51,796 bases of DNA, taken from assembly GCA_009787785.1 (NCBI GenBank), contig WQSR01000014.1, forward strand, positions 1 through 51,796. Direction: 5' to 3'. The position numbers were made by a program, and so were the translations under genes. The notes beneath the pieces were generated by a model that did no database searches, was not told the DNA's origin, and saw only the letters and a list, made by a program, of their open reading frames with translations. Source of the stretch: Defluviitaleaceae bacterium. Lineage in GTDB: Bacteria > Bacillota > Clostridia > Lachnospirales > WQUN01. Below, piece after piece: positions 1 through 51,796 of the stretch (the first letter of the stretch is position 1; every line of letters begins with the position of its first letter).

Positions 1-125
1 CGGGGCGAAACCTCCCGTTGCGGGGGCATTTTTCGTCCCGCTTGCGCTTGCCGGCCTTCCCCCCGTTGCACATCCAGCCGGACGGGCTTGGGCAGGGGCT
101 TTAGCTCATCGGGCGGTTTACTCAC
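1..125 (-). CDS. Possible start of a CDS running off the left edge (partial)
   Basis: A GTG at 125-123 overlaps the TGA stop of the SLH gene in a GTGA arrangement, the usual sign of translational coupling. The frame stays open for 41 codons to the edge. The visible peptide starts MSKPPDELKPLPKPVRLDV and is rich in Pro, Arg and Lys; I recognise no family. Open frames of this length are common in GC-rich DNA, so the overlap is the only real support. It could equally be non-coding downstream sequence. Confidence 0.3.
   Translation of the reverse strand, partial: MSKPPDELKPLPKPVRLDVQRGEGRQAQAGRKMPPQREVSP
12..36 (+). terminator. Possible intrinsic terminator for an upstream plus-strand transcript
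   Basis: A six-base stem (CTCCCG with CGGGGG, one G-T pair) and a TTG loop are followed by CATTTTT. A plus-strand gene left of the window could end here. The stem is short and it lies inside the possible minus-strand partial CDS, so the call is weak. Confidence 0.3.
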
Positions 126-2068
126 GGTAGAATCGTCACCGACCTTGCCACATTGGAATGAGGCCCAACCATGACGACATATACATTCATATTCACGCGC
201 AACCGGTTGAAGTCAAAGCGTTGACCCGTTGCGGTATCAATGGTGTCGTTATTTATCACAATGGTATGACTGCGTGGGTTCTGGCTGTCCAGCTCGACGA
301 CGATTATGGTCTGTCCCGCCCGGATGGCTTGTATATACCCCAAGGCGGCGGTGAGCTGCTGGCCCCGCTGGGAAACGATTTGAATATCCATGACCTCCCA
401 GCTGTCCAGGAACACACGGATTTCCATGCCTATCCGCAGGGAATACACATCGAAGACACCCGGCATAATGGTGAACACATGGACGCGCCCGTCCTCACGC
501 TGTACCGTTATCTCCGAAAAATTCTGGGTGACGCGTATCTCTGTGAGCCGCGCTTCAACTGTGGTACGCTGGCCCACCGCTTGCAAGCGGGTCAGTTGGC
601 CGCTTTCCAGCAACGCCACCACGCTGTCGCCAATGCGTAAATCCTGTATGCGCAGGTTCCGTACATTCCCACGGGAGATTTCCGTGGTGGACAGAACCCG
701 CAGTTCAAACCGCTCGCCGCCGGCCAGCTCGACCACCACTACCTGGTTGCCCAGATGGTCCACCAGCCGCCGCTCGATGAGGGTGCCTTCCAGCTCGCGC
801 TCCCTATCCTCCAGCTCCAGCTCGTGTATCACCGTTCCGCTGAAACGGAAGAAGGCGATATCTTGGGGCTGGGCGTCGGAAAGGGGCACCACGGCATCGC
901 CACGGCTGATGGTGGCGTTGGGGGCAAGGGTGAAGGTGCGTTCCTCGTCCACGATTTGCCCGGTGATGCGCACACGCCGGGTGCGTATGGTAATGGCGGG
1001 GGGATTGACCGTAGTAGAAACCACAAAGCCCTCGTCGGCGTAGAGGCGGATATTATCCGGCACCGTGGCTTGCTGCTGGGTGTTCTGTTGGTTTTGCGGC
1101 GTTTCCTGGGCGGTACGCGCCACCAGGCTGATGATTTCGTTTTGTGCGTTCAATACGGCACTGATGGTCATGCCGGGGCGGATAAAGGCGGCGGTGCGCT
1201 GTACATTGTCCACGAAAATAGTGGCAGTGGCCGCGATGGTATAATTCTGCGGGCCCAGGGGAGAGGAAATGAAAATCTGCGTGTTGCGATACACCAGCTC
1301 CACGGTACCTGTAACCGTGGACATGGGGGTGCTCGCGCCCGGCTGAAGCTGTACGGCGTTCTCGCCGCCCAGTGCGTTGTACAGAATCATGGCCAGCTGG
1401 GCACGGGTGAAATGGTCGGTGGGCATAAAATTATTGCCACTTCCCCCGGCCACCAAGCCCGCTTCCCGGGCATAGTACACGTAGCGGATAAATTCCGGGG
1501 CGATTTGGGCGTTGTCGTTGAAGGGATTATGGAAGGGCAACACGATGGCGGCGGCATGGGCCTGACGGCCCAGAAGGCGCACCATCCACGCCACGGCTTC
1601 CTGCCGGGTAAGGCGCGCACCCACGAAACGTTCCAGGTCAGAGGCGTTTAACACCTCGCGGTACAAAAGGAAGGCGATTTCCCGGTCGGCGATGCGGGTC
1701 CACTGGGAATGCTGTGCCGCCATGGTATCCAGCAAAGGCGACCAGGCATCGAAGGCGCGGTTAATCTCCGCCCGCAATTCCGCAGGTACGGGATGGGTGG
1801 CGGGGCGGAAGCCGGCCGCCATGGCGAAAATCCGCGCGGCCACAAATTTGGTCATGGTCTGGTTGGGGTGGAAATTCCCGGCGGGGTCGCCTACCATTAT
1901 GCCGCCGTTGTCCGGGTGGGAAACCCAGTTGATGGCGTTGAAGGCGAAATGGGTGGCGGGGACGTCGCGGAAGGGGGTAGTCGCCGTGTTGGCCATTACG
2001 GGGAGGGCGGTAGCCAGTGTCATCACAAGTACGAGTACAAGTGCCGTAAAGCGTGCAAATTTCTTCAT
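122..2068 (-). CDS. SLH-domain surface protein with C-terminal beta-rich repeats
   Basis: 648 aa, exported. A Sec signal peptide (MKKFARF followed by a hydrophobic stretch ending near ALPVMA) precedes three S-layer homology motifs. The first starts at FRDVPATHFAFNAI, the second is diverged and includes LTRQEAVAWMVRLLG, and the third includes FTRAQLAMILYNALG. SLH motifs bind pyruvylated secondary cell-wall polymers, so the protein is probably anchored to the wall. From about residue 245 on it consists of repeated beta-rich units of about 65-80 residues with no recognised enzymatic motif. The start ATG overlaps the ispE TGA (ATGA) and is preceded by AAAGGATG, so it is probably co-translated with ispE. 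The ligand of the C-terminal part is unknown. Confidence 0.85.
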   Translation of the reverse strand: MKKFARFTALVLVLVMTLATALPVMANTATTPFRDVPATHFAFNAINWVSHPDNGGIMVGDPAGNFHPNQTMTKFVAARIFAMAAGFRPATHPVPAELRAEINRAFDAWSPLLDTMAAQHSQWTRIADREIAFLLYREVLNASDLERFVGARLTRQEAVAWMVRLLGRQAHAAAIVLPFHNPFNDNAQIAPEFIRYVYYAREAGLVAGGSGNNFMPTDHFTRAQLAMILYNALGGENAVQLQPGASTPMSTVTGTVELVYRNTQIFISSPLGPQNYTIAATATIFVDNVQRTAAFIRPGMTISAVLNAQNEIISLVARTAQETPQNQQNTQQQATVPDNIRLYADEGFVVSTTVNPPAITIRTRRVRITGQIVDEERTFTLAPNATISRGDAVVPLSDAQPQDIAFFRFSGTVIHELELEDRERELEGTLIERRLVDHLGNQVVVVELAGGERFELRVLSTTEISRGNVRNLRIQDLRIGDSVVALLESGQLTRLQAVGQRTTVEARLTEIRVTQNFSEITVQREDGRVHVFTIMPGVFDVYSLRIGMEIRVFLDSWEVMDIQIVSQRGQQLTAALGYIQAIRAGQTIIVVELDSQNPRSHTIVINNDTIDTATGQRFDFNRLRVNMNVYVVMVGPHSNVARSVTILP

Positions 2069-2958
2069 GGTAATCTCATCCTTTCGGGGCGCGTGAGGAA
2101 TACGCTTTTTATGGTTTTTTTCAGGATATGTTCGGCCGCGCTTGCGGCGGCTTTATTTTCAAAATAGCCGAAAACCGAGGGGCCCGAGCCGCTCATGGCG
2201 GCCCCCAGCGCGCCCAGTTCCCTGAGTTGGGCGATGAGGCCGTCAATTTCGGGGTGCATCCGGGTGGTGACGGGGGCAAGGGCATTGAAAAATTCCTTGG
2301 CGATGCCGGGGATATCCCCCTTTTTGAGGGCTTCGCCCATGGGCCCCACGCCCGGGGCGGGTGTGCTTTCCGGCCCATCGTCCGGCTGTGCTTTTGCGTC
2401 CACTTGCCGGAAAATCTCCCCCGTGGACACGGGGATGGGCAGACAGGCCAGCACAATCCAGCAATCCGGGTGGGGCGGCAACTCCGTCAATATTTCGCCA
2501 GTCCCCTGGGCCAGCATCGTGCCGCCGGTGATGCAAAAGGGCACATCCGCGCCGAAGCGCAGACCGGCTTCGCGCAACGCATCCCTGTCCAGCCCCAGCC
2601 CGAAGCACCGGTTTATCCCCACCAAAGCCGCCGCGCAGTCGCTACTCCCGCCGCCCAGCCCCGCCGCCACGGGGATACGCTTTTCAATGTGTATGGAAAG
2701 GGGCTGGCTTATGGCATAGGCTTCCGCCATATATTGGGCGGCGCGGAAAACCAGGTTGCCTTCGTCGGTGGGCAAAGAAGGATTATCGCAAGTTAAGCGG
2801 AGCGGGGGCGTCCCCTTGGCCGGGGTGTGGGGTTTTATCGTCAGGGTATCGTGCAAAGCCAGGGACTGCATCACCGAGCGCAGGTTGTGGTATCCATCGG
2901 GTCTTCTTTCCAAAACTTCCAAAATCAGGTTAATCTTGGAAAAAGCCTTTATTTGTAC
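2065..2958 (-). CDS. ispE: 4-diphosphocytidyl-2-C-methyl-D-erythritol kinase, start codon problematic
   Basis: GHMP-family kinase that phosphorylates CDP-ME in the MEP isoprenoid pathway. It shows the N-terminal FSKINLILEVLERRPDGYH (the Lys is the conserved catalytic one), the glycine-rich loop PVAAGLGGGSSDCAAAL and the C-terminal MSGSGPSVFGYF. About 297 aa from 2958 is normal length. No ATG, GTG or TTG stands where the family N-terminus demands one: the codons there read GTA CAA ATA AAG (V-Q-I-K). The nearest in-frame ATG, at 3048, lies inside rpsI and upstream of a terminator hairpin. GTA may be a mutated or misread GTG, or initiation may be non-canonical. The gene overlaps the SLH start by 4 nt. 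Confidence 0.88.
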   Translation of the reverse strand, partial: VQIKAFSKINLILEVLERRPDGYHNLRSVMQSLALHDTLTIKPHTPAKGTPPLRLTCDNPSLPTDEGNLVFRAAQYMAEAYAISQPLSIHIEKRIPVAAGLGGGSSDCAAALVGINRCFGLGLDRDALREAGLRFGADVPFCITGGTMLAQGTGEILTELPPHPDCWIVLACLPIPVSTGEIFRQVDAKAQPDDGPESTPAPGVGPMGEALKKGDIPGIAKEFFNALAPVTTRMHPEIDGLIAQLRELGALGAAMSGSGPSVFGYFENKAAASAAEHILKKTIKSVFLTRPERMRLP

Positions 2959-2990
2959 AAAACCCCCGACTGGGTAAAGTCGGGGGTTTT
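2959..2990 (-). terminator. Hairpin terminator after rpsI, abutting ispE
   Basis: A perfect 13-base stem, AAAACCCCCGACT with AGTCGGGGGTTTT, and a 6-nt loop lie 23 nt after the rpsI stop. On the minus strand the hairpin ends in TTTTGT; the plus strand has a longer T run. It probably ends or weakens rplM-rpsI transcription, so ispE would need read-through or its own promoter. Its 3' G-run sits where a ribosome binding site for ispE would be. Confidence 0.75.
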
Positions 2991-3013
2991 TGCCACAAAT
3001 TGCGGTGTGAATG

Positions 3014-3406
3014 TTAGCGTTTTGAGAATTGGGGCGCACGGCGGGCACCTTTCAGGCCGTATTTCTTGCGCTCCTTCATACGGGGGTCGCGGGTGAGGAA
3101 GCCGGCCTTTTTCAAGGGCTGGCGAAAATCCTCGTCTGCGTTGAGCAACGCCCGGGCAATGCCGTGGCGAATGGCTCCGGCCTGGCCGGTGTAGCCGCCG
3201 CCGTATACATTGACCTTTACGTCGAACTTGGCCAAAGTTTCCGTCAGGTTAAGGGGCTGGCGCACGATGAGCTTCAGGGTTTCCAGCCCGAAATAATCGT
3301 CGATTTTGCGTTTATTTATCACGATTTCGCCTTTGCCGGGCAACAAATACACCCGCGCAACCGCGCTCTTTCTTCTGCCGGTGCCGTAATAGGATACTGA
3401 TGGCAT
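3014..3406 (-). CDS. rpsI: 30S ribosomal protein S9
   Basis: 130 aa, the usual length for S9. The N-terminus has [16 protein letters not shown], the middle [19 protein letters not shown], and the C-terminus ends in the conserved SKR tail whose last Arg contacts P-site tRNA in the 30S subunit. It lies 18 nt after rplM in the universal rplM-rpsI order and is transcribed from the promoter upstream of rplM. A strong hairpin follows the stop codon. Confidence 0.98.
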
Positions 3407-3424
3407 AGTAAACTCCTTCTATTA

Positions 3425-3862
3425 TTATTTCGCCAGAACCAAGGCTTCCGGCTTTTGGGCTTCGTGCTTATGGTCGGGGCCAGCGTAGACGTGAAACTTG
3501 GTGAGCATCTTGCGGCCCAGATTGTTCTTGGGCAGCATCCCCTTGACGGCGTGTGTGAGCACAAACTCGGGGTTCTTCTTAAACATCTCGCGCATACGGA
3601 TTTCCTTCTTGCGCCCTAAGTAGCCCGAGTGGCGTACATAGTACTTCTGGTCCAGCTTGTTGCCGGTGACTTTAACCTTGTCGGCGTTGACGACAATCAC
3701 ATAGTCCCCCGCGTCCACATTGGGGGCGAAGATGGGCTTGTGCTTGCCGCGTAAGATATGGGCAACCTGGGAGGACAAGCGGCCCAGGTTTTGGTCTGCC
3801 GCGTCCACGACAAACCACTTGCGTGTGACTTCCAGCGGCTTGGTTATGCTTGTGGTGCGCAT
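3425..3862 (-). CDS. rplM: 50S ribosomal protein L13
   Basis: 145 aa, full length. It contains the L13 signatures [24 protein letters not shown] near the N-terminus, the central [14 protein letters not shown], and [13 protein letters not shown] toward the C-terminus. It is an early-assembly protein of the 50S subunit and the first gene of the rplM-rpsI operon. The ATG follows AGAGGT. The gene is transcribed away from pfkA, and its promoter spacer contains the palindrome described separately. Confidence 0.98.
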
Positions 3863-3927
3863 GAAATACCTCTTTCTTTTGCGTTGTAATTCAGCGCACG
3901 GGGCTGTGACGCTGGCATTCGCCCGTC

Positions 3928-3956
3928 ATCTTAGACATTTTCTTAGAAAATGTCAA
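3928..3956 (-). promoter_or_regulatory. Promoter of rplM-rpsI
   Basis: On the minus strand, TTGACA (3956-3951), a 17-nt spacer and TAAGAT (3933-3928) form a near-consensus sigma-A promoter about 66 nt upstream of the rplM start. The spacer is almost entirely occupied by a perfect 9-base inverted repeat. Confidence 0.85.
3934..3954. promoter_or_regulatory. Palindromic operator-like element between rplM and pfkA
   Basis: GACATTTTC and GAAAATGTC flank TTA in a perfect 21-nt dyad. It fits the layout GAC-N6-TTAGAAWAW-GTC that also occurs upstream of pgk (15242-15262) and the transaldolase gene (37885-37905). It fills the rplM promoter spacer and lies just upstream of the pfkA promoter, so a bound protein could affect both operons. 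The regulator is unknown. Confidence 0.6.
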
Positions 3957-3983
3957 GACAAAATTCAAAATATGGTATACAAT
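3955..3983 (+). promoter_or_regulatory. Probable pfkA promoter
   Basis: AAGACA (3955-3960), a 17-nt spacer and TACAAT (3978-3983). An overlapping reading is an extended -10, TG-G-TATACA, at 3973-3981. The pfkA ATG is 33 nt further on, after an AAAGGAGAG ribosome binding site. Confidence 0.6.
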
Positions 3984-4016
3984 GCATTAATTTCACAAAA
4001 AGGAGAGAATACACCA

Positions 4017-5129
4017 ATGGCAAAAAAGAAAATTGCAATGCTCACCGGAGGGGGCGACGCGCCCGGGCTCAACGCGGTAATCTGTAGCTTTGTACGTGCG
4101 TGCCTCAACACCATGGACTACGATATAATCGGTTATCGCTTCGGTTATCGCGGCTTGTATAGGAACGAGTACATCCCCCTTGACCGCCATACCACTTCCG
4201 GCATTTTGCGTCAGGGCGGCACCATCTTGTTTAACTCCAACAAGGACAACCTCTTCGATTATTCCGTGGAGGAAAACGGCGTAACCGTAAAGAAAGACGT
4301 TTCCGACCAAGCCATCGAAACCATGAAAAAGGAAAACGTCCACGCCCTGGTGGTGCTGGGCGGCGACGGAACCCTTACCAGTGCGCGGGATTTTGCCCGC
4401 AAGGGCGTCAACGTCATCGGCGTGCCCAAGACCATCGACAATGACCTGCCCGCCACGGAAGTTACCTTCGGCTTCGACACAGCGGTGAATACCGTAGCGG
4501 AAAACCTGGGCCGTCTGCACACCACGGCGGAAAGCCACCACCGCATCATGGTGGCGGAGGTTATGGGGCGCAGTGCGGGCTGGATTGCACTCTACGGGGG
4601 CATCGCTGGCTCTGCCGATGTTATCCTCATCCCCGAAATCCCCTATACCATCGAAAACATCGTGAAGAAAATCAACGAGCGCAAGTCCCATGGCAAGGAA
4701 TTTACCATTATCTGCGTCACCGAGGGCGCGATAGAAAAGGGCGGGAGTGCCACCATCGGCAAAATCGTAAAGGACAGCCCCGATGCCGTTCGCTTCGGCG
4801 GCGTGGCGGCCAAGATTGCCCACCAGCTGGAGCAACACATCGAAAACGAGGTGCGCCATTGCCTCTTCGGCCATATCCAGCGCGGCGGCGACACCTCCCC
4901 GGCGGACAGAATCCTTTCCGCACGCTACGGCGTGAAGGCGGCGCAAATGGTAAAAGAAGGGCAGTTCGGCAACATGGTTTGCCTACGCAACGGCCAAATG
5001 GAATACGTAAGCCTGGAAGATGTTATCGGCGATGCGAAGGTCTCCGTCAGCGGCTCGAAGACCGTTGACCCCAACGGGGAAATGGTGCGGGTTGCCAAGT
5101 CCATGGGCATCTCCTTCGCGGATGAATAA
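4017..5129 (+). CDS. pfkA: 6-phosphofructokinase (group III type; phosphoryl donor uncertain)
   Basis: 370 aa from the ATG after AAAGGAGAGAA. It phosphorylates fructose 6-phosphate, the committed step of glycolysis. Visible motifs are GGGDAPGLNAVI (nucleotide/PPi loop), GGDGTLTSA, PKTIDNDLPATEVTFGFDTA (catalytic TIDND) and GHIQRGG. The residue pair that separates donors is mixed: Gly in GGDGT as in ATP enzymes, but Lys in PKTIDND as in PPi enzymes. That combination is known from the long group III PFKs, some of which use ATP and some PPi. The gene overlaps lspA by 8 nt. An upstream N-terminal extension of the frame lacks a ribosome binding site and runs through the promoter, so it is not used. 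Confidence 0.93.
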   Translation: MAKKKIAMLTGGGDAPGLNAVICSFVRACLNTMDYDIIGYRFGYRGLYRNEYIPLDRHTTSGILRQGGTILFNSNKDNLFDYSVEENGVTVKKDVSDQAIETMKKENVHALVVLGGDGTLTSARDFARKGVNVIGVPKTIDNDLPATEVTFGFDTAVNTVAENLGRLHTTAESHHRIMVAEVMGRSAGWIALYGGIAGSADVILIPEIPYTIENIVKKINERKSHGKEFTIICVTEGAIEKGGSATIGKIVKDSPDAVRFGGVAAKIAHQLEQHIENEVRHCLFGHIQRGGDTSPADRILSARYGVKAAQMVKEGQFGNMVCLRNGQMEYVSLEDVIGDAKVSVSGSKTVDPNGEMVRVAKSMGISFADE

Positions 5130-5664
5130 AACGCGCGCGCATGAAGATAAGAAGAGCGGGCTACCACGGAAGTTTTTTTCGTGGTGGCCTTTTCTTTTTT
5201 TTAGCGCGATTTTAATTGCCCTGGACCAGTGGCTGAAAATCTGGTCCTCGGCCAACCTGGCAGGGCAACCCCGCCGCGCCGTGGTTGACGGCGTGCTGGG
5301 GCTGACCTATTTCCACAACCGGGGGGCGGCCTTTGGTCTGCTGTCCGACAGGGAATGGGGGCGGTGGGTGATAACGGTCTTGGTTATCGTACTGCTTGCC
5401 GGGGTGGCCTGGTATTATGGCCGCTTGCCCACGGAAAGAAAGCTCTGGTGGGTGCGGGCTCCGCTGATACTTATTTTCGCCGGGGGACTGGGAAATCTTA
5501 TCGACCGCTTCCGCCTGGGCTACGTTGTAGACATGCTGGAATTTTTGTTTGTCAACTTCGCCATTTTCAACCTGGCGGATGTTTTCGTCACCGTGGGCGC
5601 GTTTTCCATGGTGCTTGTGGTCATGCTGATGGGTAAGAAGGCACCGTGGCCCTTCGGGGGGTAA
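5122..5664 (+). CDS. lspA: Lipoprotein signal peptidase (signal peptidase II)
   Basis: 180 aa, four membrane segments. It cleaves prolipoprotein signal peptides ahead of the lipidated Cys. Motifs are LIALDQWLKIW in the first segment, FHNRGAAFGLL, the first catalytic Asp in GGLGNLIDRFRLGYVVDML and the second in FNLADVFVTVG. The ATG lies inside the last codons of pfkA (8-nt overlap), and the 3' end overlaps the pseudouridine synthase by 19 nt, so the three genes form one tightly packed unit. Likely substrates here include PhnD and the lipoprotein at 50921-51250. Confidence 0.95.
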   Translation: MNKTRAHEDKKSGLPRKFFSWWPFLFFSAILIALDQWLKIWSSANLAGQPRRAVVDGVLGLTYFHNRGAAFGLLSDREWGRWVITVLVIVLLAGVAWYYGRLPTERKLWWVRAPLILIFAGGLGNLIDRFRLGYVVDMLEFLFVNFAIFNLADVFVTVGAFSMVLVVMLMGKKAPWPFGG

Positions 5665-6614
5665 AAGAAATCACGGTTTCCCCGGATTGGGCCGGCCGGC
5701 GGGTGGATGCCTTCCTCGCCTCCTGCACGGAAACGGGGCTGACCCGAAGTGCCGCCCAGCGGCTTCTGGCTAATGGAGAGGTGAAGCGCGGCAACGTGAT
5801 TTTGGGGAAGAATGACCGGCTAACGCCGGGAGACATATTGACCCTGAGCGTCCCGCCGCCGGTTTCGTGCGAAATAAAAGGGGAGAACATCCCCCTGGAC
5901 ATTCTGTATGAAGACCCGGATATAATCGTAATAAACAAGCCCCACGGAATGGTGGTACATCCTTCCGCGGGGCATTTTTGCGGTACGCTGGTGAACGCGC
6001 TGTTATACCATTGCCGGGGAAACCTCTCCGGCATAGGCGGGGTGGAGCGGCCCGGCATTGTGCACCGGCTGGACAAGGACACCTCCGGGGTGCTGGTGGC
6101 GGCAAAAAACGATGCCGCCCATGTGTCATTGAGCGCGCAACTGGCCCAGCGCACTATGGGCCGGATATATTATGCCCTTTGCCTTGGCGTGGTGAAAAAA
6201 GAGGCCCTTGCCGTGCGCCTACCCATTGGGCGGCACCCCGTGCACCGGCAAAAAATGGCGGTGCGGAACCTCCCCTTGGGCAACCCCCTGCCGCCGGGTG
6301 TCCGGCACGCGGTGACACATATCAAGACATTGGCCTACCTGCCCGCCCACAAGCCGCGCTTTACCTTCATCGAAGCCCAGCTGGAAACGGGCCGCACCCA
6401 TCAGATACGGGTACACATGGCGCACCTTGGGCATCCCATTCTGGGGGATACGCTATATGGCCCGGAAAGGCAACCGCTGAAAACCGACAGGCATATGCTC
6501 CACGCCGCAAAATTGAAGCTGATTCACCCCGCTACGGGGGAGGCAATGGTATTTGAAGCCGGCTTGCCGGAGGGGTTTCAACAGGGGCATATCAAATTAA
6601 TGCAACCGCTTTAA
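5646..6614 (+). CDS. RluD-family 23S rRNA pseudouridine synthase
   Basis: 322 aa from a GTG start inside the end of lspA. An N-terminal S4-like RNA-binding domain (DAFLASCTETGLTRSAAQRLL, LANGEVKRGN) precedes the catalytic RluA/RluD domain with HRLDKDTSGVLVAAKN, whose Asp attacks the target uridine. LETGRTHQIRVHMAHLGHPI is the second family signature. It follows lspA, the order common in Firmicutes (lspA-rluD/ylyB). The exact target uridines cannot be told from sequence. The 3' end overlaps the convergent ABC permease by 18 nt. Confidence 0.93.
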   Translation: MALRGVKEITVSPDWAGRRVDAFLASCTETGLTRSAAQRLLANGEVKRGNVILGKNDRLTPGDILTLSVPPPVSCEIKGENIPLDILYEDPDIIVINKPHGMVVHPSAGHFCGTLVNALLYHCRGNLSGIGGVERPGIVHRLDKDTSGVLVAAKNDAAHVSLSAQLAQRTMGRIYYALCLGVVKKEALAVRLPIGRHPVHRQKMAVRNLPLGNPLPPGVRHAVTHIKTLAYLPAHKPRFTFIEAQLETGRTHQIRVHMAHLGHPILGDTLYGPERQPLKTDRHMLHAAKLKLIHPATGEAMVFEAGLPEGFQQGHIKLMQPL

Positions 6615-8270
6615 CAATGCACTTCCCTTAACCAATGCAAGGTACAACGCCAACGCCATCAGCGCAATCCCCCCGCCAAACAACGCGGCAAACGCCACCA
6701 AGGGGGTATGCAACCAGAACCAGCCCGCAACGCCCACCCCTGCGGCCACGCCCATGCCGCCAAAAATCATGAGCAAAATATTCATGTTTTGCTTCACGGC
6801 CTCGGCCTCGTTGTCCCAATCCAGCTTGGGCTTGAGCAAGTCGAAGTACAGACCCAGATAATTGAGGAAAACGGCGGCGGGGAGGGTTATCAGCACCCCG
6901 CCCACAGCCAGCAGTACCGGCGGCTGAAAGAGGATGAATAAGGGGACAAACACGATGGCCAGCCCTACCCCAATCACAATCAGCCCGCTGGCGGCCTTGG
7001 CGTTCAATTGGGTACGGTAGCGCACGGGCAGGTATTTCATCACGAAGAAATTGCGCCCCTCCCGGGAAATGGCCGAAGCCGTAATGGTGGCCGCGCCGCT
7101 CATGGTCAAGGAGAGAATGGCCATGGCCACCAGCGCGATGGCCGCTATGCGCGGGTCGCTGAAATCGACGGCGGCCAGCACCTCCATGAGGGTGTCGTCG
7201 CCCCCTGCGGTAAGCAAAGGGACAAAGGATATGGCCAATATGATGGGCATAAACAGCACCATGAGCACGCAGTTCATGAAGGCGACGGGACTGCGGAACA
7301 GCACCCGGATTTCCTTCATTATATAAGCCTTGAAAATACTCTGCCCCACCGCGCCCGTCATGATGTCCTCACGGGTCATTTTTTTGCCTCCCGCGCCGGA
7401 TTCGGACAGGCCGATTACCCCCTTGAAGTACAACGCCTTGGCCAGCATAAAAAATATGACCAGCCCCGCCACCGCAACGCCCAGGCTACCCAACTGGAGA
7501 AGCACCGCCGTGCCAAAATCCGCCGCCCCCACGGCCAGCGCGGACAAATGATTGGTGAAGAATACCGCGTTCAGCGCGGTCATGGCCACGGGCTCGCCCA
7601 TGAGCATGGACAGCAAGGATTCCTCGTCCAAAGTGACCATATCCTGGGAATATATCACAAACACAACAGCAAAGCCCAGGCTCAGCAAGCCCACAATCCA
7701 GTTGTATTTGTCCGGGTCCCGCACCATCCGCACAAAGCGCATGAGCAGCATGATAATCACCGTGGAATATATCAGCGGCAAAATGGGCAAGGTCAAAGCG
7801 GCCAGTAACATATTAAAAGTAATCATCCCCGCGCCTACATTGCCCCACAGCGCGAAAAACATAATCACCACCAGCACCACCGCCAGCAGGTATTCGAATA
7901 TCAAGGCCACGGCGAACTTCGCCCCCACGATTTGCGTGGGCTTTACCGGCAAAGGCAGAATAAACTCCACATCCTTGGAGAAATAAAAGATAGCGGGCGC
8001 GGCCATCAGCGACAGCATGAAAATCAGAATCGACCCCATATTCAGGGTAATCCCCACCGCCAGGGAAATCTGCCCCGCCTGGGCGAAAAAGGCGTACAAG
8101 TCGTTAATCATCCAATAAATCAAGAAACCCATGGGCAACATACACAGCGCGACAACGCCCCAAAGCAATGTCCCCGCCCATTTGCTCTCCTTGCCCCCTA
8201 CTTTCATGTTCAACGCCTGTCCCACGATAACCGTAAGGAAAACCCGCACCATGGCCCAAAACTTACGCAT
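6597..8270 (-). CDS. ABC-2-type exporter permease
   Basis: 557 aa, very hydrophobic, with roughly ten or more membrane segments spread over the whole length. Examples are TLLWGVVALCMLPMGFLIYW and IFEYLLAVVLVVIMFFALW. A soluble loop near the middle contains ESGAGGKKMTREDIM. It is the membrane partner of the ATPase encoded just upstream, which it overlaps by 8 nt. There is no substrate-binding protein, which fits export. The substrate is unknown; drug, peptide or lipid export are all possible. The 3' end overlaps the convergent pseudouridine synthase gene. Confidence 0.85.
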   Translation of the reverse strand: MRKFWAMVRVFLTVIVGQALNMKVGGKESKWAGTLLWGVVALCMLPMGFLIYWMINDLYAFFAQAGQISLAVGITLNMGSILIFMLSLMAAPAIFYFSKDVEFILPLPVKPTQIVGAKFAVALIFEYLLAVVLVVIMFFALWGNVGAGMITFNMLLAALTLPILPLIYSTVIIMLLMRFVRMVRDPDKYNWIVGLLSLGFAVVFVIYSQDMVTLDEESLLSMLMGEPVAMTALNAVFFTNHLSALAVGAADFGTAVLLQLGSLGVAVAGLVIFFMLAKALYFKGVIGLSESGAGGKKMTREDIMTGAVGQSIFKAYIMKEIRVLFRSPVAFMNCVLMVLFMPIILAISFVPLLTAGGDDTLMEVLAAVDFSDPRIAAIALVAMAILSLTMSGAATITASAISREGRNFFVMKYLPVRYRTQLNAKAASGLIVIGVGLAIVFVPLFILFQPPVLLAVGGVLITLPAAVFLNYLGLYFDLLKPKLDWDNEAEAVKQNMNILLMIFGGMGVAAGVGVAGWFWLHTPLVAFAALFGGGIALMALALYLALVKGSALLKRLH

Positions 8271-8988
8271 TGGCCGTCACCTCCATGAAGATGTCCTCCA
8301 GGGATTTGTTATCGTGCCGGGCAATCAGCTCCTCCAGCTCACCGAAGAAGATGATTTTCCCCCTGTTAATCAAAGCGATTTTGTCGCACAGCTTCTCCGC
8401 CACCTCCAGCATGTGGGTGGAGAAAAGCACGGCGTTGCCCGCGTCGGCGTGCTGGCGCATCATTTCCTTCAATTGGAAGGAAGAGCGGGGGTCCAGCCCC
8501 GTGAGGGGCTCGTCCAATATCCACAAGGCGGGGTTGTGCATCAGGGCACCCATGATAATGATTTTCTGGCGCATACCGTGGGAATAGCTTTGGATACGGC
8601 CGTTCAACGCCCCCGTCATCTCAAAGGTTTCGCCCATGCCGGCGATTTTCTCCCGGCGTTGCTCCGCGCTCACGCCATACATATCCGCCATAAAATTCAA
8701 GTATTCCATACCCTTCAACCGCAGAAACATATCCGGCGAATCCGGCACATAGCCGAAGTTTTGCTTGGCGGCGATAGGGTCTGTGATAATGTCGTGGCCA
8801 TTAATGGTAATCTGGCCCGCGTCAGGCTCCAGTACGCCGGTAATCATTTTCATGGTGGTGGTCTTTCCCGCGCCGTTGGGCCCGATGAAGCCCAAAATCT
8901 GCTTGGCCGCCACCTCCAGCCGGATGTTGTCCACGGCTTTTACCTTATTGTTGCCGTAGGTCTTGCTTACGTCGGTGATTTTTAACAT
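8263..8988 (-). CDS. ABC exporter ATP-binding protein
   Basis: 241 aa. Walker A is GPNGAGKTT, the Q-loop lies around NFGYVPDSPDMF, the signature is the diverged YSHGMRQKI, Walker B is LWILDEPLTGLD and the switch His is in FSTHMLEVAE. The diverged signature and EPLTGLDP are typical of ABC-2 exporters of the CcmA/YtrB type. I chose the ATG at 8988 because AGGAGG lies six bases upstream; a longer in-frame start exists but has no such site. It pairs with the permease at 6597-8270 and appears to be first in the pair. Confidence 0.93.
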   Translation of the reverse strand: MLKITDVSKTYGNNKVKAVDNIRLEVAAKQILGFIGPNGAGKTTTMKMITGVLEPDAGQITINGHDIITDPIAAKQNFGYVPDSPDMFLRLKGMEYLNFMADMYGVSAEQRREKIAGMGETFEMTGALNGRIQSYSHGMRQKIIIMGALMHNPALWILDEPLTGLDPRSSFQLKEMMRQHADAGNAVLFSTHMLEVAEKLCDKIALINRGKIIFFGELEELIARHDNKSLEDIFMEVTANA

Positions 8989-9073
8989 GTACTTCCTCCT
9001 ATTTCCCGCAACGCGGTGATTCATGCTTTGATTATATTGGCTATTTGTGTCAAATCTATGTCATTTTATCCGG

Positions 9074-10075
9074 CTATGCCAGCGCGTTATATTTTTCCGG
9101 CGTAAGGAACCGCCGCATTTCTTCCCTGTATCCGGGGTCGATTTTACCGTCAAGCAGCTCCTTCGCCCAGAACAGCGCGCCCAGCGCGGGGGTGCTCTCC
9201 AGCAACTCAAAGCGCGTGGGTGCATCCAGCCCCTCCCGGATGGTACGGGCGAAATGCGCCACCATTCCGGGGTAGCCGATTACATTCCAAATACTACCCG
9301 CCTTCACCACCACCACCTCCCCGGCAAAGGAAAGGTTGCGCACACAGCCCACCACACCCTGGCCGCAGGAAATACCCACCCCGTCGAAGATACGGGCGGC
9401 CACCGCGTCGCCTTTTTGGGCGGCGTCGTCAGCCAGCCGTATTATATCCCGGGTCCGGTCCAGGGAATAACCCAGCCGGTTGACCGCCGTGTGCAAATCA
9501 AAAGGTGCCGCCACATTAAGTATCTCCAAAATGCCGGGTGTAATCGCACTCTTCTCCCCGGCACGGTAAATTTCTTTATACGCCGCCAGCACAGCCTGCC
9601 GGGCAATGTATCCGCCGCCGCCGGCGTCGCCGCTCAATTCGCCCACGCCGCCCACCTGCAAAAAATTGCCCCCGTCGTCAATGCCCACCACCACCACGCC
9701 GGAGCCGTTGATGGCGCACACCCCCGCGCTGGCTACGGCCTTCACGCCCAAAATTCCATCGTTGGCCACGGCGATATTGCCAAAGCCCATATTTGTGACG
9801 CGCCTTTTCAGCTCCGCAATTTGCTCCGGCTCGTCCGCCCCCGCCAGCCCGAAGCTTGCGGCGGCAATATCCCCCACACTTATGTTATTCCTTTTACACA
9901 ATTCCCGCACATGGCCTTCCATGGTTTCTTCCATCCAATCGAAGCCCCGCTCATGGTTCTCATGACTGCAATTGGATGCACGCATAATATCCACGAAGGC
10001 ACCGTCTGCACGGCACAACAGATAATCCGTCTTCGAGTTGCCCCCATCCACACCCAATATATATTTTCCCGCCAT
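9074..10075 (-). CDS. BadF/BadG/BcrA/BcrD-family ATPase, N-acetylglucosamine-kinase-like
   Basis: 333 aa. It shows the actin/hexokinase-fold phosphate loops: LGVDGGNSKTDYLLC (phosphate 1), ICAINGSGVVVVGID (phosphate 2 region) and VVVVKAGSIWNVIGYP toward the C-terminus. ELSGDAGGGGYIARQAV matches the GlcNAc-kinase-like branch more than the benzoyl-CoA reductase activators, and I see no FeS-binding Cys pair. The likely role is phosphorylation of an amino sugar, for example from cell-wall recycling. The start at 10075 follows GGGAGGAATTGTA. It lies 39 nt after the GGDEF gene and may be co-transcribed with it. Confidence 0.82.
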   Translation of the reverse strand: MAGKYILGVDGGNSKTDYLLCRADGAFVDIMRASNCSHENHERGFDWMEETMEGHVRELCKRNNISVGDIAAASFGLAGADEPEQIAELKRRVTNMGFGNIAVANDGILGVKAVASAGVCAINGSGVVVVGIDDGGNFLQVGGVGELSGDAGGGGYIARQAVLAAYKEIYRAGEKSAITPGILEILNVAAPFDLHTAVNRLGYSLDRTRDIIRLADDAAQKGDAVAARIFDGVGISCGQGVVGCVRNLSFAGEVVVVKAGSIWNVIGYPGMVAHFARTIREGLDAPTRFELLESTPALGALFWAKELLDGKIDPGYREEMRRFLTPEKYNALA

Positions 10076-10114
10076 TACAATTCCTCCCCTTTGGCCTGTG
10101 AAGCCTTCCATGCA

Positions 10115-11821
10115 CTACCCCTGGACGATGTTTCGCCCGGCTTCCTTTGCTTTGTACAGCGCATCGTCGGCGCGGCCGATAATTTCTGTCAAGGCACAGG
10201 CATTGCTTACTTTTGATGCAACCCCGCAGGATACGGTAACAGCTATTTCCCCCTGGGCAGTGCTAAAAGGGGTGGCCGCTATGTGCCGCCTAATGCGCTC
10301 GGCAATGAGCCGTGCATTTTCATGCACTACGGCGGGCAACGCGATGACAAATTCCTCCCCGCCGTAGCGGGTAAAAATCTCGCCTTCTTTAGTTACCATT
10401 TTCACGCGAGACGCAAAAATTTGCAACACTTCATCCCCGGTTGCGTGGCCGTAGGTATCGTTTATGGTTTTGAAATAGTCTATGTCCATGAGAATAAGCG
10501 CGAAATCGGCTTCGGCGTGTAGGGTGCGTTCGGCTTCTACCATCAGATAGCGGCGGTTAAATATGCCCGTCAATGTGTCGGTATAGGCGCGTTCGCGCTG
10601 GGCGTTGTGGTTGAAAACGCTGGTAAACATAAGCCCCGCCGATGCCAGCACATTCATTTCATTGCTTGTAAAAATGCGCGCATCTGCAAAATCGTACACG
10701 ATGAAAAACCCGGCACGTTCCCCCTCGGTAAACATAGGCAATACCGCATAGGACACCGCGCCATAACCGGCACAGTATTGCATCAGCGCATGGGGGAGCT
10801 GTGCAGTGGAGCCGGTCAGTCCGTTGCCGGAAAAAAGCGTGTTAAAAAAGGCTTCGTTTTCATGACATAAAATAAAAAAATCCTGCGCCCAGGGTTGTGC
10901 GTTCGCGTCCCAGTCATGGACGACACTAAAACACCCTTGGCCGTCCATTTCCCGGATTAACCATATTTGTATGTGACCGACACCCAAAAGATTGCCGATT
11001 ATGTTCATGCCATCGTCCAACACATCCATGCGCTTGCTTTCATCTGCCGCCAACAATGCCTCGGCGGCGCGGTTTAGCCCGCTTAACAGTTTTTCATGGT
11101 GCTTTAATTCGTTTTGGGTTTTCTGCATGGCATTTTTAACCACCTGGGCAAAGGATGAAATGGCGAACAGCAAAAAAACGAAAAAGGATGCAGTTATCAC
11201 AGCAAAAATGCCACCGCGCACGGCTTCGTTTGCTATTACCCAACTGATAAAGGTAAAGTAGAATAACAAGAGCCAAACAACCGCCGCGCCACCCAAAATA
11301 TATTTGGAAAATACCTTTTTTTCTTCTTCTTCAAATGAACGCATCCGCTTTTCGATTACCCTGCCGAGATAACGGGATAAAGAAAATACCACAATGAGCG
11401 ACACCGAAAAGAAAATTAACATCATATAAATTTCGTATTCAAGGAAAAAGCCATGCCAGCCAATGAAACCAATCAACGCCAGAATAGCGATGGTAAGATG
11501 ATTGCCGATAAGTACAATGGCCATCGTCAGCAACCCACGGGCGGCACCGATGTAACGATTTGACGCATGTATGCAAGACATCACTATTATTGCCGTCAAC
11601 ATGAGCAAATTGACGCTTAGCTGAACCAAAACTACCGCTTCACGCGAGACATGGGCAACGGACACAACACCAAAAACAGCCAACGAACTAAATCCAAAAA
11701 CAATCAGCGAATAAATAAGCCAACTAACCTTGCCTATTCGTATTCCCCTGCACATATTATACAGCACCGTAGTAAAAAGAAGGGTTTCCCCAACGCCGGT
11801 AATTATATTCATTATGTTCAT
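10115..11821 (-). CDS. Membrane GAF-GGDEF protein, probable diguanylate cyclase
   Basis: 568 aa from the ATG at 11821, after AGGGGTGATAC. Seven or so N-terminal membrane segments (to about residue 230) precede a GAF-like domain (GVGHIQIWLI ... EMNVLASAGLMFTSVF) and a C-terminal GGDEF domain. The active-site loop is RYGGEEFVIALP, and FALILMDIDYFKTINDTYGHATGDEVL carries the metal-binding Asp, so catalysis of c-di-GMP synthesis is expected. No RxxD inhibitory site precedes GGEEF. The GAF part resembles that of the hybrid kinase at 20535-23033. An alternative longer N-terminus has no ribosome binding site. The target pathway of the c-di-GMP is not visible here. Confidence 0.88.
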   Translation of the reverse strand: MNIMNIITGVGETLLFTTVLYNMCRGIRIGKVSWLIYSLIVFGFSSLAVFGVVSVAHVSREAVVLVQLSVNLLMLTAIIVMSCIHASNRYIGAARGLLTMAIVLIGNHLTIAILALIGFIGWHGFFLEYEIYMMLIFFSVSLIVVFSLSRYLGRVIEKRMRSFEEEEKKVFSKYILGGAAVVWLLLFYFTFISWVIANEAVRGGIFAVITASFFVFLLFAISSFAQVVKNAMQKTQNELKHHEKLLSGLNRAAEALLAADESKRMDVLDDGMNIIGNLLGVGHIQIWLIREMDGQGCFSVVHDWDANAQPWAQDFFILCHENEAFFNTLFSGNGLTGSTAQLPHALMQYCAGYGAVSYAVLPMFTEGERAGFFIVYDFADARIFTSNEMNVLASAGLMFTSVFNHNAQRERAYTDTLTGIFNRRYLMVEAERTLHAEADFALILMDIDYFKTINDTYGHATGDEVLQIFASRVKMVTKEGEIFTRYGGEEFVIALPAVVHENARLIAERIRRHIAATPFSTAQGEIAVTVSCGVASKVSNACALTEIIGRADDALYKAKEAGRNIVQG

Positions 11822-11881
11822 ATGTATCACCCCTGAAAATTTACCTTCCTTGAAGCTTGCAGTTATCACTGCGCGACAACA

Positions 11882-11926
11882 CAAAAAGGCGACTGCCCTC
11901 TGTGCAAAAAGACAAAGAACAGCCGC
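11882..11926 (-). terminator. Strong hairpin in the leader of the GGDEF gene
   Basis: On the minus strand a 15-base-pair stem (several G-U pairs; arms 11926-11912 and 11903-11889) with an 8-nt loop is followed by CTTTTTGTG. It is about 140 nt after the XRE stop and about 68 nt before the GGDEF start. It therefore either ends the XRE transcript or acts as an attenuator in the GGDEF leader. I do not recognise a known riboswitch here. Confidence 0.65.
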
Positions 11927-12027
11927 TAATATCTTCTGTCGCACAATTCGCACTCAGGAAGGTTCAATATTTTTGACGCCGAAAACTCTACCACACCTTC
12001 CCGCCGATTGCAATTATGAGTTTCCTT

Positions 12028-12055
12028 TTCGGCTTTCATTTTATTCGGCTTATTC
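12028..12055. repeat. Short tandem AGCCGAA repeats downstream of the XRE gene
   Basis: On the minus strand AGCCGAA occurs three times within about 30 bases, twice as AGCCGAATA back to back. It lies immediately after the XRE stop codon. The function is unknown and it may be chance. Confidence 0.35.
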
Positions 12056-12064
12056 GGCTATATA

Positions 12065-12796
12065 TTAGCGTTGTGCGATTTTTTGCAGGGCTTGCATTAC
12101 CGCGTCGGCGGCCTTGGCGGGGTCGGTGAAATCCGCGTCCAACAGGAATTGGGCGCAGTAATTTACCCGCACGCGGCCGGGGGGCAGGTGAATGTTGTCG
12201 ATGATACGCACCTGGGGAAGGCGGCGGTATTTTTCGCCTTCTTCGGGCGTTGTCTCCTCGCGCAGGGCCTGTATGCGGCGAAGCAAGTCGTGTTCTGTGT
12301 ACATGGCCAGCATATCGGCATTGAAATCCACGCAGATTTTGTCCTGCGCGTTTTCATGCCCCAGCATAATGAAACGCAGGTAGGCGTTGATGTCGGCGAT
12401 GTCGGGCTTTACTTTGAGCTCGAATAGGATTTGTTCCCGGCTTTCGCGCAGATGGGGCAGGGCTTGGGCACAGGCCAGGGCCTTTTCCGTTTCGCCTTGC
12501 TTGTAATAAATGAAGCACAGCGCGGCGCGGGCGGTGTGGCGCATATGGGCGTGACCCGCTTTAAAAATAGCCGTCCGGGCTTCGGTCTTATTGATTTTGT
12601 CCATGCCCATCATGGCGCCTATGCTCACCTTGTATAAATTTGCCAGCGCGGGCAACAGGGTGATGTCGGGGCAGGTGTCGCCCCGCTCCCACTTACTCAC
12701 GCTTTGGGGGGATACATTCAGCCGCTCGGCCACTTCCTCCTGGGTCCAGTCCTTGGTCTTGCGCAGGGCTTTCAAATTCTCGGCAATGTACAGCAT
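12065..12796 (-). CDS. XRE-family transcriptional regulator with helical C-terminal domain
   Basis: 243 aa. The N-terminal helix-turn-helix (about residues 5-60) reads LKALRKTKDWTQEEVAERLNVSPQSVSKWERG, typical Cro/C1-type. The rest is helical and TPR-like, with Ala-rich segments around ARAALCFIYYKQGETEKALACAQAL, and probably senses a ligand or partner. I chose the ATG at 12796 since AGGAGG ends seven bases upstream; the ATG six bases earlier is too close to it. The 165-nt palindromic element begins 24 nt before the start, so the native promoter is displaced or provided by it. Targets are unknown. Confidence 0.88.
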   Translation of the reverse strand: MLYIAENLKALRKTKDWTQEEVAERLNVSPQSVSKWERGDTCPDITLLPALANLYKVSIGAMMGMDKINKTEARTAIFKAGHAHMRHTARAALCFIYYKQGETEKALACAQALPHLRESREQILFELKVKPDIADINAYLRFIMLGHENAQDKICVDFNADMLAMYTEHDLLRRIQALREETTPEEGEKYRRLPQVRIIDNIHLPPGRVRVNYCAQFLLDADFTDPAKAADAVMQALQKIAQR

Positions 12797-12820
12797 GGTC
12801 ATTCCTCCTGGAAATAAAAT

Positions 12821-12985
12821 AGGGTGTGTCGACAGTAATTTTATTCGAGGGATTCCGTGGCGATTTTTCGCCAATCGAGGAGGCTGTGACGCCGCGCACC
12901 AAGAAGGTGCGCAAGGAACAGCCGACGAAGAGTGGTGGAAATATCCACCGGAAAACATCGAACAAAATTACTGTCGACACACCCT
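12821..12985. mobile_element. 165-nt palindromic MITE-like element
   Basis: Terminal inverted repeats of 28 bases with a single mismatch (AGGGTGTGTCGACAG at each end, in opposite orientation) enclose an interior that is itself largely self-complementary, centred near 12903. The whole can fold into one long hairpin. There is no coding capacity; frames on the two strands mirror each other. I see no target-site duplication. It looks like a miniature inverted-repeat transposable element or a palindromic repeat-family member, sitting in the XRE leader. No second copy is in this window. Confidence 0.6.
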
Positions 12986-13077
12986 TGCGTGCTTGCATTC
13001 AGTGTAGATGCAAACACGCCTACGCACCATATCCCGTTGCGTGAGTTTTTTTCAACCCGTGGGTGAATTTTATATAT

Positions 13078-13719
13078 TTAAAGCCACTGGCTGAACGCCA
13101 GCACAATCAGCAATACACCCGCCAGCCAGGAGATGTTAAAGCGCAAATTCTGCGCGGCCTTGTTGCCCAGCGCACTGCCCAATAATAAGGCGAGGGCATT
13201 GGCCAGCAGGGAGAATGTCAAAACCCACCCGGCCTGCAACCCCAGCAACGCCGCGCCAAGCCCTACGGCAAAGCCGTCCAGGGAGAGGGAAAGGGCGAGC
13301 ACGGCGGCCTCCCGTGGGGAGATATGCTTTGAAATGTCCACGTCCGCGGATTCCGGGTCGGCGTAGACCCGCAGGATAAACTTGAAATTAAAGAGCGAAA
13401 GCGCGATTTCCTTGTTTATATCCGTGTGCTTTCGGATGAGGGCCTTGGTGAGGGAATCCAACAGCTTCGCCATGCCCACGAGGAACAGGATGGCAAAGGA
13501 AATCCCCGCCGCCATCCGGTTTGGCATATGGGGCACGAGCGCGGAGCCCACCAGGAAAGACAGCCCCGTGGTGGCCGTACACACCACCGCAATAATCCCC
13601 CCCGAGCGCAGGGGGATTTTTATTTGCTTGCACCCATAGGCAAAAGCCGCGGCGAAGGCATCCAAAGAAAGCGTGAGCGCGAGCAATGCCGACCCGGCGA
13701 TTAAAACGCTCATATTCAT
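13078..13719 (-). CDS. ytaF: Sporulation membrane protein YtaF (MntP-related)
   Basis: About 213 aa with six membrane segments in two related halves. Each half has a conserved Asp motif: LALTLSLDAFAAAFAYG and LALSLSLDGFAVGLGA. The central loop VYADPESADVDISKHISPREA is characteristic of YtaF rather than the Mn exporter MntP. YtaF is a sporulation-associated membrane protein whose transported ion, if any, is not established. Start: ATG at 13719, or GTG at 13722 just before it; the ribosome binding site is weak. This supports a spore-forming host. Confidence 0.85.
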   Translation of the reverse strand: MNMSVLIAGSALLALTLSLDAFAAAFAYGCKQIKIPLRSGGIIAVVCTATTGLSFLVGSALVPHMPNRMAAGISFAILFLVGMAKLLDSLTKALIRKHTDINKEIALSLFNFKFILRVYADPESADVDISKHISPREAAVLALSLSLDGFAVGLGAALLGLQAGWVLTFSLLANALALLLGSALGNKAAQNLRFNISWLAGVLLIVLAFSQWL

Positions 13720-13777
13720 CACCCATGTACAGGGTATGCGAAGGGTTGCAGTTGCGTGTAGGCATGGGGAGGAGATA

Positions 13778-15121
13778 CTATAAAAACATAGTCATATACA
13801 GAGGCAAATGTACTACGCCGTCTTTGAGTAAAAAATCCTTTTGGTACAAAACAAATGACTCGCTCAATTTTGACTTAAAACGATTCATAAATTTATCCAA
13901 GGATGAATGTTTTTTATAGGCCGATGATTTTACTTCAATGGGGCTAATTTTGTTTTTGTGGGTAATCAGGAAGTCAATCTCCATGTGGTTTTCGCGTTTT
14001 TTCTTGTCAACTCTCGAATAAAAGAATAATCGGTGGCCGTTTACCCTTAGCATTTGGGAAACCACATTTTCCATTAACATGCCTTCGTTGACGTTTAGCT
14101 TGTCAAATAATATAGCCTTGTATAGCTCATTGCTTGTGAAAGTGTGATTCCTAAACGCATGAGTAACCAGCAACCCTGTATCAGCCATATAGATTTTTTG
14201 TGTTGTGTGGTCCATGCTGAGTGCCAAGCCAAAGCTGGGGTCAGTGGCGTTGTAGCAGGGGTTTACAATCATGCCGTCAGACAGCCACATAAAGGCATCT
14301 TCGTAGGCTCTAAAGCGTGCATCTTTATCTATGGAAGAAAGTTTGTATTTCTTCTCCTTCTTCGATAGTTGCCCCGGTAGGTTGTCATAAATGGCCGTTA
14401 CCTTTTGTTTGTACGCGCCTGCGTACTTTGCGATGTCCCGCCGATACAGGGCAAGAATATTGCGCTTGATGTTATCGGTCGCTTCAAAATCTTGGCTTGT
14501 TGCGTATTCAATAACGGCTTGCGGCATTCCCCCGACCAATATATAGGTGCGGAAACTGTTCATCACCCTTCGGTGCAACGCTTGACCGAGGGGCTTTCTT
14601 TGCTCAAAACATTCACGGATAAATGATACCGTTACTTCATCACCAAGGGCATGCAAAAATTCTTCAAAATCCAACGGATGTATTTCAATTTCTTCTTCTT
14701 CGGAAGGAATCAAAATATCTTTGACATTTTCTTTCAGCGAAAGTAATGAGCCGGATTCGATATAGTCATATCTGCCATCCGCGACAAGGTGTTTTATAAG
14801 TTGCCTTGCTTTTGGATAGAGCTGGACTTCATCGAATACAATCAGGCTGTCACGCACATGAAGCCGCACTTGATAATATAGCGACAGCTTGGTTAAAAAT
14901 AGGGGGATATCGTGGCTGTCGTTTTCAAAAATAGTTATAACGTCCTTGGGTGGGTTTGAAAAATCAATAAGTATCATTGATTTGTATTCGCTTTTCCCAA
15001 AGTGTTCTGCCAAAAAGGATTTTCCTACCCGTCTGGCACCGTTTAATAACAATGCCGTTTTTCCTTTGCTTTGGTTCTTCCAATCAACAACGCGCTTGAA
15101 TGCCTTGCGTTTCAAAACCAT
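13778..15121 (-). CDS. AAA ATPase with C-terminal DUF4143-type domain
   Basis: 447 aa from the ATG at 15121 after GGGAGCGG. The N-terminal AAA_14-type P-loop domain has LLNGARRVGKSFLAEHF (Walker A, first 40 residues) and SLIVFDEVQLYPKARQLI (Walker B). The C-terminal part has the DUF4143/DUF234-like EVKSSAYKKHSSLDKF, which resembles a PD-(D/E)xK-type E-x-K core. Such stand-alone ATPases are very common in gut Firmicutes; their role is not established. The gene is clearly richer in A+T than its neighbours, which suggests transfer. An unusual set of repeats lies in its promoter region (15161-15208). Confidence 0.85.
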   Translation of the reverse strand: MVLKRKAFKRVVDWKNQSKGKTALLLNGARRVGKSFLAEHFGKSEYKSMILIDFSNPPKDVITIFENDSHDIPLFLTKLSLYYQVRLHVRDSLIVFDEVQLYPKARQLIKHLVADGRYDYIESGSLLSLKENVKDILIPSEEEEIEIHPLDFEEFLHALGDEVTVSFIRECFEQRKPLGQALHRRVMNSFRTYILVGGMPQAVIEYATSQDFEATDNIKRNILALYRRDIAKYAGAYKQKVTAIYDNLPGQLSKKEKKYKLSSIDKDARFRAYEDAFMWLSDGMIVNPCYNATDPSFGLALSMDHTTQKIYMADTGLLVTHAFRNHTFTSNELYKAILFDKLNVNEGMLMENVVSQMLRVNGHRLFFYSRVDKKKRENHMEIDFLITHKNKISPIEVKSSAYKKHSSLDKFMNRFKSKLSESFVLYQKDFLLKDGVVHLPLYMTMFL

Positions 15122-15160
15122 GGCCACCGCTCCCTTCAAGGAGGATAGTAGCATCTATAT

Positions 15161-15208
15161 CACGAAAGGGCAAGTTATAACTTGCGATATAATGCACGAA
15201 AGGGCAAG
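15161..15208. promoter_or_regulatory. Direct repeats around a 16-nt palindrome upstream of the AAA ATPase gene
   Basis: CACGAAAGGGCAAG occurs at 15161-15174 and 15195-15208, 34 bases apart. Between and overlapping them is the perfect palindrome GCAAGTTATAACTTGC (15170-15185). The block lies 40-87 nt upstream of the ATPase start and also within about 135 nt of pgk. It looks like an operator, probably for autoregulation of the ATPase. No regulator is identified. Confidence 0.55.
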
Positions 15209-15228
15209 ATAAAATATTATGCCATCAT

Positions 15229-15257
15229 TTGCGCCCACCCGGACAAAATGTTAGAAT
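15229..15257 (+). promoter_or_regulatory. Probable pgk operon promoter
   Basis: TTGCGC (15229-15234), 17 nt and TAGAAT (15252-15257). The -10 lies inside the dyad element at 15239-15265, so a protein bound there would block RNA polymerase. The pgk ATG follows about 39 nt further on. Confidence 0.55.
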
Positions 15258-15265
15258 AAGTCCGG
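15239..15265. promoter_or_regulatory. Dyad operator-like element upstream of pgk
   Basis: CCGGAC and GTCCGG flank a 15-nt core containing TTAGAATAA. The arrangement GAC-N6-TTAGAATAA-GTC (15242-15262) is the same, base for base in TTAGAATAAGTCCG, as upstream of the transaldolase gene at 37885-37905. It has the same spacing as the palindrome upstream of pfkA. It overlaps the predicted pgk -10 box. Confidence 0.6.
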
Positions 15266-15296
15266 TAAAAATTTTCCATGGAAAGAGGTCGAATAC

Positions 15297-16481
15297 ATGC
15301 AAACACGTAAAACGGTCAACGACATCCAGGTGAAGGGCAAGCGCGTATTGGTGCGGTGCGATTTCAACGTGCCGCTGATTGATGGCAAAATCTCCGACGA
15401 TAACCGCATTGTGGCGGCATTGCCCACCTTGAAGAAGCTTATCGCCGACGGCGGGCGGCTGGTGCTTTGCTCCCATTTGGGCAAGCCCAAGGGGCCCGAC
15501 GCCAAGGCCACCTTGGCACCCGTGGCGGAGCGGCTTTCCCAGCATTTGGGGCAACAAGTAAAATTCCTTGATGACGACAAAGTCGTTTCCGACAAGGTTA
15601 AAGCCGCTGTGGATGCCTTGCAGGACGGCGAGGTGGCCCTTTTGCAAAATACCCGCTTCCGCCCGGAGGAGAGCAAAAACGAGGAGGCGTTCTCCAAGGA
15701 TTTGGCCGCGCTAGCGGACGTGTATGTCAACGATGCCTTCGGCTCGGCCCACCGGGCCCACTGCTCCACCGTGGGCGTGGCCGCGCTGGTGAGCGAAACC
15801 GCCGTGGGCTTCCTCATGGAAAAGGAACTGAAATTCCTGGGGGACGCGGTGGACAATCCCGCCCGCCCCTTTGTGGCGATTTTGGGCGGCCTGAAGGTGT
15901 CGGACAAAATCGGTGTTATAAATGCTTTGCTGGAGAAAGTGGATAAGCTGATTATCGGCGGGGCCATGGCCTATACCTTTTTCCGGGCCCAGGGCTACAA
16001 TACGGGGACTTCCATCGTGGAGGAGGACCGCATCGGCTACGCCAAGGAAATGATACAAAAGGCCAAGGACAAGGGCGTGGAGCTGTTTCTTCCCATAGAT
16101 ACCATGATTACCCAGGAATTTAAGGCCGACGCGGCGTGGCAATGCGTGGACGCAGACGCCATCCCCGACGGCTGGCAGGGCCTTGACATCGGCGCGAAGA
16201 CGCAAAAGCTCTTCACCGACGCGCTTCAGGGCGCGAAAACCGTCATCTGGAACGGGCCCATGGGCGTGTTCGAATTTGAGGTGTTCGCCCAGGGCACCCT
16301 CGCCCTGGCGAAGGCCATGGCGAACCTGGACGCCACCACGATTATCGGCGGCGGCGACAGCGCGGCGGCGGTGATTCAACTGGGCTTTGCGGATAAGATG
16401 TCCCATATCTCCACCGGCGGCGGCGCGTCGCTGGAATTTTTGGAAGGCAAGGCACTGCCGGGCGTCGTGGCGGTGGGATAA
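15297..16481 (+). CDS. pgk: Phosphoglycerate kinase
   Basis: 394 aa, full length. It transfers phosphate from 1,3-bisphosphoglycerate to ADP. Motifs are [13 protein letters not shown] at the N-terminus, [10 protein letters not shown], the substrate-binding [24 protein letters not shown], and the C-terminal nucleotide site with WNGPMGVFE and [11 protein letters not shown]. The ATG follows AAAGAGGT. First gene of pgk-tpiA-gpmI-orf77-eno; gapA, often first in this operon, is absent and must lie elsewhere. A dyad element upstream suggests regulation shared with pfkA and the transaldolase operon. Confidence 0.98.
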
Positions 16482-16517
16482 GCAACAGATAAAATTCTAT
16501 AGGATGGGAGCACGGAT

Positions 16518-17267
16518 ATGAGAAAGAAACTGGTAGCCGGCAATTGGAAGATGCATTTTACCCCCCCCGCGGCGCGGAAGTTTGCGGAGGAAATGAAGAC
16601 GAAGCTGTGCACCCCGGATGTGGACGCGGTGCTGTGCGTGCCCTATGTGTCCTTGCAGTCGGTGATGGACGCCTTGGCGGGTTCCCTTGTAAAAGTGGGC
16701 GCGCAGAACATGCATTACATGGACGAGGGGGCTTATACCGGGGAAATCTCCGGCGAGATGCTGGCCAGCATGGGTGTGCCCTATGTCATCATCGGCCACA
16801 GCGAACGGCGCGAACGCTTCGGCGAAACCGATACCACCGTCAATTTAAAGACCCTCAAGGCTTTGCAACATAAGATTACCCCCATCGTGTGCGTGGGGGA
16901 ATCCCAACGCCAAAGGCGCGAAAAGCGCACCGCGGCAGTCTTGCGCAAGCAGATTACCTTCGCGCTGGACGAGGTGCGCCCCTCGGAAATGGCTAAAATC
17001 GTCATCGCCTACGAGCCCATCTGGGCCATCGGCACCGGCGAAGCGGCCACCTTGGAGCAAGCCGAGGAAGCCTGTGAGATGATTCGCGAGCATATTATGG
17101 ACAATATGGGCGAAAAAGCCGCGCAAACGGTACGCATCCTTTACGGCGGCAGTGTCACCCCCGAAAATGCTTCGGCCCTCTTCGCCATGCCCAATATCGA
17201 CGGCGGGCTGGTGGGCGGTGCCAGCGTAAAGCCTTCCTTTGAGCAGGTCGTGCGCTATGGGAAATAA
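16518..17267 (+). CDS. tpiA: Triosephosphate isomerase
   Basis: 249 aa, full-length TIM barrel interconverting dihydroxyacetone phosphate and glyceraldehyde 3-phosphate. It carries AGNWKMHFT with the catalytic Lys, IIGHSERRERFGETD with the catalytic His, VIAYEPIWAIGTG with the catalytic Glu, and ILYGGSVTPENA plus GGLVGGASV for phosphate binding. It lies 36 nt after pgk in the usual order and overlaps gpmI by 11 nt. Confidence 0.98.
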   Translation: MRKKLVAGNWKMHFTPPAARKFAEEMKTKLCTPDVDAVLCVPYVSLQSVMDALAGSLVKVGAQNMHYMDEGAYTGEISGEMLASMGVPYVIIGHSERRERFGETDTTVNLKTLKALQHKITPIVCVGESQRQRREKRTAAVLRKQITFALDEVRPSEMAKIVIAYEPIWAIGTGEAATLEQAEEACEMIREHIMDNMGEKAAQTVRILYGGSVTPENASALFAMPNIDGGLVGGASVKPSFEQVVRYGK

Positions 17268-18837
17268 AGATACCGTTGTACTCATGATTCTGGACGGCTA
17301 CGGCCTTTCGGACGCAAAGGAAGGCAACGCCATCGCCCTAGCGGATACCCCCCATCTGGACTGGCTTATGGAAAAATTCCCCTTCCAGCCCGGCGCGGCC
17401 AGCGGCATGGACGTGGGGCTTCCCGCCGGGCAAATGGGCAATAGCGAAGTGGGCCACACCAACATCGGCGCGGGGCGGGTGGTGTATCAGGAACTGACCC
17501 GCATCACTAAGGCCATCGAAGACGGGGATTTCTTTAAAAACCCCGCCCTCCTGGTCGCTATGGAGAATTGCAAAAAAAATAATACGTCTCTTCATTTATA
17601 TGGCTTGCTCTCCGATGGCGGGGTGCATAGCCACAACACGCACCTGTACGGCTTGCTGGAGCTGGCCAAGCGCAACGGCCTGGAAAGGGTATTCGTCCAC
17701 GCCTTCCTGGATGGACGCGACACGCCACCGCAATCGGGCAAAGGGTTTTTGCTTGAGCTGGAAAATAAAATGCGCGAAATCGGCGTGGGGCAAATCGCCA
17801 GCGTTTCCGGCCGCTACTACGCCATGGATAGGGATAACCGCTGGGAGCGGGTGAAAATCGCCTACGACGCGCTGGTGCTAAACAAATCGGCTGACCCGGG
17901 CGAAGTTACCGTGCAATCGGCTACATCTGCCACAGCATGTATAGACGCATCCTACGCCGCAGGCATTAACGACGAATTTGTCGTACCCACCGTCATCACC
18001 CAAAACGCCTCCGGCACCCTGTCCCTCGCCGCAATCAAGCCCGACGATTCCGTCATTTTCTTCAACTTTCGCCCCGACCGGGCACGGGAAATCACCCGGG
18101 CCTTCTGCGACCCGGATTTCGACGGCTTCGAGCGCGCCGATGGCTTCTTCCCCCTGCACTATGTCTGCTTCACGGAATACGACGCAACCATCCCCAACAA
18201 GCACGTGGCCTTCCACGCCCAAAGCATGGACAATGTACTGGGGCAGTATCTGGCCGACAAAAACATGACCCAGCTCCGCCTGGCGGAAACGGAAAAATAC
18301 GCCCATGTCACCTTCTTCTTCAACGGCGGGCGGGAGGAGCCCTACACAAACGAGGACAGAATCCTGGTCCCCTCCCCCAAGGTAGCCACCTACGACCTCC
18401 AGCCCGAGATGAGTGCCCCCGCCGTAGCCGACAAGCTGGTGGAGGCCATCGAATCGCAACAGTATGACTTAATCGTGGTCAACTTCGCCAACTGTGACAT
18501 GGTGGGCCATACCGGGGTCATGAGCGCGGCGGTACAAGCCGTGGAAACCGTGGACGGCTGTGTGGCCCAGGCCATGGACGCCATGCTCAAAACCGGGGCA
18601 CGGATGTTCTTCTGCGCCGACCACGGCAACGCGGACAAAATGCTGGACGAAGTCAATGGCGGGGCCTTCACGGCCCATACCACCAACCCGGTGCCCTTCG
18701 TGCTGTTCAACTGCCCCCACATGGGCCTAAAGCCCGGCGGGCGGCTGGCGGACATCGCACCCACGCTACTGGATTTAATGGAGCTGGAAATTCCGAAGGA
18801 AATGACGGGGGAGAGTCTATTAATTAGAAAGGGGTAG
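17257..18837 (+). CDS. gpmI: 2,3-bisphosphoglycerate-independent phosphoglycerate mutase
   Basis: 526 aa, normal for the Mn-dependent, cofactor-independent enzyme that converts 3- to 2-phosphoglycerate. VVLMILDGYGLS begins the alkaline-phosphatase-like fold; the phosphorylated Ser (about residue 63) is in AGQMGNSEVGHTNIGAGRV. Metal ligands include those in NFANCDMVGHTG and FCADHGNADKM. I placed the start at the ATG in the last codons of tpiA, since the protein then begins GNKDTVVLMILDG as the family does. Such enzymes are pH- and Mn-sensitive in spore formers. Confidence 0.97.
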   Translation: MGNKDTVVLMILDGYGLSDAKEGNAIALADTPHLDWLMEKFPFQPGAASGMDVGLPAGQMGNSEVGHTNIGAGRVVYQELTRITKAIEDGDFFKNPALLVAMENCKKNNTSLHLYGLLSDGGVHSHNTHLYGLLELAKRNGLERVFVHAFLDGRDTPPQSGKGFLLELENKMREIGVGQIASVSGRYYAMDRDNRWERVKIAYDALVLNKSADPGEVTVQSATSATACIDASYAAGINDEFVVPTVITQNASGTLSLAAIKPDDSVIFFNFRPDRAREITRAFCDPDFDGFERADGFFPLHYVCFTEYDATIPNKHVAFHAQSMDNVLGQYLADKNMTQLRLAETEKYAHVTFFFNGGREEPYTNEDRILVPSPKVATYDLQPEMSAPAVADKLVEAIESQQYDLIVVNFANCDMVGHTGVMSAAVQAVETVDGCVAQAMDAMLKTGARMFFCADHGNADKMLDEVNGGAFTAHTTNPVPFVLFNCPHMGLKPGGRLADIAPTLLDLMELEIPKEMTGESLLIRKG

Positions 18838-18841
18838 CTGT

Positions 18842-19075
18842 ATGGCCACAAACTTTGAAAAAATAGCAGACCAGAGAAGACGTTTATTTATGCTTCTCAG
18901 GCTTAACAAGGCCAGGCAGGATAAAGTAACCTTAGCTAAAATTTTAAAGGAATTAATTAGTGAGACCGAGGCAGAGATGCAGGAGGAGGACGTCGCCTAC
19001 GTCGAAAAAAAGATTGCCCAGCTTGATATCAGCACAGAGGAAGAACGCGAGGAATTTTTGCAAATAAGCAAATAA
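18842..19075 (+). CDS. Small helical protein between gpmI and eno
   Basis: 77 aa, preceded by AAAGGGGTAGCTGT, so translation is likely. The sequence is charged and predicted to be helical throughout: an N-terminal basic half (DQRRRLFMLLRLNKARQDK) and an acidic C-terminal half (SETEAEMQEEDVAYVEKK). It has no Cys, signal or membrane segment. I recognise no family. It is 4 nt from gpmI and 22 nt from eno, inside the glycolytic operon, so a role tied to glycolytic enzymes or their regulation is a reasonable guess but only that. Confidence 0.7.
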   Translation: MATNFEKIADQRRRLFMLLRLNKARQDKVTLAKILKELISETEAEMQEEDVAYVEKKIAQLDISTEEEREEFLQISK

Positions 19076-19094
19076 AATAACCCAAGGAGGATAA

Positions 19095-20450
<1,356 letters not shown>

Positions 20451-20465
20451 TTTGCTTTTTATCAA

Positions 20466-20510
20466 CAATCCCCACTTCGTTCCATAACGGAAGCAAGTGG
20501 GGATTGTTTT
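20466..20510 (+). terminator. Intrinsic terminator of the glycolytic operon
   Basis: A perfect 12-base stem, CAATCCCCACTT with AAGTGGGGATTG, carries an inner TTCC/GGAA pairing and is followed by TTTT. It lies 16 nt after the eno stop and separates the operon from the hybrid kinase gene. Confidence 0.9.
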
Positions 20511-20534
20511 ACACGGAATCCCTGGAGGTTTACC

Positions 20535-23033
20535 ATGACCAACACCCACAACCAAGAAAATCTCTTACATACCGTAAACCAAGTGGCCGTAGCTTTGCTT
20601 ACCGTCAACGAGCAGGACGTACTGAAGGCAATCACCACCGGCATGGAAATTGTGGGCCGTTGCCTGGATGTGGACCGGGTACAAATATGGAAGTGCGAGG
20701 TTCATGACGGCGAGGAATACGTGGTGATGAAGTACCAATGGTTAAGCGAAATCGGCAAGCAGAAAAAAGAAGTCCCCATCGGCACAAAATACCTCCGCAA
20801 GGAAAGAGTCAATTGGTTTGACATGATTTTGCAGGGGAAATATATAAACATGCCCATCCCCAAAACCCCCGAGTTCAGCGCGGAGTACGGCTTTTTAGAT
20901 TTGGTTTCCTCTGCGGTGCTCCCTTTAATGCTGGACAAGGAGCTCATCGGTATATTCAGCGTTGACGATTGCCGGCACGAGCGGGTTTTAAGCGACGACG
21001 AAATGAATATGCTAAAGTCGGCGGGGCTGATGATTGCCAGCGTCTTCAACAAAATTGAGCAGGCGGTAATAGACAAGGAACTGGAAATGACCGAACGCAT
21101 TCATATGATGCTTGAAACCACGCCCATAGCCGCAACCCTGTTTAGCAAAGACGGCAAGTCCCTGGATTGCAACCAAAAGGCGGTGACGCTGTTTGGGACC
21201 AGTAGCAAGGAAGAGTATATAGATAAATTCGTGTTGTACATGTCACCCAAGCACGATGGCGGGTTCGATTCAAAGGATTTTATCAATGGCTATATAAAGC
21301 AAGCCCTGGCTGAGGGGTACGCCTTTTTGCCGGACTTTATCTGCCGTAGCGCGGGCGGCTCATTGATTATCCTGGAAAATACCTATATCCGCACGCCGTA
21401 CAAAAATAACTTCGCCGTCATCGAATATGCCCGTGACATAACCGAGGTTAAAAAAACCGAGGTTCGGGAACGCCAAATACGCGAGCGCGAACGCGAGGCG
21501 GCAGAGCTTACCCAGAAACTGCTTAACAACTCGCCCATTTTTATCGAGTTTTGGGACACACAGGGCAATATGTTCGACTGCAACGAGAAAATGCTGAAGG
21601 TGCTGGGCGTGCCCAGCAAGGCCGAGTTTGCTAAACGCTTCTACGATTTTTCCGCGCCCATTCAGCCCTGCGGCACACCGGCACGGGAGTTGAACAACAG
21701 AATGATAGACCAGGCGAAGGAAGCCGGGTCTTCCCACTGCGAATGGCTGTATATCACAACGGATGGAACGGAATTGTCTACCGATTCCAACTGGGTACAT
21801 GTCAAGCATCAGGACCGCTCCATGATTATTGTCTACAGCCTGGATTTGCGCCCGATAAAAGCCTCCCTGGAGTCCGAGGAAAGCAACAAGGCAAAGAGCC
21901 GCTTCCTGGCCCGGATGAGCCACGAAATCCGTACCCCCCTCAGCGCGGTGCTGGGCATTTCGGAGATGCAACTTCGCAATAAGGCCCTCACACCCCAGAC
22001 GGAAGAAGCCTTCGCCAAAATTTATGACTCCTCGAAGACCCTTTTATGCATCATCAATGATATTCTGGATTTGTCCAAGGTGGAATCGGGCAATGTCACC
22101 CTCCTCCACAACGACTACAACGTGGCGGCCTTGGTGGGCGACGCGGCGCAATTGCATTCCATTTACGCCGAAAGCAAGGGGGTGCTGTTCGTCGTGGACA
22201 TCGACCCCGGCCTTCCCGCCAGGCTGGTGGGGGACGCGCTGCGCATCCGGCAAATTATCATTAACATACTCACCAACGCCTTTAAGTATACGGAGGACGG
22301 CACGGTGTTTTTCTCCCTGCGCTGGGACGATGCCCTGCTTATCTCCATTTGTGACACGGGCATCGGCATGACCGAGGAGCAAATCAGCGAGTCCAAGGGC
22401 GAATATATACGCTTCCATGAACAGCAAAAGCCCTACGTGACGGGTACGGGGCTGGGCATTCCCATTGTGTACAGCCTGGTGGACATCATGGGCGGGTACA
22501 TTGACTTGGAAAGTAAGCCCGGCGAGGGCACGGATGTACATATCCGCATCCCGCAAAAAATATCGGGGCCGGAGGTCATCGGGGCAGAGCTGGCCGAAAA
22601 TCTGAAGAACTTCAAGGCCATTTCCTGGTCCACGGCAAAGGAGCTGGAATTTGTACCCAGGCAAATGCCCCACGGGCGGGTGCTGGTGGTGGACGATGTG
22701 GACACCAATCTATACGTGGCCGAGGCCATGCTGGAAGCCTTCGGGCTACACATCGAGCTGTGCGAAAGCGGCTCCCAGGCCATAGAAAAAATCAAGGCGG
22801 GCAAGGTGTACGATATTATCTTTTTGGATTACATGATGCCGGAGATGGACGGTATCGAAACCACAAAAATGCTACGGGGCATGGGCTACACCCATCCCAT
22901 CGTGGCCCTCACCGCCAACGCCATCAAAGGACAGGCCGAGACCCTCATGGCCAACGGGTTCTCCGGGTTCATCTCCAAGCCCATAGACATTAAAATATTA
23001 AATTCCTATCTAATACGGTTCATCCCCGTATAG
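20535..23033 (+). CDS. Soluble hybrid histidine kinase: GAF, two PAS-like domains, HisKA-HATPase, receiver
   Basis: 832 aa with no signal peptide or membrane segment, so it is cytoplasmic. An N-terminal GAF domain (to about 185) is followed by two PAS-like domains (about 190-310 and 335-440). The HisKA box is RFLARMSHEIRTPLSAVLG with the phospho-accepting His at 463. The ATPase has ILTNAFKYTEDG (N box), ISICDTGIGM (G1) and TGTGLGIPIVYSLV (G2). The C-terminal receiver has VLVVDDVDTN and the acceptor Asp765 in DIIFLDYMMPEMDG. No cognate regulator or HPt gene is adjacent. It starts 24 nt after the eno terminator. Its signal is unknown; the GAF resembles that of the GGDEF protein at 10115-11821. 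Confidence 0.92.
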   Translation: MTNTHNQENLLHTVNQVAVALLTVNEQDVLKAITTGMEIVGRCLDVDRVQIWKCEVHDGEEYVVMKYQWLSEIGKQKKEVPIGTKYLRKERVNWFDMILQGKYINMPIPKTPEFSAEYGFLDLVSSAVLPLMLDKELIGIFSVDDCRHERVLSDDEMNMLKSAGLMIASVFNKIEQAVIDKELEMTERIHMMLETTPIAATLFSKDGKSLDCNQKAVTLFGTSSKEEYIDKFVLYMSPKHDGGFDSKDFINGYIKQALAEGYAFLPDFICRSAGGSLIILENTYIRTPYKNNFAVIEYARDITEVKKTEVRERQIREREREAAELTQKLLNNSPIFIEFWDTQGNMFDCNEKMLKVLGVPSKAEFAKRFYDFSAPIQPCGTPARELNNRMIDQAKEAGSSHCEWLYITTDGTELSTDSNWVHVKHQDRSMIIVYSLDLRPIKASLESEESNKAKSRFLARMSHEIRTPLSAVLGISEMQLRNKALTPQTEEAFAKIYDSSKTLLCIINDILDLSKVESGNVTLLHNDYNVAALVGDAAQLHSIYAESKGVLFVVDIDPGLPARLVGDALRIRQIIINILTNAFKYTEDGTVFFSLRWDDALLISICDTGIGMTEEQISESKGEYIRFHEQQKPYVTGTGLGIPIVYSLVDIMGGYIDLESKPGEGTDVHIRIPQKISGPEVIGAELAENLKNFKAISWSTAKELEFVPRQMPHGRVLVVDDVDTNLYVAEAMLEAFGLHIELCESGSQAIEKIKAGKVYDIIFLDYMMPEMDGIETTKMLRGMGYTHPIVALTANAIKGQAETLMANGFSGFISKPIDIKILNSYLIRFIPV

Positions 23034-23048
23034 TATGGAGGCGAACAA

Positions 23049-23678
23049 ATGAAATCAAAGGCCGCCGTCAAGCGCGTCCTTGCCGCCCTGGACCGCTTGT
23101 ACCCTTGGGACGGGCGGTGTTTTTTGCATTATCAAACCCCATGGCAATTGCTTTTCGCCACCATTTTGTCTGCCCAGTGCACCGACGAGCGGGTGAACCA
23201 AGTGACCCCTGTGTTGTTTGCCGCCTTCCCCACCCTGGAGGCTTTTGCGCAAGCAAATTTACTTGAACTGGAAGAGGCCGTGCGCCCCACGGGCTTTTTC
23301 CATGTAAAGGCACAAAATTTGCAAAGGGCGGCACAGCAACTGCTGGAACGCCACAACGGCCAGCTCCCTTCGGACATGGAAGCCCTCACCGCCTTGCCCG
23401 GCGTGGGGCGCAAGACGGCCAACGTGGTACGGGGGCATATTTTCGGCTTGCCCAGCGTGACGGTGGATACCCATGTGAAGCGGGTCGCCTATCGTTTGGG
23501 CTTGACCTCCCACACCGACCCCGTTAAAATCGAGTTCGAACTGATGGGGATTTTGCCGAAAAAGCACTGGATTCGCATTAATCAGCAACTCATCACCCAT
23601 GGCCGCCACATTTGCAAGGCACGCCGCCCCCTTTGCGGGGAATGCACGCTACCCGACTGCGAAAGGCATGATTTATGA
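23049..23678 (+). CDS. nth: Endonuclease III (DNA glycosylase/AP lyase)
   Basis: 209 aa, normal length. It removes oxidised pyrimidines in base excision repair. The HhH-GPD core shows LPGVGRKTANVVRG (catalytic Lys region) and VDTHVKRVAYRLGL (catalytic Asp). The C-terminal 4Fe-4S loop is C-X6-C-X2-C-X4-C (CKARRPLCGECTLPDC); the last spacing is one residue shorter than the usual X5. The ATG follows GGAGGCGAACAA. The TGA overlaps the next gene's ATG (ATGA), so the two are coupled. Confidence 0.95.
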   Translation: MKSKAAVKRVLAALDRLYPWDGRCFLHYQTPWQLLFATILSAQCTDERVNQVTPVLFAAFPTLEAFAQANLLELEEAVRPTGFFHVKAQNLQRAAQQLLERHNGQLPSDMEALTALPGVGRKTANVVRGHIFGLPSVTVDTHVKRVAYRLGLTSHTDPVKIEFELMGILPKKHWIRINQQLITHGRHICKARRPLCGECTLPDCERHDL

Positions 23679-24508
23679 CAAACACGAAAACCCTGGTCTC
23701 GGAAATCTGCGCCGAGCAAGACATCACCTGCCTCTCCCTCTCCAAGGGCTATATCCTGCGCATGACCAAAAACGGCCAAACCCGCCACATATACGGCAAT
23801 TATTGGGATTTGAACAGCGCGGCGGCGGACCGTCTGGCCTGCGATAAATGCGGTTGCTATTCCTTGCTCAGCGCGTCGGGCATCCCCGCCATAGAACATA
23901 CGCTGGTGTTCAACCCCGTGGAACGCGCCGCCTGGGCGGAGGAAAACGGCACCTTGCTGTACGCGCTGGAATACCTGGAAAAAAACAATAATAAAATTGT
24001 GGTCAAGCCCAACCAGGGTACCCAGGGGCGTGACGTCTTTTTCTGCGACACCCCCCTGTCGGTGGAGGCCGCCTTGCACACCATTTTCACCAAGAACCCC
24101 GACGCGGTGCTTTCCCCCTATGTGGAAATCGCCACGGAATACCGGGTTTTCTACCTCGCCGGCAAGGCGTACTTCATGTACGGCAAAGCACGGGGGGACT
24201 CCTGGAAGCATAATCTCGCCTCCGGCGCGTCGGCCTTCGAGCTCACGGACCCCGCCCTACAAACCGAGCTTGCCAATCTTGCCCTGCGCGCCGCCCAGTG
24301 CATCGGCATCAACTTCGCCACCATCGACATCGCCCAACTGACCGATAAATCCCTGGCCATTGTGGAAATCAACTCCGGCGTCATGGTCAGCCGCCTACTG
24401 GAACAGCTCCCCCATCTCCGAGGCACCATAAAGGGCCTCTTTTCAGAGGCCCTTTCCCGCTTGTTCGCCCAGAACCGGGTGTCCGGGCGCGTGGGGTTGC
24501 AGGTTTAA
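23675..24508 (+). CDS. ATP-grasp protein, YheC/YheD- or RimK-like
   Basis: 277 aa. The ATP-grasp fold is visible: NKIVVKPNQGTQGRDVFF (ATP-binding Lys and Gly-rich loop, about 107-124), EYRVFYLAGKAYFMYGK, and NFATIDIAQ with the metal-binding IVEINSGVM near the C-terminus. Such enzymes ligate a carboxylate to an amine or thiol. In Firmicutes related proteins include the spore-coat-associated YheC/YheD, which would fit a spore former, but other RimK-like ligases are possible. It is coupled to nth by a 4-nt overlap and overlaps the convergent proS end by 4 nt. The substrate is unknown. Confidence 0.75.
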   Translation: MTNTKTLVSEICAEQDITCLSLSKGYILRMTKNGQTRHIYGNYWDLNSAAADRLACDKCGCYSLLSASGIPAIEHTLVFNPVERAAWAEENGTLLYALEYLEKNNNKIVVKPNQGTQGRDVFFCDTPLSVEAALHTIFTKNPDAVLSPYVEIATEYRVFYLAGKAYFMYGKARGDSWKHNLASGASAFELTDPALQTELANLALRAAQCIGINFATIDIAQLTDKSLAIVEINSGVMVSRLLEQLPHLRGTIKGLFSEALSRLFAQNRVSGRVGLQV

Positions 24509-25938
24509 TACGCCCGGCTCCATACCACCATTTTTTCTGCTGTGCCGCCGCAGACGAAGCAAGTTTCCCCCACCCGTTCCTGGGTGAAGGGGATGCAACG
24601 GGAGGTGGCGGTAGCTTCTTCCTTCACCCGCACCTCGCAGGCGTCCGCGCCGCACCACATGGCCTTGACGAAGCCGGGGGTGGTATCTAGGATTTGCTTC
24701 AGCTCGGGGACGCTTTGGGCGGTGAAGGTTTGGCTTTCCTGCCGTGCCTTGGCGCGGGCGAAGAGGTTCAGGCGGATTTCCTCCAGGAGGGCCGTCGCCG
24801 TTTTTTCTATACCGTCCAAGGGGGCGGTTATTTTTTCGCCCGTGTCCCGGCGCACGAGGACGCATTGATTATTTTCGATATCCTTGGGGCCGATTTCCAG
24901 CCGCAGAGGGATGCCCTTCATTTCACATTCAGCGAATTTCCAGCCGGGGGCATGGTCGGTGTTGTCGATTTTGCACCGCAGGGTTTTGGCGAGCCGGGCG
25001 CGGATTTCCTCGGCTTTTTCACGCACGCCGGGCTTGTGCGCCGCAACGGGCACCACCATAAGCTGCACAGGTGCCACCCCGGGGGGCAGTACCAGGCCAT
25101 TGTTGTCGCCATGTACCATGATAATCGCGCCCACCAGCCGGGACGAAACCCCCCAGCTGGACTGGGTGGCGTATTGCAATTGGTTGTTTTTGTCCGTGTA
25201 CTGGATGTTAAACACCCGGGCAAATTTGTCCCCGAAGTCGTGGGTGGTACCGGATTGCAGGGCTTTCCCGTCGTGCATCAACGCCTCAAAGGTATAGGTG
25301 CTCATGGCCCCGGCGAATTTTTCCCGCTCCGTCTTTTGCCCCTTTATGACGGGGATGCACAGCACATTTTCGCAAAAATTAGAATAGATATCCAATATCA
25401 TGAGGGCCTCGGCCAGGGACTCCTCCTTCGTGGCGTGGGCGGTGTGCCCCTCCTGCCACATGAACTCGCGCCCGCGCAAAAAGGGCCGGGTCGTCTTCTC
25501 CCAGCGCATGACCGTGCACCACTGGTTGTACAAACAGGGCAAATCCCGCCAGCTCTGGATTCGCTTGGCATAGTGGGCACTAAACAGCGGCTCGCTGGTG
25601 GGCCGGATGTAAAACCGCTCCGTCAGCTCCTCGTTGCCCGCATGAGTGACCCAGGCCACCTCCGGCGCGAAGCCCTCGATGTGGTCCTTCTCCATCTCCA
25701 GCAACGACTCCGGGATGAGCAAGGGCATATACATATTCTCGTGGCCGGTTTCCTTGAACTTGGCATCCAAATGCGCCGTGATAAGCTCCCACACCCCATA
25801 GCCATAGGGCCGCACGATAATACAGCCCCCTGTCTCGGAATAGTCGGCCAAATCAGCCTTGCGCACCACATCCGTGTACCATTGGGGGAAGTCCAGGTTC
25901 ATGTCCGTTATCTTTTCTACGCGTTTTTCCGCGGGCAT
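24505..25938 (-). CDS. proS: Prolyl-tRNA synthetase, short archaeal/eukaryote-like type
   Basis: 477 aa class II synthetase that charges tRNA-Pro. Motif 1 lies around the N-terminal PYGYGVWELI, motif 2 is MRWEKTTRPFLRGREFMWQEGHTAHA, and motif 3 includes SSWGVSSRLVGAIIMVHGD. TSEP in YIRPTSEPLFSAHYA is typical. There is no bacterial-type editing insertion; instead the C-terminus has the extra domain with Cys residues (CEVRVKEE, CFVCGG) and a Tyr terminus of the archaeal/eukaryotic type, which Clostridia often have. Only 39 nt separate it from the upstream HNH gene, and no T-box leader fits there. Confidence 0.96.
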   Translation of the reverse strand: MPAEKRVEKITDMNLDFPQWYTDVVRKADLADYSETGGCIIVRPYGYGVWELITAHLDAKFKETGHENMYMPLLIPESLLEMEKDHIEGFAPEVAWVTHAGNEELTERFYIRPTSEPLFSAHYAKRIQSWRDLPCLYNQWCTVMRWEKTTRPFLRGREFMWQEGHTAHATKEESLAEALMILDIYSNFCENVLCIPVIKGQKTEREKFAGAMSTYTFEALMHDGKALQSGTTHDFGDKFARVFNIQYTDKNNQLQYATQSSWGVSSRLVGAIIMVHGDNNGLVLPPGVAPVQLMVVPVAAHKPGVREKAEEIRARLAKTLRCKIDNTDHAPGWKFAECEMKGIPLRLEIGPKDIENNQCVLVRRDTGEKITAPLDGIEKTATALLEEIRLNLFARAKARQESQTFTAQSVPELKQILDTTPGFVKAMWCGADACEVRVKEEATATSRCIPFTQERVGETCFVCGGTAEKMVVWSRAY

Positions 25939-25977
25939 GGTATGTGCTCCTTTGTGGTTGATTTTAGTATCTAAATG

Positions 25978-27069
25978 TTATATGTCACTCTTGCGTCGAT
26001 TACATTCTTTACAAAGCATCTGACAATTATCGGCATTGGTTTTGCCGCCCTTACTCCACGGTGTCACATGGTCGCCCTCCATTTGTTTTAGTTCAAAACG
26101 CTTTCCGCATTTTGCACATATCCCTTTTTGCTTCTCGTATGCGGTTCGTTTTTGATTTTCTGTGAAGGTTCGTATATTTAAATGTTTTTCGTTGCGTGTC
26201 AAAACATACGGATAAATCCCTTTTTTATTGCTAACATCATCGTCCGTCATCAATGCCACAATTTCTTCTTCCAATTCATCCACATCGTACAATTCATTTT
26301 TATAACAATCATACAATGCGCCCCAATCTATACCTTTCATTTCCTTGCGGTAATTTTTGGGACAGCCAAACGTAAGCTGTATCCATTCAATTACATTTAT
26401 AAAGTATTCCCACAATTCATTGGCATTTGGTTTATGTTGGTGTAAAGACATATACCCTTCTATATCACTTTTATTTATCCATGAAAGGGCTTTCTCCAAA
26501 AACTCCTGTCGGATGGGCGAACCGATTACATAATCCCTCGCCAATAAATATGCCGCGCAATTGGATTTGCTAAAAATTGATTTTGCATTTGTCAGCCAGG
26601 TTCCCGTATACACGGCGTTCCTTAATTCTTGGTGAGTTAATTTTTCTCCGGCTATGTTAATAATCTTGAACCAGTCTAGTTTTTCTTTATCATTTCCTTC
26701 ACAAAAATATACCATGACCTTGTAGTTCAATATTTTTTCTTTTTCTGTTTCGGTAAGGTTATAGAACGCCCTATTATTAATTGAAAACCCACCATGGATA
26801 TATTGGCAAAAACTTATCGTTCTTTGTTGCCCGTCCAGCACTTCAAATGTGGCGTCCCCGTTCTTAACCCAGTACATAACATTAAGGGGAAATTCTTTTT
26901 GAATGGTATCAATTACTGCATCACGCTTTTTTTCATCGTAAACAAATTCACGCTGGTATTTTGGGCGAATGTCCAATTTACCATCGTATCCGGTAACGCC
27001 TTCTTCGTTTTTGTCAGCGTAATTTAATGCAATTTCACGCAATGTAATCTCATGTAAATTTATTTTCAT
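25978..27069 (-). CDS. DUF262 (GmrS/ParB-like) protein with C-terminal HNH nuclease domain
   Basis: 363 aa. The N-terminal DUF262 domain has YQREFVYDEKKRDAVIDTI (from about 38) and VLDGQQRTISF (77-87), the DGQQR signature of GmrS/SspE-type NTPase domains. The C-terminus is a zinc-type HNH: CAKC (318-321), GDHVTPWSKGG with Asp333-His334, and NCQMLCKECNRRK (Asn, C353, C356). It overlaps the methyltransferase stop-start by 4 nt and must be made with it. The DNA is much richer in A+T than proS and recG on either side. It is likely the nuclease half of a restriction system; cleavage of unmodified versus modified DNA cannot be decided from sequence. Confidence 0.85.
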   Translation of the reverse strand: MKINLHEITLREIALNYADKNEEGVTGYDGKLDIRPKYQREFVYDEKKRDAVIDTIQKEFPLNVMYWVKNGDATFEVLDGQQRTISFCQYIHGGFSINNRAFYNLTETEKEKILNYKVMVYFCEGNDKEKLDWFKIINIAGEKLTHQELRNAVYTGTWLTNAKSIFSKSNCAAYLLARDYVIGSPIRQEFLEKALSWINKSDIEGYMSLHQHKPNANELWEYFINVIEWIQLTFGCPKNYRKEMKGIDWGALYDCYKNELYDVDELEEEIVALMTDDDVSNKKGIYPYVLTRNEKHLNIRTFTENQKRTAYEKQKGICAKCGKRFELKQMEGDHVTPWSKGGKTNADNCQMLCKECNRRKSDI

Positions 27070-28157
27070 CGTGCTGCCCCTATCCGTTTAATTATTATCC
27101 TTGTATAAACGCGTTTATATGTACCGTCGTTGTTATCGACATAAAAACTTGGCCCGCCCTGTGAATATGTCCCCTTCTTTGCAAGCTGTGACATGGGCGT
27201 ACCCACGGTTAAATTTGAACCGATAATTTCAAATTGGTTGGGATTATATTTATCAAGAAATGTTATCGGTACACCCATTTCACCATCATAATCGTAAGGA
27301 ATGTCTGCTACATTTGATACTTCGATGGCGTTATAATTAAAATAGGTTGGATACGCCTCGGATGAATAACGTTTATACAATGTGAGTTTTTCGTGCCGTA
27401 TCGGCACATCCAAATTAGTAAACCAACGCACCCCTTTAACCCGAATATAGCGAATACCCTTTTCATCCACCCGACAACCAGCGGCTTCTAGAGGGTAATA
27501 ATCCGGTACACGAAACTCCCTGTCGCCGCTGTGGATGCTTTGGCCCAGCCATACCTTGTTTTCCATAATCAACGGAAATATCTCTTTATATGTAATGGCA
27601 TTCACATTACCAATAATTAAAATCTTTTTGTCGTATTCCATCAGTTTCGTTATGTATTCTCTAAACAACGAAAACGGTGGGTTTGTAACAATTATATCCG
27701 CTTCTTTCATTAATTCAATACATTCTTGAGAACGAAAATCCCCGTCACCCTTCAAGCGTGTCAGGGTATTTTTCTTGTTTCTTAAAAGCCACTCAACGTC
27801 AGACAAATCAACGGCTCCGTCTTTATTAAAATCATTAACCTCTGTAATGATAATTTTATGCGGAACCTTCGTTGTTTTGTCATCAACAGGTTCTTCGTCA
27901 AACAATGTAAGTTGCAAACTGGCGATGGGCGAACCAATATAACAAGTAGCAATCAACTTTTTTAATTCCAAAAAGTTAAACGCCATGGCGAAATACTTAA
28001 AAAAATTACTTTCATATGGGTCGTCGCAATTACATAAAATGGTTTTTCCACGAAATTGTTCTTTGTAATAACGCATTTCAATTTCTATATCGGGTAACTG
28101 CGTGTAAAATTCATCTGCTTTGCTACGTTTCGCGCTATCCAGCAATTTTTTCACCAT
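27066..28157 (-). CDS. EcoRI-family adenine-specific DNA methyltransferase
   Basis: 363 aa. The N-terminus has the family's KADEFYTQLPDIEIEM (14-29) and LCNCDDPYESNFFKYFAMAF (41-60). The catalytic motif IV is IIVTNPPFSLFREYI with NPPF at 159-162, which marks N6-adenine methylation. M.EcoRI modifies GAATTC, but family members differ in target, so the site here is unknown. The ATG follows AGGGGTGATGT. It precedes and overlaps the DUF262-HNH gene, the only other gene of the AT-rich cassette. No typical EcoRI-like endonuclease is present. Confidence 0.9.
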   Translation of the reverse strand: MVKKLLDSAKRSKADEFYTQLPDIEIEMRYYKEQFRGKTILCNCDDPYESNFFKYFAMAFNFLELKKLIATCYIGSPIASLQLTLFDEEPVDDKTTKVPHKIIITEVNDFNKDGAVDLSDVEWLLRNKKNTLTRLKGDGDFRSQECIELMKEADIIVTNPPFSLFREYITKLMEYDKKILIIGNVNAITYKEIFPLIMENKVWLGQSIHSGDREFRVPDYYPLEAAGCRVDEKGIRYIRVKGVRWFTNLDVPIRHEKLTLYKRYSSEAYPTYFNYNAIEVSNVADIPYDYDGEMGVPITFLDKYNPNQFEIIGSNLTVGTPMSQLAKKGTYSQGGPSFYVDNNDGTYKRVYTRIIIKRIGAAR

Positions 28158-28196
28158 ACATCACCCCTGTCAATGCAAAATGCGGGTAATATCCAT

Positions 28197-28225
28197 ATTT
28201 TAGCACAAGCTTTATTTCGTGTAAA
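28197..28225 (-). promoter_or_regulatory. Promoter of the methyltransferase/HNH cassette
   Basis: On the minus strand TTTACA (28225-28220), 17 nt and TAAAAT (28202-28197), about 40 nt before the methyltransferase ATG. The -35 lies only 5 nt from the recG stop, so the cassette has its own promoter packed against recG. Confidence 0.75.
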
Positions 28226-28229
28226 ACTG

Positions 28230-30248
28230 TTACAGCACCTGCGCCAATCGGTTTTTCACCGCCATTTTCTCCCGGTTGGAAATGGAGCTATCCGTTGTAT
28301 GAAAAATCCGCGCCGCGTCCTGGGCTTCCTTTAATATGTCCATATCCCGGTACAGGTTGGCGATGGTGAAGGCGGGGAGGCCGTGCTGGCGGGTGCCGAA
28401 GAAATCCCCCGCGCCCCGCTGTTCCAGGTCCTGCTCCGCCAGGGCGAAGCCGTCTGTGGTATCCACCATGGCTTGCAAGCGCGCCTGGGTTACGGGGGCC
28501 TTGGCGTCGGAAATCAGGACGCAATGGGAGGGTTCATTTCCACGCCCCACCCGGCCACGGAGCTGGTGGAGCTGGGAGAGGCCGAACCGCTCGGCGTTTT
28601 CGATGACGATAAGGGTGGCGTTGGGCACGTGGATGCCCACTTCGATTACGGTGGTGGAAATCAGGACATTTGCGCGGTTGGCGCAGAAGGCATCCATGAT
28701 TGCTTGCTTCTCGGCGGGCTTCATGCGGCCGTGGAGACAGGCGATGGCCAGCCCGGGCAAAGCGCGCCGGGCATCGGCGGTGTATTGGAGGACGCTGTGG
28801 GTGTCGCCTTCCCCCTCTTCGATGGCGGGGCAGATGATATAGGCTTGTCGCCCCGCCGCCACCTCCTTGCGGATAAATGAGTGAACCCGGGGGCGGTAGC
28901 GGCTGTCCACGGCGTAGGTTTTGATGGGGACGCGCCCGGGGGGGAGGGCGTCTATCACAGAAATGTCCAAATCGCCGTATAGAATCAAGGCCAGGGTTCG
29001 TGGGATGGGGGTGGCGGTCATGACCAAGGTGTGGGGAGCCGCGCCCTTTTCCATGAGGGTCAGCCGCTGGTTTACGCCAAAGCGGTGCTGTTCGTCGGTG
29101 ATGACCAGCCCAAGGCGGGCGTATTCCACCCCCGGCTGAACCAAAGCGTGGGTGCCCACAATCATACGCGCCTCCCCGCTTCCGATATGCGCTAAAGCGT
29201 TTTTCCTTGATGCGGCACTCAGGCTCCCGGCAAGCAAGGCCGTTTCTATACCCAAGGGCGCGAAGAGCCGGGAAAACCCGTTGAAATGTTGCCGCGCCAG
29301 CACTTCTGTGGGGGCCATAATGGCGGCTTGGTAGCCATTTTTTATGGCGAGATAGGCGGCGGCCATGGCCACGGCGGTTTTCCCCGAGCCCACGTCCCCT
29401 TGGATGAGCCGGTTCATGGTGTAGCCACTTTGCATGTCGGCGGCGATTTCGGCCAGCACTTTTTCCTGGGCTTGGGTTGGCGTAAAGGAGAATTGCTTGA
29501 TAACCGGCGCGGTATCCACATCGCCAAAGACAATCCCCCCCTGCCCGGCGGAACGTCCCTTTATTTCAAAGAGGGCGAGTTGCATAAAAAAAAGCTCCTC
29601 GAAGACCAAGCGGCGGCGGGCTTCCAGGAACATCGCGTCAGATTCGGGGAAATGGATGTTGCGCACGGCGGCGGCGCGGTGGCACAGGCCGTGCCTTTCA
29701 CGCAAGGCGGCGGGCAGGTCATCGGGGAAGTCCGCCACCTTCGAAAGGCCCTGATGCACCAAGGCGCGAAATGTCTTCTGGGAAAACCCCGGCGGCGGCG
29801 TGTACAGCGGCACAATGCGCCCCGCGCCCAAGGCCGTCTCCCCCGCGATTTCATAGTCCGGGGACTGCATCTGCAACCGTCCGTTATATCCCAGCCGCAC
29901 CGCGCCGGTGAAGATATATTCCCGCCCGGCCTTGAAATTTTTTTGTAAATACGGCTGGTTGAACCACACCAGCTCCAGCGTGCCCGTGCCGTCCTTCAGC
30001 ACAGCCTTGGTGAGGGTCAGGGGCTTCGCGCCGCGCCGGGGCATGGGAACGTTCCCCGGCAGTTGCGACAGCACGCCCCGGATGGTCTGCACCGCGCCGG
30101 GGGTCAGGCTTTCCACGGTACGAAGCTCGCTCCGGTCATCATAGTCCCGGGGGAAACGGTTGAGCAAATCGGCCACGGTGGGGATGCCCGCTTGTTCCAG
30201 TAGCTGAGCCCGCTTCGGCCCGATGCCTGGGAGGGTTGAAATATGCAT
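28230..30248 (-). CDS. recG: ATP-dependent DNA helicase RecG
   Basis: 672 aa, full length. It remodels stalled replication forks and branch-migrates recombination intermediates. The N-terminal wedge/OB region begins STLPGIGPKRAQLLEQAG. The helicase motifs are IQGDVGSGKTAVAMAAA (Walker A), LVITDEQHRFGVNQR (DEQH box), MTATPIPRTLAL, and STTVIEVGIHVPNATLIVIENAERFGLSQLHQLRGRVGRG. I chose the ATG at 30248, which gives the family N-terminus; a TTG 33 nt upstream is in frame but inside the terminator. A TATAAT ends exactly 6 nt before this ATG, so the message may be leaderless. Confidence 0.96.
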   Translation of the reverse strand: MHISTLPGIGPKRAQLLEQAGIPTVADLLNRFPRDYDDRSELRTVESLTPGAVQTIRGVLSQLPGNVPMPRRGAKPLTLTKAVLKDGTGTLELVWFNQPYLQKNFKAGREYIFTGAVRLGYNGRLQMQSPDYEIAGETALGAGRIVPLYTPPPGFSQKTFRALVHQGLSKVADFPDDLPAALRERHGLCHRAAAVRNIHFPESDAMFLEARRRLVFEELFFMQLALFEIKGRSAGQGGIVFGDVDTAPVIKQFSFTPTQAQEKVLAEIAADMQSGYTMNRLIQGDVGSGKTAVAMAAAYLAIKNGYQAAIMAPTEVLARQHFNGFSRLFAPLGIETALLAGSLSAASRKNALAHIGSGEARMIVGTHALVQPGVEYARLGLVITDEQHRFGVNQRLTLMEKGAAPHTLVMTATPIPRTLALILYGDLDISVIDALPPGRVPIKTYAVDSRYRPRVHSFIRKEVAAGRQAYIICPAIEEGEGDTHSVLQYTADARRALPGLAIACLHGRMKPAEKQAIMDAFCANRANVLISTTVIEVGIHVPNATLIVIENAERFGLSQLHQLRGRVGRGNEPSHCVLISDAKAPVTQARLQAMVDTTDGFALAEQDLEQRGAGDFFGTRQHGLPAFTIANLYRDMDILKEAQDAARIFHTTDSSISNREKMAVKNRLAQVL

Positions 30249-30254
30249 ATTTCC

Positions 30255-30281
30255 ATTATAACGCAAAAACACCCCCCGCAA
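30255..30281 (-). promoter_or_regulatory. Possible recG promoter giving a leaderless transcript
   Basis: TATAAT (30260-30255 on the minus strand) follows TTGCGG (30281-30276) by only 15 nt. With 6 nt between the -10 and the ATG, transcription would start at or next to the A of the start codon. The -35 overlaps the terminator stem just upstream. Confidence 0.45.
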
Positions 30282-30303
30282 ACCATTCGCGGAGGGCGTT
30301 TTC
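30264..30303 (-). terminator. Terminator after the SASP-like gene, usable on both strands
   Basis: An 11-base-pair stem (arms 30299-30289 and 30279-30269, two G-T pairs) is followed on the minus strand by TTTTT. It starts 17 nt after the SASP-like stop codon and separates that gene from recG. Confidence 0.8.
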
Positions 30304-30316
30304 TTTGGTGCACAGC

Positions 30317-30445
30317 TTACTTGTTGTTATTTTTGTTGTTTTTCGCTTGCGTGTCCTTCATGTTGATTTCGTCAGCAAACTCAGTTCTGTCAGACTTTTT
30401 GTTCGTGGTATTCATGTCTGCGTTCTGTTTTTTATTATTGTTCAT
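30317..30445 (-). CDS. Gamma-SASP-like small spore protein
   Basis: 42 aa, with a strong ribosome binding site (AAGGGAGG, 8 nt before the ATG). The protein is dominated by Asn, Lys, Asp and Thr, has no aromatic residue except one Phe, and contains SDRTEFADEINMKDTQ. This resembles the TEFASETN repeat of gamma-type small acid-soluble spore proteins, amino-acid stores degraded at germination. A sigma-G/F-type promoter (GTATA, 18 nt, CATACTA) precedes it and a terminator follows, so it is a single-gene unit expressed in the forespore. The match is by composition and one short motif, so the family is probable rather than certain. Confidence 0.7.
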   Translation of the reverse strand: MNNNKKQNADMNTTNKKSDRTEFADEINMKDTQAKNNKNNNK

Positions 30446-30489
30446 ACCAATGACCTCCCTTCGCGGTAAGTATGAAGCCGTTACGGTCA

Positions 30490-30519
30490 TAGTATGGAAC
30501 GCATTTGAGATATTTATAC
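30490..30519 (-). promoter_or_regulatory. Sigma-G/sigma-F-type promoter of the SASP-like gene
   Basis: GTATA (30519-30515), 18 nt and CATACTA (30496-30490) fit the known forespore sigma-G pattern (GNATR, 17-18 nt, CATNNTA). The ATG lies 44 nt downstream. No sigma-A-like boxes are apparent here. Confidence 0.7.
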
Positions 30520-30537
30520 ATATTTGTAAATTTTTTT

Positions 30538-31509
30538 TCAGCGCGCTTCCATGAAACGCAGTAGCGGATAGGGATTAATCCAGAACCGCCCCCGGGTGAA
30601 GCTCGCTTCCGGGGAAATGCCGATGTGTAGCTGTACGGGGATATTTCCACTGCCGCGCCCGCCCGTGTTGCCCATATAGCCCAGAGGTTCCCCGGCGTGC
30701 ACCATTTGCCCGGAGCGTAAACCGGGGGTCAGCCGGTCCAGATGGGCGTATAAATAATAGGTGCCGTTTATGGTGGTGATACCCACAAAATAGCCGAGCT
30801 GGCTGTTCCAGCCCGATTCCTCCACCCGTCCGTGGGTCATGCTCACCACGGGGACGCGCCCGCGGATATTTTCCCGGTCCAAAATGGCGGTGCCCATATG
30901 GGTGCGGTTGCCCTGGGCGTTGTGGGTCACGCCCCATGAATTGCCAAACATAATGGAGGGCTCGCCGTCATACCAGCCCGGCGGGATGGGAAACGCCTCC
31001 AGCTCTTCAAACAAACTGGCGAACATGGCTACATAGGGTGCCAGGCTCCGGGCGTTGTACCGCCGCCGTATCCGCTCAAAATCCACTACATACAATTGCT
31101 CAATCACGCTCAAGTCATGGACGGCGTACCTGTCCGGGAAAAAATTGTTCTCCGCGTTGAAAATGGCGAACAGCTCCGGGAAGGAAATGTCATGGCGATA
31201 GGCATAAAATTCCAACAGCCCAATGGCCCGGTGCGGCACCTGAAAGGCCGCGACCAAATCCGCGTCCACCCGTATGCGCACCCCCGGCCGCACCACCTGC
31301 CACACACCGAAAAGCAACAGCACCACCCCGGCCAGCACACACAAGCGGAAAAAATACCCCTTCAATAGCCGCTGTGGTACACGCAAACGCGGCACGCGGA
31401 TTTTCATTTTCGGCAAGCGCAGGGCTTGTACCCCACGGAAAGGACGACGCTTGCGCCCGGCCCGGCCAATCCCGTGCCGTTGCTTTATCCTGCGGCTTCG
31501 CGTGGACAA
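30538..31509 (-). CDS. M23/LytM-type peptidase-like membrane protein with altered active site
   Basis: 323 aa from a TTG start preceded by AAGGAGGGATAGT. The first 50 residues are very basic, then one membrane anchor (LCVLAGVVLLLFGVWQVV) is followed by an extracellular domain. The C-terminal LytM domain has GNRTHMGTAILDRENIRG, GYFVGITTINGTYYLYAHL and PVQLHIGIS. In active relatives the first motif reads HxGTD and the last HLH. Here the zinc-ligand Asp is Ala and the first His of HxH is Gln, while the other two His remain. It is probably not an active endopeptidase and may act as a binding or scaffold protein, as SpoIIQ or SpoIVFA do in spore formers. Confidence 0.8.
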   Translation of the reverse strand: MSTRSRRIKQRHGIGRAGRKRRPFRGVQALRLPKMKIRVPRLRVPQRLLKGYFFRLCVLAGVVLLLFGVWQVVRPGVRIRVDADLVAAFQVPHRAIGLLEFYAYRHDISFPELFAIFNAENNFFPDRYAVHDLSVIEQLYVVDFERIRRRYNARSLAPYVAMFASLFEELEAFPIPPGWYDGEPSIMFGNSWGVTHNAQGNRTHMGTAILDRENIRGRVPVVSMTHGRVEESGWNSQLGYFVGITTINGTYYLYAHLDRLTPGLRSGQMVHAGEPLGYMGNTGGRGSGNIPVQLHIGISPEASFTRGRFWINPYPLLRFMEAR

Positions 31510-31582
31510 ACTATCCCTCCTTGTGTGCGACTATATGTGCGACTATAAATTTTATGCGCGCACAGCAGGAATTTATGTCCGG

Positions 31583-31611
31583 TTGACAGCACTATTTTTT
31601 TATCCTATAAA
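31583..31611 (+). promoter_or_regulatory. Promoter of the serine hydrolase gene
   Basis: TTGACA (31583-31588), 17 nt and TATAAA (31606-31611), 54 nt before the ATG. Nearly consensus sigma-A. Two copies of GTGCGACTATA lie in tandem just upstream (about 31530-31553), function unknown. Confidence 0.85.
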
Positions 31612-31664
31612 TTAGCGCGGATTCAATATGTAATCCACACCCTTTAGGGAATAGGAGTGATTCA

Positions 31665-33719
31665 ATGAAGCAATTAATGAAAAAAGCCGTGGCGGTATTT
31701 GTGGCGGCGGTATTGGCGATGGGGCTTGCCCCCCTTGGGGCCCGTGCGGCTGACGACGAGCCCTTGGCCGCAACCCGGGCCTTTGCCGTGCAACAGGCCC
31801 ACGCGCTGGCGGAAATGTTCCCCTTCGCGGGCATGACCATTGCGTTGGTGGACACGAACCATGATTTCACGTGGTTTCACAGCGTGGGCTACGCGGACGC
31901 GCCGCGAGGCGTGCCGGTTACGGAGCGCACGCTGTTTAACGTAGGCTCTACGGCCAAGGTGTTTACGGCTATGGCGGCCATGCAACTGGTAGAGGCCGGA
32001 GAGCTGGACTTGGATGAGCCCATTGTCACCTATTTGCCCGGCTTCAGCTTGCGCCCCCATCCGCTGTATGGCGGCAATTCCGGCAATATTACAGCGCGGA
32101 TGCTGTTGACCCACACCTCGGGCATACATGAAATCCTGGGCGATACGGCCTTCTCCCCCCATGGGCAGGACCCCACCTTTATGAACCGCCTGATGCCCAT
32201 ACTGGCGAATTTGCATATGCAAAACGAAGAGCTGAACCGCGTCACCTACAATAATACGGGCTGGGCCATGCTGGGGGTGCTGATTGCCTCTCTGGCGGGG
32301 TATGACAATTATTTCGACGGCTTTGTGTCCGTTACCCGGGATATGTTTGACGACATGGGGATGTATGACACGGATTTCGCCATACACGCCGGCAACCGGG
32401 CGGCCATAGCCCTGCCCCACATGGACGCGCAAACGCCCATGGATGTCTTCACCTATGTCAGCATGACCTCTGCGGGAGGTGCTGTGAGCAACGCGGTGGA
32501 TATGGCGCGGCTGTTGCATGTATTATTGGACGGCGGCGGGGATGTGCTTTCCGAGGAAAGCCTGACGTACATGACAGCGGTGCAGGATATGGGCATCGTG
32601 TTCCCCATGGATTTTGATATGGCCTTGGGCTTTATGCACCTGGACGCGCTGGGCGACGGCGTGACGAAGCTAGGGCATGGCGGCAATTTACAGCACCATA
32701 CGGAATTATTGTTTGACCCTGAGCACGGCTTTGGCGTCTTTGTTTCCCTAAACAGCATGACGGGCCAGCCGGCGGTGCATATTTTGGCCCACTCCCTGAT
32801 GCGCGTGGCCTACCAGGAAATCACCGGCGCGGCCCCGCAACCCGGTGTGCCCGCCTTTTCCCCGCCGGGCGTAACCGATGCAGACGCATTGGTGGGCTGG
32901 TACGCGGGCATGGCCTTGGGCGGCATTGTGGAGCTGGTGCAATGCGAGGAAGAATTGTTGCATTTTGTGGGCATCCCCGGCGCGCCGCTCCCCATAACCC
33001 TCACGCCCACGGAGGACGGCGTCTTCGACTCTGTAATAGGCCCACTCTGGTTCTATGAAATAGAGGGCATTATGCTCCTGTTTGCGGGGCACGCCGCCTT
33101 TGCTGAACGGGTGGAGATTTTACCCGCCGCGCCCGGGTTTGCCGAGCGGTTTGCCGGCGCGTGGGAGGTTTTTGTGGGCCCGGAGGGACTACAGGGCCTG
33201 GAAACCACGCTAGAAGTGGACGAGCGCGGGTATGCCTTTGCCGAGGTACTGGGTGTGCGCATGATAATATCCTCCATTGACGCCTATACCTCCGTAAGCC
33301 CCGGGCGTATGCGTTCCATGGGCAGTGTTTCCGAAGCGATATGGGACGGCACGGCTTATATTATCCGGGAAAGCGGATTGTATCTGCGCCGGGTACCGGA
33401 GGCGCGCTTGCCGTCGGATATAACGGCCCCCGCCACTCTGCGCTTCGTCATTGGAAGCCCCGACTTTACCCTGGATGGCGAAGCATACGCGCTATCCTCC
33501 CCGCCCCTTATCGTGTCGGGCCGTACCCTGTTGCCCGTAGCGGACATGGAATATATCTTCGGCGTGACCAGGGCCTTTATAATAGAAGCCCTGGCCGGAA
33601 GGAACCTGCCCGATGCCCCGGAGACGGCGGCCCTCCTGCCAATTCGCTATGTAGTGGAAGCCCTGGGCGGTACACTGCGCTGGGACAGGGCCCATCAGGC
33701 GGTTTATATTAATTTATAG
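31665..33719 (+). CDS. Secreted beta-lactamase-family serine hydrolase with C-terminal wall/stalk domain
   Basis: 684 aa. A Sec signal peptide (MKQLMKKAVAVFV... ending ARA) precedes a class C/PBP-like domain. The nucleophile motif is STAKVFTA (Ser95, Lys98), the second motif is YNNTGWAML, and LGHGGNLQHHTE carries the HxG third motif. The middle (about 400-570) is beta-rich. The last 90 residues (FTLDGEAYALSSPPLIVSGR ... LLPIRYVVEALGGTLRW) match the copper-amine-oxidase-N-like domain common on clostridial surface proteins. The likely role is a D-amino-acid peptidase or esterase at the cell surface; beta-lactam hydrolysis is not implied. It follows GGAATAGGAGTG, with its own promoter and terminator. 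Confidence 0.88.
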   Translation: MKQLMKKAVAVFVAAVLAMGLAPLGARAADDEPLAATRAFAVQQAHALAEMFPFAGMTIALVDTNHDFTWFHSVGYADAPRGVPVTERTLFNVGSTAKVFTAMAAMQLVEAGELDLDEPIVTYLPGFSLRPHPLYGGNSGNITARMLLTHTSGIHEILGDTAFSPHGQDPTFMNRLMPILANLHMQNEELNRVTYNNTGWAMLGVLIASLAGYDNYFDGFVSVTRDMFDDMGMYDTDFAIHAGNRAAIALPHMDAQTPMDVFTYVSMTSAGGAVSNAVDMARLLHVLLDGGGDVLSEESLTYMTAVQDMGIVFPMDFDMALGFMHLDALGDGVTKLGHGGNLQHHTELLFDPEHGFGVFVSLNSMTGQPAVHILAHSLMRVAYQEITGAAPQPGVPAFSPPGVTDADALVGWYAGMALGGIVELVQCEEELLHFVGIPGAPLPITLTPTEDGVFDSVIGPLWFYEIEGIMLLFAGHAAFAERVEILPAAPGFAERFAGAWEVFVGPEGLQGLETTLEVDERGYAFAEVLGVRMIISSIDAYTSVSPGRMRSMGSVSEAIWDGTAYIIRESGLYLRRVPEARLPSDITAPATLRFVIGSPDFTLDGEAYALSSPPLIVSGRTLLPVADMEYIFGVTRAFIIEALAGRNLPDAPETAALLPIRYVVEALGGTLRWDRAHQAVYINL

Positions 33720-33740
33720 AAAAATTTGACAAAAACTACC

Positions 33741-33766
33741 AAAAAAGCCGCGAACGCGGCTTTTTT
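33741..33766. terminator. Bidirectional terminator between the hydrolase and P-loop genes
   Basis: AAAAAAGCCGCG and CGCGGCTTTTTT around a short AA loop region form a compact perfect stem with A/T tails on both sides. It lies 22 nt after the hydrolase stop and 44 nt after the convergent P-loop gene stop, and can serve both. Confidence 0.9.
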
Positions 33767-33809
33767 ATTTTTCACAGGACGGCTCTTTTTTGTTTCCTTT
33801 TTTTAATCT

Positions 33810-34223
33810 TTACATCAACAACGCCCTTATATCCTCCGGCAGGGTGTCCGGCTCATAATTTATGCTTATGGTAAACGCCACTTCGTCCCTTTGGGCGATG
33901 GCGTCCAATTTCTTTGCGAGTTTTTGTAGGCTTTCGTTGTCCAGGGTTTTGATTATATTGCTTAGGCCATCCACGTAGATATGTTCGATGTCGGCGTTTT
34001 GGGAAAGGATGCCCATGATGAACCCGACGAACTCACGGTAGTTGGACAGCACACCCTTGCCCGCCTCCACGAAGCGGATATCCCGGTCAATTTCGCGGGT
34101 ATGGCGGCGGTCGTCGTCGATGTACACCAGGTGCCCGTCGGCTTGCTTTAGTGCTTCGTTGGCCATGTCGATGAGTTTGCGCGTCTTGCCTTGGCCCTTT
34201 TGGCCTGCCATAAATTTTATCAT
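33810..34223 (-). CDS. Small P-loop ATP-binding protein of clostridial type
   Basis: 137 aa. MIKFMAGQKGQGKTRKLIDMAN holds an unusual Walker A (GQKGQGKT) within the first 15 residues. DIEHIYVDGLSNIIKTLD is the likely Walker B region. The rest has no added domain. Such proteins are widespread in Clostridia and are sometimes annotated as twitching-motility-like; a function is not known to me. I chose the ATG at 34223, seven bases after GGGAGGA; an ATG six bases earlier is too close to it. It is divergent from smc with overlapping promoters. Confidence 0.75.
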   Translation of the reverse strand: MIKFMAGQKGQGKTRKLIDMANEALKQADGHLVYIDDDRRHTREIDRDIRFVEAGKGVLSNYREFVGFIMGILSQNADIEHIYVDGLSNIIKTLDNESLQKLAKKLDAIAQRDEVAFTISINYEPDTLPEDIRALLM

Positions 34224-34247
34224 TCTCATTCCTCCCAAGGAAAATAC

Positions 34248-34276
34248 TTGCCTTACGCGATTTATTATAGCATAAT
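34248..34276 (+). promoter_or_regulatory. Overlapping divergent promoters of smc and the P-loop gene
   Basis: Plus strand: TTGCCT (34248-34253), 17 nt, CATAAT (34271-34276) for smc. Minus strand: an extended -10, TGC-TATAAT, at 34271-34263 for the P-loop gene. The two -10 regions overlap, so the two genes probably compete for polymerase. Confidence 0.6.
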
Positions 34277-34321
34277 CTCCGGTGGTATACATAACTTCGG
34301 TTGGTGTGGGAGTTGCGTTTT

Positions 34322-37300
34322 TTGTATCTAAAGAAATTAGAGCTGGTGGGCTTCAAGTCTTTCGCGGAGCGCGTGCAATTGAACTTCGGCGCGGGTCTCA
34401 ACGCTGTGGTCGGGCCCAACGGCAGCGGCAAGTCCAACATTGCCGACGCCATGCGCTGGGTGCTGGGGGAACAATCCGCCAAGCAGCTTCGCGGCACGAA
34501 AATGGAGGACATTATTTTCGCCGGAACGGCACACCGCAAGCCCTTGGGCTTTGCGGAGATTGTCATGCGCATCGACAATACCTGCAACACGCTGTCCTTG
34601 GGCACGCCGGAGGTAGTCGTCACCCGCCGGGTGTACCGCTCGGGGGAAAGCGAGTTCGCGCTGAACGGCACCCCCTGCCGCCTGAAGGACATCCAACAGC
34701 TTTTCATGGACACGGGCGTGGGGCGCGACGGGTATTCCATTATCGGCCAAGGCCGGGTGGACGAAATCCTCAGTGCCCGCAGTGAGGACCGCCGGCATAT
34801 CTTCGAAGAGGCCGCCGGCATCAGCAAATTCAAGGCACGCCGCCACGAAACCCTAAACCGGCTGGAGCGCGAGCGGCAGAACCGTGCCCGGGTGGCGGAT
34901 ATTATCACCGAGCTGGACGAGCAGATGGAACCTTTGGCGGAGCAATCCGTCGCCGCCCAACGCTACCTCTCCCTGCGGGACAAGTATAAGGAAGCCCACC
35001 TGAACATTTTTCTCAATGAAGTGCGCAAACTGGAAACCGAGCTGGTAAAAACCGAGGAAGCCCTGGCCAACGCCCTGGCACAATCCGCCGACGGCAGGCA
35101 ACGCCTTGCCTTGGCACGGGAAGCGGAAGAGGCCCTGAAAAATCAAGCCACCGAAGCCGATACCCGCTACCGCCAAGCCAACGAGGCCCTGCTGGAGACC
35201 ACCTACGCCACGGAAAAAGCGGAGGGCGACCGCAAACTGCTGGAAAGCCAGCACACCCAGCTCATCACCGACCAAATCCGTCTGCGCGGCGACGTGGACA
35301 AGCGCGACGTGGCCATAGCCGAAAAAAAAGCCGAGCGGGGCATCGCGGAGGACGTCCGGGATAAGGCCGCCGCCACATTGGCGGAGCTCACCGCACAGCT
35401 GCTTAGCCAGCAGGACCGCTCCGCCCAGTACGAATCCGAGGAGGAGGCAAACAATGCCGCCCTCGCCGCCCACAACGCGGATATTCTGGCCCAGGGCAAC
35501 GCCGTAACGGAGTGCAAAGCAAAATTACTTGATGAGGAAAGCCGCTACCGCCGCCTGGAAGAGGACAAGGAAAAACTGGACATACACATCGAAGCCGTGG
35601 AAGAAAACATGAAAAGTCAAGCAGAAGTGCTTGAAGAGCTGGAAAAAAATCTGGAGGGGCGCAAGGCGGAGCATCTTCGCGCAGAGGAAACGGTAAAATC
35701 CTACGCCGCCGCACTGACAAAGCTAAACGCGGAGCTACAAGCACTGGAAAATGAGTACCGCGCCGCCCAAGAGGCCCTCACCACGGCACGGGGCAAGCAC
35801 CGCGCCCTGGAGGACTTGCAAAACCACCACGAGGGCTACTACCGCAGTGTCAAGTCGATTCTGCGCCAGCGTGAGACAAACCGGAATTTCTCCGGCATAT
35901 GCGGCGCGGTGGGCGAGCTCCTGGGCGTACCCGATGAATACGCCACCGCCATCGAAATCGCCCTCGGCAGTGCGGCACAACATATCATTACCCGGACGGA
36001 AGACGACGCGAAACGCGCCATCGAATTTTTGAAGCAGTCCAAGGATGGGCGGGCCACATTCCTTCCCCTTACAGCGGTTAAAGGAAGAATGCTTGACGTC
36101 AGGCGTATTGCCCACGAGCCCGGCTTTATCGGCGTAGCCGCCACCTTAGTGACCCATGACAGCGCGTATGGCGAGGTCATGGCCCAATTACTTGGGGATA
36201 TCGTCATCGTGGATAATCTGGATAATGCCTCGGCCATTCACAAGAAATACAAATATGCCTACAAGCTCGTCACATTGGAGGGGGAACGCTTGAGCCCCGG
36301 CGGTGCCATGACCGGCGGCAGTATGCAACGGGGCTCGGGGGGCATCATCGGCAGGGCGCGCCAGCTTTCCGACTTGGCCGCGCAAATCATCCAACTGGAC
36401 AAATCCTTCCAAGCCCTTTCTGCGGCACGCAAGGCGCAAAGCGAAAAATGCCAAGCCACCGACGAAGCCCTGCACCGCGCCCGCACCCGCGCCCAAACCC
36501 TGCAACTGGAAGCCCAGACATTGAAGGAAAAGCACGGCCTTGTGGCCCAGGGGCTCACAACCCTGCGCGCCACCGCCGCCACCTACGGCGAGGAAAACGA
36601 CACCCTGATGGCGCGCCTGGTGGAAACGAATCAGGCCATCCGTCAGGCCAAGCAAGCCCAGACCGAGCAGGAACGCGCCCTGGAGGCCGCCCACAAACGC
36701 CTTGAAGCCTACCAGCACAGCCTCATCGAGAAGCGGCTCCAGCACAACGAGGAAAGCGACGCCCTTACGGAGCTTCGGGTGGAAATCAGCCGCAACACCG
36801 AATGGAAATCCACCGCCGTCGCCAACATCGCCCGGCTGGAGCGCGAAACGGAAATCCTAATTGAAGAGAAGCAATTCCTCATGGGCGAAATCGAAGCATC
36901 GCGGAAAACCGCAGATAAAATCAAGGCCGACCGGGAACAGCTCAGTGCCAATGTATCCGCTTTGCAAGCCCGCATGGAGGAAATCCGCGCCTCCCTCACC
37001 GCCGCCGAGGCCACCAAGACCCAGCTTGACGAGGCCATCTCCCGGGTGGAGGCCGACGAACGCAGTCAATCCGACGAGTCCTCCCTGCTGGAAAAGGAGC
37101 TTACCCGGCTGGAAATGCGCAAGGAGCAACTCCACCAGACGGGCCACCGCTTGCACAACGAGGTTTGGGAGGAATACGAGCTTACCTACCAGCAAGCCCT
37201 GGCCTTCAAGCGCGACGGCCAGAGCGAAGCCGATTTGCGCCGGGAGAGCCAACAGCTCAAAACCGAACTCTCAACCCTCACCGACGTAAACATCGGGGCC

Positions 37301-37870
37301 ATCGAAGCCTACAAGCAAATCCAGGTTCGCCACGCCTTCCTCACCGCCCAGCACGACGACATTCTGCAAGCGGAGGAATCCCTGCTGGAGCTCATCACAG
37401 CCCTCACGACCCAAATGGAGGAGCAATTCCTTGCCCAATTTACGCAAATCGCCCATCACTTCAACGAGGTATTCCGGGAAATGTTTGGCGGCGGGACAGC
37501 CTCCCTGCGCCTTTCCGACAAGGAGAATTTGCTGGAATCCGGCATCGAAATCACCGCCCAGCCCCCGGGCAAGACCTTGCAGACCCTCCTGCTCCTCTCC
37601 GGCGGCGAGAGGGCCCTCACCGCCATCGCCTTGCTTTTCGCCATTTTGCGGCTCAAGCCCTCGCCCTTCTGCGTACTGGACGAAATCGAATCCGCGCTGG
37701 ACGACGCCAACGTGTCCCGCTTCGCCCAATTCCTGAAGCAATACACCGACGGCACCCAGTTTATTATCATCACCCACCGCAAAGGCACCATGGAAGTCGC
37801 CGACCACCTGTATGGCGTCACCATGCAGGAGCAGGGCGTGAGCAAGCTGGTAAGTGTGCGATTTACCTAA
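34322..37870 (+). CDS. smc: Chromosome partition/condensation protein SMC
   Basis: 1182 aa, full length. The ATPase head is split: Walker [10 protein letters not shown] (31-39) with WVLGEQ at the N-terminus, and [21 protein letters not shown] (signature) plus [14 protein letters not shown] (Walker B) at the C-terminus. Two long coiled coils flank a hinge near the middle ([28 protein letters not shown] ... GRATFLPL), and GGAMTGGS is present. It works with ScpA and ScpB to compact and segregate chromosomes. I chose the TTG at 34322 because it follows GGGAG at normal spacing and gives [14 protein letters not shown]. The usual neighbours rnc and ftsY are absent here. Confidence 0.96.
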
Positions 37871-37873
37871 CTG

Positions 37874-37908
37874 TGATATAATCGGACAGATTCTTAGAAT
37901 AAGTCCGA
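37874..37908 (+). promoter_or_regulatory. Transaldolase operon promoter and dyad element
   Basis: TG-A-TATAAT (37874-37882) is a perfect extended -10. Directly after it TCGGAC (37882-37887) and GTCCGA (37903-37908) flank AG-ATTC-TTA-GAAT-AA, an almost fully symmetric element with TTAGAATAA as at pgk. GTCCGA is followed by TTTTTT, so the same sequence could also fold into a terminator-like attenuator in RNA. The protein-operator reading is favoured because the pfkA copy lies upstream of its promoter. Confidence 0.6.
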
Positions 37909-37931
37909 TTTTTTATGAAGGGAATGATACT

Positions 37932-38576
37932 ATGAAAATGTTCATCGACACCGCCAATGTGGCGCACATCAAGGAAATCAACGCCTGGGGGGTTATCTGT
38001 GGTGTCACCACCAATCCCTCCCTCATCGCCAAGGAAGGGCGCGATTTCAAGGAAGTGGTACGGGAAATCACGGCCCTTGTGGATGGCCCCATCAGTGCCG
38101 AGGTTATCGACACCCAGGCCGAAGGGATGCTCACCGAAGCCCGGGAACTGGTGAAGATTCATAAAAATATCGTAATTAAAATCCCCATGACCGCCGAGGG
38201 TCTCAAGGCCACAAAGGTACTTACCGCCGAGGGCATCCGAACCAATGTGACCTTGGTTTTCTCTGCGGCACAGGCTCTGCTGGCCGCCCGCGCCGGAGCC
38301 AGCTATGTGAGCCCCTTTTTGGGCAGGCTGGACGATATCGGCATGGACGGCATGAATCTGATTGAAGAAATTTCCGACATCTTCGACACCCACGGCATCG
38401 AAACGGAAATCATCGCCGCCAGCATCCGCCATCCCATCCACGTGATTCAAGCGGCGCGCCTTGGGGCGCACATCGCCACCATTCCCTATGCCGCCTTCGT
38501 GCAAATGCTCAACCATCCCCTCACCGACAGCGGGATTGAAAGATTCTTGAAGGATTGGGAAGGGGTAGCGAAATGA
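37932..38576 (+). CDS. tal: Transaldolase / fructose-6-phosphate aldolase (TalC/MipB type)
   Basis: 214 aa, the short class I aldolase type. [17 protein letters not shown] and [13 protein letters not shown] form the N-terminus; the Schiff-base Lys is in [41 protein letters not shown] and [26 protein letters not shown] complete the barrel. It transfers or cleaves three-carbon units in the non-oxidative pentose phosphate pathway; activity as transaldolase or as F6P aldolase cannot be told from sequence. The start at 37932 follows AAGGGAATGATACT. It is coupled to transketolase by an ATGA overlap. Confidence 0.93.
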
Positions 38577-40576
38577 GCGTTGTACATCCCAATACGGTGA
38601 ACACTTTGCGCTTTTTGAGCGTGGAAGCCGTACAAAAGGCCAACAGCGGCCATCCCGGCTTACCCATGGGCGCGGCTCCCATGGCGTGCGCCCTATGGGG
38701 TAGCATGAAGCACAACCCCAAGAATCCCGCCTGGCCCGACCGGGACCGTTTTGTCATGAGCGCGGGGCACGGCTCGGCTTTGCTATACAGCCTGTTGCAT
38801 GTCTTTGGCTACGATGTGTCCCTGGAGGACGTGAAGGATTTCCGCCAGCACAACTCGAAGACCCCCGGCCACCCGGAATACGGCCATACCCCCGGGGTGG
38901 AAATCACCACCGGCCCCCTGGGCCAAGGCATCGCCAACGGCGTGGGCTTCGCCTGGGCGGAGGATTATCTGGCGGCGAAATTCAACAAGCCCGATATGCC
39001 CATTGTTGACCATTATACCTATGTGCTGTGCGGCGACGGCTGCTTGCAGGAAGGGGTGGCGGCGGAGGCCGTTTCCCTGGCGGGCACCTTGGGGCTGGGC
39101 AAGCTGATAGTGCTCTACGATTCCAACGGCATCACCATCGAAGGCTCTACGGATTTGGCCTTCACCGAAAATGTACAGGCCCGGTTCGCCGCTTGCGGCT
39201 GGGACGTGCGTGAAGTGACAGACGGCGACAGGGATTTGCCCGGCATCTGCGCCGCCATAGAAGCGGCGAAGAAAGTCACCGGCAAGCCCTCCCTCATTGA
39301 AATCAAAACCACCATCGGCTTCGGCGCGCCCAACGCGGGCACGGCGTCGGCCCACGGCTCGCCCTTCGGCGACGCGGGCATCGAGGCGGCGAAGAAGGCG
39401 TTGGGTTGGCCCCATGGGGCCTTCACCGTGCCGGAGGACGTAAAAAAGGAAATCGCCACCTGGCAGACCGCCATGCAAAGCAAGGAAAACGACTGGAACG
39501 CCCTCCTGGCGCAATATAAAACCCAATACCCCGCCGACTTCGCCCAGTGGGAAGGCTGGCACGGCGATACCCTGCCCGAGGATTTCGCGGATATCAATAA
39601 ATATTTTGGCGAAATACTGGCTGACGAAAAGCCCCTGGCCACCCGGGTTTCCTCGGAGCGGGTCTTGCAACGGCTGGCGCAATTGGTGCCCCAGCTTATC
39701 GGCGGCTCGGCGGACCTGGCCCCCTCCACCAATTCCTGGATGAAGGAGCGCGGCCCCGGCTACAGCAAGGAAAACCCCACGGGCTCCAACCTCCACTTCG
39801 GCATCCGGGAGCACGCTATGACCGCCATCGCCAACGCCATGTGCGCCCACGGCGGCTTGCGCCCCTATGTGGCCGGATTCTTCGTGTTCAGCGACTATAT
39901 GAAGCCCGCCATGCGGCTTTCGGCGTTGATGGGTCTGCCCGTGGTGCATATCATGACCCACGATTCCATCGGCGTGGGGGAGGACGGCCCCACCCACCAG
40001 CCCGTGGAACAGCTTGCGTCTTTGCGCACCATCCCCAATTTTCTCACGTTGCGCCCCTGCGACACGGCGGAAACCGCCGCCGCCTGGGTGGTGGCCCTCA
40101 CCGGAAAATCGAAGCCCACGGCACTGGTGCTGTGCCGCCAGCCCTTGCCCCAGCTGCCCGAAACGGGCGCGGGCCTGTACAAGGGCGCGTATATCCTAAA
40201 GGACAGCGCGAACCCAGCCACGGGCAAGCCGGATATTTTGCTCCTAGCCAGCGGCTCGGAGGTGGAGCTGATTTACAAGGCGCAAGCAATATTACTTGAT
40301 GGCGGCATCCACGCCCGGGTGATTTCCGTGCCCTGCATGGAATTGTTTGACGCCCAGGACGCGGCCTACAAGGAAAGCGTTCTGCCCGGTGCCGTCCGTG
40401 CGCGGCTGGCAGTGGAAGCGGCAGTTCCCTTCGGCTGGCACAAGTACACCGGCCTGGACGGGGACGTGCTGGCCATTGAGGGCTTCGGCGCGTCCGCCCC
40501 TGCGGCCAAGGTCTTCGCAGAGAAGGGCCTCACCGTGGACAATGTCGTGGCAAAAGCCAAGAGGCTGGTGAAATGA
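38573..40576 (+). CDS. tkt: Transketolase
   Basis: 667 aa, full length. The thiamine-diphosphate enzyme moves two-carbon units between sugar phosphates. It shows [29 protein letters not shown], the TPP/metal motif [19 protein letters not shown] ending in [11 protein letters not shown], the pyrimidine-domain [20 protein letters not shown] and [25 protein letters not shown]. The ATG overlaps the transaldolase TGA and follows AAGGGGTAGCGA. Its stop overlaps the aldo-keto reductase start, so all three are translated together. Confidence 0.97.
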
Positions 40577-41664
40577 CGCACCAGGACGTACTCACCCCCG
40601 GTACATTCGCGCTGGGCTTCGGCATGATGCGGATGCCCGACTTGGAGCAGAGCATCCAGCTGGTGGATACCTACCTGGAAAACGGCTTCAACTATTTCGA
40701 CACGGCGTATATCTACACCGGCTCGGAGGCTCTGGTCAAAAATACCCTGGCCACCCGCCACCGGCGCGACAGCTTTCTGCTGGCCAACAAGCTTCCCCCC
40801 TGGGAGGTGAAAAACCAGCGCGACAGCGACCGGCTTTTTGCCGGCCAGCTCAAGCGGTGCGGCGTGGAATACTTTGACTTCTACATGCTCCACTCCCTGG
40901 ACGACAGCCGGGAAAGCTTCGTAGAAACCGCGGGCCTTTTCGACTGGGCCAGGCAAAAAAAAGAAGCCGGCTATGCCAAGCACATCGGCTTTTCCTTCCA
41001 CGGCTCCACGGCCTACCTCGAAAGGCTTCTCAAGGCCCACCCCGAGGTGGAGTTCGTCCAGCTTCAAATTAATTACATGGACAAGCTACGCGGCCCCGCC
41101 GGGGAATGGCAGGAGCTGGCCCTCAAATACCGCGTCCCCTTCATCGTCATGGAGCCGGTGAAGGGCGGTTCCCTCGCCCAGCTTCCCGCCGGTGCCGAAG
41201 CCCTGTTCAAGGCCCACGCACCCCAGCGTTCGGTGGCCTCCTGGGCCATACAATACGCCGCCACCTTGGCCGGCTCCACCGTAATGCTCAGCGGCATGTC
41301 CAACATGGCGCAACTCAAAGACAATTTAGCCACCTACAAGAACCACCTCCGGCCCCTTTCCCCGGAGGAAGCAACCCTGCTGGAGCAGGTGCTGGAGGAA
41401 ATGGCCAAGGTGGCCACCATCCCCTGCACCGCCTGTAAATACTGTCACGCCCACTGCCCGGTGGGCATCAACATCGCGTCGTGCTTCTCCCTCTACAATG
41501 GGCTGAAACGCGGCGACACAAAGTGGAACCGCGCCACCATGTACGAAGCCCTGCCCAGCGGCAAACGCGCCAAGGACTGCACCGCCTGTGAAGCCTGTCA
41601 CCCCCACTGCCCCCAAAAATTAAATATCGCCAAAGGACTAAAAGAGGTAGCGGCGGCGTTTTAA
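40573..41664 (+). CDS. Aldo-keto reductase with C-terminal ferredoxin-type domain
   Basis: 363 aa. The N-terminal AKR barrel has [24 protein letters not shown] (catalytic Asp and Tyr), LLANKLPPW (catalytic Lys) and DFYMLHSL. From about residue 280 two Cys clusters follow, [15 protein letters not shown] and [13 protein letters not shown], each C-X2-C-X2-C-X3-C, for two 4Fe-4S centres. Such proteins are common in anaerobes; electrons may pass from ferredoxin to a carbonyl substrate. The substrate is unknown; its coupling to transketolase suggests a sugar or sugar-phosphate aldehyde. It ends 4 nt into the convergent pdxT. Confidence 0.88.
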
Positions 41665-42242
41665 CCGGCACCGCTGCACATGTTCAGGAAGTATTCATGT
41701 ACCCGGCTGTCGGGGGTCAGCTCTGGGTGGAAGGCGGTTCCGAGGAGATTTTTTTGCCGCACGGCCACAATCCGGTTTTTCGCGCTGGCCAGCACCTCAA
41801 CCCCCGCGCCAACCCCGGTGATATAAGGCCCGCGTATGAACACCAGGGGAATTTGCCCACATCCGGCAAATTCCCCTTCTGTTTTGAAACTGTTTATCTG
41901 CCGCCCGAACCCGTGGCGGCGCAAAGTAACGTCCAGGACGCACAGATGCCGCCGGGGCGAATCCTCGGATTCCTTTGCCATCAGAATCAAGCCCGCGCAG
42001 GTGCCAAAGGCGGGCAACCCCGCCACCAGTGCCTTGCGCAAGGGCTCGAACAGCCCCAGCTTGTGCAACAGCATCCCCATGACCGTGCTTTCCCCGCCCG
42101 GCAGTATGACGCCGCGCATATCCGGGACAAAATCCCTCCGTTGCCGTATTTCAACGGCCTCCACCCCTAAACTTTTAAGCATCTGCACATGCTCGGCAAA
42201 AGCACCCTGCAAGGCCAGCACGCCGATTTTCATAGCTGTCAA
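41661..42242 (-). CDS. pdxT: PLP synthase glutaminase subunit PdxT
   Basis: 193 aa. It releases ammonia from glutamine for PdxS. Class I glutamine-amidotransferase features are [30 protein letters not shown], the nucleophile Cys in [14 protein letters not shown], and the His-Glu pair in [11 protein letters not shown]. The ATG overlaps the pdxS TGA; a second ATG nine bases later (MKIGVLAL) is an equally good family start. Last gene of nadE-pdxS-pdxT. Confidence 0.96.
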
Positions 42243-43108
42243 ATCCCGCGCTCCGCCATCAGCACTTGAATTTCGTGTTCGTTTATGCCCACCATGGCTT
42301 CCCCCAAATTCTCGGAGATTTCGGCCAGGAGCTTGGCGTCATTGTAATTCGCCACCGCCTGGACGATGGCCGCCGCACGCTTTTGCGGGTCGCCGGACTT
42401 GAAGATGCCCGACCCCACAAACACCCCTTCCGCGCCCAAGTGCATCATCAGTGCCGCGTCCGCAGGGGTGGCAACGCCGCCCGCAGAAAACATCACCACC
42501 GGCAATCTGCCGTTTTCCGCCACATATTCCACCAGCGCGAAGGGCACGGCAAGCTGTTTGGCCGCGTCGTAGAGCTCGTCCTTGGATTTTACGGTAAGGG
42601 CGCGGATTTCGCCCATCATCTGCCGCATGTGGCGTACCGCCTGCACCACATCCCCCGTCCCCGCTTCGCCCTTGGTGCGAATCATGGACGCGCCTTCCTG
42701 AATCCGGCGCAACGCCTCGCCCAAGTTCTTTGCCCCGCACACAAAGGGCACCGCAAATTCCCTTTTATCTATGTGGTACTCGTCCGTCGGCGAAAGCACC
42801 TCGCTTTCGTCGATATAATCAATTTCAATGGCTTGCAGAATCCGCGCCTCCATGAAGTGCCCGATACGCACCTTCGCCATAACGGGGATAGAAACCGCCC
42901 CCTGGATTTCCTTTATCAGTTTGGGGTCGCTCATGCGCGACACGCCCCCGGCGGCGCGGATGTCGGCGGGAATACGCTCCAAGGCCATAACCGCGCAAGC
43001 CCCCGCCCCCTCGGCAATACGCGCTTGCTCCGGGGTGGATACGTCCATGATGACGCCGCCCTTTAGCATCTGCGCAAGATTTTTGTTCAGTTCGTATTTT
43101 TCGCTCAT
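42239..43108 (-). CDS. pdxS: PLP synthase subunit PdxS
   Basis: 289 aa, full length. It builds pyridoxal 5-phosphate directly from a pentose phosphate, glyceraldehyde 3-phosphate and ammonia. Motifs are [30 protein letters not shown], the Lys-containing [18 protein letters not shown]-like stretch (here [16 protein letters not shown]), [14 protein letters not shown] and [19 protein letters not shown] with [11 protein letters not shown]. The substrates come from the transketolase/transaldolase and triose pathways also encoded here. It overlaps nadE by 4 nt and pdxT by 4 nt. Confidence 0.98.
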
Positions 43109-43839
43109 TTTGTCCCTCCATACACAATCGGCATAACGCGCTTGTGTTTATTCCTGTTGTGAAATTGGTTGATAATTTCCAGCTGTGATTCCCCCGCCGT
43201 CCCATTTAGCAAAAACCCGTCTATGGCGCGGTAGGAAATGCCCATTTCCCCCTCGTCGGTCTGTCCTTCGTAGAGTCCCGCCGACGGGGCCTTTTCCATG
43301 ACGCACCCGGGCGCGCCCAAATAGGCCAGAAATTCGTAAATCTCCGTCACGGTGAGGTCGGCGATGGGGTTGAAGTCACAGGCCCCGTCGCCATACTTGG
43401 TGAAATACCCCATATGAATCTCACTGCGGTTCCCCGTCCCCGCAACAAGCCGGTTTTCCGCCGCCCCAACCGCGTACAGCGCGGTCATTCTCAAGCGCGG
43501 GGCGATGTTGGCAAGGGCGTTGCCGGTCAGTGCCGTTTCCCCCTCGATGGCGTGCACCAACGCGCCGCGCACACCGGACAAATCCACGGTGCGCACGGCG
43601 ATGTTAAACTGCGCCGCCATCACCTGTGCGTCGGCTTTGTCGGATTCATAATTGCGCTGGGAGCCGCAGGGCATTATCAGCCCCAGGGTGTTGTCGCAAG
43701 CCATCTTGCACAATATCCCCACCAGCGCGCTGTCCTTGCCGCCGCTGTTGCCGTAGACGATACCCCCCGCCGAAGCGGACGCCAACACATTGCGTATAAA
43801 ATCAACCCGCGCCTTTGTTTCCGCCTTGTAGTCCCTCAT
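43105..43839 (-). CDS. nadE: Ammonia-dependent NAD synthetase
   Basis: 244 aa from the ATG at 43839, eight bases after GGGAG; ATGs at 43845 and further upstream are closer to or before that site. It amidates nicotinate adenine dinucleotide. The PP-loop is [45 protein letters not shown] is the NaAD-binding part, and the tail has [16 protein letters not shown]. No glutaminase domain is present, so free ammonia is used. A terminator of the upstream glpF lies only about 14 nt before its ribosome binding site, so its own promoter is unclear. It forms an operon with pdxS and pdxT. Confidence 0.93.
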
Positions 43840-43861
43840 CTTCATTTCTCCCATCAGTATA

Positions 43862-43895
43862 TAAAAAGCGTTCACGGCAAACCTGCCGTGAACGC
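43862..43895 (-). terminator. Terminator of glpK-glpF
   Basis: A perfect 12-base stem, GCGTTCACGGCA with TGCCGTGAACGC, and a 4-nt loop are followed on the minus strand by TTTTTATAT. It lies 47 nt after the glpF stop and directly before the nadE ribosome binding site. Confidence 0.92.
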
Positions 43896-43941
43896 CCTTG
43901 TTCGTGTGGAATTGTACCGTATTTTCGGTAAAAGTCAAATC

Positions 43942-44667
43942 TTACATAAAGGGCCGCAGAGACGGCTCCAAGGCATAAACCAAAAGCCCCGCTACGATAC
44001 CGCCCAGTATGGGCATGATGGTGGGTATCCAGGAATATCCCCAGTCGGAGCTTCCCTTGTCCTTGATGGGCAGGAGGAAGTGGGCAATACGGGGGCTCAG
44101 GTCACGGGCCGGGTTCAGCGCGTAACCGGTGGTGCCGCCCAGCGCGGTACCCAAGGCAAGGATTATCCATGCGATGCCCAAGCCGCCGGCGGCGTTGCCT
44201 GCCGGAGCCATGGCCAGTGCCATAAGGATGGCGAATACCAGCAAGAAAGTGGCCAGAAATTCGCTTATGCTGTTATGAACCGCGTTGCGGATGGCCGGGC
44301 CGGTGGCGAAAACGCCCAGCTTGGTGGCTTTGTCTTCCGTTGCATCGAAGTGCTGTTTGTAGAAGATATACACCAGCACCGCGCCCACGAAGCCGCCGCC
44401 CATTTGCGCCCCGATATAACCCGGGAGCATGGACCATTCAAACAGTCCTGCAATGGTAAGGCCGAAGGTAACAGCCGGGTTGAAATGCGCGCCGCCTATC
44501 CAGCCGAACATCAGAACGGGGACAGCTACGGCGACCATCCAGCCCAGTGTGACGAAGGTAAAACCGGAGCCGTTGCCTTTTGTGTTTTTCAGGGCTACGT
44601 TGGCCACAACGGAGTCACCCAAGAAAACCAGTATCATGGTGCCAAGAAATTCACTTAAATATTCCAT
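43942..44667 (-). CDS. glpF: Glycerol uptake facilitator (aquaglyceroporin)
   Basis: 241 aa, six membrane segments. The two half-helix pore motifs are present: GGAHFNPAVTFGLTIAG and GYALNPARDLSPRIAHFL. The Asp after the second NPAR is the glycerol-facilitator (GlpF) marker, as against water-only aquaporins. It lets glycerol diffuse in for phosphorylation by GlpK, encoded 20 nt upstream in the same operon. A strong terminator follows. No glycerol-3-phosphate dehydrogenase or GlpP gene is in the window. Confidence 0.95.
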   Translation of the reverse strand: MEYLSEFLGTMILVFLGDSVVANVALKNTKGNGSGFTFVTLGWMVAVAVPVLMFGWIGGAHFNPAVTFGLTIAGLFEWSMLPGYIGAQMGGGFVGAVLVYIFYKQHFDATEDKATKLGVFATGPAIRNAVHNSISEFLATFLLVFAILMALAMAPAGNAAGGLGIAWIILALGTALGGTTGYALNPARDLSPRIAHFLLPIKDKGSSDWGYSWIPTIMPILGGIVAGLLVYALEPSLRPFM

Positions 44668-44687
44668 TTACGAGCCTCCTATTTGAT

Positions 44688-46253
<1,566 letters not shown>

Positions 46254-46266
46254 TCAAATTATATTC

Positions 46267-46295
46267 ATTATGCCCATAGGTTAGAATCCTGTCAA
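46267..46295 (-). promoter_or_regulatory. glpK-glpF promoter
   Basis: TTGACA (46295-46290), 17 nt and CATAAT (46272-46267) on the minus strand. The spacer holds ATTCTAA (TTAGAAT on the plus strand), and a second ATTCTAA lies at 46208-46202 nearer the start codon. They echo the core of the pgk/tal element but lack its flanking GAC/GTC spacing. Confidence 0.8.
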
Positions 46296-46325
46296 TATTT
46301 TCTTTGCGGTTTGTGCACAAAAAAA

Positions 46326-47858
46326 TTAAAAAATTCTGCGCCGTATCGCGCTTACCGCTCCTTCCAGGCAAGCCATGCCGATGAAAATGATTAAAATGAG
46401 CAGTGTTACCGTGGGGTAATCGAATTGCCGGATGGCCCGGGCCAGCAAAGTGCCGATGCCCCCCGCGCCCACCACGCCCAAGGTGATGGACTCGGCCACC
46501 GAGGTCTCCAGCCGGATGGCCACCCAGGCGAGGAAGCCCGTCACCACAGCGGGTAGCAAGCCATGGAGCACGATTTGTCCCCAATTGGCCCCCGTTGCGC
46601 GCATGGCGGTGATGAGGCCCCGGTGCTGTTCCTCAATGGTGGCGATGAAAGCCTTGGTGAGATAGCCCATGGAAGAAAGGGTCAGTCCCACCACCCCCGC
46701 GTTGTGCCCCAGCCCAATGGCCGCCACTATCATGAGAATGATTATCAGCGAAGGCACAGCGCGCACAATACTCACGAAGGCTTTTATCAGGAAAGCCAGG
46801 GGCCGCCAGGGGGTGATATTGTCTGCGGCGCAGAAGGCGAGGACAAAAGCCAACAGCCCACCGAAAACCAGCCCCACGATGCCCATGGCAAAGGATACGA
46901 AAAACTGCCGCACCCCGGGCAGGAGCATGGCCACGTTCACGTCGGCCAGAAGGCGCAGGATACGCGGGGCATTGCTTAGCCGGTTGAGAAAGCGTGCCAT
47001 ATCCAGGTTCAAGTAATTGAGGCAAATAAAAAAAACGGCGGCGACGGCCAAGGCGAGCACCCACCCCTTTACGCGTGGGACTTTCACGCCCATTTGCTTT
47101 TTCCGTATCCACCCCGCCGCCAATTCCGTACACAGCACGATAAAAATTAATAATAAAACCATGGTGGCCACTTCGTTGAAGCGGCGCAGGTTCAGCTGGG
47201 TTTGAATCATAACCCCCATGCCCCCCGCGCCCACCATGCCCAGCACCGCCGATGCGCGGATATTCAGTTCGAAGGCAAACAGGGTCCAGTTGAACCAGGC
47301 GGGGGCAAATTCCGGGAGGAGGCCGTGCCGGATGATACCCAGGGTTCTCACGCCGCTTGCCCGCAGGGGCTCCAGCTTCTTGGCGGCGATTTCGCCGATG
47401 CTCTCCGCGTAGGAGCGCGACAAAAAGCCCGTGGTGGCCAGAATCAAGGCAATCAGCCCCACCATGCTCCCGATGCCGAAAACAAGTACCATCAGCGACG
47501 CCCAAATTATCACCGGGATATTGCGCACAAAGGTCATAACAAAGCGCGTTACCCACCGCACCGCCCGCCAGGGCATAATCGCCTCCGACATGAGCAAAGC
47601 AAAAATAAAAGAAAGCACCGCCGAAATGCAGGTGCTGACCACGGCGAAGGCCACGGTATGCAACACAGCAGATATGTACACGGGGGCATGGGTCAGGCTG
47701 GGGGGGAAGAAGTTGACGGCGATATATCCGGCAAAATGGGGCGCGGCGGTGAGTATGCGCACCGGGTCCAGACCCAAATAAAAAAAGCACAGCACCACCA
47801 CAGCGGCCACCAAAGCCACATTGGCCCAGAATTTCACCCGTACTTGCCTATCGTGCAT
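46326..47858 (-). CDS. phnE: Fused double permease of a phosphonate-type ABC importer (PhnE-PhnE)
   Basis: 510 aa, twice the size of a PhnE. Two homologous permease halves (about 1-260 and 265-510) each have a short periplasmic entry, several membrane segments and the cytoplasmic EAA-like loop. GVRTLGIIRHGLLPEFAPAWFNW matches GANWGQIVLHGLLPAVVTGFLAW, and SAVLGMVGAGGMGVMI matches SITLGVVGAGGIGTLL. The fusion gives a covalent dimer of the channel. It overlaps phnC by 11 nt. No C-P lyase or phosphonatase genes are adjacent, so the substrate may be phosphonate, phosphite or another compound. Confidence 0.88.
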   Translation of the reverse strand: MHDRQVRVKFWANVALVAAVVVLCFFYLGLDPVRILTAAPHFAGYIAVNFFPPSLTHAPVYISAVLHTVAFAVVSTCISAVLSFIFALLMSEAIMPWRAVRWVTRFVMTFVRNIPVIIWASLMVLVFGIGSMVGLIALILATTGFLSRSYAESIGEIAAKKLEPLRASGVRTLGIIRHGLLPEFAPAWFNWTLFAFELNIRASAVLGMVGAGGMGVMIQTQLNLRRFNEVATMVLLLIFIVLCTELAAGWIRKKQMGVKVPRVKGWVLALAVAAVFFICLNYLNLDMARFLNRLSNAPRILRLLADVNVAMLLPGVRQFFVSFAMGIVGLVFGGLLAFVLAFCAADNITPWRPLAFLIKAFVSIVRAVPSLIIILMIVAAIGLGHNAGVVGLTLSSMGYLTKAFIATIEEQHRGLITAMRATGANWGQIVLHGLLPAVVTGFLAWVAIRLETSVAESITLGVVGAGGIGTLLARAIRQFDYPTVTLLILIIFIGMACLEGAVSAIRRRIF

Positions 47859-48585
47859 AAATATAGTCCGTCATTTCCTGGGTCAAATCCTCCGGCACGC
47901 CGTCGAAGACAATCTCCCCCAGCCGCAATCCCACAATCCGGCTGGCATAGGCTTTGGCGAAATCCACCTGATGCAAATTGATAATGCTGGTCAGGCCCCG
48001 CGCCTGGGTCAGGGCCTTAATCTGGTCCAGTACCACCTTCGCGCTGGCGGGGTCCAGAGAGGAAATGGGCTCGTCGGCCAGCAACAATTTAGGGTTTTGC
48101 ATCATGGCACGGCATATGCCCACCCGTTGCATCTGCCCGCCGGAAAGGGACTGGGCCTTGTTGTGCGTAAATTCCTCCAGCCCCACCGCCACCAGCAATT
48201 CCCGGGCCTCGCGCAAATCCTGCCGGGAATACAGCCCCAGCGCGGAACGGAAAAACCCCATCTGCCCCAGCCGGCCATGCAACACATTCTGCATCACGTT
48301 ACTGCGGTAGATGAGGTTATAATCCTGAAAAATCATGCCGATTTGCGTCCGCAGGGCGCGTAGCTTCGCACCCCTCAGCTGGCTGGTGGGCTGTCCCTCG
48401 AAGAAAATCTCCCCCGCCGTGGGGTCGGTGAGCCGGTTGATGCAACGTATCAGCGTGGTCTTGCCCGAACCGGAGGGGCCGATTACCACCACAAATTCCC
48501 CGGCCCTGACGGTCAGATTGATTTTGTGTAGCACCTCCGTGTCGGGGTGGGTAAAATTTTTCACCAGCGCGCAAATTTCCAGCAT
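47848..48585 (-). CDS. phnC: Phosphonate-type ABC importer ATPase
   Basis: 245 aa. Walker A is IGPSGSGKTTLIRCINRL, the Q-loop lies in IGMIFQDYNLIYRSNVMQNVL, the signature is SLSGGQMQRVGICRAMM, Walker B is LLLADEPISSLDPASA and the switch His is in IINLHQVDFA. These closely match PhnC. It lies 1 nt after phnD and overlaps the fused permease. It belongs to the tetR-phnD-phnC-phnE operon. Confidence 0.94.
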   Translation of the reverse strand: MLEICALVKNFTHPDTEVLHKINLTVRAGEFVVVIGPSGSGKTTLIRCINRLTDPTAGEIFFEGQPTSQLRGAKLRALRTQIGMIFQDYNLIYRSNVMQNVLHGRLGQMGFFRSALGLYSRQDLREARELLVAVGLEEFTHNKAQSLSGGQMQRVGICRAMMQNPKLLLADEPISSLDPASAKVVLDQIKALTQARGLTSIINLHQVDFAKAYASRIVGLRLGEIVFDGVPEDLTQEMTDYIYAR

Positions 48586-48586
48586 A

Positions 48587-49477
48587 CTAATCCAGCCCCA
48601 GCGCGTTCACCACAGAGCGCACATAGGCAAACCCCGCCACATCCGGCGGGCCGAAGCGGATATTCCCATCGCCCCAGTTTTCCGCAAAATAAGCCGGGTC
48701 GTCAAACTGGGTGAAAAATTCCCGTATCCGCGCTATCAAATCCGCGCCCAGCGCGCTCCGCACGATATAGGCCGGGTCCGGCACCGCCTCGGTTTGGGCA
48801 ATGACCCTGAAGTCGGCGGCGTCAATCAGCCCCCGCTCCTCCATATTTTCCAGGAACATACCCCCGATGGCCGCCGCGTCGAAGTCGCCGAAGCCCACAC
48901 CGAAGATATTGTGCTCATGCCCCCCCGTAAATGTCACCGTGTCGAAGAAATACCCCTGATTCGTAATCAAATCCGGGTTCAGCCCCAGCGTGCTGGTCAG
49001 GTGATACACCGGGAAAATAAAGCCCGAAGTAGAGGTCGGGCTCACAAAGGCGGCGGTCATCCCCCGCAAATCCGCGATGGACTGTATATCCTCCCGGCTG
49101 GCACAGGTAATAAAAACGGAGTTGTTCACCGTCCCGGGCCGGATGGGCAAGGACACCAGCAATTCCACATCCACCACCGACGAGGTGTGTATATAATTGA
49201 AGGCCGACACCAGCATAATATCCAAATGCCCCGCCCGCATGGCCTCCGTCCCCACCAGATAGGAAATGTCCAGCACCGCTTCCACAGGTATGCCCAAAAA
49301 ATCCTCCATGGCCTGGGCCATGGCGCGGCTGGCGGCTTCCCCCCGCAGGGGGTTGGATTCGTCAATGGTCAGGCCAATGCGGATGGGCTCAGCGTCCTGT
49401 GTGCCACAGGCGGCCAGCACCCCCAATAGCATAAGCATACACATCACGGCAATCGCTTTTTTAATCACAGGACACAT
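48587..49477 (-). CDS. phnD: Phosphonate-type ABC importer substrate-binding lipoprotein
   Basis: 296 aa. A lipoprotein signal (KKAIAVMCMLMLLGVLAAC, lipobox LAAC with Cys24) leads to a PhnD-type periplasmic-binding fold: IRIGLTIDESNPLRGEAA, VLDISYLVGTEAMRAGHLDIMLVSAFNYI, and AAFVSPTSTSGFIFPVYHL, whose Ser-Thr-Ser cluster usually contacts the phosphonate group. The ATG overlaps the tetR stop region by 17 nt; a GTG nine bases later, with better spacing from GGGGGA, is an alternative start. It delivers substrate to PhnC/PhnE. Confidence 0.92.
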   Translation of the reverse strand: MCPVIKKAIAVMCMLMLLGVLAACGTQDAEPIRIGLTIDESNPLRGEAASRAMAQAMEDFLGIPVEAVLDISYLVGTEAMRAGHLDIMLVSAFNYIHTSSVVDVELLVSLPIRPGTVNNSVFITCASREDIQSIADLRGMTAAFVSPTSTSGFIFPVYHLTSTLGLNPDLITNQGYFFDTVTFTGGHEHNIFGVGFGDFDAAAIGGMFLENMEERGLIDAADFRVIAQTEAVPDPAYIVRSALGADLIARIREFFTQFDDPAYFAENWGDGNIRFGPPDVAGFAYVRSVVNALGLD

Positions 49478-50078
49478 CCCCCTTTTTTATGATTTTCATA
49501 AGAATCCCAAACTGCGCGTCGACGATATCCTCCGTCAGCGCGTCCCCCAAGGCCAAAATGCTTAGCCCGTCAACCACGGCGATAACATGGATGGCCAACT
49601 GCGTCACCTGTGCGGCATCCACCGCCCCCTGGCTGGCTCCCAGGTGCAAAATCGCTTCCACGGATTCCCGCAAGTTATTCAATTGCGTATCCCGGAAGGC
49701 ATGAACCGCCGTTTTGGGCCTGGAGAAAATGTACTCGCAATAGGCGCGGAACAAACTGTTTTCAAAATTAATCAGCCGCTCCTTCTGCTTGGCCATGTAC
49801 GCGCCAAACACCGCCTCGAAGGGCTCACGGGCATCCACCGACGCATTAATCGACGTGATGCCCTCCTTGTTGCGCCGCTTCACCACCCCAAGGAAAACCT
49901 CGTCCACCGACGCATAATAAATATATATCCCCCCGCGGCTGATGCCGCACTCGTTGATAATATCCTGCATCTTCACCGCCAGAAACCCCTTGCGGCAGAA
50001 CACGCGCTTGGCCGCGTCCAATATCTTACGCTGTTTGTCCTCGCGCTTTCTTTCAAAATGTGAGCGTGGGAAAGCCAT
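49461..50078 (-). CDS. TetR-family repressor of the phn operon
   Basis: 205 aa. The N-terminal helix-turn-helix is RKILDAAKRVFCRKGFLAVKMQDIINECGISRGGIYIYYASVDEVFLGVV in three stretches typical of TetR (about 15-65). The C-terminal ligand domain is helical with EAILHLGASQGAVDAAQVTQLAIHVI. The ATG follows AAGGAGGTGC. Its own promoter is overlaid by a large symmetric operator, so it very likely represses itself and the co-transcribed phnD-phnC-phnE. The inducer is probably the transported compound or a product. Confidence 0.92.
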   Translation of the reverse strand: MAFPRSHFERKREDKQRKILDAAKRVFCRKGFLAVKMQDIINECGISRGGIYIYYASVDEVFLGVVKRRNKEGITSINASVDAREPFEAVFGAYMAKQKERLINFENSLFRAYCEYIFSRPKTAVHAFRDTQLNNLRESVEAILHLGASQGAVDAAQVTQLAIHVIAVVDGLSILALGDALTEDIVDAQFGILMKIIKKGDVSCD

Positions 50079-50096
50079 GCACCTCCTTATAATGAC

Positions 50097-50141
50097 AATG
50101 ACACCACTGTCATATATTCATAATATGACAGTGGTGTCATT
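50097..50141. promoter_or_regulatory. TetR operator: double palindrome over the tetR-phn promoter
   Basis: Two perfect 19-base arms (50097-50115 and 50123-50141) in inverted orientation around ATTCATA. Each arm contains its own smaller dyad, TGACA-CCAC-TGTCA and TGACA-GTGG-TGTCA, so two TetR dimers could bind. One arm fills the promoter spacer. Confidence 0.85.
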
Positions 50142-50148
50142 TTGTCAA
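50120..50148 (-). promoter_or_regulatory. Promoter of tetR-phnDCE
   Basis: TTGACA (50148-50143), 17 nt and TATTAT (50125-50120) on the minus strand, about 42 nt before the tetR ATG. The spacer is one arm of the operator. Confidence 0.9.
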
Positions 50149-50192
50149 GGGGTCGCAGTAACCCGCGGGAAGGGGGATAATTACCTTTTCAA

Positions 50193-50232
50193 AAAGGGGC
50201 TGTCTTTTTCAACGAAGAAAGACAGCCCCTTT
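50193..50232 (-). terminator. Terminator of the toxin-antitoxin operon
   Basis: A 15-base perfect stem, AAAGGGGCTGTCTTT with AAAGACAGCCCCTTT, and a 10-nt loop are followed on the minus strand by TTGAAAA. It lies 14 nt after the toxin stop and separates it from the tetR promoter. Confidence 0.85.
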
Positions 50233-50245
50233 GGGCGGTGAAATC

Positions 50246-50515
50246 CTACCTATCATCATAATGCCCTTTGCACGAAATGATAAGCAAATCACCTTCTCCG
50301 TGAGGTCTATAGACGAGTCTGTCACCTTTTGTTATTGTCCTTGAAAATGTTGGCGTGTCGTAGTGCCGCAATTGCTCCGGTTTCCCGATGCCACCCAACA
50401 TTCCATGTTCTTCAACGCTGTCCGTTAAGTCGTTTATTTTAATGAACACATTGAGATTATCTTTCTGCCAATTTTTGTATTCCTTGTCGGCACGGCTTGT
50501 AAAATAGCGGTTCAT
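50246..50515 (-). CDS. yoeB: YoeB/Txe-family mRNA-interferase toxin
   Basis: 89 aa, YoeB size. RADKEYKNWQKDN, GGIGKPEQLRH (general base Glu), FSRTITKGDRLVYR (catalytic Arg) and the C-terminal CKGHYDDR (catalytic His) follow the E. coli YoeB pattern closely. YoeB cleaves mRNA at the ribosome. The start overlaps the antitoxin stop by 4 nt. All catalytic residues are present, so it should be active. DNA here is AT-rich, as is common for mobile toxin-antitoxin pairs. Confidence 0.93.
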   Translation of the reverse strand: MNRYFTSRADKEYKNWQKDNLNVFIKINDLTDSVEEHGMLGGIGKPEQLRHYDTPTFSRTITKGDRLVYRPHGEGDLLIISCKGHYDDR

Positions 50516-50784
50516 TGTGTTTTTTCCATAGCCCGCATTTGTGCTTTGGTGTACATCACAACTTCGCCGCGCTCCGCCTGTGCAATAGAATCATCAAGCT
50601 TGGCAATATAATTCGCATTAGCCTGCTGTTTTGTTGTTAATTCAAAGGGTACTTTTTGCTCCCTTACCAATGCTTTAAGACTGGAAACAATATAGGTAGT
50701 CATATTCAAACCTATTTCGTCCAAGGTTTCCTCTGCGCGTTGCTTTATAGTTTCATCTACCCTTACGGTTATCGCCTTAGACAT
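50512..50784 (-). CDS. RelB/DinJ-family antitoxin
   Basis: 90 aa. The N-terminal ribbon-helix-helix is KAITVRVDETIKQRAEETLDEIGLNMTTYI (residues 3-32), followed by a long helix and an acidic, flexible C-terminus (ERGEVVMYTKAQMRAME) that would wrap the toxin. RelB/DinJ antitoxins more often pair with RelE/YafQ toxins, and here with YoeB. It probably represses its own promoter at the palindrome 50807-50824. Confidence 0.9.
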   Translation of the reverse strand: MSKAITVRVDETIKQRAEETLDEIGLNMTTYIVSSLKALVREQKVPFELTTKQQANANYIAKLDDSIAQAERGEVVMYTKAQMRAMEKTQ

Positions 50785-50806
50785 ATGTGTAACCCCTTTC
50801 TCTGCT

Positions 50807-50842
50807 TGCAGTTACTGTACTGCATATGCCAGATGATAGCAA
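50807..50842 (-). promoter_or_regulatory. Toxin-antitoxin promoter with palindromic operator
   Basis: TTGCTA (50842-50837), 17 nt and TACAGT (50819-50814) on the minus strand. The palindrome TGCAGT-TACTGT-ACTGCA (50807-50824) covers the -10 box, the usual place for autorepression by a ribbon-helix-helix antitoxin. Confidence 0.65.
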
Positions 50843-50920
50843 TACGTTTTTACATAACAGTGCGCCCTGCTGGGGGCTTCCGTGCCTGTCGGCGCGGAAA
50901 TAACAAACACACCCTTTACC

Positions 50921-51250
50921 TTAATTCCTGATATAACGAAAGCGTGTGCCATCGTCCATAATGATAATCAACACATCGTCTGTTATGCTAAACCCAGTGT
51001 ACATTCGAGGGTGATTTGGGTATTCCCAATATATATTTTTGCCTGATGTTGTCCAGGTAAACGTTGTGCCATATCCCCAGGTTCTCGCATGGGAGCCTGT
51101 GCCATCTGCGTTGAAGGTGGTTACAAAGCTGGCCTCCTCATCCCATGTCCACGTACCTACTAAATCTGAGTCACTTTGACTGCACCCAGCCAGCAATAAA
51201 ATTCCGGCGAACATGGTGACTAACACAAAAACCATAAACAATTTTTTCAT
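50921..51250 (-). CDS. Small lipoprotein of unknown function
   Basis: 109 aa. A lipoprotein signal (MKKLFMVFVLVTMFAG..., lipobox LLAGC with Cys23) precedes a beta-rich domain of about 80 residues. LVGTWTWDEEASFVTTFNADGTG resembles the start of small lipocalin-like domains, and DDGTRFRYIRN ends it. I cannot name a family. It sits between two toxin-antitoxin loci in AT-richer DNA. It starts 8 nt after an AGGAGGCAGGG-type site. Confidence 0.75.
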   Translation of the reverse strand: MKKLFMVFVLVTMFAGILLLAGCSQSDSDLVGTWTWDEEASFVTTFNADGTGSHARTWGYGTTFTWTTSGKNIYWEYPNHPRMYTGFSITDDVLIIIMDDGTRFRYIRN

Positions 51251-51277
51251 ACCCTGCCTCCTGTTGTTGTGCTTGAT

Positions 51278-51685
51278 TCACATAATTATCTTGCTTAAAA
51301 ATTCAGTTGGGGAAACAGCATTGGGAAGCACTAGAAGCGCTTCATCACGAGTGACAATATAATCCAATTTCACCTTCTCGGCACAAACTACTAACAATGC
51401 GTCCTCGAAGTCTGGCAATGGTGAATCAAGAGCGGTTTGACAATCAGATTTTGTAATTTCTATCGCTTGCAAAACATACAAAACTTTTTTAATTTCGTTC
51501 CTACTGGCTGTATCTCCTAGCGTTTTTCTCAAAATATAATAAATATCGGTTACGCTACTGGTGTTAAGATAACCCTCTACATGATTTTTAGCTATCAAGT
51601 CAAAAATATCATCCGCATTCTTATCATGTGGCTTCCTTGACGCAAGGCTGTCAAGAATAACATTTGTGTCTATGAGGATTTTCAT
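51278..51685 (-). CDS. PIN-domain toxin
   Basis: 135 aa, a single PIN domain. The metal-binding acidic residues are in MKILIDTNVILDSLA (Asp6), in the middle around DIYYILRK, in PLPDFEDALLVVCAE and in VTRDEALLVLP. Such RNases form VapBC-like type II toxin-antitoxin pairs. The ATG overlaps the stop of the upstream frame (TAATG), consistent with a coupled antitoxin. It lacks a clear ribosome binding site of its own beyond AGAGAGGG. Confidence 0.85.
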   Translation of the reverse strand: MKILIDTNVILDSLASRKPHDKNADDIFDLIAKNHVEGYLNTSSVTDIYYILRKTLGDTASRNEIKKVLYVLQAIEITKSDCQTALDSPLPDFEDALLVVCAEKVKLDYIVTRDEALLVLPNAVSPTEFLSKIIM

Positions 51686-51796
51686 TATAATAACCCTCTC
51701 TTTGCCATTCTTTCTTCTCGCAGGGCATCAATATCAAAGTTAGATGGAATAATTCCTCTTAGTGACTTTACTATCTCTAAACGTTTGTTTATTTCT
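51685..51796 (-). CDS. C-terminal end of the PIN toxin's antitoxin (partial)
   Basis: The last 36 codons and stop are visible; the start is beyond the right edge. The peptide contains KRLEIVKSLRGIIPSNFDID and ends ALREERMAKRGLL. The pattern GIIPS-DID-AREERL is typical of the short antitoxins found before PIN toxins in Firmicutes. The TAA shares its last A with the PIN ATG. Confidence 0.8.
   Translation of the reverse strand, partial: EINKRLEIVKSLRGIIPSNFDIDALREERMAKRGLL

Follow-up and report, generated by a model that had tools for sequence, protein, structure and literature searches.

The 21-nt element GAC-N6-TTAGAAWAW-GTC, present near pfkA, pgk and the transaldolase-transketolase operon (tal-tkt) of a Defluviitaleaceae genome, forms, with a probability of about three in four, the central part of an operator of 23 bp, KGACAWWTTCYWRGAAWWTGTCM. 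The operator would serve a putative homodimeric HTH-type factor, most likely a repressor, that would control a wide range of operons for growth, energy and the envelope. Observed directly are the motif and its over-representation, together with its conservation at orthologous promoters and its placement on core promoters. A sequence-only reading of this DNA had proposed that the element may mark an undescribed regulon, and this view is supported, as is the operator-type nature of the motif.

The Three Sites and the 23-bp Dyad

The window analysed is a contig of 51,796 nucleotides from genome G000, which has a size of 2.66 Mb. The three occurrences reported before, at 3934-3954, 15242-15262 and 37885-37905, were found to be exact in coordinates and spacing. 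For GAC-N6-TTAGAAWAW-GTC, 5 strand-hits were counted in the window versus 0.22 expected, a number reached in 0 of 100 shuffles. After refinement on sites from G000 and its relatives, the element spans 23 bp as a dyad with an odd centre, KGACAWWTTCYWRGAAWWTGTCM, and 3 matches to this consensus are present in the window (0.02 expected). A genome-wide scan, suggested earlier as a check, gave 27 sites in G000 for GACWWWTTCTWAGAAWWWGTC with up to 3 mismatches, some of them repeat copies, versus 2 with the reversed-pattern control. The features around the three sites are the following.

3428..3862, minus strand: rplM (ribosomal protein L13), Pfam PF00572, divergent neighbour of the site
3928..3956, minus strand: predicted rplM promoter, TTGACA (3956-3951), 17 nt, TAAGAT (3933-3928)
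3933..3955, no strand: putative 23-bp dyad operator AGACATTTTCTTAGAAAATGTCA, between the divergent rplM and pfkA, 36.4 bits
4017..5129, plus strand: pfkA (phosphofructokinase), Pfam PF00365, start codon at 4017
15229..15257, plus strand: predicted pgk promoter, TTGCGC-17-TAGAAT, -10 kept in relatives
15241..15263, no strand: 23-bp dyad GGACAAAATGTTAGAATAAGTCC, covering the pgk -10 (TAGAAT, 15252-15257), 17.5 bits
15297..16481, plus strand: pgk (Pfam), followed by tpi (16518), gpmI (17239) and eno (19098)
37884..37906, no strand: 23-bp dyad GGACAGATTCTTAGAATAAGTCC, 1 nt past the tal-tkt -10 TATAAT (37877-37882), 21.1 bits
37932..38576, plus strand: tal (transaldolase), Pfam PF00923
domains in 38630-40573, after tal: tkt (transketolase), Pfam PF00456

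The scores in bits are those of a weight matrix trained on 42 sites from G041 (Nt197P1bin3) and G042 (Co191P1bin4) only, genomes of two further family members which lie behind two database matches and contain about 20 strong sites each. With this matrix, the sites at 3933, 37884 and 15241 rank first, second and third in the 51.8-kb window and are its only strong matches, the next-best position reaching 5.4 bits; the independence of the matrix is imperfect, since the sequence-only model used to locate the G041 and G042 sites had drawn on those at pfkA and tal, though not on the one at pgk. In a 20-Mb Markov null, scores at the level of pgk occurred 0.27 times per genome, or about 0.005 times per window, and 0 matches were obtained at the level of tal or pfkA.

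The dyad symmetry around TTA described in the sequence-only reading holds, but its axis runs through a single base, the central W of TTA, and not the whole triplet. The arms are perfectly symmetric at pfkA, whereas the inner arms at pgk are asymmetric, AAAATG/AGAATAA. The exact sharing of TTAGAATAAGTCCG by pgk and tal is in part a coincidence, since TTAGAAT at pgk serves as the -10 of the promoter, and relatives devoid of the dyad also keep TGnTAGAAT or TGnTAAAAT there. In the same region, at 15159-15215, direct repeats CACGAAAGGGCAAG flank a AAGTTATAACTT dyad upstream of a minus-strand gene for an AAA/DUF4143 ATPase.

Conservation of the Sites and Content of the Proposed Regulon

The site next to pfkA had been assigned to the promoter of a central carbon gene. 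It does lie at a promoter, but the best fit is the divergent rplM promoter, whose spacer is filled by the dyad. Conservation in relatives was expected and was found here: the site is present in 5/5 genomes of the genus (G000-G004) and in a second genus (G041, where it occurs as a tandem pair), with the same placement between TTGACA and the -10 in G001-G004 and G041. With these 6 genomes, rplM/pfkA is the best conserved target. The same expectation failed for the other two sites. At pgk, the dyad is absent from G001-G004 and only the extended -10 is kept; at tal, none is present in G001 and G003. In the tal promoters of G002 and G004 (L110 and L112), the position past the -10 is occupied by another dyad, ATCGGGCTTGATAATNACAAGTCCGAT (ATCGGGCTTG...CAAGTCCGAT). 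The link to glycolysis is thus real in the species of G000, yet secondary to a broader regulon.

Targets in G000 are rplM/pfkA, pgk, tal, rpsJ, the atp operon, the hydrogenase subunit gene hndA, and genes for a FliK-like protein, an RCC1-repeat operon, a solute-binding protein, an fn3 surface protein, an amidase, mreB and a DUF3323/DUF2399 protein, with mutY as a weak target. In G041/G042, they comprise rplM/pfkA, rpsB, pyruvate carboxylase (pyc), adhE, a PilB-type ATPase, DivIVA, Asp23, an Hsp70-like protein, D-Ala-D-Ala carboxypeptidase/response regulator, groES, an XRE-S24 gene and others; all 40 sites examined in these two genomes are located at the 5' ends of genes. Several sites are common to more than one genome: hndA (G000, G001, G002), rpsJ and the amidase (G000, G001), the DUF3323/DUF2399 gene (G000, G002, G041, G042), the PilB-type ATPase (G002, G041, G042), groES (G041, G016), and pyc, divIVA, Asp23, Hsp70-like, rpsB and adhE (G041, G042). 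Central carbon genes are thus among the targets, as had been proposed (pfkA, pgk and tal-tkt in the window; pyc, adhE and hydrogenase elsewhere), but the proposed specificity for glycolysis and the pentose phosphate pathway was not upheld. A glycolysis-only regulon is ruled out by the target list, which consists mostly of genes for translation, ATP synthase, envelope, chaperones, motility and secreted proteins. Upstream of groESL, in L358 of G041 and L172 of G016, the dyad lies beside a CIRCE-like GAGTGCTAA repeat, which may place the chaperonin operon under dual control.

Distribution among Genomes

In forward versus reversed-control counts over 38 genomes of the family, 15/0 sites were obtained for G000, 27/0 for G001 (including many copies of one repeat), 8/0 for G016 and 18/0 for G045. 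The sister genus g2 gave 36/0 in G048 (the same assembly as G042) and 34/0 in G049 (the same as G041), and enrichment over the reversed-pattern control was also identified in g13 (8 versus 0). Most other genomes of the 38 have 0-2 sites; few sites are present in G002, G003 and G005 despite their close kinship, which counts against the operator reading. In G045, 17/17 places examined are GGAAA/TTTCC arrays, mostly adjoining a repeat. These (L395-L411) are arrays of 12-bp half-sites, GGAATTTTTCCW, beside a repeated promoter-bearing sequence, TATACTTGCCCTGCAACCGAGAAAC; the 12-bp half-site phasing is also seen at elements of G000 and G004.

When 85,000 species were scanned for the exact pattern, 18 stretches matched, of which 12 belong to MAGs of termite-gut Defluviitaleaceae, a group covered by PMC7024585. 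The remaining stretches, from Flavobacterium, Tychonema, Metabacillus and the like, seem to have no relation to these. One of them, GGACAATTTCTAAGAAATTGTCC, is conserved in two Metabacillus species (L230 and L235), where it separates ppk from a convergent gene, and is probably an unrelated terminator-like palindrome. A literature search for the site sequence revealed nothing relevant, and a match to T. denticola TroR (PMC2628430) was discarded as a -35 coincidence.

A Multicopy Structured-RNA Element Headed by the Dyad

The dyad also heads an element of 350-430 nt, in which it is fixed 13-14 nt before a -10 of the TATACT type. G001 contains more than 20 copies and G000 at least 4, among them the following.

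G001: L135, L137, L140, L145, L146, L148, L170
G000: L072, L074, L075

An intrinsic terminator closes most of the copies, and a few copies are followed by a gene for a serine recombinase of about 200 amino acids. For the element RNA, RNAalifold predicted 43 pairs, 23 of them with compensatory changes. No Rfam family covers it, and a covariance model of its core identified further copies in G000 and G001 only. At three places in G000 (L071:1017-1066, L076:1471-1535 and L077:1410-1534), a 46-bp palindrome, CAACCGGACAAATTCTCAGACATTTTCTGAACAAATGTCCGGTTG, occurs without the full RNA, and L077 retains only the palindrome and the terminator; these are deletion derivatives of the element.

Promoter Geometry and Proposed Mechanism

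The earlier placement of the element on or next to predicted promoters was confirmed, the dyads lying over core promoters in two geometries. In one, the dyad fills the spacer of TTGACA-17/18-TATAAT (rplM, rpsB, adhE, PilB); in the other, it starts just past the -10 (tal, hndA, RCC1, DUF5050 and others). Both are positions at which a repressor blocks RNA polymerase, which suggests a repressor-type function. The two degenerate positions of each arm are complementary in 25/60 and 28/60 cases, where fractions of 0.52 and 0.49 are expected for independence. The arms thus vary independently, as expected when they are read separately by a protein dimer and not paired in an RNA hairpin. Recurrence of the dyad at orthologous promoters, together with arms that vary independently, is the general behaviour of a transcription-factor operator.

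Binding by a protein, its dimeric state and repression by covering of the promoter are what these patterns suggest. A candidate homodimeric helix-turn-helix-type factor would bind the 23-bp dyad and would repress by covering either the -10/start region or the -35/-10 spacer. Within the window, rplM and possibly pfkA (strong site) and tal-tkt (good site) would be co-regulated, and pgk-tpi-gpmI-eno may join them via a weaker, species-specific site. Taken together, this looks like one broad, previously unlisted control system in termite-gut Defluviitaleaceae for genes of the ribosome, energy, envelope and sugar metabolism. A further-reaching proposal is tentative and rather doubtful, namely that a family-specific global regulator, of a type so far linked to no known operator, controls about 10 to 40 promoters per genome, couples ribosome synthesis, energy and fermentation enzymes and the envelope, and silences the multicopy structured-RNA/resolvase element. 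The arms of its operator would have diverged from genus to genus, with GACA/TGTC in the majority and arrays of GGAAA/TTTCC at the elements of a single genome.

If the operator reading is true, an uncultured termite-gut lineage would have a global regulon without counterpart among the known Bacillota consensuses tested, in which genes for the ribosome, for hydrogen and ethanol metabolism and for the envelope are under one switch, in a gut where the balance of hydrogen and fermentation matters. With the defined 23-bp site and its promoter architecture, DNA-affinity purification would offer a direct route to the regulator.

Alternative Explanations

Many dyads are found downstream of the -10 and ahead of the start codon, and the tal promoters of G002 and G004 have another dyad in the same place, which would fit an RNA hairpin at mRNA 5' ends, acting in stability or translation control, instead of a DNA operator. 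However, the complementarity of the variable arm positions is at chance, and the dyad is located in the -35/-10 spacer at rplM, rpsB and adhE and upstream of the -10 in the RNA element, so that it is not transcribed there; a hairpin is therefore quite improbable. As dyads also head the multicopy element, some sites could be remnants of it and not host regulation. Taken as a general explanation, the dyad would be the promoter end of a mobile RNA/resolvase element and the host copies scars or chance co-options with no common regulator. The element copies of G001 (more than 20) and G000 (at least 4), which start with the dyad, and the truncated copies in L071 and L077, are consistent with this, but the host sites lack element sequence and lie in conserved promoters (rplM in 6 genomes, rpsB, adhE), and G041 and G042 have about 20 host sites each, while the element core was not found in the loci searched there. 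An origin of the host sites as remnants is thus judged unlikely, and an operator for a protein remains the preferred reading.

With respect to the protein, no regulator gene for the dyad was found among the candidates examined, the XRE-S24 protein and the serine recombinase of the element. Recombinases similar to the latter are widespread in the family, also in genomes where sites are rare or absent, and G003, which has sites, yielded none at the cut-off used; the recombinase was rejected as the binder. XRE proteins often bind odd-centred dyads, and in G041 and G042 the dyad lies about 70-100 nt upstream of the gene for an XRE-S24 (LexA/HdiR-like) repressor. That this repressor binds the dyad is nevertheless very improbable. 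An ortholog was not found in G000, although with a completeness of 97% this absence is not certain; nearly the same recognition region, LP(L/I)NYSTYANYESGFREP, is present in the orthologs of G007 and G011, two genomes in which sites are few or absent; and in most orthologs the dyad is absent and a GAACA-N-ATGTGC-like element is common to the upstream regions instead. The protein was set aside because of its distribution and its recognition region, neither its presence nor its alteration following the regulon. The GAACA-N-ATGTGC type element lies just upstream of the XRE-S24 start codon (L237, L239-L243) and is a candidate for the repressor's own operator. CodY is a global repressor in Bacillota, and its box, AATTTTCWGAAAATT, is the nearest known consensus, with a mean of 4.6 mismatches versus 6.5 in shuffles; in addition, AATTTTCCWGGAAAATT-type arrays are present in G045. 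However, 0/55 sites lie within 2 mismatches of the box, three bases separate the arms of the dyad (TTTTC-TWA-GAAAA) compared to one in the CodY box, and the best conserved positions, GACA/TGTC, lie outside it. CodY, or a regulator of the CodY kind with a changed spacing, is thus an improbable binder, though not to the degree of the XRE-S24 protein.

Comparison with Known Regulators

For the comparison with known operators, 55 sites were compared to consensus sequences, which are general knowledge, with a criterion of at most 2 mismatches and with shuffled controls. The earlier statement that the element is not a CcpA, Rex or CggR site was confirmed: 0/55 sites matched CcpA/cre (WTGNNARCGNWWWCAW), no better than shuffled sequences, 0/55 matched Rex (TTGTGANNNNNNTCACAA or TTGTTAANNNNTTAACAA), and 1/55 was within 2 mismatches of one half of the tandem CGGGACN6TGTC direct repeats of CggR, with no tandem at the window sites. 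For the LexA box (CGAACNNNNGTTCG), 0/55 sites were identified, as for the Fur/PerR and NsrR (Rrf2) consensus, a consensus-level test from which a divergent member could differ. The consensus operators of HrcA, ArgR, CRP/FNR and NrdR gave no fit; the GlnR and Spo0A strings, also compared, are too short to discriminate.

Some kinds of targets are shared with CcpA/cre, Rex and CggR, like pfkA, pgk, adhE and hydrogenase. In contrast to their operators, the dyad has no central CG, has an odd centre, and is single, not arranged as the direct repeats of CggR. In its overall 11-1-11 geometry, the dyad resembles the odd-centred dyads of the Rrf2 (NsrR, 11-1-11) or Fur (7-1-7) families, but its sequence is unlike those of NsrR, Fur and PerR. 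For the LexA/HdiR-type XRE-S24 repressor, the likeness is the adjacency of its gene to a site in two genomes. With the CodY regulon, the system shares a global set of promoters, the TTTTC...GAAAA arm palindrome and a repressor-type placement, and it differs from it in the near-invariant GACA/TGTC outer arms and in targets outside amino-acid biosynthesis.
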